From: Chlorobiota bacterium
GTDB lineage: Bacteria; Bacteroidota; Ignavibacteria; Tepidaquicellales; OLB5
Length of the DNA: 50,867 nucleotides
Reading direction: 5' to 3'
NCBI GenBank assembly: GCA_022616535.1
Contig: JAKEEM010000068.1
Location: 1-50,867, forward strand
Below, in pieces: positions 1-50,867 of this stretch. Position 1 is the stretch's first letter, and every line of letters begins with the position of its first letter. The notes under the pieces are model-generated. The model was not told the DNA's origin. It saw only the letters and a program-made list of their open reading frames with translations, and did not search any database. The position numbers and the translations under genes were made by a program.

Positions 1-362
1 CCGCTGTTGAACCAAGCGTGGCAAAATTACTATATCAATTTTAAAATGTCAAGTCAGTGGTGGCACAATTCACCTCATTAGGCATATATGAGGTGAAAGT
101 TTATAAAGTTCATAAAGTTATAAGGTTATAAAGTAAAAAGCAAAAAAATAAAAAAGCAGAAAACAAATCAAAAACAAAAAAAGCAAGAAAAATATTTCGA
201 TTGCTAAAGAATTTTAAAGAAAGTTTGTTAAGACCACTTTTGAAGGAAAAAATTTTTAATTCACAGATAAATTATGTAATTACAAAAGTTATGAACTTTC
301 GATGCATTAGGCACATATGCGGGTGCCTGCCCCTGCTGCAGGCAGGGGACCTAAAAACATTT
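1..362. other. AT-rich noncoding region with repeats
   Basis: No gene can be supported here. A short open frame runs in from the left edge to about base 81 but is too short to identify. Visible structures are an 8-bp-arm hairpin at 71-95 (CACCTCAT / ATGAGGTG), an imperfect 8-9 bp tandem array of the form TTATAAAGT at about 97-136, and poly-A-rich sequence to 190. CATTAGGCATATATG at 76-90 recurs with one change at 305-319, so both are probably copies of one repeat. The second copy is followed by a GC-rich palindrome (330-348). Confidence 0.6.
330..348. repeat. P1-type 19-bp palindrome, variant copy
   Basis: Reads CCCCTGCTGCAGGCAGGGG. It shares its right side and the following GGA(C/G)CTAAAA with the copy at 1733-1751. 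It sits directly behind the CATTAGGC repeat, as if inserted into its end. Confidence 0.6.
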
Positions 363-1517
363 TTATGGTGTTATCCACGATTTATCATATGCAGCGGCGA
401 GGATGCCGGGAAACCAGCCGAAGTTTGGAATATCAGAATTGGCAAAACAAACAGCGACAACTTTATTTTTCGGGAAGTACATCCAGCAGGTATTAACAAT
501 TCCGTACCCGGCTGCGGTGCTGTCACCGGTAAAGCCGTTATGCCATTTGTAAGGTCCCCTTGGGCCGCCGTAATCGAAGCAGCCTAAATTATGTGTGAGC
601 ATTGTATCGCGCCAGTTTGCCTTAAGCAAAACCTCTGAGTTAACCAGCTTGTTTATCATGCTTCCGTATTCCGTTACCGATACAAACCATCCGGTTGCGC
701 CCGCGTACAGCGTATGGTCGCCGAATTTTGCGCCCTTGTGCCCTGTGTAAGGCCAGCGGTAATAATACTGGTGGCTTGCCGTATCGGGATAGGGATAGCT
801 TTTACTAATCGCAGAATGACTGAGCACACTATCCTGAACATACTTGATATAATTGTTTGCAACATAAACATCATTACCGGCTGCTAAATGAGGATAGCCG
901 AGAAGTTTTGAAATAATTATTCTAAGCAGCGCGGTATTTTGATTGTGATAACTCTGTTTCCCCATATTGGTATCGATGACACCGCCCTGAATTTTGCCCT
1001 TTAGCTCTCCGTATGTATGTCCGTCATAACCGCTGTCGGTATTACGTATTCCTGATTCATGGCGCAGAAGGTCGCGGAAAGTTATTTTGTCAACATTGGG
1101 TCCGAGCGTCCAGTCCGCGGGCAGGTAATCTTTTATTTTCTCGTAGGTGATAAGGTTTTTCCTGTTAAGAATCTGGAGCGTTGCAATTGCAGTGATGGTT
1201 TTGCTAAGACTTGCGAGCTGAACCTTGGAAAAATTATCAAATGCAAGCGGACCGTCGTTTGCCTGTGTTCTTTTGAGGCCATAGTTATAAAATCTTTGGA
1301 GTGAATCTCTGCGGTAAAGTACAAATCCGTAGCCCATGCAACTGTCACTCATTTTTTTTCTTATGTTCATTGCAAAAGAATCGATGTTAAAGCACTGCCC
1401 GCCGTCAGTATCATAACAGGTATCAGGTGGACATTGACAGCCGGACACAATGAGAGATGCAATGACTACGAGCGAAGAAAATTGAAGAATGAATGAAAAT
1501 ATCCGTGAGGATTTCAT
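363..1517 (-). CDS. Serine hydrolase of the beta-lactamase/penicillin-binding class C family, lipoprotein
   Basis: This is a predicted secreted serine hydrolase of the class C beta-lactamase / D-Ala-D-Ala carboxypeptidase fold. Residues 1-26 form a lipoprotein signal peptide with lipobox VSGC (Cys27). The active-site motifs are in order: SLSK (Ser103, Lys106), YHN (Tyr190) and HNG (326-328, in place of KTG), within 384 aa, usual for the family. A cysteine-rich stretch follows the lipid anchor (Cys27, 29, 34, 42). The substrate cannot be read from sequence; members include carboxypeptidases, esterases and beta-lactamases. The start is supported by AAGGAG six to eight bases upstream. It stands alone, with repeats on both sides. 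Confidence 0.85.
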   Translation of the reverse strand: MKSSRIFSFILQFSSLVVIASLIVSGCQCPPDTCYDTDGGQCFNIDSFAMNIRKKMSDSCMGYGFVLYRRDSLQRFYNYGLKRTQANDGPLAFDNFSKVQLASLSKTITAIATLQILNRKNLITYEKIKDYLPADWTLGPNVDKITFRDLLRHESGIRNTDSGYDGHTYGELKGKIQGGVIDTNMGKQSYHNQNTALLRIIISKLLGYPHLAAGNDVYVANNYIKYVQDSVLSHSAISKSYPYPDTASHQYYYRWPYTGHKGAKFGDHTLYAGATGWFVSVTEYGSMINKLVNSEVLLKANWRDTMLTHNLGCFDYGGPRGPYKWHNGFTGDSTAAGYGIVNTCWMYFPKNKVVAVCFANSDIPNFGWFPGILAAAYDKSWITP

Positions 1518-1587
1518 AACTGTCTCCTTTTCTGTAGGGAAAGTTATTATAATATAATGTATAATCCAAATTATAACAAGTATTGGT

Positions 1588-1765
1588 AAAGCAGACCTCC
1601 CCCAACCCCCTCCTTGCTAAGGAGGGGACGTATGACCGTCTCCCCCTTAATAAGGGGGAGAACTAAAGAGGGGGTCTTAAAAGCACCGCTCCTCCGCCAG
1701 CTCTGGCGGATTCCCCTCCTAAAAACAGGAGGCCTGCCTGCTGCAGGCAGGGGAGCTAAAAGCCA
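1588..1765. repeat. Mosaic of four nested GC-rich palindromes
   Basis: The interval from the serine-hydrolase start to the coiled-coil gene (1518-2070) has no credible gene and is largely this mosaic. Perfect inverted repeats are CCCCTCCTT/AAGGAGGGG (1607-1627), CTCCCCCTTA/TAAGGGGGAG (1640-1660), TCCGCCAG/CTGGCGGA (1693-1710) and a 19-bp P1 palindrome (1733-1751). The last two lie as discrete blocks inside a sequence that otherwise reads as a CCCCTCC...AGGAGG repeat. The open frames crossing it are by-products of the repeat. Confidence 0.75.
1733..1751. repeat. P1 19-bp palindrome
   Basis: CCTGCCTGCTGCAGGCAGG: two 9-bp arms around one central base. It is the exact reverse complement of the copies at 18654-18672 and 20344-20362. 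Removing it rejoins the AGGAGG and GGAGCT flanks. Confidence 0.85.
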
Positions 1766-1906
1766 CGGCACCCGCAGCAGAAAACAACAACCCGCACGGA
1801 GGAAAGCGGCGGCTGGGATTGTGTGGGTGAAAAAAAATAGATAATAAAAAATGGGGAGTGAAGAAGGTAAAGGTAATTTACAAATTCAATGTTTTATGAA
1901 AATTTA

Positions 1907-1914
1907 TATTTTTG
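1907..1914 (+). promoter_or_regulatory. Candidate -7 element TATTTTTG for the coiled-coil/Fic pair
   Basis: Matches TAnnTTTG, the Bacteroidota -7 motif. No clear -33 element is visible at the expected distance. The TTG at 1912 that would give the longest reading frame lies inside this motif, so translation more likely begins at the ATG at 2071. Confidence 0.4.
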
Positions 1915-2070
1915 TATTATCACATAACTTATGACGGAAATTTTTTACATTCTGGTTGGTGCTTAATCGCTTATTTATCTCGAAAATTTATTGAATATGA
2001 AAAATTCAAGAAGAAAAGAAAGTTTTTCTTTTATTGTTTATTTGATTTGAGCGTTTCAGTAAAATATCAA

Positions 2071-2754
2071 ATGGATATATATGAAGAATATTCCAAAATA
2101 ATTAATTCAGGGAACAATAATATACCTAGACCGGAGATGGCTGTGGGATTTACTTTAAATCCATTAAAATCAGTTTCAAATGATGATTTATACAAAATTT
2201 TATTGGAAAAAAGCAATGACGTTTTCGATTTAAGCTTTCTTCAAAAAAGTTATTTAGGGATCGAAGCGATAATTAAAAACAGAACTTTAGACTATGATAG
2301 ATTTTTTGATGATAATAAACAAGCTGTAGAGAAATTTAACAATTTGGTAACTACTTTCTATAAAGAACTACAAAATGTATATGAAAAGTATGAAACTTAT
2401 GATGAAAAAACTCAAAAGATTCTTCTCGAAATTGATAAGTTAATTGAATCGTTTAACGATGACAAATTTATTACAAAGCATGCAAATGTGTATGAACACG
2501 CCGAAAAATTATTCATCCCTCTTATGGAAATACTTAAAAAAAATGATTTAAAGTTCTTAAGAGCCACAACTGAAAATCTTAACAGAACGTACAATTATTT
2601 AAAAGAAATACGCAAACAATTTTATGAAATAATCAGAGATAACATTAAAGGATTAGAACTGGTTTACGATCATTTTAACCAATTACTAACCAAGTATGAG
2701 AAATATCTTGATAAAAAATTCAAAAGAATTATTACGGCAGGTGAGAAAAAATGA
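2071..2754 (+). CDS. Coiled-coil protein of unknown function next to a Fic gene
   Basis: I do not recognise a family. From the ATG at 2071 the product is 227 aa, rich in Lys, Glu, Asn, Phe and Tyr. From about residue 85 on it has long helical heptad-like stretches and no signal peptide or membrane segment, so it is probably a cytoplasmic helical protein. The frame can be extended upstream to a TTG at 1912, but that codon lies in a promoter-like motif and the extra 53 residues look noncoding. Base composition is clearly more AT-rich than the ffh operon, and the gene ends 57 bases before a Fic gene on the same strand. Both points suggest an acquired two-gene unit. A role as partner or regulator of Fic is a guess from position only. 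Confidence 0.6.
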   Translation: MDIYEEYSKIINSGNNNIPRPEMAVGFTLNPLKSVSNDDLYKILLEKSNDVFDLSFLQKSYLGIEAIIKNRTLDYDRFFDDNKQAVEKFNNLVTTFYKELQNVYEKYETYDEKTQKILLEIDKLIESFNDDKFITKHANVYEHAEKLFIPLMEILKKNDLKFLRATTENLNRTYNYLKEIRKQFYEIIRDNIKGLELVYDHFNQLLTKYEKYLDKKFKRIITAGEKK

Positions 2755-2811
2755 CCTTTAATGAATTTTAATTGAATTACAACAAAAACTAATTATTTGT
2801 AAATTTAGTGC

Positions 2812-4155
2812 ATGGATTTAAAAGAAATTACAGAAAGAATCAATAGGTTAAGTGAAGAGCTCGAAAAGCTGAGGCCATTAAAAACTGAAGATGAACAAAG
2901 GGTCATGCAAAAGTTCCGATTAGATTGGAATTACAATTCAAACAACATTGAGGGTAATTCTTTAACTTACGGTGAAACGAAAGCCCTGTTATTGTTTGGT
3001 ATAACTGCACAAGGAAAACCACTCAATGACCACTTAGAGATAGAAGGACATAATGAAGCAATAGATAGTATAGTTAACGTTGCCAAAACTAAGGAACCAT
3101 TAACGGAAGCATTTATTAGGAATCTTCATAAATTAATTTTACATGAATCTTATGAAATAGATGCCATAACAGCAGATGGTCAACCAACACGAAAAAGAGT
3201 TGAAATTGGCAAATATAAAACTACTCCTAACCATGTTAAAACAATAACTGGTGAAATTTTCTACTTTACTTCGCCAGAAGACACACCTGCGGAAATGGAA
3301 AAGTTAATTAAGTGGTACACTGATAATTTAAATAACAAAAAAAACCACCCCTTAATGTTTGCTGTCGAGTTCCATCATAAATTTATAGGAATCCATCCTT
3401 TTGATGATGGGAATGGAAGAATTGTAAGACTTCTAATGAATTTACTGCTAATGCAAAAAGGTTTACCGCCGGTAATAATTAAGGTAAAGGATAAAGAAGA
3501 ATATTACAGGGTATTACAACAAGCTGATAGTGGTAATTTAGAGCCATCTTATAATTTTATTGGTGCACAGCTAATTCATTCTTTAGAGTTAATGATAAGT
3601 GGAGCAAAAGGTGAAGATGTTGAAGAGTTAGATGATATTGATAAAGAAATCGCTCTGTTAAAAAAGGAATTGGAAGAAAGGGAAGAAATTAAAGAATTGA
3701 AATCGATCGAAACAATTCAGAAATTAATTCCAAAAATTAAAGATGTATTTGGCAATAAGATTTTACCAAGTTTAGATACGATTAAAGAACTTTACCTGCA
3801 TTCACATATTTATCTAGAAGTAATTAGCGGAAGCTTAACACAGACTTTTTTAGTTATGCTACCTTTAGAAAATCTAGATGATATTTTAAAAAATCAAATA
3901 GGTGATTTAAACAAAATTACTCAAATTAGATTTAAGTACTCCTTTCAATTTTTTAAAAAAAACACTAATGACCCTTTTCATCATGAGTTAACTTTCATAA
4001 TAGAATTGGACAAATTTCATTATAGATTACTTTTTGAAACAACTAACTTTTCTTCAAAATTATATCACCAGTCACCAACTATTGAAGAAATAAAGAAACT
4101 CAGCCAACAAGCAAAAAAGGTTTGCTTTAGTTATATTAGAAATAAGTTAAAATAG
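2812..4155 (+). CDS. Fic/DOC family protein, probable AMP transferase with N-terminal inhibitory motif
   Basis: Fic enzymes usually transfer AMP from ATP onto Ser, Thr or Tyr of target proteins. The catalytic loop is intact: HPFDDGNGR at 195-203, with catalytic His195. An N-terminal inhibitory helix motif of the (S/T)xxxE(G/N) kind is present as SNNIEGN (43-49), so Glu47 should block ATP until relieved (class II, self-inhibited). A flap-like segment GKYKTTPNHV lies at 133-142. Residues from about 260 to 447 form a coiled-coil-rich extension that I cannot assign. Composition is AT-rich like the gene before it. The target is unknown; host regulation, toxin-like activity and phage defence are all possible. 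Confidence 0.9.
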   Translation: MDLKEITERINRLSEELEKLRPLKTEDEQRVMQKFRLDWNYNSNNIEGNSLTYGETKALLLFGITAQGKPLNDHLEIEGHNEAIDSIVNVAKTKEPLTEAFIRNLHKLILHESYEIDAITADGQPTRKRVEIGKYKTTPNHVKTITGEIFYFTSPEDTPAEMEKLIKWYTDNLNNKKNHPLMFAVEFHHKFIGIHPFDDGNGRIVRLLMNLLLMQKGLPPVIIKVKDKEEYYRVLQQADSGNLEPSYNFIGAQLIHSLELMISGAKGEDVEELDDIDKEIALLKKELEEREEIKELKSIETIQKLIPKIKDVFGNKILPSLDTIKELYLHSHIYLEVISGSLTQTFLVMLPLENLDDILKNQIGDLNKITQIRFKYSFQFFKKNTNDPFHHELTFIIELDKFHYRLLFETTNFSSKLYHQSPTIEEIKKLSQQAKKVCFSYIRNKLK

Positions 4156-4205
4156 TTTAACTTCCCCCCATTTCCTTGCTTAATTGTTAATTTTTCGTTA
4201 TTTTT

Positions 4206-4412
4206 GCCTTCCTGCGCTTATAAAATAAGCCTCGGAAGGCAGGCAAGCTGACTAAATACAGAAAGTTCTGCCTTTGTTAAATGTCGCCTGCTTTGTATTT
4301 TCGGAGTAGGCTATTTTTACGCAGTGTGCAAAGTTGTGGACAGGCAGGAATGCCTATTCTACCGGAAAAAGAAGAGAATATGTTTGAGCCGCGCCAGCAG
4401 GCGGGTTCAAAC
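4206..4412. repeat. Hairpin-rich spacer upstream of ffh
   Basis: The 279-base gap before ffh holds a nested hairpin at 4206-4240 (GCCTTCC/GGAAGGC enclosing GCTTAT/ATAAGC) followed by AGGCAAGCTGA. A second lies at 4382-4412 (GTTTGA/TCAAAC enclosing CCGC/GCGG), 22 bases before the ffh start. The GGCAAGCTGA-TAAAT string also occurs at about 18509 and 18428. No SRP RNA-like sequence was seen. Confidence 0.6.
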
Positions 4413-4434
4413 GGGTTAGTATAAAATATCATTA

Positions 4435-5787
4435 ATGTTTGAAGACCTAAGTTCAAAATTCGATAAAGTATTTAAGTTCATAAAGGGCAAAGGCAAGGTC
4501 TCGGAGCAGACTATTGACGAGTTTTTGCGCGAGGTGAGGCGTATACTGCTGGATGCCGACGTTAACTATAAAGTCGTAAAACAATTTTGCGAGGACGTTA
4601 AGGTGCGCTCGCTTGAGAAAAACGTAATCAAAAGCATCAACCCGGGAAAGATTGTTATTGATACCATCACGGGCGAGCTTGTGCGCCTGATGGGCGAAAA
4701 GAAAACCGATATAAAGTTTTCTGCCGAGATTCCATCGGTGATAATGGTTGTGGGCCTGCAGGGCTCAGGCAAAACGACATTTGCGGCAAAGCTTGCAAAG
4801 TACCTGCGCACCAAAGGCAAAAATCCCGCGCTTGCGGCGTGCGACGTTTACCGTCCCGCGGCAATTGAACAATTGAAAACACTCGGTGAGCAGATTGATA
4901 CTGCGGTTTACTCCGATGATACAAATGACCCGCTAAAGATTGCCGAAGCCGCAGTTGAGTTCTGCCGGACGAATTACAAGGACACGCTGATTGTAGACAC
5001 GGCGGGGCGTTTGGCAATCGACGAGGAAATGATGCGCGAAGTGGAAACTCTGAAAAGTAAATTAAACCCTGCGGAGATTTTGTTTGTTGTGGATTCGATG
5101 ACGGGGCAGGATGCGGTGAACACGGCTAAGGAGTTTCACAACCGTTTGGATTATGACGGCGTAATCCTCACCAAGCTTGACGGCGATTCACGCGGCGGTG
5201 CGGCGCTTTCAATCCGCGCGGTGGTCGATAAGCCGGTGAAGTTTGTAAGCATCGGCGAAAAACTCGATGCGCTCGAGCCGTTCTATCCCGACAGAATGGC
5301 ATCGCGTATACTCGGCAGGGGCGATATACAGTCGCTGGTTGAAAAAGCCACGACAATGCTCCCCGATGAGACGGACGAGAAGAAAATCAAAAAGCTTGAG
5401 GAGAAGCTTAACAGCAATAAGTTTGATTTCACGGATTTTCTGGAACAGCTTCAGCAGCTCAAAAAAATGGGCTCGCTCTCGCAGCTGGTTGGGATGATAC
5501 CGGGAATGGACAGGATGACCAAAGGCAAGGAAATCGACGATAAGCCGTTAAGGCAGGTTGAGGCGGTTATTAACTCAATGACAACAAAGGAGCGTGAGAA
5601 CCCGGACCTGTTGAACGGTTCACGGCGCAAGCGTATAGCCGGCGGCAGCGGAACAAAGATTCAGGATGTAAACAGGGTTATAAAGCAGTTCTACGACATG
5701 CAGAAGATGCTCAAGCAGTTCAAAAAGGGCAAGATGGGCAATTTATTCAAAAGCATGGGACTGCCGGCAAATTTTAAAATGAATTGA
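4435..5787 (+). CDS. ffh: Signal recognition particle GTPase Ffh
   Basis: Ffh binds the SRP RNA and the signal sequences of nascent membrane and secreted proteins, and hands them to FtsY at the membrane. The N domain (about 1-90) is followed by the G domain with P-loop GLQGSGKT (107-114), DTAGR (188-192) and TKLDGDSRGG (246-255). The methionine-rich M domain occupies about 300-450. Length (450 aa) is normal. It is the first gene of a five-gene run ffh-rpsP-khpA-trmD-rplS on one strand; rpsP follows after 26 bases. No strong Shine-Dalgarno site precedes the ATG; a 31-base hairpin does. Confidence 0.97.
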   Translation: MFEDLSSKFDKVFKFIKGKGKVSEQTIDEFLREVRRILLDADVNYKVVKQFCEDVKVRSLEKNVIKSINPGKIVIDTITGELVRLMGEKKTDIKFSAEIPSVIMVVGLQGSGKTTFAAKLAKYLRTKGKNPALAACDVYRPAAIEQLKTLGEQIDTAVYSDDTNDPLKIAEAAVEFCRTNYKDTLIVDTAGRLAIDEEMMREVETLKSKLNPAEILFVVDSMTGQDAVNTAKEFHNRLDYDGVILTKLDGDSRGGAALSIRAVVDKPVKFVSIGEKLDALEPFYPDRMASRILGRGDIQSLVEKATTMLPDETDEKKIKKLEEKLNSNKFDFTDFLEQLQQLKKMGSLSQLVGMIPGMDRMTKGKEIDDKPLRQVEAVINSMTTKERENPDLLNGSRRKRIAGGSGTKIQDVNRVIKQFYDMQKMLKQFKKGKMGNLFKSMGLPANFKMN

Positions 5788-5813
5788 CAAACTATAAACG
5801 GAGCAAAAATTAA

Positions 5814-6308
5814 TTGGTTAAACTCAGATTAAGGAGAATGGGCAGGAAGAAGGTGCCCATGTACAAAATCGTAGCGGCGGATTCACGCGCCAAAAGGGAC
5901 GGGAAGTATATCGAGGCAATCGGCAAGTATGACCCGGCGAGCCATCCCACAACTTTTGAGGTAAAGGAAGAACGCGTTCTTTACTGGCTCAAGAGCGGCG
6001 CACAGCCGACCGAGACGGTGAGGAATTTGTTATCAGGCAAGGGCTTGATGCTTAAGCACCACCTGCTTAAAAAAGGCGCCGATGAAAACAAAATCAGCGA
6101 AGAGCTGAGCAAGTGGGCATCATTACAGGATGCGAAACTGAGGAAAGCTCACGACAAAAAGGTTAAGCGCAAAGAGCTGAAGAAGAAACACAAGGAGGCA
6201 GAAAAACCGGCTGAAAAAACAGCCGAGGTGCCTGCTGAGCCGGCGGCAGAAAAACCCGCTGAGCAGCCGGCAGAACAGTCACCTGCAGAAGAAAAGCCGG
6301 CGGAGTAA
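5814..6308 (+). CDS. rpsP: 30S ribosomal protein S16 with acidic Ala/Pro/Glu tail
   Basis: S16 binds 16S rRNA and helps assemble the 30S body. The conserved N-terminal core (KLRLRRMGRKK, then YKIVAADSR) spans about 1-90. Residues 105-130 are lysine-rich. Residues 130-164 are a low-complexity run of PAEK/PAEQ-like units, so the protein is about twice the length of a typical S16. Such tails are common in S16 of the Bacteroidota group and are not expected to be structured. The start is TTG, preceded by CGGAG about ten bases upstream; no ATG or GTG lies at the conserved position. Confidence 0.96.
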   Translation: MVKLRLRRMGRKKVPMYKIVAADSRAKRDGKYIEAIGKYDPASHPTTFEVKEERVLYWLKSGAQPTETVRNLLSGKGLMLKHHLLKKGADENKISEELSKWASLQDAKLRKAHDKKVKRKELKKKHKEAEKPAEKTAEVPAEPAAEKPAEQPAEQSPAEEKPAE

Positions 6309-6444
6309 GGTTTTACTCTACAGGCAGTCTGCACTGACTTTGCTAGCCCCCAATCACGAGAGGTTATAGCACTTGAGGTTATAGTTTTAAAACTATACAT
6401 ATTCGCCCCGATTCAATCGGGAACAATTAACCTAAGGGGGATGT

Positions 6445-6684
6445 ATGAAGGAGTTCATAGAATTCATCGCCAAAAACCTTGTCGATGCGCCAAACAGCGT
6501 TAACGTTGATGAAACAAACGAGGAAGGGAAAGTGGTACTGAGACTCTACGTGGCAAAGGACGATTTGGGCAAGGTAATAGGAAGAAAAGGCAGAACAGCA
6601 AAGTCAATAAGAACTCTTTTGACTGCAGTGGCGGCAAAGCACAACAAATCTGCCTATATGGAGATATCCGAAAACACGAAGTGA
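6445..6684 (+). CDS. khpA: KH-domain RNA-binding protein KhpA
   Basis: A single-domain KH protein of 79 aa that binds RNA and, in studied bacteria, pairs with KhpB. The KH signature GKVIGRKGRTAKSIR lies at 42-56 with the GRKG loop at 46-49. AAGGGGG just upstream supports the ATG. The 136-base gap from rpsP contains a small hairpin (CCCGATTCAATCGGG, just before the ribosome binding site) that could influence translation. In many genomes rimM follows between khpA and trmD; here trmD follows after 78 bases and rimM is absent. Confidence 0.93.
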   Translation: MKEFIEFIAKNLVDAPNSVNVDETNEEGKVVLRLYVAKDDLGKVIGRKGRTAKSIRTLLTAVAAKHNKSAYMEISENTK

Positions 6685-6762
6685 GAGAAACGAATTGTGA
6701 GTGTTCTCCCCTGCCCCAAAGAAACTTCTAATGAGCTTTGGTGTGCAGAAAGAGGGAAATAA

Positions 6763-7428
6763 ATGAGAATTGATGTAATATCTGCCGTACCGAAAATTTT
6801 ACGAAGTCCGCTGAGGGAGAGCATAATAAAAAGGGCGCAGGCAAAAAAGCTTGTTCGGATTTATGTTCACGATTTAAGGAAATACGCAGAGGGCAAATAC
6901 AGGCAGGTAGACGATAAACCGTTCGGGGGCGGAGGCGGGATGGTTTTAAAGCCCGAGCCGATGTTCAAATGCATTGAAAAGCTTTTAAGCAAGCGCAAAT
7001 ACGATGAAGTGATTTACTTAACGCCCCAGGGTGTTAAGCTGAACCAGAGGAAAGCTAACAAGCTTTCGCTGTCGGAAAATATAATTCTGATTTGCGGGCA
7101 TTATAAAGGCGTTGACCAGAGAGTGATAGACAAGTTTGTTACAATGGAGCTTTCAATAGGCGATTATGTTTTAACGGGCGGAGAGACGGCGGCTTTGGTT
7201 GTAATCGATGCATTGATTAGACTCGTACCGGGAGTTTTGGGCAACAGCGAATCGGCATTAAGTGATTCATTTCAGACTGAATCGAAGTTCGATGCGCCGG
7301 TTTATACCAGACCCGCTGAATTCGAAGGGATGAAAGTCCCGGATGTTCTGCTTAAAGGCAATCATAAGGAAATTAAGGAGTGGCGGCACAAACAGGGACT
7401 GAAAAAATACAGAAAAGTAAAAAAGTAA
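6763..7428 (+). CDS. trmD: tRNA (guanine-N1-)-methyltransferase TrmD
   Basis: TrmD uses S-adenosylmethionine to make m1G37 next to the anticodon, preventing +1 frameshifting. The SPOUT knot is clear: GHYKGVDQR (112-120), then IGDYVLTGGETAALV (132-146). The N-terminal loop DKPFGGGGGM (51-60) contacts the substrate. Length is 221 aa, on the short side but within the range of Bacteroidota-type TrmD. AGAGGG lies upstream of the ATG. It sits between khpA and rplS, the usual order apart from the missing rimM. Confidence 0.96.
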   Translation: MRIDVISAVPKILRSPLRESIIKRAQAKKLVRIYVHDLRKYAEGKYRQVDDKPFGGGGGMVLKPEPMFKCIEKLLSKRKYDEVIYLTPQGVKLNQRKANKLSLSENIILICGHYKGVDQRVIDKFVTMELSIGDYVLTGGETAALVVIDALIRLVPGVLGNSESALSDSFQTESKFDAPVYTRPAEFEGMKVPDVLLKGNHKEIKEWRHKQGLKKYRKVKK

Positions 7429-7473
7429 AGAGGCAAAAGAAAAAAAATAAAAATATATTAAGGAATAATAAAA

Positions 7474-7899
7474 ATGAACAAGATTAATTTAGTAAGCTCG
7501 GCACAGATGAAAAAGGATATACCAAAATTCTTCCCGGGCGATACGGTAAAAATCCACGTTAAGGTCGTAGAAGGCGATAAGGAGCGTATACAGCAGTATC
7601 AGGGCATTGTAATGGGAATCAAAGGCGCGGGTTTAAGCAAAACGTTCAGAGTAAGAAAGATATCTAACGGCGTGGGAGTTGAAAGAATTTTCCCGATGAA
7701 CTCCCCCACCATAGCAAAAATAGAGAAAATTAAAGACGGCAAGGTAAGGCGCGCAAAGCTTTATTATTTGAGAAGCTTGAAAGGAAAGTCAGCGACTAAG
7801 ATACGGGAAAGAATTTCGGAGGATATAGTTATACCCGAAAAGCCGGTTGAGACGGAAATTGAATCACCCTCCGAACCTCAGGAAGAAACCAAGGAATAA
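7474..7899 (+). CDS. rplS: 50S ribosomal protein L19
   Basis: L19 sits at the 30S-50S interface. The core (about 1-118) has the family motifs [20 protein letters not shown] near residue 20-40, [14 protein letters not shown] at 68-81 and [14 protein letters not shown] near 105. A short acidic tail ending in PQEETKE is additional. AAGGA precedes the ATG. It is the last gene of the ffh operon; a terminator follows about 30 bases after the stop codon. Confidence 0.97.
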
Positions 7900-7929
7900 G
7901 ATTGAATAGGAAAATTATCTCAATTTATA

Positions 7930-7962
7930 AACCGTCACGCGTAAAGCAAGACGGTTTTTTTG
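7930..7962 (+). terminator. Rho-independent terminator of the ffh-rplS operon
   Basis: AACCGTC (7930-7936) pairs with GACGGTT (7950-7956), followed by a run of T. It lies between rplS and the next gene, whose ATG is only a few bases beyond. Confidence 0.85.
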
Positions 7963-7969
7963 TTTAAAA

Positions 7970-8404
7970 ATGAAGGGGAATAAATCTGTATTAGTAAAAA
8001 TTCCTGTTTCAGTCGGTGAACTGGTTGATAAAATTACAATCCTTGAGATTAAAAAAAACAAAATCACCGAATTTGAAAAGCTGAAAAAGATTAACTTTGA
8101 GCTAAAGCTTCTGCAAAAGGAGCTCGCTAAAATTACGGCGAAAAACCGCTCAATAAAAAAAGAGTTTATTCACCTAAGTGCAAAGCTCGCAAGCGTTAAC
8201 CTGAAACTCTGGAACATCGAAGATAAGATAAGAAAGCTTGAGGCGGAAAAAAAATTCGGAAAGGATTTTATTGAGCTTGCAAGAAGCGTGTATATTAATA
8301 ATGACAGGCGCTCAGAAATTAAAAATAAAATCAACCGCCTATTTGGCTCGCAAATAACTGAAGTCAAACAGTATTCGAAGTATAAGCCCTCAAGGAATAA
8401 ATGA
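7970..8404 (+). CDS. DUF6165-like protein
   Basis: The 144-aa product resembles the DUF6165 family: VKIPVSVGELVDKITILEIK near the N-terminus, a central helical coiled-coil region, LWNIEDKIRKLE at 78-89, FGKDFIELARSVYINND near 95-111, and a C-terminal KQYSKYKP. The biochemical role of that family is not established; members are often near cell-surface glycan genes. There is no signal peptide. It begins just after the ffh operon terminator, and its stop codon overlaps the start of the cytochrome gene (ATGA), so the two are translationally coupled. Family assignment is from memory of the motif pattern. Confidence 0.65.
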   Translation: MKGNKSVLVKIPVSVGELVDKITILEIKKNKITEFEKLKKINFELKLLQKELAKITAKNRSIKKEFIHLSAKLASVNLKLWNIEDKIRKLEAEKKFGKDFIELARSVYINNDRRSEIKNKINRLFGSQITEVKQYSKYKPSRNK

Positions 8405-8991
8405 AATATATATCATATTTCATATTCGCTGCGTTTATAGTCGTAACTTTGCTTTTTTTAAGAAATGCGCTTAAGCCGAGCGATGAACCGCTGCTAATAA
8501 CAGGTGTGGAAAAATGCGGAGAGTGCCATAAGCTGAAAATGCTCGGCAACCAGCTTGAAGTGTGGCAGAACTCAGCCCACGCAAAGGCATATAAAAGTCT
8601 GTTAAGCGAAAAAGCATCGGAGTTCACAGCAAAAAATAATCTCGAATTGCCGGCTGATAACAAAGTATGCTTGAAGTGTCACACAACGGAACATTTTTTA
8701 AAGGACTTTGACAAGCAACCCGGCTACAAAACCGATGAAGGGGTCGGGTGCGAAGCATGCCACGGAGCGGGCTCGAAGTACTCCCCCGCCGAACTGCATA
8801 AGGAGGAAGAGCAGTTCAAAAAGTTCGGCGGAATTGTTGGGAGCGAAGAAACGTGCTTAAAATGCCATTCACCCAAAGGAAATAAAGAGCAGAAAGTAAT
8901 GGAAAATGTTTGTCCCTTTCAGCTTGAGGATTTTGTCTATAAGCCGGCACTTGAAAAAATTAAACATCTAGTAAACAAAGACAATTTTTAA
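8401..8991 (+). CDS. Membrane-anchored tetraheme c-type cytochrome, cytochrome c554-like
   Basis: An extracytoplasmic electron-transfer protein. Residues 4-20 form an N-terminal hydrophobic segment (uncleaved signal anchor likely). Four CXXCH heme-binding sites follow: C39GECH, C90LKCH, C117EACH and C152LKCH. His60 in WQNSAHAKA fits the distal-ligand position seen in the cytochrome c554 family, to which the spacing corresponds. Length is 196 aa. It overlaps the DUF6165-like gene by four bases. A redox partner is not visible nearby, so its physiological role (respiratory chain branch or nitrogen-oxide chemistry) is open. A separate cytochrome maturation system must exist elsewhere. Confidence 0.85.
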   Translation: MKYISYFIFAAFIVVTLLFLRNALKPSDEPLLITGVEKCGECHKLKMLGNQLEVWQNSAHAKAYKSLLSEKASEFTAKNNLELPADNKVCLKCHTTEHFLKDFDKQPGYKTDEGVGCEACHGAGSKYSPAELHKEEEQFKKFGGIVGSEETCLKCHSPKGNKEQKVMENVCPFQLEDFVYKPALEKIKHLVNKDNF

Positions 8992-9014
8992 ATAAGGATT
9001 TTTAACAATGATTA

Positions 9015-9845
9015 ATGACCAGCAGAATGAAAATAAATGACGAGTCATCACGGCCAATCGGAGTATTCGATTCAGGCATAGGCGGGCTGACGGTTGTTAA
9101 GGAGCTGAACCGGCTTTTGCCGAATGAGAAAATTATTTACTTCGGCGATACTGCAAGGGTGCCGTACGGAAATAAATCGAAGGAAACAGTTATACATTAC
9201 TCGCTGCAGGTAGCGTATTTTTTGATGAAGAAAAAAATCAAAATGCTTGTCATAGCATGCAATACTGCATCTTCGGTATCGCTCCCGACACTAAAGCGCC
9301 ATTTTCACATTCCGATACTCGGCGTTATCGAACCGGGTGCAAAGAGCGCAATCGCAGCAAGCAGAACAGATAATGTGGGGGTAATCGGAACGCTTGGTAC
9401 GGTTAAATCAAACTCATACAAAAAAGCATTAAAGAAAATAAAAAGAAGCGTTAAGGTTTACCAGCATGCATGTCCTTTATTTGTACATTTGGCAGAGGAC
9501 GGCTGGAATAAAAATAAAATTGCGCAAATGATTTCGGATGAATACCTTAAATCGTTCAAAGGCAAAAATATAGATTCGCTAATTTTGGGATGCACGCATT
9601 ATCCTATCTTAAAGCAAGTAATACAGAATTCAGCAGGAAAAAAAGTTAAGCTTATCGATTCAGGCAGGGAAACAGCGAAGGAAGTCAATCGCATTCTGCA
9701 AAAGAAATGCCTGCTGAACATTCATAAAAAGACGGAGAAAAATCACTCAATATTTTATGTTTCGGATTTCCCCCACAAGTTTAAGGACGTAAGCCAGAGG
9801 TTTTTATCGAAAGAACTGAAACATGTTCATAAGGTTAAGCTGTAA
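9015..9845 (+). CDS. murI: Glutamate racemase
   Basis: MurI converts L-glutamate to D-glutamate for peptidoglycan. The two catalytic cysteines are present: C82 in ACNTAS and C193 in GCTHYP. DSGIGGLTV (19-27) and GDTARVPYG (44-52) are the other signatures. Length is 276 aa by the ATG at 9015; an in-frame ATG four codons on is also possible. It stands between the cytochrome gene (23 bases upstream) and pyrE, with a GGGCGAGG hairpin in the downstream gap. Confidence 0.96.
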   Translation: MTSRMKINDESSRPIGVFDSGIGGLTVVKELNRLLPNEKIIYFGDTARVPYGNKSKETVIHYSLQVAYFLMKKKIKMLVIACNTASSVSLPTLKRHFHIPILGVIEPGAKSAIAASRTDNVGVIGTLGTVKSNSYKKALKKIKRSVKVYQHACPLFVHLAEDGWNKNKIAQMISDEYLKSFKGKNIDSLILGCTHYPILKQVIQNSAGKKVKLIDSGRETAKEVNRILQKKCLLNIHKKTEKNHSIFYVSDFPHKFKDVSQRFLSKELKHVHKVKL

Positions 9846-9897
9846 GATTGCGGAGTGCGGAGTTGTGATTGCGGAATAATATTATAAAAAATTATTT

Positions 9898-9916
9898 GGG
9901 CGAGGAAACCTCGCCC
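9898..9916. repeat. GGGCGAGG/CCTCGCCC hairpin
   Basis: Perfect 8-bp arms around AAA in the murI-pyrE gap. The left side is preceded by ATTGCGGAG-like direct repeats (9847-9875). It looks like an interspersed repeat; there is no T run for a terminator. Confidence 0.6.
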
Positions 9917-9936
9917 CTACAGAAAAAATTTTAATA

Positions 9937-10530
9937 ATGACTGAAACCGAAATCATCCAAATATTCAAAGATACAGGAGCTTTGCTGGAGGGGCACTTTG
10001 TGCTGACATCGGGTCTGCACAGTCAGCATTATGTTGAAAAATTCAGGGTGCTTGAGCAGCCGAAATATACGGAAATGCTATGCAGGGAGCTCGCAAAAAA
10101 ATTTAAGGATGACAACATCACCGTTGTTGCCGGTCCGATGACGGGGGGAATAATTCTTGCTTACGAAACGGGCAAACAGCTCGGGACAAAGGCGATATTT
10201 ACCGAGCGCGTCGAAGGAAAAATGAAATTCCGCAGAGGGTTTACGCTCTCTCCTTCTGACAGAGTGCTTATAGTGGAAGATATTATAACAACCGGCGGAA
10301 GCGTGAATGAGGTTATCGAATCAATCAAGGTTGTTGGTGAAAACACCAACAACGGGGTTCCGACTATCGTTGGTATAGGTGCACTTGTAGACAGAAGTAA
10401 TGGCAAGGCGGAGTTCGGCTATCCGTTTAAGCCGCTCGTGAAGATGGATGCAGTGGCTTATAAAACGGAGGAATGTCCATTATGCAAGGGAAATGTACCC
10501 ATTACCAGGCCGGGAAGCACAGGAAAGTAG
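9937..10530 (+). CDS. pyrE: Orotate phosphoribosyltransferase
   Basis: PyrE joins orotate to PRPP to give orotidine 5'-monophosphate in pyrimidine synthesis. The PRPP-binding loop VLIVEDIITTGGS lies at 110-122. HFVLTSGLHSQHYVEKF (20-36) and AGPMTGGI (65-72) are typical of the thermophile-type long PyrE. The C-terminal CPLCKGNVP segment, with a Cys pair, is also usual in that subgroup. Length is 197 aa. No other pyrimidine gene is nearby. Confidence 0.94.
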   Translation: MTETEIIQIFKDTGALLEGHFVLTSGLHSQHYVEKFRVLEQPKYTEMLCRELAKKFKDDNITVVAGPMTGGIILAYETGKQLGTKAIFTERVEGKMKFRRGFTLSPSDRVLIVEDIITTGGSVNEVIESIKVVGENTNNGVPTIVGIGALVDRSNGKAEFGYPFKPLVKMDAVAYKTEECPLCKGNVPITRPGSTGK

Positions 10531-10658
10531 TCCCCTAAAAATAATAATTACGTTTTTCTCTTTTAAAAAATTCCTTATATTAATAATACAGGTATTTTGC
10601 TGGCAATTAAAACCAAAGGCTTGTGTTAAGCCGTTTTAAAAATTTAATCAGCAAAAAA

Positions 10659-12020
10659 ATGAAACCTTCAATTCCATCTTCATTAAAAATTTTTGCTTTC
10701 CTTTTTATTCCATCTATCTTATTTTCACAGACAAGCTTCAACATGTATTTGCTTAGCCGTTTAGACCCCCATCCGTATTCAGCGGGAAATTCAATCGGAT
10801 GCTGGGGATACGTTCAAAACGGAAGAGAATACGGAATCTTCGCAGCCAATAACGGCACATCATTTATAGACGTAACAGATTCCGCCAACATTCACGAAGT
10901 AGATTATCTCACAAGTTTTTACTCAAATTGGAGGGACTTCAAAATATACCAGCATTACATATATATCGTAAATGACGTAGCTGGAGGAATGCAGATAGCT
11001 GACCTTCAGTATCTTCCGGATTCAGTTCATCTTGTTTCAACTTATACTTTCACCGGGTTCTCAAGAGCACACACTATTCAGCAGTCGGGTCCGTATTTAT
11101 ATTTAAACGGAGGCAATTATCTCACGGGCGGAGTTGTGGTTCTGGATATTACAAATCCGACCCAGCCGGTTAAAAGAGGGCAGTGGGAAGTGCAGTATGT
11201 TCATGATGAGAGAGTCTTAAACGACACACTTTGGGCGTGCAATATTTATACAGGCAAAATAAGCGTAATCAATGCAGCCAATAAAGACAGCCTGAAACTG
11301 GTAACAAGCTGGACAAACGGGTCAGGTCCAATGCCGCACAACTGTGCTTTAACAAACGACCGGAGATTCCTTTTTGTTACAGATGAAATACTGAACCCCG
11401 TCGGAAGGCTGAAAGTGTGGAACGTGGAAGACATATTTAATCCTGTCTATGTTGCAACATGGTTTCCGGCAGGAGGCGATTCATCCAATGTTCACAATAT
11501 TGAAATTTACGACAGCCTTGCCGTTATTTGTCATTACACCGCCGGAATAAGAGTTTTGAATATTTCAAATCCTGCAAGTCCAGTTGAGATTGCCTGGTAT
11601 GATACATATCCGCAAAACAACGGCAATACTTGGAACGGCTGCAAGGGAATTTACATGCTGCCCTCAGGCAAGATACTGGCTAATGATAAGCAAACAGGTT
11701 TTTACATAGTCAAAATGGGCAATCCGATTGGAATAGAGCCGATTAGCAATGTAGCTGCAGCATATTCATTAAGACAAAACTACCCAAATCCTTTTAACCC
11801 GCTTACAAATATAGAATTTTCAATTCCGAAAAATTCTAATGTTACTTTAAAAATTTTCGATATCACGGGAAGAGAAGCTGCAACCTTAATTAACGGTTAT
11901 ATAAGGGGGGGTTATAACAGGATAACATATGACGGCTCTAACTTAGCAAGCGGTATATATTTTTATAAGCTAACAACAGAAGAATATGCAGAAACAAAAA
12001 AGATGATATTGGTTAAATAG
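10659..12020 (+). CDS. Secreted LVIVD-repeat (choice-of-anchor B type) protein with type IX sorting domain
   Basis: A surface or secreted beta-propeller-like protein. From the ATG at 10659 a signal peptide runs to about residue 23 (FSQ cut site). The body has LVIVD-type repeats, for example VVVLDITNPTQPVKRGQW and IRVLNISNPASPVEIAWY. The last 80 or so residues are a type IX secretion C-terminal domain: YSLRQNYPNPFNP, then LKIFDITGREAATL, then ETKKMILVK. A GTG at 10623 is in frame, but the later ATG places the signal peptide correctly. The function of the propeller is unknown. A remnant of a second sorting tail lies directly downstream. Confidence 0.88.
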   Translation: MKPSIPSSLKIFAFLFIPSILFSQTSFNMYLLSRLDPHPYSAGNSIGCWGYVQNGREYGIFAANNGTSFIDVTDSANIHEVDYLTSFYSNWRDFKIYQHYIYIVNDVAGGMQIADLQYLPDSVHLVSTYTFTGFSRAHTIQQSGPYLYLNGGNYLTGGVVVLDITNPTQPVKRGQWEVQYVHDERVLNDTLWACNIYTGKISVINAANKDSLKLVTSWTNGSGPMPHNCALTNDRRFLFVTDEILNPVGRLKVWNVEDIFNPVYVATWFPAGGDSSNVHNIEIYDSLAVICHYTAGIRVLNISNPASPVEIAWYDTYPQNNGNTWNGCKGIYMLPSGKILANDKQTGFYIVKMGNPIGIEPISNVAAAYSLRQNYPNPFNPLTNIEFSIPKNSNVTLKIFDITGREAATLINGYIRGGYNRITYDGSNLASGIYFYKLTTEEYAETKKMILVK

Positions 12021-12051
12021 CAAGTTGCAGCGAAGCGGGGGTACCCTCTGG

Positions 12052-12141
12052 GTCAATCCCGCCTGGCGGGACGGCGTTTATTTTTATACATTGAGAGCAG
12101 AGGGCTTTTCCGAAACGAAGAAAATGATACTGATTAAATGA
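12052..12141 (+). pseudogene. Remnant of a second type IX sorting-domain tail
   Basis: Thirty-two bases after the previous stop, an open frame reads VYFYTLRAEGFSETKKMILIK and then stop (12076-12141), a textbook end of a type IX sorting domain but with no gene body. A 15-bp palindrome (12057-12071) sits in frame just before it. Removing the palindrome gives VNGVYFY, the expected family sequence. This looks like the leftover of a duplicated or deleted neighbouring cargo gene. Confidence 0.7.
12057..12071. repeat. 15-bp palindrome inside the sorting-domain remnant
   Basis: TCCCGCCTGGCGGGA: 7-bp arms around one base. Its length is a multiple of three, so the remnant frame stays open through it. 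Confidence 0.75.
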
Positions 12142-12179
12142 TATTGATTAAATGATTTTGATTAAATGATATTGATTAA
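12124..12179 (+). repeat. 14-bp tandem repeat, four copies
   Basis: Four contiguous copies of ATGATATTGATTAA (first copy has C at position 7, third has T at position 6). The first copy encodes the MILIK end of the sorting-domain remnant, so the array grew from the end of that frame. Confidence 0.85.
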
Positions 12180-12269
12180 ATGAAACTGGAAAATCAAGTT
12201 TTCATTTGCGGCATTAAAAAAATAATGAAAATCTAATTCTTACGAAATAAAACGGCAACAATCGCGGAA

Positions 12270-12277
12270 TATTTTTG
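12270..12277 (+). promoter_or_regulatory. Candidate -7 element TATTTTTG for the acidic small protein
   Basis: TAnnTTTG match ending 50 bases before the ATG at 12328; no -33 element is obvious. It makes an ATG at 12280 unlikely as start because transcription would begin at about that point. Confidence 0.4.
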
Positions 12278-12327
12278 TAATGGATTTTAAAACAAAACAA
12301 TTAATCAAAATATTCCGGAGGTTTAAA

Positions 12328-12522
12328 ATGCTGGCAGCAATTTATGACACCGAAAACAACTACTGGGATAAAATATTAAACCAGGAAGGCGATGTTGAGC
12401 TTGAAGACGAAGAAACAGAGGAGGAAGAAGAGGATGAAAACAAAGGCAGAGAAAAGACACCCGATTTAAAAGAAGACATATTTAAAGACGATGATAACAT
12501 AGCAATAGCAGAGTGTTTTTAG
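12328..12522 (+). CDS. Small acidic protein of unknown function
   Basis: A 64-aa product with no recognised family. The start at 12328 is chosen because GGAGG lies at 12317-12321, six bases before it; the frame also opens at 12280. The N-terminal part (MLAAIYDTENNYW) is followed by an extreme acidic run at about 20-40 (mostly Glu and Asp), and the tail ends AIAECF. There is no signal peptide. The coding status rests on the strong ribosome binding site and the upstream TAnnTTTG motif. Confidence 0.5.
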   Translation: MLAAIYDTENNYWDKILNQEGDVELEDEETEEEEEDENKGREKTPDLKEDIFKDDDNIAIAECF

Positions 12523-12545
12523 CATAAAATCATTAATACCCCCGG

Positions 12546-12596
12546 CCTGTCACAGTATCTGTCACAGTATCCTGTCACAGTATCCTGTCACAGTAT
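12546..12596. repeat. 13-bp tandem repeat, four copies
   Basis: CCTGTCACAGTAT four times (second copy lacks one C). Each unit holds the near-palindrome CTGTCACAG. The rest of the 293-base gap before ppiD contains no gene. Confidence 0.85.
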
Positions 12597-12718
12597 AAAG
12601 GCAGGCAATAATCCGCTCGCTAATAATAAAGAGGGCGGAGTTTTTATTGCCCCACCGCTGTTTATGAATTAAAACAAAATGAACCAATAACCTTTTTTTG
12701 CGCGGATTTTCGCTTTAC

Positions 12719-12750
12719 ATTGATTATTCTTTAACATAAAGGTATATTTG
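12719..12750 (+). promoter_or_regulatory. Bacteroidota-type promoter of ppiD
   Basis: ATTG (12719-12722), 20-base spacer, TATATTTG (12743-12750). The same spacing is found before tig and dnaN. A transcript would start near 12757. Confidence 0.65.
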
Positions 12751-12815
12751 CGTTTGCATTTTTTTGAGAATTTTACCTGTTCACACAGGGGTAAAGGAGT
12801 CATACTGCATAACAT

Positions 12816-14927
12816 ATGGGCTTAATGAATAAGCTGCGCGATAAGACGCACATCATACTGATAATACTTATACTTGCTTTTCTGGCTACGATAGTTTTTG
12901 AGTGGGGTATGGATTATCTCGGCTTAAGGGGAGGAGTAGTAACAGAACTTGGATCGGTTAACGGACAGGAGGTAAAATACGCTGATTTTGAGAACCAGGT
13001 TAACTTTGCAATCGAGCAGCAGAAGCAGCAGACAGGCGAAGACCCGGACGAAACTGTAATCCAGCTTATAAGAGACCAGGTTTGGGAACAGATGATATCA
13101 CAAATTCTGGCTGAGCAGGAAATTAAAAGACTTGGAATTCAAGTAACAAACCAGGAAATATTAAACTGGGTTTACAATTCCCCGCAAACGCTTCCCGAAC
13201 CGATTAAAAGGAACTTTATTGATTCAACCGGGCAATTTAATATGGCGGTTTACCAGCAGGCTCTTGCGACAAAGACCCCAGAAGTGCAAAAATTCTGGGC
13301 GCAGGTTGAAGATTACCTGAGGCAAACCCTGCTGTCACAAAAGCTTCAAAGCGTAATCACTGCAACAGTCAGAGTTACCGAGGGCGAAGTGCTTCAAAAG
13401 TTTAAGGACGAAAATATACTTGCCAACTTTGACTATATATTTTTGGATGTAAATTCCATTCAGGATAACCAGGTTCTAATAAGCGAAGAGGATTTAAAAT
13501 CGTACTACGAAAAAAATAAGGAAAATTTCAAAAGGGATGAATCCGTAAAGCTGAGATATGTATTGTTCCCCGATCAGGCTACGATGGACGACACCATCCT
13601 AACAGAAAAACAGCTTCGAGTGCTTGTTAAGGAACTGAAGAAATTCAATCCCGCTGATTCCACTACATGGAGTGTTGTAAATGATTACTCTCTTTCAAAA
13701 TACGAAAACAAATTTTTCAAACCGAACGAAATATCATCAGAAGTAGCCGGCTATTTATTTAAGGAGGCAAAAGACAGTATCTCCGACGTTATAAAAGCTT
13801 CCGACGGCTTTCACATCGTAAAGCTGCTGGATACAAAAGAAGGAGAGGACGTTTTTGTAAATGCATCCCATATTTTGATTAATTTCGAAACCGATACAGC
13901 GGGCGCTAAGCTGAAGGCGGAACAGCTTCTTCAGAGATTAAAAAACGGCGAAGATTTTGCCAAACTTTCTGCAGATAATTCCGATGACCCCGGAAATAAA
14001 TTCGTAGGCGGCAGTCTCGGCTGGTTTACAAAAGGGGCAATGGTTAAAGAATTTGAAGACGCAGTAATGGGAGGAAATATCGGTGAAGTAAAAGGGCCTG
14101 TTAAAACGCAGTTCGGATACCACTTAATTAAAATAAACGACAGGCAAAAAAAGGAATTTAAATTTGCCGATATTAAAATGATTGTCAAGTCATCGTCAAA
14201 AACAAGAGACGCAGCAAGAAAACAAGCCGAGGACTTCGCATATGTAACCCGGAAAGGAAATTTTGACGAAGAGGTAAAGAAGCTCGGACTTCAGATAACC
14301 GAAATTCCTAATTTTATAACTAAGGGGTCATTCATTCCAGGCACAGGACAAAATAAATCAGTCACTAAATTTGGTATGGATGAGAAAAAAGGGGCAATCA
14401 GCGACCCTATGAAAGTTCAGAATGGATACGCTGTTTACATGATTGCGGATAAAGTCCCTGCGGGCTATATTTCTTTTGAAGAAATTAAAGGTACCCAGCT
14501 TTTGCTCAGCGTAAAGGTTGAAAAAAAGCTTGATTTTCTGAAGCAACGGGCAGAGGAATTAAAAGGGAAAATTACCGGAAACTTAAGCTCTATTAACACG
14601 CTTGATACTAATATTAAGGTTCAATCCACGGACAGTGTTTCGGTATCAAAGCCGAATCCTTTAATCGGAACCGATTTTGATTTTAACAATACCGTTTTTA
14701 AAATTCAGGCCGGGCAGATTTCTGACCCTATTAGGACAAACCGCGGTTATTTTATAGTTCATATGAAATCGATAACTCAGTTTGACCAGAATAAATACCA
14801 GCAGGATTACGAAATCATCAAAAGCGGAATATTGACTCAGAAAAAACAGACAATTCTGCAGGACTGGATTACGGAATTAAAGGATAAAGCCGTTATCGTA
14901 GATAACAGGGATAAATTTTACCGGTAG
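12816..14927 (+). CDS. ppiD: PpiD-like membrane-anchored peptidyl-prolyl isomerase / periplasmic chaperone
   Basis: PpiD-type foldases sit at the periplasmic face of the inner membrane and help newly exported proteins fold. Residues 10-28 form an N-terminal transmembrane anchor after a short basic segment. A SurA-N-like helical domain covers about 40-200 and a parvulin (PpiC) domain about 346-444, with NASHILINF, GGSLGWFTKG and FGYHLIKI as its signatures. A second, degenerate parvulin-like region follows towards 660. Length (703 aa) matches PpiD of this phylum. The strongest ribosome binding site (AAAGGAG at 12792-12798) is rather far from the ATG, and an ATG three codons later is possible. 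It precedes an outer-membrane barrel gene, a fitting neighbour. Confidence 0.88.
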   Translation: MGLMNKLRDKTHIILIILILAFLATIVFEWGMDYLGLRGGVVTELGSVNGQEVKYADFENQVNFAIEQQKQQTGEDPDETVIQLIRDQVWEQMISQILAEQEIKRLGIQVTNQEILNWVYNSPQTLPEPIKRNFIDSTGQFNMAVYQQALATKTPEVQKFWAQVEDYLRQTLLSQKLQSVITATVRVTEGEVLQKFKDENILANFDYIFLDVNSIQDNQVLISEEDLKSYYEKNKENFKRDESVKLRYVLFPDQATMDDTILTEKQLRVLVKELKKFNPADSTTWSVVNDYSLSKYENKFFKPNEISSEVAGYLFKEAKDSISDVIKASDGFHIVKLLDTKEGEDVFVNASHILINFETDTAGAKLKAEQLLQRLKNGEDFAKLSADNSDDPGNKFVGGSLGWFTKGAMVKEFEDAVMGGNIGEVKGPVKTQFGYHLIKINDRQKKEFKFADIKMIVKSSSKTRDAARKQAEDFAYVTRKGNFDEEVKKLGLQITEIPNFITKGSFIPGTGQNKSVTKFGMDEKKGAISDPMKVQNGYAVYMIADKVPAGYISFEEIKGTQLLLSVKVEKKLDFLKQRAEELKGKITGNLSSINTLDTNIKVQSTDSVSVSKPNPLIGTDFDFNNTVFKIQAGQISDPIRTNRGYFIVHMKSITQFDQNKYQQDYEIIKSGILTQKKQTILQDWITELKDKAVIVDNRDKFYR

Positions 14928-15002
14928 CTCTAAAAAATCATCTGCTGTAAAAAAATCATTGCCTGTAAAAAATAATTCGCTGTAAAAATAATTGCCTGTA
15001 AC
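14928..15002. repeat. 16-17 bp imperfect tandem repeat
   Basis: About four and a half copies of GCCTGTAAAAAATAATT fill the whole space from the ppiD stop to the TTG start of the barrel gene. The partial last copy runs into that start codon. Confidence 0.75.
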
Positions 15003-15767
15003 TTGGGTTACAAAAAATTAATAGTAATTTTAGCATTGAGCTTTGCCTCTGTTGGAAGCACTGTTTTCCTCAAGGCTCAAACAATGATTGATAAATCACC
15101 TTATTACGATAATTCGAAAAAGTTTTCAGTATCGGTCTACGGAATGTACATTTCCTCAGGCGAGCTGCAGAATAACATCAACAACCCCGACCCTTTCCTG
15201 CGCGATGCTTCGATTGAGCTGAAAGGCGGCTACGGATACGGCGGAGAAATTATATACAATCCGAATTTATATGATTTAGGAATCGGGTTTTACCTGTCAT
15301 CGGAATACATAAAAATCACAGATGACGAGCTTGCACTAAGATTTATTGAAGACTCCGCCTCTGCCTCGGTTAGATTTATCGAGGAAATTTATATGATACC
15401 ATTTGAGGCTGGACTGAAATGGAGTCTTCCGGTCGGCTCAGACAGGTTTAAAATATATATTGGCGGGGGAGCCGGTGTTTATTTCGGAGACAGGAAAAGG
15501 TCAATTGGACAATTAAGAACTTCCACAATTTCCAAAAAACCCGGCTTCAGTTTGAATGTTTTGTCTGGAATTGAGTATTATTTCGGGAGGAACTTATCGC
15601 TTGATTTTGAGTTTAAATTCAGAGACGCGTCGTTTGAAGCCGAAAGTATGTTCGGCGCGGATTATATTAATATCAACGGGCATGACTTCAGGCTCGAAAA
15701 CCCGTTCAGGTCTAGGCTCCTGATTAACGGAACCAGGCTGTCGCTCGGGTTAAAATATAACTTTTAG
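15003..15767 (+). CDS. Outer-membrane beta-barrel protein of unknown function
   Basis: The N-terminus is a signal peptide ending near residue 26 (FLKAQT). The rest (254 aa in total) alternates hydrophobic and polar residues with Gly and aromatic residues, as in 8-10-stranded porin-like barrels, and ends in LSLGLKYNF with a terminal Phe as expected for Bam-dependent insertion. No enzymatic motif is seen. The start is a TTG at 15003; the region before it is a tandem repeat. No ATG lies at the signal peptide position. Confidence 0.75.
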   Translation: MGYKKLIVILALSFASVGSTVFLKAQTMIDKSPYYDNSKKFSVSVYGMYISSGELQNNINNPDPFLRDASIELKGGYGYGGEIIYNPNLYDLGIGFYLSSEYIKITDDELALRFIEDSASASVRFIEEIYMIPFEAGLKWSLPVGSDRFKIYIGGGAGVYFGDRKRSIGQLRTSTISKKPGFSLNVLSGIEYYFGRNLSLDFEFKFRDASFEAESMFGADYININGHDFRLENPFRSRLLINGTRLSLGLKYNF

Positions 15768-15782
15768 TTACCACTTTAGAGA

Positions 15783-17399
15783 ATGAAAAAATTATTTATT
15801 GCTTTCACATCGTTTTTATTGTTTCTCTCTCTTCCCTCGGATAAGCTGAGAACATATGAGAACAGAAGCAAATCGCGTTTTGCCAATGACCATTTTATTG
15901 TAAAGCTTAAAAAAGAGTTTAATGTGCCCGCTGCATCCTATAATGCATCTCAAAACTACGAAAGCAAAATTGAGGAAATATGCGATGAGCTTAACATCAC
16001 CACAAAGAAAATCAAAAAACTATATCCGATCGATTTAAAGAATAATTTACACCTTTACAAAAAATATGAGCTTGAAACTTACTGTGTCGTTTATTTAAAG
16101 GAAAAAACAGACATAAAAGAAATTTGCATTGAGTTTGAGAAAACTGCGGATGTAGATTTTGCAGAACCCGATTTTACCGGTGAAGCCTCAGGGGTAAAGG
16201 GAGTTTCCTCCCCTATTCCGAATGATGAATATTTCAGCAGACAGTGGGGCTTGCACAATGATGGCTCATTAAGAACAACTCTTGGACGGACAGGGAAAAT
16301 CGACGCCGATATGAACGTTCTGAAAGGGTGGGAAATCGAAACCGGAAGCGCAGATGTAATAGTTGCAATCCTGGATTCAGGGGCAAAGCTTGACCATCCT
16401 GACTTAACCGACAGAATATGGGTTAACAAGTATGAGGAGAAAAACGGCAGGGACGACGACGGAAACGGATTTATTGATGATATCAACGGCTATAATTTTG
16501 CGTATGATAATCCCAACGTGCGCGATGACGGCGGACACGGAACGAATATTTCAGGAACTGTCGGCGCATCCACAAACAATTCAATGGGATTTGCAGGGCT
16601 TGACCAGGGATGCAGGCTTATGATTTGCAAGAATCTTGACGAGGAAAATTTAGGGGAATATTCATGGTGGTCTGCTTCTCTCTATTATTCAGCTAATAAC
16701 GGGGCAAAGGTAATAAATATGAGCGAGGGCGGATATGATTACTCAAAAACGCTTGCCAATGCAGTTAACTACGCTTACGATGCAGGATGTTTGATTGTTG
16801 CAAGCATGATGAATAAAAACAACGATGACCAGTATTACCCCGCAAGTCTGCCTAATGTAATAGCAATCGGTGCAACGGATACAGACGACAGCCGCTGCCG
16901 TGAATTTACATGGGGCGGCGGAAGCAACTGGGGAAAGCATATATCGGTAGTAGCCCCGGGAAACAAAATATACGGACTTGACTACAAAGATAATTACAAT
17001 TATGACGTATACTGGAGCGGGACCTCGCAATCCACCGCTTATGTAAGCGCAATTGCATCGATTCTTATTGCGCAAGACCCTTCAAGAACAAACAGGGATT
17101 TAAAAGAAATTATAACCAAAAGCGCAATTGATAAAGTCGGCGACCCGAGAGAAGATACTCCGGGATGGGACAAATACTACGGATACGGACGGGTTGATCT
17201 ATACCAGGCACTGAATTACGGCAAATTTCCAAGCGGAAAGAAGGAAGGTAAAAATAATAATAAGACCGAAAACCCAACAGATGTAAAAAAAGAAGACTCA
17301 AACAGCACAAGAGCAAAAGCCAATGAGCCTGGCGATAAGGGAAAATATGAATCGGATGACACTAAGCGGGCTAATAAGCCTAAACCGGAAGATAAGTAA
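15783..17399 (+). CDS. Secreted subtilisin-like (S8) serine protease
   Basis: A signal peptide (about 1-18) and an N-terminal propeptide-like region precede the S8 catalytic domain (about 150-455). The triad is Asp198 (AILDSG), His252 (GGHGT) and Ser415 (SGTSQST), with Asn344 as the probable oxyanion residue. The serine box reads GTSQSTAYVSA rather than the common GTSMATPHVAG. Residues 475-538 are a Lys/Asn/Glu/Asp-rich low-complexity tail with no type IX sorting domain, so export beyond the periplasm is uncertain. It starts 15 bases after the barrel gene and may be co-transcribed. Confidence 0.9.
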   Translation: MKKLFIAFTSFLLFLSLPSDKLRTYENRSKSRFANDHFIVKLKKEFNVPAASYNASQNYESKIEEICDELNITTKKIKKLYPIDLKNNLHLYKKYELETYCVVYLKEKTDIKEICIEFEKTADVDFAEPDFTGEASGVKGVSSPIPNDEYFSRQWGLHNDGSLRTTLGRTGKIDADMNVLKGWEIETGSADVIVAILDSGAKLDHPDLTDRIWVNKYEEKNGRDDDGNGFIDDINGYNFAYDNPNVRDDGGHGTNISGTVGASTNNSMGFAGLDQGCRLMICKNLDEENLGEYSWWSASLYYSANNGAKVINMSEGGYDYSKTLANAVNYAYDAGCLIVASMMNKNNDDQYYPASLPNVIAIGATDTDDSRCREFTWGGGSNWGKHISVVAPGNKIYGLDYKDNYNYDVYWSGTSQSTAYVSAIASILIAQDPSRTNRDLKEIITKSAIDKVGDPREDTPGWDKYYGYGRVDLYQALNYGKFPSGKKEGKNNNKTENPTDVKKEDSNSTRAKANEPGDKGKYESDDTKRANKPKPEDK

Positions 17400-17450
17400 G
17401 TTTTTTTCACTCCATTTAAACTTATTAAACTTATAAAGTAAGCAGGATTT

Positions 17451-18251
17451 TTGCTTAACATTGATTTAATCAGAGCCAAGGTTCTTGGTAAAACTTTTAT
17501 TTCCAATATATATTACTTCAGGGAACTTGATTCCACCAATGACCTTGCAAAAAAACTGAAGGATGAAGACAATGTTCTGATACTCACCGATAGTCAAACT
17601 CTCGGCAAGGGAAGATTTGAAAGGAAGTGGGAGTCGCAGAAAGAAAAAAACCTGACTTTTACAATTAAAAAACTCTTTAAATTAGACGACGGTAAAAATA
17701 ACTATGTGAATTTTTTCTTTACGTATTTTCTCCTTGAAGGAGTAAAAGAATTTTTAAATAAAAACTTTCCGGATGTAAATTCCGAAAAGCTTCAAATCAA
17801 GTGGCCGAACGATATTTTATGGGATAATAAAAAACTTTCAGGCATATTGATTGAATCTCTGCCTAATAAGAATGAATGCATAATCGGAATCGGCTTAAAT
17901 GTTAATCAAAAAAATTTTAATCCTGCTTATAAAGCCTGCTCTCTTATTGAACAAACAAAAGCTGAAATAAATTTATCTAAGATTTTAATTCATATTGTTC
18001 ATTGTTTCAGCCAAAACCTATATATGCTTGAGGAAGGAAATTATGATAAGATTTTTGATTTATGGAAGAAATCAACCAGAACGATGGGCAAATCAGTTGA
18101 ATTTACTGACGCCGAAAATATCACAAAAAAAGCAAAAATTGTTGATTTTTTGGAAAACGGGGGGATAAAATTATTAATGAAGGGCGAGGAAAAAGTATAT
18201 TACAGCGGCGATATAAAAATACAGGATTCGCCGGGTAAACGGGTTAAATGA
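17451..18251 (+). CDS. birA: Biotin--[acetyl-CoA-carboxylase] ligase, without repressor domain
   Basis: The enzyme activates biotin with ATP and attaches it to a lysine of biotin carboxyl carrier protein. The nucleotide loop GKGRFERKW lies at 52-60 (normally GRGRxxRxW), KWPNDI at 117-122 and KLSGILIES at 128-136. Length is 266 aa with the catalytic and C-terminal SH3-like domains but no N-terminal helix-turn-helix, so it should not act as a transcription repressor. The start is TTG. It is the last gene before the tRNA cluster. Confidence 0.92.
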   Translation: MLNIDLIRAKVLGKTFISNIYYFRELDSTNDLAKKLKDEDNVLILTDSQTLGKGRFERKWESQKEKNLTFTIKKLFKLDDGKNNYVNFFFTYFLLEGVKEFLNKNFPDVNSEKLQIKWPNDILWDNKKLSGILIESLPNKNECIIGIGLNVNQKNFNPAYKACSLIEQTKAEINLSKILIHIVHCFSQNLYMLEEGNYDKIFDLWKKSTRTMGKSVEFTDAENITKKAKIVDFLENGGIKLLMKGEEKVYYSGDIKIQDSPGKRVK

Positions 18252-18317
18252 GTTAAAATCACTTGATTTTAGTATATTTTTTAGGTATTTTTAAAGTTTG
18301 AAAATAATTGGGACTAA

Positions 18318-18400
18318 GGGTAGGTAGCGAAGCGGTCAAACGCATCAGACTGTAAATCTGACGGCTTATGCCTTCGGAGGTTCGAATCCTTCCCTACCCA
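18318..18400 (+). tRNA. tRNA-Tyr (GTA)
   Basis: Acceptor arms GGGTAGG / CCTACCC with discriminator A at 18400. Anticodon GTA is at 18352-18354 in a 7-base loop. A long variable arm marks it as class II. TTCGAAT forms the T loop. No CCA is encoded. A T run follows (CTTTTTTG), which may end the transcript. Confidence 0.95.
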
Positions 18401-18423
18401 CTTTTTTGTTTCAAAATTTTGCA

Positions 18424-18461
18424 TCCGGCAAGCTGAGAAAATGTTCTTTAAGATTTTTCTG
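18424..18461 (+). repeat. Direct repeat R1, leader of a lost tRNA-Thr copy
   Basis: A 38-base block beginning TCCGGCAAGCTGAG is repeated at 18505-18541 with two differences. The offset is 81 bases. The second copy directly precedes intact tRNA-Thr and the first precedes its remnant. Confidence 0.85.
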
Positions 18462-18508
18462 TCTGCCTGAGGCGGATTGGTAGAGCAGAGGCCAACCGGT
18501 TCAATCCG
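18462..18508 (+). pseudogene. tRNA-Thr remnant lacking 5' part and anticodon arm
   Basis: TTGGTAGAGCA and then GAGG-CCGGTTCAATCC match the D-loop side and the variable/T-arm region of the intact tRNA-Thr at 18542. The anticodon stem-loop (about 16 bases) is missing. The 5' half is replaced by a GC-rich near-palindrome (TCTGCCTGAGGCGGA, 18462-18476). It cannot fold as a tRNA. Confidence 0.75.
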
Positions 18509-18541
18509 GCAAGCTGAGTAAATGTTCTTTTAGATTTTTCT
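18505..18541 (+). repeat. Direct repeat R2, leader of tRNA-Thr
   Basis: Second copy of the 38-base block (see 18424-18461), ending at the base before tRNA-Thr. Confidence 0.85.
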
Positions 18542-18614
<73 letters not shown>

Positions 18615-18641
18615 CTGAACAACTGAGGAAAAAATATTTGT

Positions 18642-18717
18642 GCGGGAGTAACTCCTGCCTGCAGCAGGCAGGCAGTTGGTAGAGTCATCCCGCTGAGCGG
18701 GATTGGCCGCGGGTTCT
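18642..18717 (+). pseudogene. tRNA-Gly remnant B with a 19-bp palindrome in the D arm
   Basis: GCGGGAGTAACT (18642-18653) equals the 5' end of the intact tRNA-Gly at 18761. It is interrupted by palindrome P1 (18654-18672) and resumes with CAGTTGGTAGAGTC (18673-18686). The anticodon-arm position holds ATCCCGCTGAGCGGGAT, and homology ends at GGGTTC. The 3' acceptor strand is absent. Removing P1 restores the tRNA sequence across the junction exactly. Confidence 0.85.
18654..18672. repeat. P1 19-bp palindrome inside the tRNA-Gly remnant
   Basis: CCTGCCTGCAGCAGGCAGG between ACT and CAGTTGG, with no duplicated target bases. It is identical to 20344-20362. Confidence 0.9.
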
Positions 18718-18760
18718 TTAAAAGATAGAAATTGAAAAGTTTACCAACTTGAAATTTTTT

Positions 18761-18833
18761 GCGGGAGTAACTCAGTTGGTAGAGTCACAGCCTTCCAAGC
18801 TGTTGGTCGCGGGTTCGAGTCCCGTCTCCCGCT
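18761..18833 (+). tRNA. tRNA-Gly (TCC)
   Basis: Acceptor GCGGGAG / CTCCCGC with discriminator T. Anticodon TCC is at 18794-18796, stem ACAGC/GCTGT, T loop TTCGAGT. It is complete, without encoded CCA. Broken copies lie before (18642) and after (19082). Confidence 0.96.
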
Positions 18834-18842
18834 CAGAATATT

Positions 18843-19104
18843 ATGTACTTTGTTTACATTTTAAAAAGTTTAAAATTTGATAAGTTTTACATCGGCCAAA
18901 CTAAAGACATTAAGAAGAGATTAGCTATTCACAATAGTTCCAGAGCAGGGTGGACAAAAAAATATCAACCATGGAAAATTATTCAACTAGAAGAATATAA
19001 ATCGAGAACTGATTCTATAAGAAGGAAACGACGAAATAAAAAGATTTAAAGACATTCAAAAGTTCTTAAAAATCAAAAATGAGTTGGCAGAGTCATCCCG
19101 CTGA
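18843..19104 (+). pseudogene. Frameshifted GIY-YIG nuclease (single-domain family)
   Basis: Starting nine bases after tRNA-Gly, the first 60 codons encode a GIY-YIG domain of the small, stand-alone bacterial type: YFVYILKS (GIY position), KFYIGQTKDIKKRL (YIG and following), then KKYQPWKIIQLEEYKSR. At about 19023-19029 the frame shifts: the original frame stops at 19049, while the frame starting at 19030 continues with DEIKRFKDIQKFLK, the expected family C-terminus. That frame ends at a TGA at 19102-19104, inside the following tRNA-Gly remnant. I therefore call it a pseudogene. A short functional 68-aa product is the alternative. Confidence 0.7.
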
Positions 19105-19141
19105 GCGGGATTGGTCGCGGGTTCGAGTCCCGTCTCCCGCT
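19082..19141 (+). pseudogene. tRNA-Gly remnant C lacking its 5' acceptor strand
   Basis: AGTTGGCAGAGTC (one base different from tRNA-Gly), then ATCCCGCTGAGCGGGAT (19095-19111) in place of the anticodon arm, then an intact T arm and 3' acceptor strand TGGTCGCGGGTTCGAGT to CTCCCGCT. The first 13 bases of the tRNA are missing, replaced by the end of the GIY-YIG sequence. It shares the aberrant anticodon-arm palindrome with remnant B. Confidence 0.85.
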
Positions 19142-19164
19142 TCAGAAAAAAAATAAACTTATAA

Positions 19165-19326
19165 ATGGCAAAAGAAGGTAGATTAATTATAACGCTTGAG
19201 TGTACTGACTGCAAAAACAGGAATTACAGTACTACAAAAAATAAAACAAAACATTCCGGAAGAGTAGAATACAAGAAGTTCTGCAGATTCTGCAATAAGC
19301 ACACTCTTCATAAAGAAACAAAATAA
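19165..19326 (+). CDS. rpmG: 50S ribosomal protein L33
   Basis: A 53-aa zinc-ribbon ribosomal protein with two CxxC pairs (Cys13/16 and Cys40/43), starting [13 protein letters not shown] and ending HKETK. It matches L33 in length and in position between tRNA genes and secE. No strong Shine-Dalgarno site is visible (upstream is AT-rich). It is 23 bases downstream of remnant C and 21 bases before tRNA-Trp. Confidence 0.95.
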
Positions 19327-19347
19327 ACCTGTTTTACAAAATGAGAT

Positions 19348-19420
19348 ACGTCAGTGGCTCAATTGGTAGAGCAGCGGTCTCCAAAACCGCAGGTTGGGGG
19401 TTCGAGTCCCTCCTGACGTG
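19348..19420 (+). tRNA. tRNA-Trp (CCA)
   Basis: Acceptor ACGTCAG / CTGACGT, discriminator G. Anticodon CCA is at 19381-19383 in loop CTCCAAA, stem GCGGT/ACCGC, T loop TTCGAGT. It lies directly before secE, as in many bacteria. Confidence 0.96.
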
Positions 19421-19438
19421 CAACCTTCTTAGAAAAAA

Positions 19439-19542
19439 GAAAAACACAGAGCAAAAAGAAAAACACAGAGCAAAAAGAAAAACACAGAGCAAAAAGAAAA
19501 ACACAGAGCAAAAGAAAAACACAGAGCAAAAGAAAAACGGAG
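19439..19542 (+). repeat. 18-19 bp minisatellite between tRNA-Trp and secE
   Basis: Three 19-base and two 18-base copies of GAAAAACACAGAGCAAAA(A), then a sixth partial copy in which CACAGAG has become CGGAG. That changed copy provides the Shine-Dalgarno site of secE (19538-19542). The strand is strongly purine-rich. Confidence 0.92.
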
Positions 19543-19549
19543 ATTTGGA

Positions 19550-19732
19550 TTGAAAGATAAAATAATAAATTTTTTCGGTGACATAGTTAAGGAAATGAGG
19601 AAAGTCACCTGGCCAAAAAGAGAAGAATTAAAAGAATCAACCCTGGTTGTGATTATTACTTCACTCATCTTTGCGGCATTTGTTTATATAATCGATAAAA
19701 TAATAAACGAAGGATTAAAGGTAATATTTTAG
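19550..19732 (+). CDS. secE: Preprotein translocase subunit SecE
   Basis: SecE clamps SecY in the membrane. The 60-aa product has the amphipathic helix with the VTWPKREEL signature (19-27) and one transmembrane segment (about 32-50), the minimal single-span form. The start is TTG, seven bases after CGGAG, which is the last degenerate unit of the minisatellite. Its stop overlaps the nusG GTG by one base. Confidence 0.95.
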   Translation: MKDKIINFFGDIVKEMRKVTWPKREELKESTLVVIITSLIFAAFVYIIDKIINEGLKVIF

Positions 19733-19737
19733 TGAAC

Positions 19738-20307
19738 ATGACTGAAACAAAAACCGATACGGCTGCAGTAATTCCCGAGAAGAAGTGGTATGCAATCAGA
19801 ACCATAACTGGCCACGAGAAACGAGTAAAGAATTATCTTGATAATGAGATAACCGAGCTGGGGCTTGAAAATAAGATTTCGCAGGTATTAATACCTGAAG
19901 AAAAAGTGTTTGAAGTAAAGGGCGGCAAGAAAAAGATAAAATACAAAAACTTCTTTCCGGGCTATGTTTTGGTTGAGGCATTATTGGACAGGGATATAAT
20001 CAACTTCCTCTCGCACGCACCCTCGGTTTTGAAGATGGTTGGGGATAAAAACGAAGCTATAGCTCTCAGGGAAGTCGAGGTTAAAAGGATACTAGGCAGG
20101 ATTAATGAGTCCGATGAAAAGGAAAAAATCGATATGCAATTTGAAAAAGGCGACTTGGTTAAGGTTGTAAGCGGTCCCTTTGTAAACTTCAACGGAACTA
20201 TTAACGAGATAAACCTCGAAAGAATGAAGGTCAAGGTAATGGTCAGCATATTCGGGAGAAAGACGCCCATTGAGCTGGATTTTACACAAATTGAAAAAGA
20301 GAAATGA
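19738..20307 (+). CDS. nusG: Transcription termination/antitermination protein NusG
   Basis: NusG binds RNA polymerase and links it to Rho or the ribosome. The NGN domain (WYAIRTITGHEKRVKNYL at about 14-31, FFPGYVLVEA near 65-74) and the C-terminal KOW domain (FEKGDLVKVVSGPF at about 137-150) are intact. I chose the ATG at 19738; a GTG at 19732 overlapping the secE stop is two codons earlier and would indicate coupling. The product is 189-191 aa. Confidence 0.96.
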   Translation: MTETKTDTAAVIPEKKWYAIRTITGHEKRVKNYLDNEITELGLENKISQVLIPEEKVFEVKGGKKKIKYKNFFPGYVLVEALLDRDIINFLSHAPSVLKMVGDKNEAIALREVEVKRILGRINESDEKEKIDMQFEKGDLVKVVSGPFVNFNGTINEINLERMKVKVMVSIFGRKTPIELDFTQIEKEK

Positions 20308-20343
20308 TTTTCAGCCAATGCTGAAAATCACCTGAGCGGAGCT

Positions 20344-20362
20344 CCTGCCTGCAGCAGGCAGG
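20344..20362. repeat. P1 19-bp palindrome between nusG and rplK
   Basis: CCTGCCTGCAGCAGGCAGG, identical to the copy in the tRNA-Gly remnant. The flanks GAGCGGAGCT and AAGGGACTCATGG join into a sequence resembling a larger interspersed repeat. Confidence 0.88.
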
Positions 20363-20401
20363 AAGGGACTCATGGAAAAATAAAAAACTGATTTAATATA
20401 A

Positions 20402-20827
20402 ATGGCTAAAAAAGTAGTTGGATTTGTAAAGCTTCAGATACCTGCCGGACAGGCAACGATGGCACCTCCTGTAGGGCCTGCGCTGGGACAGCGCGGCGTA
20501 AACGGTATGGAATTCTGCAAGCAGTTTAACGCAAGGACACAGAAAGACCAGGGTTTAATTATACCCGTTGTAATTACAATTTTTTCTGATAAATCCTTCA
20601 CATTTATAACTAAAACTCCTCCGGCAGCAGTTCTGCTTTTAAAAGCTGCGAAGATTGAAAAAGGAAGCCCGCAGTCAAACAGGAACAAAGTCGGCTCAGT
20701 CACCAGAAATCAGGTTGAAGAAATTGCAAACATTAAGATGAAAGACTTAAATGCAAGGACTCTTGAATCTGCAGTCAAAGTCATTGCCGGAACTGCAAGA
20801 AGTATGGGAATAACCGTAGAAGGATAA
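20402..20827 (+). CDS. rplK: 50S ribosomal protein L11
   Basis: L11 forms the GTPase-associated centre with 23S rRNA. The N-terminal loop [20 protein letters not shown] (17-36) and the C-terminal rRNA-binding domain ([12 protein letters not shown] near 106-117, ending RSMGITVEG) are complete at 141 aa. It is the first gene of the rplKAJL group; a repeat-bearing gap of 94 bases separates it from nusG. Confidence 0.97.
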
Positions 20828-20854
20828 AAAATTTTAAGGATAAAGTTAACATAA

Positions 20855-21550
20855 ATGAAAACATCGAAAAGAAGAAAAGATATTTTAAAAAGGGCTGAAC
20901 TCAACAAGGAATATTCAATCTCCGAAGCTGTTGCAAAGCTTAAGGAAACAGCAACTGCAAAGTTCAACGAGTCAATTGATATTGCCATGAGGCTCGGAGT
21001 TGACCCCAAGCAGGCTGACCAGCTTGTGAGAGGCACTGTTACTCTCCCCCACGGAACGGGAAAGAGCATTAGAGTTCTGGTAATAGCCAAACCGGAGAAG
21101 CAGGAAGAAGCAAAAAATGCGGGGGCTGATTACGTCGGGTTCGAGGATTACTTCAAAAAAATTCAGGAGGGGTGGTCTGACTGCGATGTGATAATTGCAA
21201 CACCGGACTCGATGAGCGAGCTTGGAAAGCTTGGAAAAATTTTAGGACCAAAAGGACTAATGCCCAATCCGAAAAGCGGGACAGTAACAAACGACCTTGC
21301 AAAGGCGGTGAAGGAAGTTAAAGCGGGAAGGATTGAGTTCAGAGTCGATAAAGCCGGAATCGTTCACGCGTGCCTTGGAAAAGCATCATTTGAGCCGAAG
21401 CAGCTGGAAGAAAACATACACACATTTATAAACCAGGTTTTAAAGCTGAAGCCGGCCTCATCCAAAGGGCATTACGTTAAAAGCTTAACAATATCCAGCA
21501 CAATGGGACCGGGATATGCTATCAGCAGAAATGAATTAATGCCTCATTAA
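20855..21550 (+). CDS. rplA: 50S ribosomal protein L1
   Basis: L1 forms the mobile stalk at the ribosomal E site and in many bacteria represses its own operon. Signature segments are MRLGVDPKQADQLVRGTVTL and LGPKGLMPNPKSGTVT; total 231 aa, normal length. It lies 27 bases after rplK. Confidence 0.97.
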   Translation: MKTSKRRKDILKRAELNKEYSISEAVAKLKETATAKFNESIDIAMRLGVDPKQADQLVRGTVTLPHGTGKSIRVLVIAKPEKQEEAKNAGADYVGFEDYFKKIQEGWSDCDVIIATPDSMSELGKLGKILGPKGLMPNPKSGTVTNDLAKAVKEVKAGRIEFRVDKAGIVHACLGKASFEPKQLEENIHTFINQVLKLKPASSKGHYVKSLTISSTMGPGYAISRNELMPH

Positions 21551-21566
21551 TAAATCTTAGACAGAA

Positions 21567-22103
21567 ATGAACAAGCAGGATAAAGAACAATCAGTTCTGG
21601 AAATAAAGGAAAAACTGGATAAAGCAACAAGCATTTATCTTACGGATTTTACGGGCTTAACCGTAGCAGAAACAAACGAGCTTAGGGATGAATTTTTCAA
21701 TGCTAAGGTTGATTACAAGGTTCTTAAGAATACTTTAATTAAAAAGGCGATTGAACAAAGCGAGAATAAGTTTTCGGGGCAAACCGATAAGCTGCTTGAA
21801 CAACTTAAGGGACCGACAGGAGTAATATTTGCATACGATGACCCTGTATCGCCTGCAAAGATAATAAAGAAATTTTTTGATAAGGGCGAAAAGCCCAAGT
21901 TAAAGCTTGCCCTGGTCGAAAGCCAGGTGTATGAAAGCAAGAAGTTAAGCGAGCTTGCATCGCTTCCATCGAAGCCGGAGCTTATTTCTTCGATAATAAG
22001 CAGCCTGCATGCCCCGATTTCGGGAATTGTCGGCTCAATAAACGCAGTTATTAGAGACCTTGCCTCGGTTATTGAAGAAGCTGCAAAGAAACGAGTAAGT
22101 TAA
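21567..22103 (+). CDS. rplJ: 50S ribosomal protein L10
   Basis: L10 anchors the L7/L12 dimers on the large subunit. The N-terminal rRNA-binding domain has YLTDFTGLTVAETNELR (24-40) and VDYKVLKNTLIKKA (49-62). The C-terminal helix binding L12 is at about 140-178. The 178-aa product begins 16 bases after rplA. Confidence 0.96.
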   Translation: MNKQDKEQSVLEIKEKLDKATSIYLTDFTGLTVAETNELRDEFFNAKVDYKVLKNTLIKKAIEQSENKFSGQTDKLLEQLKGPTGVIFAYDDPVSPAKIIKKFFDKGEKPKLKLALVESQVYESKKLSELASLPSKPELISSIISSLHAPISGIVGSINAVIRDLASVIEEAAKKRVS

Positions 22104-22139
22104 AATTATAATTTATAATAATAAGGGAGATATAATAAA

Positions 22140-22514
22140 ATGTCTGTAGAAGAATTAGTAGAACAAATCAGCAGCTTGACGCTGACAGATGCCGCGGCAC
22201 TGAAAAAAGCTTTAGAGGATAAGTTCGGCGTTACTGCTGCTGCACCGGTCGTAATTGCGGGAGCAACAGGCGGAGCAGCCCCGACTTCAGTAACTGAAGA
22301 GAAAACTGAATTTTCGGTTGTGCTTACGGATGCCGGCGCACAGAAAATTAACGTTATAAAAGCCGTTAAAACGGCTACCGGTCTCGGTTTAACCGAAGCC
22401 AAGGCGCTGGTTGAAAGCGCTCCGAAACCTGTTAAAGAAGGATTACCGAAAGCCGACGCAGAAAAGCTTAAAGCTGAGCTGGAAGCAGCAGGCGCGAAAG
22501 TGGAATTAAAATAA
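22140..22514 (+). CDS. rplL: 50S ribosomal protein L7/L12
   Basis: The stalk protein that recruits translation GTPases. Dimerisation helices (1-30), an Ala/Gly-rich hinge (about 36-56), and the C-terminal domain with [16 protein letters not shown] (81-96) are all present in 124 aa. AGGGAGAT precedes the ATG. An inverted AATTAATTTTAAAATTAATT run follows the stop before rpoB. Confidence 0.97.
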
Positions 22515-22565
22515 TTAATTTTAAAATTAATTTTAATCGGAAGAATTCTGTTCTTAAAGTAGTTC

Positions 22566-22596
22566 TTGACGTAGGTTCCTGGCTGAAACCTATAAT
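22566..22596 (+). promoter_or_regulatory. Possible sigma70-like promoter before rpoB
   Basis: TTGACG (22566-22571) and TATAAT (22591-22596) are separated by 19 bases. The spacer contains AGGTT...AAACCT, a possible hairpin. The match is striking but the spacing is two bases long, and the other promoters seen here are of another type, so this may be chance. Confidence 0.3.
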
Positions 22597-22691
22597 AACT
22601 GAAAATACAATTTTTAAAAATTTTTTTAGGCAGGTCCTGACCTAAGGGCTTGTCTATTATCTATTTTATAATCCCATTGGGAGGTAACTAA

Positions 22692-25600
22692 ATGGCGATA
22701 GACTTATCTAAACTTAATTTCAAAAGCGAAAGAATATTTTTATCAAAATCAGGCAAGGAAATCGAAGCGCCCGATTTGCTTAACGTTCAATTGGAATCGT
22801 ATAAGGAGTTTCTTCAGGAGGATGTGCTTCCGTCGGAGAGAAAAGAATATGGAATGCAGGCAACATTCAAGAGAAATTTCCCGATTACCGATTCAAGGGA
22901 AACCGCGCTGCTTGAGTTTATCGAATACTACCTGGAAACGCCGCAGTACTCAATCCGCGAGTGCCAGGAACAGGGCTTAACCTATGCCGTATCATTAAAA
23001 GCAAAGCTGCGTCTATCAACCAAGCCGAATAAGGAAGCAAAAGAGTATGCGAATGCTATAGAACAAGACGTCTATATGGGAAATATTCCCTATATGACGC
23101 CTTACGGAAGCTTTATTATAAACGGTGCTGAAAGAGTAATTGTATCTCAGCTTCACAGGGCGCCGGGCGTCGTGTTCAACGAATCGATTCATCAAAACGG
23201 CACAAAGCTCTACTCGTCAAGAATAATACCTATGAAGGGGTCATGGGTTGAGTTTACAACCGATATTAATAACTGCCTGTTTGCTTACATCGATAGAAGG
23301 AAAAAATTCCCGGTAACCACAATCTTAAGGGCTTTGGGTTATTCAACAAACGAGGAGATTTTGGATCTGTTCGGGCTGCTTGAAGTTGCCGAGAGAAGAG
23401 ATTTAAAGAATTTCATTGGCAAACAGCTTTCTGATGATTTAATCGATAAGGAAACAGGCGAGCTGCTAGCTGAAAAAGCAACCCCTCTCGATGAAGAGCT
23501 TGCGGAAAAGATAAGCAAATCTTCGATTACAAAAGTCAAGCTGTTTAAATCCGATAGACCGTTTGAAGAATCGCTAATTGCAAACACATTAAACAAGGAT
23601 ATTGCGCAGTCGGAAGTCGACGCTCTTGAACAAATCTCCGAGCAGCTGAGGCCTGACCAGGACGATGAATCCGCAAAAAATCTGGTGGATAAGCTGTTCT
23701 TCAATGAAAAGAAATACGACCTCGGCGAGGTAGGAAGATATAAGCTGAACTATAAACTTGGTCTCAATATTCAGTCGGACAAGACGGTTTTAACCAAAGA
23801 AGATATTATTTCAATTATAAATTACCTTATTGACTTGGAAGCAGGCAAAAAGGAAATTGACGATATAGACCACCTTGGCAACAGAAGGGTTCGCTCAATC
23901 GGTGAACAGCTCTCAGCCCAGTTCAACGTAGGGCTTGCAAGAATGTCGAGAACCATCAGGGAACGTATGAGCATCCACGACGAGGAAAACATCACGCCGG
24001 GCAATTTAGTAAGCGCGAGAACGATTTCAACAGCGCTTGTGTCTTTCTTCGGGACGAGCCAGCTTTCCCAGTATATGGACCAGACCAATCCTTTGAGCGA
24101 AATGACTCATAAAAGAAGGGTCAGCGCACTTGGTCCGGGCGGCTTAACAAGGGAAAGGGCAGGATTTGAAGTAAGGGACGTTCACTACACGCATTACGGA
24201 CGCCTCTGCCCTATTGAAACACCCGAAGGTCCGAACATCGGTCTTATTTCGTCACTTTGCACTCATGCAAGAATCAGCGACTACGGTTTTATAGAAACTC
24301 CCTACCGGAAAGTAAAAAACGGAAAAGTTTCCAATGATATAGATTACCTGTCGGCGGAAAAGGAAGACCACTTTATTATAGCACAGGCAAACGTTGAGCT
24401 TGACGGAAACAAAATTACCGATACCAAAATAAAAGCAAGATATAAAGGTGATTTCCCGATAGTTTCGGCTGATGATGTTCATTATATGGATATTGCTCCG
24501 AACCAGATTGTAAGCGCCGCCGCTGCTTTAATCCCCTTCCTTGAGCACGACGATGCAAACAGGGCGCTTATGGGTTCCAATATGCAGCGCCAGGCGGTTC
24601 CGCTTTTAAAACCCGAAGCACCGCTTGTAGGAACGGGATTTGAAAAGAAGGTCGCAAGAGACTCCCGCACACTGATTTTAGCCGAAGGCAACGGTGTTGT
24701 TGAATATGTTTCATCGGATAAAATTATCGTAAAGTATGACATCGACAAAGGCTCGGACGAAGCTTTGGTAAGCTTCGATGAGGGCGAAGTAAAAGAATAT
24801 AATTTAACAAAGTTTTTAAGAACGAACCAGGATACATCGATTAACCAAAAGCCGATTGTCACAGTCGGGCAAAAGCTCAGGAAATACGACGTGCTTGCTG
24901 ACGGGGCAGCTACCGATAAAGGCGAGCTTGCGCTCGGTAGAAGTGTGCTTGTAGCATTTATGCCGTGGAAGGGATATAATTTCGAAGACGCAATCGTAAT
25001 CAGCGAAAGAATTGTTGCCGAGGATATATATACTTCAGTTCACATAGAGGAGTACGAGCTGCAGGTGAGGGATACGAAGCGCGGCGAGGAAGAGCTGACG
25101 CGCGACATTCCAAACGTAAGCGAGGAAGCAACAAAGGATTTGGATGAAGACGGTATTGTCAGAATCGGCGCCGAAGTAAAAGAAAATGACATTCTAATCG
25201 GCAAGGTAACTCCAAAGGGAGAAACAGAGCCGACGCCGGAAGAAAAGCTGCTAAGGGCTATATTCGGCGATAAAGCCGGCGATGTGAAGGACGCTTCATT
25301 AAAAGCGCCTCCCGGAATGAAAGGCATAGTTATCAGCAAAAAGCTTTTCACAAGAAAGCAAAGAGATACCGAGACTAAAAAGGAAGAGAAAAAAAGACTT
25401 GAAAAGCTTGAGCAGGAAAGGCACGATTCAATCATAGATCTTAACGAAAGTCTTGCGGAAAAGCTCGGCTTAATCTTTGACGGCAAGGATTCGCTTGGAA
25501 TCAGGGATATCGACGGAAGCATTGTAATCAGAGGCGGCACAAGCCTGAAGAAGGACACTTTCTTAAAATATCTTGAAAATCCGAACTTCAGAATTGACTC

Positions 25601-26480
25601 TCTCGATATAACTAACGAATGGTCGACTTCCAGAAAGGCGCAAGGATTGCTTCTGGTGCTTTTCAGAAACTTCAAATCAAGGCTGAATGAAATTGAAGAA
25701 AGAACCAAAAGAAACAGAAACAAGATAATTTTAGGTGATGAGCTTCCGACCGGTGTTGTTAAGATGGCAAAAGTTTACATCGCAAAGAAGAAAAAGCTTT
25801 CCGTCGGCGACAAAATGGCGGGAAGGCACGGAAACAAGGGCGTAGTGGCAAGGATAGTTCCTCAGCAGGATATGCCGTTTTTGCCTGACGGAACACCCGT
25901 TGATATAGTTTTAAACCCGCTTGGAGTGCCTTCAAGAATGAACCTTGGACAGCTTTACGAAACAGCACTCGGCTGGGCAGCAATAATGCTTGGATGTAAA
26001 TTTGCGACTCCCGTATTTGACGGTGCGACATTTGAAGATATTATCGATATTCTTGAAAAAGCCGGCTTGCCCAAGAATTCCAGAAGTACTTTGTATGACG
26101 GGCAAACGGGGGAAAAGTTCGACCAGCAGGTAACTGTAGGCTACATCTATATGATGAAGCTGTCACATCTTTCGGATGATAAAATTCATGCACGCTCTAT
26201 CGGGCCATATTCGCTTATCACGCAGCAGCCTCTTGGCGGCAAGGCGCAGTTCGGCGGACAGAGATTCGGAGAGATGGAGGTATGGGCGCTCGAGGGCTAC
26301 GGAGCGGCTTATACGCTTCAGGAAATCTTGACAGTAAAGAGCGATGACGTAATGGGACGCTCAAAAACCTACGAGACACTGATTAAAGGAGAAAATACTC
26401 CTGATCCGCAGATTCCGGAATCATTTAACGTTTTAGTTAAAGAGCTTCAGGGCCTGTGCCTTGATATATCTTTGGATTAA
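22692..26480 (+). CDS. rpoB: DNA-directed RNA polymerase subunit beta
   Basis: The beta subunit forms half of the polymerase active cleft. The 1262-aa product contains the rifampicin pocket FFGTSQLSQYMDQTNPLSEM starting at residue 452. The residues corresponding to E. coli D516, H526 and S531 are wild type (Asp463, His473, Ser478), so sensitivity would be expected. The C-terminal part has KMAGRHGNKGVV and GGKAQFGGQRFGEMEVWALE. GGGAGGT six bases before the ATG is a strong ribosome binding site. rpoC follows after 42 bases. Confidence 0.98.
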   Translation: MAIDLSKLNFKSERIFLSKSGKEIEAPDLLNVQLESYKEFLQEDVLPSERKEYGMQATFKRNFPITDSRETALLEFIEYYLETPQYSIRECQEQGLTYAVSLKAKLRLSTKPNKEAKEYANAIEQDVYMGNIPYMTPYGSFIINGAERVIVSQLHRAPGVVFNESIHQNGTKLYSSRIIPMKGSWVEFTTDINNCLFAYIDRRKKFPVTTILRALGYSTNEEILDLFGLLEVAERRDLKNFIGKQLSDDLIDKETGELLAEKATPLDEELAEKISKSSITKVKLFKSDRPFEESLIANTLNKDIAQSEVDALEQISEQLRPDQDDESAKNLVDKLFFNEKKYDLGEVGRYKLNYKLGLNIQSDKTVLTKEDIISIINYLIDLEAGKKEIDDIDHLGNRRVRSIGEQLSAQFNVGLARMSRTIRERMSIHDEENITPGNLVSARTISTALVSFFGTSQLSQYMDQTNPLSEMTHKRRVSALGPGGLTRERAGFEVRDVHYTHYGRLCPIETPEGPNIGLISSLCTHARISDYGFIETPYRKVKNGKVSNDIDYLSAEKEDHFIIAQANVELDGNKITDTKIKARYKGDFPIVSADDVHYMDIAPNQIVSAAAALIPFLEHDDANRALMGSNMQRQAVPLLKPEAPLVGTGFEKKVARDSRTLILAEGNGVVEYVSSDKIIVKYDIDKGSDEALVSFDEGEVKEYNLTKFLRTNQDTSINQKPIVTVGQKLRKYDVLADGAATDKGELALGRSVLVAFMPWKGYNFEDAIVISERIVAEDIYTSVHIEEYELQVRDTKRGEEELTRDIPNVSEEATKDLDEDGIVRIGAEVKENDILIGKVTPKGETEPTPEEKLLRAIFGDKAGDVKDASLKAPPGMKGIVISKKLFTRKQRDTETKKEEKKRLEKLEQERHDSIIDLNESLAEKLGLIFDGKDSLGIRDIDGSIVIRGGTSLKKDTFLKYLENPNFRIDSLDITNEWSTSRKAQGLLLVLFRNFKSRLNEIEERTKRNRNKIILGDELPTGVVKMAKVYIAKKKKLSVGDKMAGRHGNKGVVARIVPQQDMPFLPDGTPVDIVLNPLGVPSRMNLGQLYETALGWAAIMLGCKFATPVFDGATFEDIIDILEKAGLPKNSRSTLYDGQTGEKFDQQVTVGYIYMMKLSHLSDDKIHARSIGPYSLITQQPLGGKAQFGGQRFGEMEVWALEGYGAAYTLQEILTVKSDDVMGRSKTYETLIKGENTPDPQIPESFNVLVKELQGLCLDISLD

Positions 26481-26522
26481 TAAGCACAAATTAATTAAGA
26501 TTAATTAAAATTATTAAATCAT

Positions 26523-29500
26523 ATGTTTTTTAAAAGAGAACAGAAAAAAGTAAAGAAAACATTCACCAGAATCGGAATTAACTTAGCATCGACCGATTCG
26601 ATAATTAGAAATTCCCACGGAGAAGTTTTAAAGCCGGAAACAATCAACTACAGGACCTTTAAGCCCGATAAAGACGGCTTGTTCTGTGAAAAAATATTCG
26701 GTCCCGTTAAAGACTGGGAATGCCATTGCGGCAAATATAAAGGCATACGCTATCACGGCATAGTCTGTGACAGGTGCGGTGTTGAAGTTAACCTCAAGAG
26801 CTTAAGACGTGAGAGAATGGGACACATTTCACTCAGCGTTCCTGTGGTTCACATTTGGTATTTCCGCTCCACACCAAGCAAAATCAGCTACCTGCTGGGG
26901 CTTACGAACAAGGAGCTCGAAAGAATAATATATTACGAAAATTATGTTATTGTAAATCCCGGACCGACCCAGTACAGCAAAAACGACCTGCTGACCGAGG
27001 ACGAATATTTGAATGCTTTGAACAATCTTTCCGAAGAGCAGGAATCGCTTGATGACTTCGACCCTAACAAGTTCGTCTGCAAAAACGGCGCCGAAGCCGT
27101 TAAGGAGCTTTTGAGAAGAGTCGAAGTTGATGAGGAAGTATCCAGGCTTAGAATCCAGCTTTACGAGGAAACCTCCGTTCAGAAGAAGCAGGATTTGATT
27201 AAGAGACTGAGGGTTTTAAAGTCATTCCAGAAAAAGGAAGGGAGAAGGCAAAACAAACCCGAGTGGATGGTTTTAGATGTAGTTCCTGTAATTCCGCCTG
27301 AGTTAAGACCACTTGTACCTCTTGAAGGCGGACGTTTTGCAACGAGCGACTTAAATGATTTATACAGACGAGTTATAATAAGAAATAACCGTCTAAAGAG
27401 ATTAATAGATATTAAAGCACCTGAGGTTATTCTGCGCAACGAAAAAAGAATGCTTCAGGAGGCGGTGGATGCACTGCTTGACAACTCAAGGCGGGCAACT
27501 GCGGTTAAATCGGAGAACCGGCCTTTAAAATCGCTTTCCGATATACTAAAAGGCAAGCAGGGCCGCTTCAGACAGAACCTGCTAGGAAAACGCGTCGATT
27601 ACTCAGGCCGCGCAGTTATTGTGGTTGGACCTGAACTGAAGCTTCATGAGTGCGGTGTTCCCAAAGATATGGCTTTGGAGCTGTTTAAGCCCTTTGTAAT
27701 AAGAAGATTAATCGACAGGGACCTGGTTAAAACGGTTAAAAGCGCAAAGAAGCTGATTGAAAGAAGGACACCCGAAGTATGGGAAGTTCTTGAAAACGTA
27801 ATTGACGGACACGCGGTTCTACTGAACCGTGCGCCTACGCTTCACAGGTTAAGCATACAGGCGTTTCAGCCGGTGCTTGTCGAAGGCAAGGCAATAAGAC
27901 TTCACCCGCTTGTCTGCACGGCATTTAACGCGGATTTTGACGGTGACCAAATGGCTGTTCATGTTCCCCTCTCGCCCGAAGCACAGCTTGAGGCAAGGGT
28001 ACTAATGCTCTCAAGCCACAACCTGCTTTCGCCGCAGAACGGAGACCCGATTACAATTGCAAACCAGGAAATTGTTCTTGGCTGCTACTATCTTACCAAA
28101 TTTAAAAAGGGAGACACCGGGGAAGGCAAGCTGTTTTCAAATCCGCAGGAGGTTGTAATAGCTTATAACACAGGCAGAGTCGGATTGCATGCAAGAATAA
28201 AAGTCAGAATAGACGGCGAGATTATTGAAACTACAGTAGGGCGGGTTTTATTCAACCAGATAGTGCCTAAAGGCTCCGGTTTTATAAACGAACTGCTCAC
28301 AAAAAAGGGAATTATCAAAAATATTGCCCACGTGTTCAAGAGCGTTGGGAACCAAAAAACAGTTGAATTTCTTGATGCGCTAAAGGAAATCGGTTTCCGT
28401 TATGCAATGAAGGGCGGGCTTTCGGTAAATCTTGACGATATTGTAATTCCGGAAAGCAAGAACAAAATCATAGAGGCGGCGCAGAAGAGAGTTGATGCCG
28501 TTGAAAAATCGAGAATGAGAGGTTTGATTACTGAAGGAGAGAGATATAACAAAGTTATAGATATATGGACACACGCAACCAATGAGGTAAAAAGCGACCT
28601 GATGAATACCCTGAAAACTTCGAGCCACGGATTTAATTCTCTGCATATGATGATTGACTCGGGTGCAAGGGGTTCCCAGGACCAGGTAAGCCAGCTTGCG
28701 GGAATGAGAGGACTTATGGCTAAGCCTCAGAAAAGCATGACAGGACAGGCAGGCGAAATTATCGAAAACCCGATTATTGCAAACTTTAAAGAAGGATTAT
28801 CGATTCTTGAATACTTTATCAGCACTCACGGGGCAAGAAAAGGTCTTGCCGATACTGCTTTAAAAACCGCTGATGCGGGATACCTGACAAGAAAGCTTGT
28901 CGACGTGTCGCAGGACGTTATTATATCGGAAATAGACTGCGGAACCGTGAGAGGTTTGACTGTAGAAGCTCTGAAGGACGGGGAGGATATAAAGGAACCG
29001 CTTTCGGAAAGAATTCTTGGACGTGCCGCCTTGCAGAACATTGTTGACCCTCTGGCAAGAAAAACCATCGTTAAAGCAGGCGAAATAATTGATGAGGAAC
29101 TTGCAGCAAGGATTTCGGAAACTTCGATTCAATCAGTTGAAATACGTTCAGTTTTAACATGTGAGTCAAGAAAAGGTATATGCGCTAAATGCTACGGCAG
29201 AAACCTGACAACCGGAAAGCTAGTGGATGTTGGCGAGGCAGTCGGAGTTATTGCTGCTCAGTCAATCGGTGAGCCGGGTACCCAGCTGACGCTGAGAACG
29301 TTTCATATCGGCGGAACAGCGAGCAGAATTGTAACTCAGTCAAGGATACCCACAAAATTCGGCGGGAAGGCAAAATTCGAAAATATAAAATCTATTAAAT
29401 ATACTAATCCCGCTTCTACGGAGGGTGAATTTTTTGTAACATTGAGCCGCAACGGCGTTTTACAGATAATGGATGAAAATAACAGACTTGTATCGAAGTA

Positions 29501-30797
29501 TGACGTTCCCTATGGCGCGCATTTGATGGTTAAAGACGGAGAGACAGTTGAGAAAAACCAGGTGCTTTATGAGTGGGACCCGTATAACTCAGTTATTGTA
29601 GCCGAGCATAACGGAACCGCAGCATATGTTGACCTGAAGGAAAACACAAGCTATGTAGAGGCTCCCGATGAAACAACCGGGCATATTCAGAAAGTCGTAA
29701 TCGAATCAAAGGATAAGACACTTAGCCCGACAATTCAGGTAAAAGATACAAAGGGCGATTTGCTGAGCAGCTACATTATTCCGGCTCAGGCACACCTGCT
29801 TATTAATGACGGCGACATAATCTATACAGGGCAGGTTCTTGTTAAGATACCCAGAGATACAGGTAAAACACGCGATATCACAGGCGGTCTGCCGAGAGTT
29901 ACCGAGCTTTTTGAAGCAAGGAGTCCAAACTCACCCTCGATAGTAACTGAAATTGACGGTATAGTCGAAATCGGTTCGCTTAAGAGGGGCTCGCGGGAAG
30001 TCAAAGTTAAAACACCCGACGGTTCAGTTGAGAAGAAATATCTCATTCCAGTCGGAAAGCACATTCTTGTAAGGGACGGAGATTATGTAAAGGCAGGCGA
30101 AGCGCTTTCAAGCGGTTCGGTTGACCCGCATGATATACTCAGAATAAAAGGCGTGGGTGACGTGCAGGCATACCTTGTAAACGAAATTCAGGAGGTTTAC
30201 AGGATGCAGGGCGTGAAAATAAATGACAAGCACGTTGAAGTAATCGTAAGGCAGATGCTTCAGAAAGTAAGAATTGTCGACCCGGGCGATACGACATATC
30301 TTGAAGGAGACGTCGTTCACAGGTATAAATTCCTTGAAGAAAATGAGACGCTAAGGAATAAAGTTGTAGTCACTGATAAGGGTGATTCAGGCAAAGTAAG
30401 GATGTATGATATTTTAGATAAGAAAAAAATTAAAGAACTGAACGCTGAGCTTAAGAAAAAAAGCAAAACATTAATCGAGTTCAGGGACGCTAATCCTTCA
30501 ATTGCAAACCCTATTCTTCTTGGAATCACGCAGACTTCACTGACAACAGACAGCTTTATTTCGGCTGCATCGTTCCAGGAAACGACAAAGGTTCTGACAG
30601 ACGCGGCTATCGAAGGAAAAGTAGACCATTTAAACGGGCTGAAGGAAAACGTAATTGTCGGACAGCTGATACCGGCAGGAACAGGATTAAAAGCATATAA
30701 GGAACTGCTTGTATTAAAGAAAGACGAAGATACACCGGTTAAAACAAAAAAAGCAAAGAAAACAAAGAAAAAAGAAAAAGCCGAAGCAGAAGCTTAA
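26523..30797 (+). CDS. rpoC: DNA-directed RNA polymerase subunit beta'
   Basis: The beta' subunit carries the catalytic magnesium: NADFDGD at 469-475. The N-terminal zinc site is Cys67, 69, 82 and 85. A second zinc cluster includes [11 protein letters not shown] from residue 880. The trigger-loop/bridge region and [20 protein letters not shown] are present. The 1424-aa product ends in a lysine-rich tail ([11 protein letters not shown]). A terminator follows 28 bases after the stop codon. Confidence 0.98.
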
Positions 30798-30825
30798 TGC
30801 CGTGAAAAATTAAGACAATCAGTTA

Positions 30826-30849
30826 AACCCCGAGCAATCGGGGTTTTTT
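30826..30849 (+). terminator. Rho-independent terminator after rpoC
   Basis: AACCCCGA / TCGGGGTT around GCAA, followed by a T run. It closes the ribosomal protein-rpoBC unit; folC begins eight bases later. Confidence 0.9.
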
Positions 30850-30856
30850 ATTCCAA

Positions 30857-32155
30857 ATGAAAAATATTAACAAATATTTTAATTATCTGTACAGGCTTGA
30901 GAGAATCGGCATTAAGTACGACTTAAGAAATATTACCCAGATTCTGAAATCATTAGGAAATCCTCACCATAAGTTTAAATCAATCCACATTGCAGGGACA
31001 AACGGAAAAGGGGCAACAGCGTCATTTATTGCCTCAATACTTATGGAACATAGCTTCAAAGTGGGGTTATTTACCTCGCCCCATATATTACGATTTAACG
31101 AGAGAATCCGTATTAATGGGAAATGCATCGATAACGGCTATATTAAGGACTTTTTGAACAGAAACATTAAGCTAATCGAAAAAATCAAGCCGTCATTCTT
31201 TGAAGTCAATACGGCAATAGCGTTTCAATACTTTTCTGAGAAAAATGTCGATATTGCGGTGATTGAATGCGGCATGGGCGGAAGGCTTGATTCAACTAAT
31301 GTTTTAAGACCCGAAGTGAGCGTGATAACACAAATCGGCATAGACCATACCCGATATCTTGGTAACACACTGGAAAAAATTGCATTGGAAAAACTCGGGA
31401 TTGTTAAAAACGGTGTTGATGTGATAGTAAGCGATAAAAATAAAAAAATAAAAAGACTTTTTGAAAACAAAATAGATAATAAGAATTTTCTTTATATTGA
31501 CAGCTTAATTAAACTAAAAGAATTAAATCAATACGATTGCGGTATAAATTTCACAATTCATTTTAAACAAACCGGGGAAAGTTACAATTTCAGCGCTCCC
31601 CTTTTAGGTGAGTATCAGCCAAGAAATGCGGCAGCGGCACTGCTGGCATGCACGAGCTTTGCTCAAAAAAACGGGCATACTTTATACTATCCCAGTGTTT
31701 TAAGGGGGATAAAGAATGTAAAACAAAATTCCGGGTATAAAGGACGAATTGAAATAATCAAACACAAGGGCAGAAAATATATATTTGATATTTCGCATAA
31801 TGCTGAAAGCATTGGACAAACTTACAAAGCTCTAAAAGGCATTAAAATAGATTTAATTGTATTCGGTATTATGAGTGATAAGGATTATAAAAAATGCGTC
31901 CCGGAAGTATTGAAACATTCGGGCAATGTAATTTTTACAAAACCAAACTATGAAAGGGCACTTGAGCCAAAAATTCTACAAACCTTAGCAAAAAAATCTG
32001 CAGGGGGAAAGAATTTGTTTGTAACAAGCGATTTAAAGGAAACAGTAAGATTGCTTAATGAATTTAAAGGTGCTGAAACAATATTATTTATAGGGTCATT
32101 TTTTCTTGTATCAGATGCTATTAAAGCTATAAAACTGCAGAAATACTTTAGGTAA
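30857..32155 (+). CDS. folC: Bifunctional folylpolyglutamate synthase / dihydrofolate synthase
   Basis: FolC adds glutamate to dihydropteroate and to reduced folates, using ATP. The Mur-ligase-like P-loop is GTNGKG (47-52), followed by FTSPHILRFNERI (75-87) and a C-terminal glutamate-ligase domain from about 295 (RIEIIKHKGRKYIFDISHN). Length is 432 aa. It starts eight bases after the rpoC terminator without a visible ribosome binding site. The stop codon abuts the stop codon of the convergent gene. Confidence 0.93.
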   Translation: MKNINKYFNYLYRLERIGIKYDLRNITQILKSLGNPHHKFKSIHIAGTNGKGATASFIASILMEHSFKVGLFTSPHILRFNERIRINGKCIDNGYIKDFLNRNIKLIEKIKPSFFEVNTAIAFQYFSEKNVDIAVIECGMGGRLDSTNVLRPEVSVITQIGIDHTRYLGNTLEKIALEKLGIVKNGVDVIVSDKNKKIKRLFENKIDNKNFLYIDSLIKLKELNQYDCGINFTIHFKQTGESYNFSAPLLGEYQPRNAAAALLACTSFAQKNGHTLYYPSVLRGIKNVKQNSGYKGRIEIIKHKGRKYIFDISHNAESIGQTYKALKGIKIDLIVFGIMSDKDYKKCVPEVLKHSGNVIFTKPNYERALEPKILQTLAKKSAGGKNLFVTSDLKETVRLLNEFKGAETILFIGSFFLVSDAIKAIKLQKYFR

Positions 32156-32635
32156 TTAATCCTCTTTAAGAGGTCTTTCCTTTTTATTTTTTTTCTGGTA
32201 CTGCTGCAGGAGTTTCTTTATTTCACTGTTAAACTTGCGTTCAAAAACAATCATTTTTGCAAGCTGCCGGGCTGTGAGCATTGATTTCATATCGTTTACA
32301 AACTCTTCTCTCTTTGCGTTCACTTCTTTTTCATTTTCGAGAACCTGCTCAACAAGCGTATCCAATCCGCTGCCGCTTTCGATATTTTCGGTCATAAGCT
32401 TATAGGTTTTGGCTCTTTTCTTGTTAAGCTCCCTCATAGATTTGCTGAATGACTTATATTTATCAATGAATGCGGATTTTGAAGTTTCATCAAGCTCAAG
32501 CTTTTTGGTAAGCTTATCAAGCTTAATATCCTCAATTTTATCCATTATATCGTCCTGAGCCAAAACCTTGCCGGTGCACAGGCTTAATAAAAGCGAGAGC
32601 AGAATAAATTTGTATTTAAGTTTCATATCAAACAT
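32156..32635 (-). CDS. Periplasmic helical protein, Spy/LTXXQ-like
   Basis: A 159-aa exported protein with a signal peptide (about 1-27, cut after VLAQ). The mature part is all-helical and strongly charged and contains LTARQLAKMIVFERKFN (120-136), resembling the LTXXQ motif of Spy/CpxP-type periplasmic chaperones and stress sensors. It lies seven bases downstream of a membrane anti-sigma-like gene and after an ECF sigma gene, so it may be an output or feedback component of that system. The ATG four codons on (32626) is an alternative start. The family resemblance is weak. Confidence 0.6.
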   Translation of the reverse strand: MFDMKLKYKFILLSLLLSLCTGKVLAQDDIMDKIEDIKLDKLTKKLELDETSKSAFIDKYKSFSKSMRELNKKRAKTYKLMTENIESGSGLDTLVEQVLENEKEVNAKREEFVNDMKSMLTARQLAKMIVFERKFNSEIKKLLQQYQKKNKKERPLKED

Positions 32636-32642
32636 TATAAAA

Positions 32643-33380
32643 TTACAAATTACTGTTTTCTAGCTCTTCCAGGAGCTGGTTCTGTTCCTTATTATTTAGT
32701 TTTTTAATCTCGGCTTCCGTTTCTTCATCCAGTCCAGCATCCTCGCCTACCGCAAAAACAGAGGTTTCATCTATATCTATGGCTAATAAATCATCCTTCG
32801 GAGTAACAGATTTCTCGATCTTGTTTTCATCTACAGGTATTTCATCTTTAATAATGTTATCGGTTTTGACGCTCTTTTTTCTTTTAACATCACTGCTTTT
32901 GGGCTTTTCTTCTTTTACAATTTTTTCATCTTTTATTTCAGGTAATTGTTTTTCCTCTTTCTTTTTCTCAGCATTTTCATCAACATTTTTCTCAATTTTC
33001 TTTTCTTCATCTTTTGTCATCTGTATATCGGAGGGCTTGGCCAGATAATAAATAATTGCAATTAGTATTACAGCTGCAATTGGAACAAGAACTTTCCACA
33101 CTGCTGAAACCTTAGCCCATGAAAACTTTTCGGCTTCCCTCCGCTCGATACGCTCGTGAATCCTCGGAAGCAGTGTATTCCAGTAGGCGGGCGAGGGTTC
33201 TTCTAACTTTACGGAGCTTACGAAGCTCAAAGTCGCCTTTATATCTTCATAAAATGCTTTAAGCTCGGGAGATTCTCCCATAGCTCTTTCAAGTATTAGC
33301 TTATCCTTCTCATCAATTTGCCCTGTAATATAATCGGGAATGAGCTGTTTGTGTTGTTCTATGTTAATTTTGCTTTTCAT
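32643..33380 (-). CDS. Single-span membrane protein, probable anti-sigma factor (module 1)
   Basis: A 245-aa protein with a cytoplasmic N-terminal part (1-90), one transmembrane segment (about 93-113) and a long Lys/Glu-rich extracytoplasmic tail. The N-terminal HKQLIPDYITGQIDEKDK (10-27) and PELKAFYEDI resemble the start of zinc-finger anti-sigma factors, but the cysteines of the usual HxxxCxxC motif are missing. Position supports the role: it follows the ECF sigma gene by 21 bases in the same transcript. Confidence 0.7.
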   Translation of the reverse strand: MKSKINIEQHKQLIPDYITGQIDEKDKLILERAMGESPELKAFYEDIKATLSFVSSVKLEEPSPAYWNTLLPRIHERIERREAEKFSWAKVSAVWKVLVPIAAVILIAIIYYLAKPSDIQMTKDEEKKIEKNVDENAEKKKEEKQLPEIKDEKIVKEEKPKSSDVKRKKSVKTDNIIKDEIPVDENKIEKSVTPKDDLLAIDIDETSVFAVGEDAGLDEETEAEIKKLNNKEQNQLLEELENSNL

Positions 33381-33401
33381 TTAATTTACTTAAAACTGTT
33401 T

Positions 33402-33971
33402 TTACAATTCTATTCTTTCTTTAACATACTCTCCGATTTTCTTAACAGCGTGAAAGTAATTAGCTTTAATTCCGCCTACTGACTTTCCTAGAATATCCGC
33501 AATTTCCTCATATTGAAGCTGGTCATAATATCTCATATTGAAAACCGTCCTTTGCTGGGCGGAGAGTGTTTCAATTGCTTGTTCAAGTATTTTTCTTCTG
33601 TTTTGTTCATCGATTAATTCATCTGCTTTTTTATCTTTTGATTCAATCGGCTCTGCAACCAGTTCGACGCTGATAGTAGAGCGCACCTTTACTTTCTTTA
33701 TGTGGTTAATGGCATAATTTGTTGCAATTCTGTACAGCCACGTAAACAGGTTTGATTCTTCGCGGAAATCTTTAAGCGCTGCATAGACCTTGATAAAGAC
33801 TTCCTGTGTAATATCATCGGCTTCATCGTGGTCCTGAACCATCTTTCTGATGACCCAGTAAACCTGCTGCTGGTATTTTCTGACGATTTCATTATAGCCT
33901 TTTACATCACCGTTTTTAAATTGTCTTATTAACTCCGAATCATTATTTATATTCGAAATATTCCCCGTCAT
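33402..33971 (-). CDS. RNA polymerase ECF sigma factor (module 1)
   Basis: A 189-aa group IV sigma factor. Region 2 (about 27-95) has YQQQVYWVIRKMV, DEADDITQEVFIKVY and FTWLYRIATNYAINH. Region 4 (about 130-185) has LSAQQRTVFNMRYYDQLQYE and the helix-turn-helix EIADILGKSVGGIKANYF. No region 3 is present, as expected for ECF factors. It is first in a three-gene minus-strand unit with a membrane anti-sigma-like protein and a periplasmic helical protein, suggesting control by an envelope signal. Target promoters are not evident. Confidence 0.93.
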   Translation of the reverse strand: MTGNISNINNDSELIRQFKNGDVKGYNEIVRKYQQQVYWVIRKMVQDHDEADDITQEVFIKVYAALKDFREESNLFTWLYRIATNYAINHIKKVKVRSTISVELVAEPIESKDKKADELIDEQNRRKILEQAIETLSAQQRTVFNMRYYDQLQYEEIADILGKSVGGIKANYFHAVKKIGEYVKERIEL

Positions 33972-34239
33972 TAATGCGAGCCGGATTTATCTGACTGCTT
34001 CTATTTTATAAATATTTGTTAACATTTGCTTTATTTTTCATCGTTTCATATCAGCCCGCTTAAGTTTCCCTACTTTTACATAGATATGACAACAATTCTT
34101 ACAAAAGGTTTAATTTAAAATGATTTACTTACAAAACCTCTCAAAAATAAGCAAAAATTAATAAATTTATGGCATTTCTTGAGGAATAAATAAACGCTAA
34201 AAATTGAAACTATTGTTCTTATATTTGTATTAAAATAGT
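33972..34239. other. Divergent intergenic region between sigma gene and transglycosylase
   Basis: AT-rich 268-base gap with no gene. On the plus strand TATATTTG (34220-34227) fits a -7 element. It would place the transcript start about six bases before the GTG at 34240, so the transglycosylase mRNA may be nearly leaderless. No equivalent element was found on the minus strand for the sigma gene. Confidence 0.45.
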
Positions 34240-35238
34240 GTGAACGTGAATCTAAAGTCCTTAAAAATAGAGAATTTACTCAAAATTCCCGTCATTTTAG
34301 TAGTTCTAATTGTAATAGTAGTTATAATTACCGTTATAACCCGAATTTCAGAGATTGGTACTACTACAATAGGCACACAATCATCAAACCCTGAATCAGT
34401 TATACCGCCGGTGGAAACAAATCCCGGTAAAAAGCAGGAAGATTATTTAAAGATAATTAGCTACAATAATGCTATTAATATCGAAAATGCATTCTACAAC
34501 TGGCAAAATGTGTTTGATATTTTTGCTTATAATCTAAACGATACAATATTTAAAACAAGCGACTCAATTACACGATATGAAAAGCTTTCCAGAATCATCC
34601 GCAACCCATACAGAAAATTTTACAGGGGAAATTCCGACCAGATTATTGAAGAGTACGGCAGTGTCATTCTTGAGGAATGCGAATACTATAAGCTTGACTG
34701 GCGGCTGATTCTTGCAATGATGAAACAGGAATCCGCTTTCACACCCGATGCAGTATCTCACGCAGGGGCGTATGGATTTATGCAGATAATGCCAAGAACT
34801 GGTTCGATGCTTGAGCGGACACTCCAGCTTGAAGACCACCGCTCACCCGTTAACAACCTGAAGGCAGGTATTTACTATTACGCAATGCTCGTCGGAAGAT
34901 ATTATGATGCAGGCGATACAAACAAATACAAATTTGCGCTTGCGGCTTATAATGCAGGGTCAGGACACGTTGAAGATGCAATGAGTCTGGCTTACTACCA
35001 TAATGATGATTACTTCGACTGGGACATAGTGAAGGAGTATATGAAGCTCCTTGCGCCGGGAAATGATTCGCTGCACCGGAAAGTGTGGGGTTCATCGCCG
35101 CCAAACAGGGTCTTTGCCAACTGGCGTGAGTCGTATTATTACGTCGAGAACATAATGTGGTACTGGCAGCAGTATAAAAAGATTTATCCCTTACCTGAAG
35201 ACACCCAAAAACCAAAAAAGAAGAAAAAAAGGAAGTGA
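34240..35238 (+). CDS. Membrane-anchored lytic transglycosylase (SLT domain)
   Basis: The enzyme cleaves peptidoglycan between MurNAc and GlcNAc with formation of 1,6-anhydroMurNAc. An N-terminal transmembrane anchor spans about 16-34. The SLT domain begins at about 135; catalytic Glu164 lies in MKQESAF, with GFMQIMP at 179-185 and AAYNAGSG near 246. The C-terminal residues are lysine-rich. Length is 332 aa. The start is a GTG (34240) or the GTG two codons on; both are close to the predicted transcript start. anmK, which recycles anhydroMurNAc, is 1.7 kb away, a functional match although not co-directional. Confidence 0.9.
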   Translation: MNVNLKSLKIENLLKIPVILVVLIVIVVIITVITRISEIGTTTIGTQSSNPESVIPPVETNPGKKQEDYLKIISYNNAINIENAFYNWQNVFDIFAYNLNDTIFKTSDSITRYEKLSRIIRNPYRKFYRGNSDQIIEEYGSVILEECEYYKLDWRLILAMMKQESAFTPDAVSHAGAYGFMQIMPRTGSMLERTLQLEDHRSPVNNLKAGIYYYAMLVGRYYDAGDTNKYKFALAAYNAGSGHVEDAMSLAYYHNDDYFDWDIVKEYMKLLAPGNDSLHRKVWGSSPPNRVFANWRESYYYVENIMWYWQQYKKIYPLPEDTQKPKKKKKRK

Positions 35239-35239
35239 C

Positions 35240-35308
35240 TTTGTCATTCCCGCCCCGCATCAAGTGCGGGAATAAACTCCAGCGGGAATCCAGAGGTGAA
35301 ATGACAAA
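35240..35308. repeat. 69-bp terminal-inverted-repeat element overlapping the PAP2 start
   Basis: Ends TTTGTCAT (35240-35247) and ATGACAAA (35301-35308) are perfect inverted repeats. Inside are CCGCATCAAGTGCGG (35255-35269) and AGCGGGAATC. The element starts one base after the transglycosylase stop codon and its right end contains the start codon of the next gene. It belongs to the same family as 39716-39785. Confidence 0.8.
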
Positions 35309-36176
35309 ATATATTTTAAATATAACCTTCCTGATATTTTTAGTCGTAGATGTCTTCTCCCAGGACACCATTAACTTTAAATTATTCGATTCGGTTAAAT
35401 CTGTTCGAGGAAACGGAATAATAAGCACAATCAATCCTGACCCCGACAACTTCGATGTTCGCCTTTTCCGCACGATAAATAATTCACGGAGCCCCTTTAA
35501 GGATAAATTCTTCAATGTATTTGACCGCTCAATGCTTCCGGTATCGTTAATATTGCCCGCATCACTTCTGATATACGGCAGAGCGAAGGAAAAAACTTAT
35601 GACGAGAACTCCGCTTACCTGCTAACAGCTGCTGAGTTTACCAATATGCTTTTGACATTCGGCACAAAGCTCGTAGTCAACCGCAAAAGACCGCTCGAAA
35701 CACTTCCGAGCGTATATACAAAGGGTATGCCGACACTGGATGTGTATTCTTTCCCTTCAGGACACGCAAGCACAACGTTTTCAATCGCAACAATGTTTAC
35801 CCTGCGTTACCCCAAATACCCGCAGGTTTACGCGCCGATGTATGCTTATGCATTAATCGTAGCTTACGGGAGACCGTATTTTGGCATGCATTACCCGAGT
35901 GATTTACTCGCCGGAGCTATCTATGGTGCGGGTTCATCTGTTTTGATTTATTCACTCCGCAAGGAACTGTTTAAGCTGAAAAACAATGTACTGAATGAAG
36001 ATAAAAACGACGACGGCTCAATTCAGGCAGGTGTTGTTACGTTTTTTGCGAGCTCTTTTATTGCTAGCTCAATTGTTAACACATTTATTTTCAAGCCGAG
36101 TGATACAAAGCGGCTTTTTGTATCACCGTGGATTAATAATAAAACCCGCGGATTAAGGGTTGATTGGAGGTTTTAA
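35301..36176 (+). CDS. PAP2-family phosphatase, exported
   Basis: A type 2 phosphatidic-acid-phosphatase family enzyme; candidates for substrate are undecaprenyl diphosphate or lipid phosphates. A signal peptide (1-20, cut near FSQ) precedes the domain. Motifs are complete: K123 with R130-P131 (KLVVNRKRP), PSGH (152-155) and GRPYFGMHYPSD with Arg191, His197 and Asp201. Length is 291 aa from the ATG at 35301. An in-frame ATG-free extension upstream would run through a repeat and destroy the signal peptide. GAGGTG four bases before the ATG is the ribosome binding site and lies in the repeat. Confidence 0.9.
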   Translation: MTKYILNITFLIFLVVDVFSQDTINFKLFDSVKSVRGNGIISTINPDPDNFDVRLFRTINNSRSPFKDKFFNVFDRSMLPVSLILPASLLIYGRAKEKTYDENSAYLLTAAEFTNMLLTFGTKLVVNRKRPLETLPSVYTKGMPTLDVYSFPSGHASTTFSIATMFTLRYPKYPQVYAPMYAYALIVAYGRPYFGMHYPSDLLAGAIYGAGSSVLIYSLRKELFKLKNNVLNEDKNDDGSIQAGVVTFFASSFIASSIVNTFIFKPSDTKRLFVSPWINNKTRGLRVDWRF

Positions 36177-36209
36177 TCCATCGCGTTTTAAAAGCTATAG
36201 TTTGCTTCG

Positions 36210-36228
36210 TCTGCCTTCAGCAGGCAGG
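36210..36228. repeat. P1 palindrome, diverged copy
   Basis: TCTGCCTTCAGCAGGCAGG, two mismatches from the P1 consensus, between the convergent PAP2 and SDR genes. The flanks TTTGCTTCG and CTTTCGCTCGCAAT join into a TTGCTTCG...TCGCAAT repeat like that at 38220-38296. Confidence 0.65.
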
Positions 36229-36242
36229 CTTTCGCTCGCAAT

Positions 36243-36980
36243 TCAGACTCTCCCGTACATCTTAACAACGTTACCCCTAACCGATTTTGCCCTGTCACTG
36301 ATTAAAAACAAGCAGGTTTCGGCTATATCAACCGGACTAACCCACTTGGTAAAATCCGAGTTCGGCATACTCTGGCGGTTAGCCGGAGTGTCGATGATGC
36401 TTGGTATTATCGCGTTAAAAGCAATGTCCTGCTCCTTAAACTCCTCGGCAAGAGTCTGCATTAAGTTAACCACTCCCCCTTTGCTGAAGGAATATGCAAA
36501 CTTGCCGGCAGTGGTTTCAAGTGCAGGCTTGGCTCCGATTGAAACAACCCGCCCGAAGTTATTTGCCTGCATATGAGTTAGCGCGTGTTTGGTAAAGTAA
36601 AACGTAGTATAAAAGTTCAGCTTAAGCTGGCTTTCGATAAGTTCTGTATCGGTATCCAAAATTATCCGCTTTGGGTGATATCCCCCGATTGTATTAATAA
36701 GGTAATCGATTCGTTTTTCCTGTTTTACGACGTTTGAGCAGAACTCCTTTACCTCGTTTTCGTTTGTTGCATCGCACGGCAGGCAGTAACGTTTTAACAG
36801 ACCCTTAAACTCCCCCTCCTGCTGCGAGTCGTCGAATATTTTGTTAAACTCGCTAATCGACCGCACGGGTACATAAATCTTCATACCGGCTTCAGCAAAC
36901 TTATTGACAATTACTCTGCCAAGTGCGCCTGTACCGCCTGTAATTATGGCAATCTGGTTCGTAAAGTTTGTAAGGTTCAT
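36243..36980 (-). CDS. Short-chain dehydrogenase/reductase
   Basis: A classical SDR of 245 aa with nucleotide-binding GGTGALG (15-21), catalytic Ser147, Tyr163 and Lys167 (YSFSK), and NTIGG (96-100) in the NNAG position. Substrate and cofactor cannot be assigned. The start at 36980 is supported by GGGGAG just upstream, and the ATGA overlap with the end of anmK indicates translational coupling. A longer frame upstream lies within anmK and is not credible. Confidence 0.9.
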   Translation of the reverse strand: MNLTNFTNQIAIITGGTGALGRVIVNKFAEAGMKIYVPVRSISEFNKIFDDSQQEGEFKGLLKRYCLPCDATNENEVKEFCSNVVKQEKRIDYLINTIGGYHPKRIILDTDTELIESQLKLNFYTTFYFTKHALTHMQANNFGRVVSIGAKPALETTAGKFAYSFSKGGVVNLMQTLAEEFKEQDIAFNAIIPSIIDTPANRQSMPNSDFTKWVSPVDIAETCLFLISDRAKSVRGNVVKMYGRV

Positions 36981-38167
36981 AATCTCCCCTGACAGATTTT
37001 TCCGAGCACAACGTCTCTGGCTGAGCCGGTTACAGATTTCATATTTGCTGTGTGTCCTGCAACACACTCATTAGCCAGCACTCCGAACAAAACTGCTTCT
37101 TTACTTTTTGCAGTTATGCCGTAATCCTGCATTCTCCGAACCTTAATACCTTTAAAGTAGCTCTTAAGTGCTCTCATAATAACAGGATTTTCCGCCCCAC
37201 CGCCGCTTATGATTAACTCATTTATGCGAAGTCTCGGCTCAATGAACTGGTTATAATTATACCAAACCGAGTAAGCCGTAAACTCCGTAACGGTTCTGAT
37301 GACATCCTTTTTATCCACACCTTCGGCCTGAATCAATAAACGCTTTTGAAAATCCTTTCCGTAGTGTTCGCGCCCGGTTGATTTAGGCGGATGCGCCCGG
37401 TAATTTGTGTCGTCAATCAGGTAATTAAGAAGTTTGCGGTCAATGCTTCCTTTTTTAGCCGTGTTCCCATTTTTATCAATCGGTTTGCGGAATAAGTGAT
37501 ACATCATTCCGTCAATCAGCATATTGCCCGGTCCTGTATCAAAGGCAACAACTTTTTCTTTGGCGGCATTTTTCGGCAGCACGGTTATGTTTGCAATTCC
37601 CCCGATGTTGAGCAATGCCCTATTTTTTATTTTGTGAGTGAACAGTACGTAATCCAGAAACGGAACAAGCGGTGCGCCGTCACCACCCACAGCGCAATCT
37701 GCAGCACGAAAATCGCCGACAGTTGTAATTCCGGTGAGATTTGCGATTATAGCCGGGTCACCGATTTGCAGGGTTGACTTAACTTTGTAGCCGAGGTATT
37801 CGTCTCTTTCAGGCAGGTGGTGGATTGTCTGTCCGTGCGAGCCGATTAAATCAACTTTAGCCGCATTTAAGCGGTGCTTCCTGAGCAGTCTCAGCACCGT
37901 ATCGGAAAACAAAGCCCCAATTACTACATTCAGTCGGCAGATTTCATCGAGCTTAGCTGTGTCGTTATCGGAGTTTCTAAATATTGCAAGCCGCACACCC
38001 GCGGGAACAGGATGGGTAATGAAATCCAATATTTTAACCTTGGTGCCGGTGCCGCTTCCTGTAACTCGCATCAAAACAGCGTCAATCCCGTCAACTGATG
38101 TTCCCGAAAGCAGCCCGATAATTGTTCGGGTTTTCTTATTCAGTATTTTGCGCAGAATTTTGCTCAT
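36977..38167 (-). CDS. anmK: Anhydro-N-acetylmuramic acid kinase
   Basis: AnmK phosphorylates and opens 1,6-anhydroMurNAc, released from peptidoglycan turnover, to MurNAc 6-phosphate. GLLSGTSVDGID (18-29) is the family signature, with GDFRAADCAVGGDGAPLVPF and FDTGPGNMLID further on. Length is 396 aa. murQ, the next enzyme of the pathway, is not in the window. It overlaps the SDR gene by four bases at its 3' end. Confidence 0.95.
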   Translation of the reverse strand: MSKILRKILNKKTRTIIGLLSGTSVDGIDAVLMRVTGSGTGTKVKILDFITHPVPAGVRLAIFRNSDNDTAKLDEICRLNVVIGALFSDTVLRLLRKHRLNAAKVDLIGSHGQTIHHLPERDEYLGYKVKSTLQIGDPAIIANLTGITTVGDFRAADCAVGGDGAPLVPFLDYVLFTHKIKNRALLNIGGIANITVLPKNAAKEKVVAFDTGPGNMLIDGMMYHLFRKPIDKNGNTAKKGSIDRKLLNYLIDDTNYRAHPPKSTGREHYGKDFQKRLLIQAEGVDKKDVIRTVTEFTAYSVWYNYNQFIEPRLRINELIISGGGAENPVIMRALKSYFKGIKVRRMQDYGITAKSKEAVLFGVLANECVAGHTANMKSVTGSARDVVLGKICQGRL

Positions 38168-38219
38168 AATTATGTAAATTTATTTAAAGATGAATTGATA
38201 AACTATTCATTTATGTATC

Positions 38220-38296
38220 ATTGCGAAGAACGAAGTGATGAAGCAATCCCATAGATTTACGAGATTGCTTCGTCCCGATGCTTCGGGACTCGCAAT
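38220..38296. repeat. ATTGCGA...TCGCAAT interspersed repeat with nested palindrome
   Basis: Outer arms ATTGCGA / TCGCAAT, inner arms GAAGCAATC (38240-38248) / GATTGCTTC (38263-38271). A separate hairpin block TCCCGATGCTTCGGGA (38273-38288) lies between the inner and outer right arms, as if inserted. Confidence 0.8.
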
Positions 38297-38316
38297 TATT
38301 CGCACTAAGAATTGTC

Positions 38317-38348
38317 ATTGAACGGAGTTTTTATAAAAATTATATTTG
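38317..38348 (+). promoter_or_regulatory. Bacteroidota-type promoter of tig
   Basis: ATTG (38317-38320), 20-base spacer, TATATTTG (38341-38348). The ATG is 20 bases further on, so the leader is very short. Confidence 0.7.
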
Positions 38349-38367
38349 CTGATTATACAGTTTTAAA

Positions 38368-39669
38368 ATGGCATTTAAGGTAAATAAAATAGACAGCACT
38401 AAGCAGGAGGTTGAGTTTGAAATCCCTTACTCAGATTTAACGTCACACTTTGAAAAAGCATACAAAAAATACCAAAAAAAGGTGGCAATTCCGGGTTTTC
38501 GCAAAGGAAAAGCCCCCATTTCGATGTTAAAACGTATGTACGGGGACTTAATCGAACAGGGCTCGCTTGAGGACGTTGCAAACGACGTATTCAGGGATTA
38601 TTTGAAGGACAACCATGTTCACCCGCTAAGCGAGGGCTCACTTATTGATATGAATTACGAACCGAAAAGCATTTTAACTTTTAAGGTAAAGTATGAGGTT
38701 AAGCCTGAAATTTCGTTAAACGACTACAAAGGTATTGAAGTTACAAAAATTCTTTACAATGTAGATGATAAGATGATTGATGAAGAAGTTAAATACATGC
38801 AGTCAAAGCATGTTACTTATGAAAATGCCGAAAAAGCCGACAGTTTGGAATACGTAGTTACACTTGATGTCCAAAAGCTTGACGATACCGGGATAGAAAT
38901 AATCGGGCAGAAGGATAACGATGTTCGCTTCTATTTAAATGACCCTCAATTCGGCAAGGAATTCAAAGAGCAGACAGAAGGTATTGCAGTGGGTGAGGAA
39001 AGAATTTTAATGCTGCCCTCACAGGAAGGCCTGCATGCCGAAGCCTCGGCGCAGGCAGGCAAAACTGAAAAATATAAAGTTAGGTGCAAAAAAATTGACA
39101 AGGTTGTTTTTCCAGAACTGAATGAAGAGTTCTTCAGCAAGATTTATAAAGATGCTGAAATAAAGACAATTGATGAATTCCGTGCGAAGGTAAAGGAAAA
39201 TCTTGAGGCGATTTACAAGAATATTTCCGAGCAGGAATTAAGGAATAATATTGTAAGCGAAATGATTAAGTTAAATGATGTTCCCGCTCCCGAAGCGCTT
39301 GTTGAGAATATTCTGCATTCATACATCGATGACTTAAAAAACCAGAATTCCAAAAGGGAGCTCCCGAAGGATTTTGATTCGGAAGAATTCCACAAGACCA
39401 AAAGAACCGATGCAATATTACAGGTAAAGTGGTATCTGATAAGGGATGAGATAATCAAACGTGAGAAAATTGAAGTAACCGACAAAGACCTTCTGCCGGT
39501 TATTGAGTCAGATGCGAAGAAATATAATCTTCCCGTCTATAAACTTAAATCAATCTATGAAAAGAACCCTGATGTAAAATACAAGATTTTAGACGATAAA
39601 CTGATGGATTTTTTAATCAAAAATGCTAAAATAAAAGAAGAAGTTAAAAAAGAAGAAATTTTAAAATAA
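38368..39669 (+). CDS. tig: Trigger factor, ribosome-associated chaperone
   Basis: Trigger factor binds at the ribosome exit tunnel and shields nascent chains. The ribosome-binding loop GFRKGKAP (43-50) is intact. The PPIase-like middle domain (about 150-240) and the C-terminal cradle follow, total 433 aa. Residues 221-231 (GLHAEASAQAG) are encoded by a 32-base imperfect palindrome (39029-39060) of the same GC-rich style as the intergenic repeats. In other trigger factors the corresponding HAE...GK segment is shorter. clpP follows after a repeat, the usual order tig-clpP, but clpX is absent. Confidence 0.95.
   Translation: MAFKVNKIDSTKQEVEFEIPYSDLTSHFEKAYKKYQKKVAIPGFRKGKAPISMLKRMYGDLIEQGSLEDVANDVFRDYLKDNHVHPLSEGSLIDMNYEPKSILTFKVKYEVKPEISLNDYKGIEVTKILYNVDDKMIDEEVKYMQSKHVTYENAEKADSLEYVVTLDVQKLDDTGIEIIGQKDNDVRFYLNDPQFGKEFKEQTEGIAVGEERILMLPSQEGLHAEASAQAGKTEKYKVRCKKIDKVVFPELNEEFFSKIYKDAEIKTIDEFRAKVKENLEAIYKNISEQELRNNIVSEMIKLNDVPAPEALVENILHSYIDDLKNQNSKRELPKDFDSEEFHKTKRTDAILQVKWYLIRDEIIKREKIEVTDKDLLPVIESDAKKYNLPVYKLKSIYEKNPDVKYKILDDKLMDFLIKNAKIKEEVKKEEILK
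39029..39060. repeat. Palindrome inside the tig coding sequence
   Basis: GCCTGC (39029-39034) pairs with GCAGGC (39055-39060) and TGCCGA (39036-39041) with TCGGCG (39046-39051, one G-T pair). The right part GCCTCGG..GGCAGGC also occurs in the ffh upstream spacer (4229-4244). Confidence 0.6.
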
Positions 39670-39686
39670 AAAAGAATAATAAATTG

Positions 39687-39813
39687 GGTGTTACGTTTTC
39701 GTTTCTTCCTTACATTGTCATTCCGCACTTGATGCGGAATCTTACTAAAAAATAAAAAAAGATTCCTGCTTTCGCAGGAATGACAGTTTATGTGTGGATG
39801 AAACGTAACCACC
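39687..39813. repeat. Large inverted-repeat element between tig and clpP
   Basis: The core is TGTCATTCC (39716-39724) / GGAATGACA (39777-39785). Inside are GGAATCT / AGATTCC, CCGCACTTGATGCGG (39723-39737) and TTCCTGC / GCAGGAA (39763-39780). An outer pair GGTG-TTACGTTT / AAACGTAACCACC (39687-39698 and 39801-39813) extends the symmetry. The inner 15-mer is the exact reverse complement of that at 35255-35269. Confidence 0.85.
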
Positions 39814-39839
39814 AATAAATAAATAGCAAAGGAAAATTA

Positions 39840-40499
39840 ATGGATTACCATAAAATAATTTCAGGCAGTAAAGAAGATATTGAAAGAAACTTAAACACGG
39901 TAAGCCAGCTTGTTCCCATGGTTGTGGAACAAACTGCACGCGGCGAGCGGGGAATGGATATTTACTCCCGCCTACTGAGGGAAAGAATCGTATTTCTCGG
40001 CTTCCCTATCGATGACCATATAGCAAGTCTTGTCATAGCCCAGCTCTTATTTCTGGAATCCGAGGATGCTGACAAGGACGTAATGCTGTATGTCAACTCA
40101 CCCGGCGGAAGCGTAAGCGCAGGACTTGCTATTTACGACACAATGCAGTACATAAAACCGCACGTCGCAACAATTTGTATAGGAATGGCGGCATCTATGG
40201 CTGCAGTGCTGGTTACCGGCGGCGAGAAAGGCAAAAGAACTACACTCCCTCATTCAAAAATTATGATTCACCAGCCGCTTGGGGGAACACAGGGACAGGC
40301 AACCGATATCGAAATTTACACGAAGGAAATGCTTAAAACGCGCGATACAATTTATAACATTTTAGTGAGGCATACGGGAAAAGATTTTGAAACAATTAAA
40401 AAAGACTGCGACAGAGATTATTTTATGTCTGCTCAGGAAGCAAAGGACTACGGTTTAGTGGACAATATACTCGAAAAAAGAGTCCCTGAGAAGAAGTAA
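39840..40499 (+). CDS. clpP: ATP-dependent Clp protease proteolytic subunit
   Basis: ClpP forms the 14-mer peptidase chamber that works with ClpX or ClpA/C. The triad is Ser119 (GMAASMAA), His144 (MIHQP) and Asp193 (CDRDYFM). Length is 219 aa with a propeptide-like N-terminal extension of about 35 residues before [22 protein letters not shown] precedes the ATG. No clpX follows; the next gene is on the other strand. Confidence 0.96.
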
Positions 40500-40514
40500 T
40501 TAAAAACTTTGCCC

Positions 40515-40531
40515 GCACATAAATTATGTGC
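40515..40531. terminator. Possible bidirectional hairpin between clpP and anti-sigma gene
   Basis: GCACATAA / TTATGTGC, perfect 8-bp arms around one base, in the 36-base gap between convergent genes. There is no strong T run, so termination is only suggested. Confidence 0.4.
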
Positions 40532-40535
40532 CGGA

Positions 40536-41411
40536 CTATTTCTGGTCGGTCGAATCTTCCTGTTCGGCTTCTGTTTTAGGTGTTTTGGTTTTTAATGAAT
40601 CCTTTACAGCCCTGCTGATTCGGTTTGTATCTTTGCCAAGAGTTTGGTCTACTTCCTTATTTTTTTCATCTGCCTTGATTTTGGGTGCTTCCTGTTTGTG
40701 CTCAATATAGCCTTCGGTATCACCCTCGTTTATATTTTTATCTTCGTCCCTGATATTATACGGCGAATCTTTGCCCTCCTTTTTCGTTTCGATTTTCGAT
40801 TCCTTTTTCATAATTTTACCGTCTTCTTCGCGTTCACCCCTTGTATCGACCCCCTTTTTATCGTCAACCGAACGCTCCATTTCAATTTTCTGTTCCTCGC
40901 TCACTCTGTCGGGTTTGAGGCTCTCAAGCGTTCTTGTGGGGTCCGGCTTTGATAGAAAATCGCTCGGCATCTCGGTCGGAGCTATAGTGCGCTCTTCACC
41001 GGTTTCCTCTTGAGTAATCGCGCTGTATTCTTTGGGATAACTTGAGCTGAACGAGTCGCCTGCTTCCTTCTTTACGTAGATAAGAAACTCGCCCTGCTTA
41101 TCACTTGAGGTAATTGATTGCTCCGTGCTTTCATCACCAATCTTTGAAAAATAAGCAAAATAAACCACAACGGTAATCAGTAAAACTACCGTTAAAGCTA
41201 ACGCCGGTGCAAAAGAAGGTCTGAATAAATTCTCTAGCCATCCTTTAGCGGGACTTAGCTTTGGCCTTACCGGCTCAGGTTCAATAACACCTTTTTCGGC
41301 TTCGCGGATTCTGTTCCAGAGCCTTGCTTCAAAGCTCTTTTTGGCTTTGACGCGCGGCAAATGCCTCAGTGTGTTTCTTAAAGATTTATATTTTTCGTCG
41401 TCCTGAATCAC
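40536..41411 (-). CDS. Single-span membrane protein, probable anti-sigma factor (module 2)
   Basis: A 291-aa protein with a basic cytoplasmic N-terminus (1-62), a transmembrane segment (about 66-87) and a long, highly charged, low-complexity C-terminal half rich in Lys, Glu, Asp and Thr. The N-terminal RHLPRVKAKKSFEARLWNRI is typical of small anti-sigma-like domains of this phylum. No zinc motif is present. It starts 30 bases after an ECF sigma gene on the same strand. The function is inferred from topology and position. Confidence 0.65.
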   Translation of the reverse strand: MIQDDEKYKSLRNTLRHLPRVKAKKSFEARLWNRIREAEKGVIEPEPVRPKLSPAKGWLENLFRPSFAPALALTVVLLITVVVYFAYFSKIGDESTEQSITSSDKQGEFLIYVKKEAGDSFSSSYPKEYSAITQEETGEERTIAPTEMPSDFLSKPDPTRTLESLKPDRVSEEQKIEMERSVDDKKGVDTRGEREEDGKIMKKESKIETKKEGKDSPYNIRDEDKNINEGDTEGYIEHKQEAPKIKADEKNKEVDQTLGKDTNRISRAVKDSLKTKTPKTEAEQEDSTDQK

Positions 41412-41441
41412 TTTATGTCCTGTATCAATTTATTTTTTGAA

Positions 41442-42044
41442 TCATTCTTCTTTGTAAATATCTTTTAATAATTCCTGCAGCTTTTCCCTTCCCCGGTTAA
41501 TTCTCGATTTCACTGTTCCCATAGGCAGACCTGTCATTTCAGCAATTTCTTCATATGAATAATCTTCAATATCCCTCAGTATAACCAGCTCTCTGTAGCT
41601 TTCGCTTATCTGGTCCAGCGCCTTTTGAATATGTACGCTCAGAAACTTCGAATTTGCATCTACATCCGGCGTGTATGAATCATCCGGTATATCGAAATCC
41701 TTATCTTCATCCTCATACGCATCGCTTATTGAGAACGTTTTGTATTTTTGCTTTTTGCTTATCTTCGTCTTTGCCAGGTTTATTGCTATCGTATATATCC
41801 ATGTCGAAAACTTAGCAACTTCCTTATACAAATGCTTCGAAACATAAACCTTAACAAACGTATCCTGAACGATATCATCGGAGTCGTCGTAACTGCCAAC
41901 GTATCTGTACACAAAGTTTGTCAGCTTGTCCTTATAACGTGTGACAATCTCTGTATATGCTTTTTCGTTTCCATCCTGAAAGCTGAAGATTAATTCTTCG
42001 TCTGTCAGTTTATTTAATTCTGCCCCTTCTTTCGAAGGCACCAT
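41442..42044 (-). CDS. RNA polymerase ECF sigma factor (module 2)
   Basis: A 200-aa group IV sigma factor. Region 2 (about 28-95) has YTEIVTRYKDKLTNFVYRYV, DDSDDIVQDTFVKVY and FSTWIYTIAINLAKTK. Region 4 (about 140-195) has ISESYRELVILRDIEDYS and EIAEMTGLPMGTVKSRINRG, of the RpoE-like type. The linker (100-135) is acidic. It pairs with the membrane protein downstream. The pair is arranged like module 1 at 32156-33971 but with quite different sequence. Confidence 0.93.
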   Translation of the reverse strand: MVPSKEGAELNKLTDEELIFSFQDGNEKAYTEIVTRYKDKLTNFVYRYVGSYDDSDDIVQDTFVKVYVSKHLYKEVAKFSTWIYTIAINLAKTKISKKQKYKTFSISDAYEDEDKDFDIPDDSYTPDVDANSKFLSVHIQKALDQISESYRELVILRDIEDYSYEEIAEMTGLPMGTVKSRINRGREKLQELLKDIYKEE

Positions 42045-42102
42045 CTGACATTCCTGTTTATTTAACTAAAAAAATCAATTTTTGTTCCAAATTCTCTTGA
42101 AA

Positions 42103-43113
42103 TTATGAATTTACAAGCTCTTCTACAAGGGAAGCCATCAGTATCTTTGAATCGAGCATGCTGGTCTTAAGCTTCATATCGGTTTCAAGTATTTTGCTTA
42201 TCGATGTCTCTAAAGCATTAATATTTATTTCTTTATGGTAATTTTTAGCAAATTTAGCCCTGTTATACCACATTTTGTATTTATTTTGCAGTGCCCTTAT
42301 GTCTAATTTATCTACTCCCTTTGTTTTAAATGTTATCAAGTCCATATAATAATTACTGAGTATGGAGAGTAAATAAATCTCATTCATACCGGCTGAATTG
42401 AGCAGGTTGTCTAAAATCTGCGATGAACGCCTGCTGTCTTTGGTTATGATAGCGTGAACAAGCTCTTCGGGTGAATATTTCTCATCATAACCGATCAGTT
42501 TAAGAATAAGCTCCTTATTGATTACTTTTTCCGAATCCTCAAAATCGTAACTGCAGATTTTCTCTATTTCATTAATTATTAAATCAAAATTTTGGGGAAC
42601 CGACTCAATAAAAAAATCCAGCTCATCATCATTTATTGAAAAACCTCTTGATTCAAACTCGCCTCTTACAAGCTCCTTTATAGCTCTATCAGGCAAGTCA
42701 GAAAAATCGAAAAATTCATTACCATCATCAAGTTTTTTTCCATCAAGCTTCTTTTCCGAAACGAAGTCTTTATCGAAGACGAACATTAAATGGGAATCAC
42801 CAGATGGATTTTTAAAATGCTCAAAAAGTTCATCAAGTTTTCTTGAAAACTTTTCGCACCTTTTAACTATAATGACTTTATTTTCGGAAAATAAAGATGA
42901 GAAGTTGCAATTTAGGTCGATTATTTCCTGCAGCTGGGATTCATCGGCATATTTGAGGAAGAAGTTATCGCGTATATTTTTTGAACCGAAGAGTTTCTCC
43001 CTCAAAATTTCACCCGCTTTAGAGACAAAATAATTATCCAATGCAGCAATGTAATAAACATTCCTTAATTTACCGGAATCAGTTTCTTTTTTAAAATCTA
43101 GGAATGTTAGCAT
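42103..43113 (-). CDS. holA: DNA polymerase III subunit delta
   Basis: The delta subunit opens the beta clamp during loading. The 336-aa product matches HolA: NVYYIAALDNYFVSKAGEIL near the N-terminus, VIIVKRCEKFSRKLDEL in the AAA-like first domain, and SPEELVHAIITKDSRRSSQILDNL typical of the third domain. I chose the ATG at 43113; a GTG at 43140 extends the frame by nine codons, but those run into a repeat. It belongs functionally with dnaN at 49298. Confidence 0.9.
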   Translation of the reverse strand: MLTFLDFKKETDSGKLRNVYYIAALDNYFVSKAGEILREKLFGSKNIRDNFFLKYADESQLQEIIDLNCNFSSLFSENKVIIVKRCEKFSRKLDELFEHFKNPSGDSHLMFVFDKDFVSEKKLDGKKLDDGNEFFDFSDLPDRAIKELVRGEFESRGFSINDDELDFFIESVPQNFDLIINEIEKICSYDFEDSEKVINKELILKLIGYDEKYSPEELVHAIITKDSRRSSQILDNLLNSAGMNEIYLLSILSNYYMDLITFKTKGVDKLDIRALQNKYKMWYNRAKFAKNYHKEININALETSISKILETDMKLKTSMLDSKILMASLVEELVNS

Positions 43114-43149
43114 AGAAAAGTTACTTTTTTTTACCCTCACCCCTCGTTC

Positions 43150-43170
43150 CCCTCTCCTATAAGGAGAGGG
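43150..43170. repeat. CCCTCTCCT/AGGAGAGGG palindrome upstream of holA
   Basis: Perfect 9-bp arms around ATA, flanked by CCCTCACCCCTCG and GGCAGGGTGA. The repeat is of the same style as 1588-1765. The remainder of the 159-base gap to the cyclophilin gene holds nothing else. Confidence 0.75.
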
Positions 43171-43272
43171 ATGAAAAAAGGCAGGGTGAATGAAAATTCG
43201 ATATTATTTTTGTTTGTTAAAAACTTGCTGCCTGTTATAGCCGATTAGACTTGCAACGGCAGGTATGGTTAC

Positions 43273-44001
43273 CTATTTTTTAAATACTACTTCCTTTATG
43301 ACGATTTTCTCTTCGGGGTTGTCTCTTGCATCCCGCTTGACTTTTTCAATTTTCAGGGCAACATCCATTCCTTTAGTAACTTTTCCAAAAACAGTGTATT
43401 GCCCGTCCAAGTGGGGGGCTTCTCCTGTAACAATGTAAAACTGGCTGCCGCTTGACTCCCTTTTGGGGTTGACTTGGTCGCCCATTCTAGCTGCTGCAAC
43501 AGAGCCCTTTTCATGCTTACCCTTAATTTCTGCAGGTATTGTGTAGCCAGGTCCGCCTTGTCCGTCATTTGACCTGTCAGAGTCTTTTGAGTTAGGGTCT
43601 CCCGCCTGAATCATAAAGCCCGGGATAACCCTGTGAAAAGTTGTTCCCTTATAAAACCCGCTATTAACCAGCTTCTTAAAATTTGCTACGTGCTGCGGGG
43701 CGTCCTTTTCGTTTAATTCGATTTCAATTTCACCCGCACTGGTTTTTAAAATAACCGTGTTGGACTCCTTTGAGTCTTTTTTATCTGTTGTTTTTGATGT
43801 ATCTGTTTTTGTCTGCATTGTGTCTTTCTTTGTATTATCCTGCTGTTGGGTGGTTTGCTGCTGGGTTTGTGTCTGGTTTTGAGTGGCGTTATCTTTCTTT
43901 TGAGTATCCGTAGAATCGGTTTTCTTATCGCCGCATCCGTATAAGAAAATCCCTAAAGATGCGACCGATAACACTGTTAATCGAAAGACAGTTACCTTCA
44001 T
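43273..44001 (-). CDS. Cyclophilin-type peptidyl-prolyl isomerase, lipoprotein
   Basis: The N-terminal signal peptide ends in lipobox FLYGC (Cys23). A Gln/Thr/Lys/Asp-rich linker covers about 25-82. The cyclophilin domain (about 83-242) has FHRVIPGFMIQAGD and SGSQFYI, with the catalytic Arg and the Phe/Gln residues intact. It should be tethered on the periplasmic side, acting on exported proteins. It begins 16 bases after uppP and is probably in the same transcript. Confidence 0.93.
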   Translation of the reverse strand: MKVTVFRLTVLSVASLGIFLYGCGDKKTDSTDTQKKDNATQNQTQTQQQTTQQQDNTKKDTMQTKTDTSKTTDKKDSKESNTVILKTSAGEIEIELNEKDAPQHVANFKKLVNSGFYKGTTFHRVIPGFMIQAGDPNSKDSDRSNDGQGGPGYTIPAEIKGKHEKGSVAAARMGDQVNPKRESSGSQFYIVTGEAPHLDGQYTVFGKVTKGMDVALKIEKVKRDARDNPEEKIVIKEVVFKK

Positions 44002-44017
44002 TATTATAAATTCCTTT

Positions 44018-44845
44018 CTAGTTGGATATTATATTAGTTGATAAAAGAATTATTATTAAAATACCGAAAATTATTCTGTAAATAACAAATACCAATAGCG
44101 AATTCTTCTTGATAAATGAAAGCAGAAACCATATTGACCAGTAACCAACGGCTGCGGAAACAATAGTAGCAATTGCAAGACTGATTACCGCGCTTTCACC
44201 GCTTAGTAAAAACGCTCTTTGGCTGTAGAGCTCATATCCGCCGCTTAATAGCACTGCAGGTATACTCAGCAAAAATGAAAATCTTGCTGCATCGACCCGA
44301 GACATATTTCTGAAAAAGGAGCCGGAAATTGCAGAACCTGACCTTGAAGCACCCGGAATTAAAGCCAGCGACTGAAAAAAACCGATAAACAAAGCATCGG
44401 CAAAGCCCAGCTGAGCAATAGTAACGGTTTTTTTCGTAAATCTCTCTGAAATAAAAAGCACTATCGAAAAAAATATCAGGCTCGCCGATACGATATACAT
44501 ATTTCTGAACTCATTTCTAATAAAATCCTTAAGCAAATATCCAAAGATAACTATCGGGACGGTTCCGAGTATTATCATTAAAAGCAGATGCGTATCGCTG
44601 CTTTTAAAATCTTTCGACTTTAAGCTTGTTATAAAAGCTTTAGCCATATTCACTAAATCACTCCAGAAATAAATAATTATTGCAATCATTGTTCCCGCCT
44701 GAATAACAGCAGTATATGATGCACCGATATCCTTCCATCCGAAAAATGATGGGATTATTCTTAAATGAGCGGTGCTTGAAATCGGCAAAAACTCGGTTAA
44801 TCCCTGAACTGTTCCAAGCAGTATTGCCTTAAATACTTCTTCCAT
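44018..44845 (-). CDS. uppP: Undecaprenyl-diphosphatase UppP (BacA family)
   Basis: UppP dephosphorylates undecaprenyl diphosphate to recycle the lipid carrier of cell-wall synthesis. The 275-aa polytopic membrane protein has EFLPISSTAHL (18-28) and PGASRSG (164-170), the two active-site loops. Resistance to bacitracin is the usual overexpression effect. Upstream is a TTAATTAAGTCAA tandem repeat that reaches the start codon. Confidence 0.95.
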   Translation of the reverse strand: MEEVFKAILLGTVQGLTEFLPISSTAHLRIIPSFFGWKDIGASYTAVIQAGTMIAIIIYFWSDLVNMAKAFITSLKSKDFKSSDTHLLLMIILGTVPIVIFGYLLKDFIRNEFRNMYIVSASLIFFSIVLFISERFTKKTVTIAQLGFADALFIGFFQSLALIPGASRSGSAISGSFFRNMSRVDAARFSFLLSIPAVLLSGGYELYSQRAFLLSGESAVISLAIATIVSAAVGYWSIWFLLSFIKKNSLLVFVIYRIIFGILIIILLSTNIISN

Positions 44846-44879
44846 TAATTAAGTCAATTAATTAAGTCAATCAATTAAG
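44845..44879. repeat. 13-bp tandem repeat upstream of uppP
   Basis: Two full copies of TTAATTAAGTCAA and a partial third, overlapping the first base of the uppP start codon and the end of the barrel gene. Confidence 0.8.
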
Positions 44880-45548
44880 ATATACAGTAAATCCAAGCCT
44901 TACGCCGACTCCGTATCCTCCTAAAGCAGCTTCAAAATTTGAGTTTGTGGGTTTTAAAATATTTCCAGACTTATCTTCCAGCTTTCCGTAGAAATTCCCG
45001 TAGGCAAAGCCGCTTAAACAGCCCCAAAATCGTTTTGAAAACTTGGGCGAGAAGGTTAACTCAGCCCTAATGCCGGGACCGTTTGATGTATAAGCTAATG
45101 AATCGCTTACTTTATTATCAAGCTGCTGAAAATGGTAGCCAAGTCCCAAGCCAAGTTTAAAATTATAGTTCGGGCTTTTTAAAAGTTTATAGTTTATAAA
45201 TAAAAAAGGCTGGTGAGATGTGATTGTATAATCATAAACAAAATAAAAATACTCATATCTAAAGCTTCTTACAAAATATGAGTAATCAATTTTAGCGGAA
45301 AAGTCTTTTGTAAATTCGTATTCAACTGCTCCGAAAAATTCAATCCCCGCATTAAAAGTGCTTATGCTGTCGCTGTTGGAGTATGGTATTTCCTGTCTCA
45401 GGTAATCGGTAAAATCCGGCGTTGCACCATAGGTAAGTCCCATACCGCCCGAAAATGAAAATATTTTTTTTTCTATTTTCAAACTTTGATTGAAAAGAGA
45501 TACTGAACATAAACATAACATCAATAATATAAAAATACATTTTCTCAT
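44871..45548 (-). CDS. Outer-membrane beta-barrel protein of unknown function
   Basis: A 225-aa exported protein with a signal peptide (about 1-18). Alternating aromatic and glycine-rich segments fit a small outer-membrane barrel, ending GVRLGFTVYLN. No motif for a specific function is visible. It lies upstream of uppP with a 25-base gap and may be in the same transcript. Confidence 0.65.
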   Translation of the reverse strand: MRKCIFILLMLCLCSVSLFNQSLKIEKKIFSFSGGMGLTYGATPDFTDYLRQEIPYSNSDSISTFNAGIEFFGAVEYEFTKDFSAKIDYSYFVRSFRYEYFYFVYDYTITSHQPFLFINYKLLKSPNYNFKLGLGLGYHFQQLDNKVSDSLAYTSNGPGIRAELTFSPKFSKRFWGCLSGFAYGNFYGKLEDKSGNILKPTNSNFEAALGGYGVGVRLGFTVYLN

Positions 45549-45615
45549 TACGATTTACCTACTTATTGAAACTATGAAAATCCAATTACGAGTTCTTCAA
45601 AAACGAAAACGCAAT

Positions 45616-45742
45616 ACCCAGACCTTTAGGTTGGGATGATGTTTTCTTCAAATATTAGGGCTTTAGCCCTTAAAATAATTACGGCTAAAGCCGGTTTATA
45701 ATGGAATATTAGTTGCCACGACCTTAAGGTCGTGGCAACTAA
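45616..45742. repeat. Cluster of three palindromic repeats downstream of gyrB
   Basis: First, a CCCAGACCTTTAGGTTGGG-like hairpin near 45617-45635. Second, AGGGCT/AGCCCT (45657-45670), whose GGCTTTAGCC also pairs with GGCTAAAGCC at 45683-45692. Third, a perfect 34-bp palindrome (45709-45742, arms of 17). No gene is present between 45549 and 45753. Confidence 0.85.
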
Positions 45743-45753
45743 ACCAACTTCAA

Positions 45754-47790
<2,037 letters not shown>

Positions 47791-48123
47791 TTATTTAAAT
47801 AATATATCCTTAATTTTATTTTTTTCGCTTTTATTTTTTTCGCTTAATTTTTCATTAACTTTTTCAAGAATTTCACTTTTCCTTCTAGTAAGCTCAAATC
47901 GCCAGACCGAATCCTGTACTTTAACGAACAACACACCTTTTTTAACGAAAACTGGCACCGCCGCCTTAGCAATTTTTTCACCTAGGGCTTCGGCCCAAAA
48001 AGAAAACCTCGCTCTTTGTGATTTTTTTATATCGTCAAGGATTGAGCCAATCTCAAGCCCAAGTGTTGATTGTTTATTGCGGTGTTCTTTGTAATTAATA
48101 TTTCTGCTTTGGCTAATTGACAA
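47791..48123 (-). CDS. dciA: DciA-like (DUF721) helicase-loader protein
   Basis: A 110-aa DUF721 protein. DciA interacts with the replicative helicase in bacteria lacking DnaC/DnaI. The conserved segment FSFWAEALGEKIAKAAVPVF (41-60) followed by LFVKVQDSVWRFELTRRKSEIL (65-86) is the KH-like domain. The tail is lysine-rich. It overlaps recF by 11 bases and abuts gyrB, so it is a member of the dnaN-recF-dciA-gyrB unit. Confidence 0.88.
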   Translation of the reverse strand: MSISQSRNINYKEHRNKQSTLGLEIGSILDDIKKSQRARFSFWAEALGEKIAKAAVPVFVKKGVLFVKVQDSVWRFELTRRKSEILEKVNEKLSEKNKSEKNKIKDILFK

Positions 48124-49294
48124 ACTGCGGCTCTCCGTTAATTATCTGGTATGCTCCAAAATTGCTTTTGAAGTTATCCCTGAGAATATTCAGGTAGTCG
48201 TAATCGGTTGTTGTTAAAAAAATCTGGTTGTAATCGGTCAATATCCCGGAAATTTTTTTAATCCTTTTTTTATCAAGCTCTGAAAAAACATCGTCTAAAA
48301 GCAGAATTGGCTTGCCTGTATTAGAGTTTTCTAAATTATCGTTTATATATTCAAACTCCGATAGCTTCAAAGCAACAACAAATGTTTTATGCTCGCCCTG
48401 TGACGCAAAAATTCTTACATCAAACAATTCACCGTCTTTTTTCATCCGGAAAACATAGTTGTCTCTCTGCGGTCCAACCATAGAAATACCTCTTGATATC
48501 TCGAAATCCATTTTTCTATCCAGCAGCTCCCTGAAGCTGCTGCGGATTAAATCGAAGTCCGGAGTTTCACTCAAGCCCATCTCCAGTAAATCACTTTCGT
48601 AATTAATAACCGGAATGTAGCTTGAACCCACAATTTTATTGAAGCTCTCTAGCAGATAGTCTCTGAATCCCTCAATGAAATCAAGTCTCCTGATTAAAAT
48701 CTTAACACCATATTCAATAATCTCATCGTTCCATAAAGCAATCATATCTCTCAATTCGGTCTTTGAGTAGCGTTTATTTACAAGATTGCTCTTCAGCAGG
48801 GAATTTTTTTGCTTCAAGACCCTGTTTAAGCTCCTTAAGTCCCTGAGGTAAACCCTGCTAATCTGAGATATGAGCAAATCGAAGTTTCTTCTTCGCTCCT
48901 GCGGGCTGCCTGTTGTAAGCTTAGTATCCTTGGGGGATAAAACAACAAGCGGAAACTTGCCTATAAACTCATTTTTTGCTGTAACTTTTTCGTTATCATA
49001 GAAAATTTCCTTTTCATTGGTATCGTTTTTGTAAGTGAGCTTTATCTTGTTTAAGGAGTCCGCTGCATTTTTAAACTGTCCGGAAATTTCAAAGCCTTCT
49101 TCACCGTATTTTAAACACTCATTTTCTGAGTTCTGGAGGAAGCTCTTCGTATAGCAAAGCATTGAAATCGATTCAAGCAGGTTTGTTTTACCGTTTCCGT
49201 TTTCACCGAAAATAAAGTTCAAATTCGGGCTGAATGTTAAAGAACTGCTCTTATAATTTTTAAAATTATGAAGCCGAAGATTTTCAAGAAGCAT
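48113..49294 (-). CDS. recF: DNA replication and repair protein RecF
   Basis: RecF is an SMC-like ATPase that loads RecA at gaps. Walker A GENGNGKTN is at 30-38, the ABC signature SQGEHKTF and Walker B PILLLDDVFSELDKKR are in the C-terminal third. Length is 393 aa. It lies three bases after dnaN and overlaps dciA. Confidence 0.95.
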   Translation of the reverse strand: MLLENLRLHNFKNYKSSSLTFSPNLNFIFGENGNGKTNLLESISMLCYTKSFLQNSENECLKYGEEGFEISGQFKNAADSLNKIKLTYKNDTNEKEIFYDNEKVTAKNEFIGKFPLVVLSPKDTKLTTGSPQERRRNFDLLISQISRVYLRDLRSLNRVLKQKNSLLKSNLVNKRYSKTELRDMIALWNDEIIEYGVKILIRRLDFIEGFRDYLLESFNKIVGSSYIPVINYESDLLEMGLSETPDFDLIRSSFRELLDRKMDFEISRGISMVGPQRDNYVFRMKKDGELFDVRIFASQGEHKTFVVALKLSEFEYINDNLENSNTGKPILLLDDVFSELDKKRIKKISGILTDYNQIFLTTTDYDYLNILRDNFKSNFGAYQIINGEPQFVN

Positions 49295-49297
49295 TGT

Positions 49298-50470
49298 TTA
49301 AATATTTCTGACAGGCATTACAAGCATCATAACTTCTTCGTCTTTTTCCTGTTCCGAGGGTCTTATAATAGCAGCTTTTAACGGCGTGCTTAATTCAAAT
49401 ATCAAATCCTTTGAGTCAAAATGCTGGATTGCCTCAAGGAGATATCTCCCGTTAAAAGCTATTTCAAACTCCTCGCTTTCTGTAAAATTGCAGTCGATTG
49501 TTTCATTTGAGTCGGTCCCGTATTCATTATTGACCGCTTTAACCTTTAATTCCTTCGAGCCAATCTCAAGTGATGCCCTATTTGTCACCTGGTCTGACAT
49601 TATGATGCTTCTTTTTATTGAACCAATTAATGAGTTTTTATCTACGCTTAGTATCTTCTCATTATCAGTCGGGATTACAGATTCATAATTGGGGAAAGTA
49701 TCGTCAATTAATCGTGAGGTAATTGTAATATTGGCGTAAGAGCATTCGAGAAATTCATTGCTGAAAGTTATGTTAACCGTGTTTTTATCATCATGTTTGC
49801 TCTCACTCTCCCCGTTTTCTTCACCTGATGAGGATTTTGCCGAGTCCCTGAAGAGCTTCGTAATCATATTGCAGGTTTTAATGGGGACAAGCATTGCAAG
49901 CTTATCGCCATCGTAATTGAAATTGCTTTTTATAATTCTTACCATTCTGTGCCCGTCGGTTGAAACAACCCTGAATTCGCCTTTCTTGATTTCAAAAAAC
50001 ACGCCGTTCATGCTTCTTCTGAGTTCGTCAAGACTTGCAGCATGAACTGCTTTGGAAAGGTATCCGGTTAACAGACCGCTTTGAAGAACCACATTTTTCG
50101 AAGCCTCCAATTCCGCGGGCATCGGGAAATCGTTGGGTTCTTCACCAGTAATAGTCCATTTACCGCCTTTGGATTTTATAAGCAGCTTGAATCCGCTCTG
50201 CAGATCAAAATTAAGCTCTCTGTCTGGGAGATTCTGAAGCAATGTTTCAAGCTTTCTTGCCGGAACAGCAACTTCACCGTCATTTTTTCCGTCAACACTT
50301 ATTTTAATATTAACGTAGACTTCAAGGTCAGAGCCCATAACTGTAAGCTCTTTGCCGTCTAATTTTAAATACAGGTTGCTCAAAATAGGAAGAGTTGAAC
50401 GGGTTGGTGTTACCGAAATTACCTTATTAATTGCACCTAAAATCTCATTGCTGTTAACAGTGAACTTCAT
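49298..50470 (-). CDS. dnaN: DNA polymerase III subunit beta (sliding clamp)
   Basis: The clamp encircles DNA and tethers polymerase III. The 390-aa protein has the three-domain clamp pattern, with LPILSNLYLKLDGKELTVMG (about 25-44), TDGHRMVRI (175-183) and the C-terminal MMLVMPVRNI hydrophobic end. A charged insertion (EENGESESKHDDK) lies near 216-228. A very strong Shine-Dalgarno site (AGGAGGT) and a promoter of the ATTG-N20-TAAATTTG type precede it. It is the first gene of dnaN-recF-dciA-gyrB. dnaA is not adjacent. Confidence 0.96.
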   Translation of the reverse strand: MKFTVNSNEILGAINKVISVTPTRSTLPILSNLYLKLDGKELTVMGSDLEVYVNIKISVDGKNDGEVAVPARKLETLLQNLPDRELNFDLQSGFKLLIKSKGGKWTITGEEPNDFPMPAELEASKNVVLQSGLLTGYLSKAVHAASLDELRRSMNGVFFEIKKGEFRVVSTDGHRMVRIIKSNFNYDGDKLAMLVPIKTCNMITKLFRDSAKSSSGEENGESESKHDDKNTVNITFSNEFLECSYANITITSRLIDDTFPNYESVIPTDNEKILSVDKNSLIGSIKRSIIMSDQVTNRASLEIGSKELKVKAVNNEYGTDSNETIDCNFTESEEFEIAFNGRYLLEAIQHFDSKDLIFELSTPLKAAIIRPSEQEKDEEVMMLVMPVRNI

Positions 50471-50499
50471 TGAACCTCCTGAAAATTTGCTTAATTTTA

Positions 50500-50531
50500 C
50501 AAATTTACTTAATTTTATTCAGTAATTCAAT
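50500..50531 (-). promoter_or_regulatory. Bacteroidota-type promoter of dnaN
   Basis: On the minus strand: ATTG (50531-50528), 20-base spacer, TAAATTTG (50507-50500). AGGAGGT lies at 50480-50474, just before the ATG. The -33 element overlaps the stop codon of the gene upstream. Confidence 0.75.
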
Positions 50532-50867
50532 TAACTAATTTAACCCACCTAAGGCGGGCTGCTTTAGAGTAAAATTTTATAATATTTTCAGCCGCTATAA
50601 TGGACATCCTCTCTTTGCTCTCAACAGTCTTTCCAGCCAGGTGTGGAGTAAGCATAACATTAGGAAGATTAGAGAAATTTTTATTAAAATTCGGCTCATT
50701 TTCAAAAACATCAAGCGCTGCGTAGTGAATTTTTCGCTTCTTAAGTGCAGTTATCAAAGCTTTCTCGTCGACCGTGCCCCCTCGTGAGCAGTTTATCAAA
50801 ACCGCGTCTTTATGCATTTGAGATATACCCGCTTTATTTATTAGGTGACGAGTACTTTCATCAAGCG
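50527..50867 (-). CDS. D-2-hydroxyacid dehydrogenase / phosphoglycerate dehydrogenase-like, 5' part outside window
   Basis: The frame is open to the window edge, so only the C-terminal 112 or so residues are seen. LINCSRGGTVDEKALITAL, DVFENEP and the catalytic-His box TPHLAG are hallmarks of NAD-dependent D-2-hydroxyacid dehydrogenases, the group including 3-phosphoglycerate dehydrogenase. Gene identity within the group cannot be decided. The end of the frame runs through a small imperfect palindrome (50546-50560). It may share a transcript with dnaN, although dnaN has its own promoter. Confidence 0.88.
   Translation of the reverse strand, partial: LDESTRHLINKAGISQMHKDAVLINCSRGGTVDEKALITALKKRKIHYAALDVFENEPNFNKNFSNLPNVMLTPHLAGKTVESKERMSIIAAENIIKFYSKAARLRWVKLVN

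Follow-up and report, generated by a model that had tools for sequence, protein, structure and literature searches.

A perfect 19-base palindrome, CCTGCCTGC-N-GCAGGCAGG (hereafter P), is well supported as a mobile, discrete non-coding unit of 19 bp. In the genome from which the window derives (G000; 2.9 Mb in 77 contigs)—the window being the whole 50,867-nucleotide stretch analysed, from a Chlorobiota bacterium—P has come to occupy dozens of unrelated locations, most of them between genes. An earlier note on the window had proposed a cleanly inserted, mobile mini-palindrome, and this proposal is upheld by genome-wide enrichment, unrelated flanks, empty sites lacking exactly 19 bases, and the presence or absence of P inside a dispersed repeat. 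The reading that we favor for its movement, with a probability of roughly 45%, is that P is a REP-like hairpin pared to the minimum, which an HUH/Y1 (TnpA-REP-like) transposase moves in trans in single-stranded form.

Copies of P, their flanks and their empty sites

The three copies of the 19-mer previously reported in the window, all W-centered, were each recovered as exact matches (Table 1). Regarding the two variants claimed with them, the one at 36210–36228 stands, whereas the one given as 330–348 proved to be an indel form lying beyond three mismatches. In total, four matches to P at ≤3 mismatches were found in the window, against 0.01 expected from shuffles.

Table 1. Copies of P and tRNA-Gly features in the window.
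Feature	Coordinates	Strand	Basis
Indel variant of P, CCTGCCCCTGCTGCAGGCAGGGG / CCTGCCCCTGCTGCAGGCAGG	330..350 (bounds approximate)	+	Read directly
P copy, T-centered on + (A-centered on -)	1733..1751	-	Exact match
Degenerate tRNA-Gly copy holding P; 17-nt palindromic anticodon arm	18642..18716	+	Not called by ARAGORN
P copy, A-centered, in D arm of degenerate tRNA-Gly copy	18654..18672	+	Exact match; joined flanks equal intact tRNA-Gly
Intact tRNA-Gly(TCC), empty-site reference	18761..18834	+	ARAGORN
Second tRNA-Gly remnant (3' part), same 17-nt palindromic anticodon arm, without P	about 19081..19141	+	
P copy between nusG and rplK, within dispersed repeat CCCTGAGCGNAGCG^AAGGGTCTC	20344..20362	+	Exact match
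Degenerate P copy	36210..36228	+	2 mismatches

The earlier note had made its reading depend on enrichment of the 19-mer across the genome, which a genome-wide search of G000 revealed: 71 copies at ≤3 mismatches, compared with one for the reversed control. Thirty-eight of these copies are exact, and about 34 of the 38 reside in unrelated flanks, with only about four clearly sharing a flank with another copy. Most (35/38) lie outside predicted ORFs and, where a gene 3' end faces the copy, are separated from it by a median of about 50 bp. A preference for hairpin loops was detected in this genome only as a weak excess (8% versus 2%).

At the tRNA-Gly site, removal of the 19-mer at 18654 yields TGCGGGAGTAACTCAGTTGGTAGAG, which is identical to the intact neighboring tRNA-Gly over the 5' acceptor strand and D arm and shows no target duplication, just as had been claimed. 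Because P begins with C and a C then follows it, the insertion point can be placed at either of two adjacent positions (ACT^C or ACTC^A). The 22-nt join of this site returned 10 mismatch-free matches, some of them in tRNA genes of sister genomes. The host is itself a degenerate tRNA copy, with ATCCCGCTGAGCGGGAT replacing ACAGCCTTCCAAGCTGT as its anticodon arm. For the copy between nusG and rplK, the surrounding dispersed repeat occurs without P in L048 and with P in L020, while no orthologous empty site was obtained, the spacer being too diverged between species. At P's junction in the CCCTGAGCGNAGCG^AAGGGTC repeat, we also observed a different palindrome-like insert, TCTGCCCGCCCACTGGCGGA (L021:2829).

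Empty counterparts of the sites in G000 and in G004, an Ignavibacteria genome of the same family, were sought with the 22-nt join at ≤2 mismatches in 437 kb of sequence. A P-less match across the join was recovered for 17 of the 75 distinct sites of these two genomes. When 16, 17, 18, 20, 21, or 22 bases were removed instead of 19, the P-less matches numbered 0, 0, 0, 2, 1, and 0, respectively. As only the 19-base removal restores the sites well, the unit is exactly 19 bp and is inserted without target duplication. A search of relatives, as the note had suggested, recovered clean empty sites in sister genomes of G004, exemplified by GGAGTG[P]CTTTGAC, whose empty counterparts read GGAGTGCATTGAC and GAAGTGTTTTGAT. 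A folding test of whether exact removal restores hairpins gave no clear optimum at 19.

Distribution across genomes and phyla

Amplification of P is sporadic within a genus: G004 harbors 62 copies, its 12 congeners 0–5 each. Across Bacteroidota, exact P was identified in 27 of 395 genomes, with 97 copies summed (38 of them from G000) and one control match. A scan of species genomes (257 Gb) retrieved at least 119 stretches matching P, against a chance estimate of about 4 (257e9 / 4^18). Among the matches listed, the hosts span Roizmanbacteria and other Patescibacteria, Planctomycetota, Acidobacteria, Nitrospirae, Gamma- and Deltaproteobacteria, Omnitrophota, WOR-3, and Bacteroidota, with per-genome copies reaching 41 (Brocadiaceae), 32 (Gammaproteobacteria), and 24 (Ignavibacteriales). 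The reversed control gave zero matches in all 36 genomes tested. P-rich genomes are mostly metagenome assemblies; P was also found in the isolates Algoriphagus kandeliae (4 copies) and Perlabentimonas gracilis (3), and in a single-contig 2.6-Mb genome (G118; 4 copies). Viral contigs contributed only 12 matching stretches, and a phage vehicle is therefore not favored.

A sister form with a 4-nt spacer, the 20-mer CCTGCCTG-NCGG-CAGGCAGG, was recovered in 31 copies from a Stahlbacteria genome and 21 from a Gottesmanbacteria genome; relative to P, its arms are conserved and its spacer varies. The same 20-mer is amplified in other phyla (G070, G075, G062, and G089). A literature search for the 15–16-nt core of P found no paper containing it. 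Clustering of neighboring ORFs for a P-flanked gene family across phyla revealed no mobility gene, the largest cluster (15 loci) apparently representing a common Bacteroidota protein type beside gene ends.

Hairpin, Y1 transposases and the proposed route of insertion

As a single strand, P forms a hairpin whose 8-bp stem closes a 3-nt C-N-G loop, at -8 kcal/mol for every central base. The stem is nearly invariant, with stem changes rare, while the loop base and spacer vary. On the strand with the central purine, and with one site taken per genome, a pyrimidine occupies the +1 position in 55 of 61 genomes, whereas the mirror position (-1 purine) is unbiased at 26 of 61, with discordant sites at 32:3 (p=4e-7). 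The rule is significant for G-centered copies (p=5e-6), and not for A-centered copies alone (p=0.12, n=17). Since the pyrimidine follows the central-purine strand, insertion of P is strand-specific. Its orientation shows no bias relative to neighboring gene direction (43:38), which fits a process at the DNA level. No conserved GT[AG]G foot was found at the P hairpin, the flanks varying from copy to copy. Our inference is that P is inserted by a process specific to single-stranded DNA and to the hairpin.

The remark in the earlier note that no RAYT is seen holds for the window, but not for the genome, which encodes five Y1_Tnp genes bordered by other palindromes (e.g. GGACTGTTC...GAACAGTCC). 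None of these five has an exact P within about 1.5 kb, and neither has any of 30 further Y1 loci in P-rich genomes. Y1 genes are present in 12 of 13 P-rich genomes checked; in Bacteroidota, however, their presence shows no association with P (absent in about 5/27 P-bearing and 7/37 P-free genomes), and G118 gave no Y1 match. The sole exception found with P beside a Y1 gene is G313, in which a 144-aa Y1 protein (L396:1997–2431; PF01797, E=7e-28) is flanked by five REP-like units: three have P between GAGCCGTC and GATTYATCYGATG, in one case with a mismatch, and the other two carry a different hairpin. As P lies inside the repeats flanking this gene, it is tied to a Y1 system once.

Under the reading that we favor, the hairpin on an exposed strand would be recognized by a single-strand-specific HUH/Y1 (TnpA-REP-like) transposase, cut at both feet, and rejoined 5' of a pyrimidine, with the enzyme working in trans. 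On this view, P would be a REP-like element of which no more than the bare hairpin is left. P-bearing REP repeats in other phyla could represent places where P inserted or serves as the hairpin, and its identity across phyla might reflect horizontal transfer of the element together with its enzyme. An HUH/Y1 enzyme is a candidate carrier, the step from hairpin to enzyme being drawn from background knowledge on IS200/IS605 and REP systems. A more specific claim—that an exact 19-bp palindrome, independently mobile and inserting strand-specifically before a pyrimidine, crosses phylum borders as the smallest mobile DNA described, served by a new enzyme or by a known Y1 subclass without an assigned REP—is put forward tentatively, with the odds leaning somewhat against it.

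An RNA or replication intermediate, whereby a stable hairpin RNA or a piece of nascent strand enters exposed DNA by copying or ligation and no dedicated transposase is needed, is a route that we regard as unlikely, if still deserving serious weight. It has been suggested likewise for the Allomyces mitochondrial double-hairpin elements and the cyanobacterial SDRs, and small mitochondrial hairpin elements behave alike (PMC2800124). The P sites without target duplication, the genomes with P but no Y1 match, and the lack of a P-flanked gene family common to phyla are all consistent with it. However, P is unbiased relative to neighboring gene direction, its exact conservation from phylum to phylum is difficult to explain unless a sequence-specific enzyme is involved, and the G313 Y1 gene's own repeats contain P.

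It is rather improbable that P is merely the tip of ordinary REP elements, its seeming mobility being the amplification of longer repeats. The longer conserved flanks that the earlier note had named as evidence for such an origin are present in G062, G063, G089, and G069, where P occupies a fixed position in longer, REP-like repeats; copy numbers there are consequently in part those of the longer repeat. They are absent in G000, in which free dispersal of P is seen most cleanly. The P-bearing repeats around the G313 Y1 gene also favor this origin. In the gammaproteobacterium G063, however, a GTAG-type REP-like repeat occurs in 19 copies with P and 13 without it at the same junction, and both classes carry the same neighboring TTA/TAA/TCA variants, indicating that P was gained (or precisely lost) repeatedly. 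Together with the unshared flanks of about 34 of the 38 exact copies, the missing GT[AG]G foot, and empty sites that differ by 19 bp only, this leaves a REP-tip origin largely refuted for G000. In G166 (L405–L407), we observed a 5-bp hairpin directly after P, the arms of which covary (CGATC-ACCA-GATCG, CGATC-GGT-GATCG, CGATG-ATCA-CATCG).

Very little probability attaches to P having arisen by point mutation as a selected signal that is bound by a methylase or a recombination factor or serves DNA uptake. As a short, exact, high-copy palindrome it does resemble cyanobacterial HIP1 (PMC4390886). A HIP1-type word is over-represented without an insertion boundary, whereas the empty sites define the boundaries of P; copies are insertions with restorable empty sites, which refutes an origin by point mutation, and copy number differs 30-fold among congeners. 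P may still have a secondary function. An assembly, adaptor, or contamination artifact is scarcely credible: although P-rich genomes are mostly metagenome assemblies and one site (L165) folds back on itself where its contig ends, P occurs in the two isolates and the single-contig genome, the reversed control is empty in 36/36 genomes, and one insertion context is shared by different assemblies (L149 and L170).

P among known very small mobile repeats

P shares with REP elements and REPtrons (TnpA-REP, RAYT) the short, intergenic, high-copy hairpin, the absence of target duplication, the patchy distribution, and a strand-specific single-strand logic. The high copy number and mainly intergenic location typical of REPs are evident in G000, and a further link is that P occurs within REP-like repeats and in one Y1 gene's flanking repeats. 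It differs in being a perfect palindrome of 19 bp, with no GT[AG]G foot and no adjoining Y1 gene in G000; copies flanking a tnpA-REP gene in the same genome were found only in G313. Moreover, a REP family is normally tied to a single Y1 gene (PMC6006769), unlike P, whose identical sequence is present in many phyla. Thus, P works like a REP reduced to its hairpin, yet lacks two REP-defining features, the foot tetranucleotide and, in G000, a cognate gene.

The SDRs of Nostoc and relatives are likewise very small, mobile, hairpin-forming, and nested in other repeats. They are reportedly 21–27 nt long, as described by Elhai and colleagues in 2008, and are not known outside one cyanobacterial group. 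P, being under 30 nt and dispersed, with empty sites showing its mobility, matches this description, but is shorter, perfectly palindromic, and spread across many phyla. For SDR5, insertion is into a short word and always at the same exact position within it (cited in PMC4390886). The mitochondrial hairpin elements (yeast GC clusters, Allomyces double-hairpin elements, and sponge RHEs) are, as is P, tiny palindromes that invade intergenic DNA and appear sporadically among close relatives (PMC2800124, PMC4478555). These elements are organellar and have no sequence in common with P, and yeast GC clusters additionally differ from it in their putative short target duplications. In IS200/IS605 elements, a Y1 transposase cuts the terminal hairpins, and insertion, beside a short target, causes no duplication. 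Such elements encode their own Y1 transposase between distinct ends, whereas P consists of 19 non-coding base pairs without a gene or separate left and right ends, and no guide sequence is detectable beyond its stem.

Relative to known very small mobile repeats, P is new in being shorter, perfectly palindromic, and common to many phyla, and it looks to be among the smallest mobile DNA units known. If this is true, it would set a new lower size limit for a mobile DNA unit, with a bare hairpin as a self-contained substrate. The recurrence of these 19 bases in many phyla amounts to a natural experiment: correlating gene content with copy number could reveal the enzyme and put to the test the ways in which REP-like DNA spreads. 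Inserts this short can affect tRNA copies, hairpins resembling terminators, and the DNA between genes.

Several minor features accompany the tRNA-Gly copies of the window. Both degenerate copies (18642–18716 and 19081–19141) have their anticodon arm swapped for the same-length palindrome ATCCCGCTGAGCGGGAT. At 18423–18542, two copies of a 39-nt segment (ATCCGGCAAGCTGAG...) enclose a further tRNA-like fragment with CTGCCTGAGGCGGA. A small ORF with a GIY-YIG domain (PF01541; 18843–19049) lies between the tRNA-Gly and the tRNA remnant, upstream of rpmG, and belongs to the tRNA-secE-nusG-rplK cluster. Before secE, at 19431–19543, the 19-nt unit AGCAAAAAGAAAAACACAG forms a tandem array.
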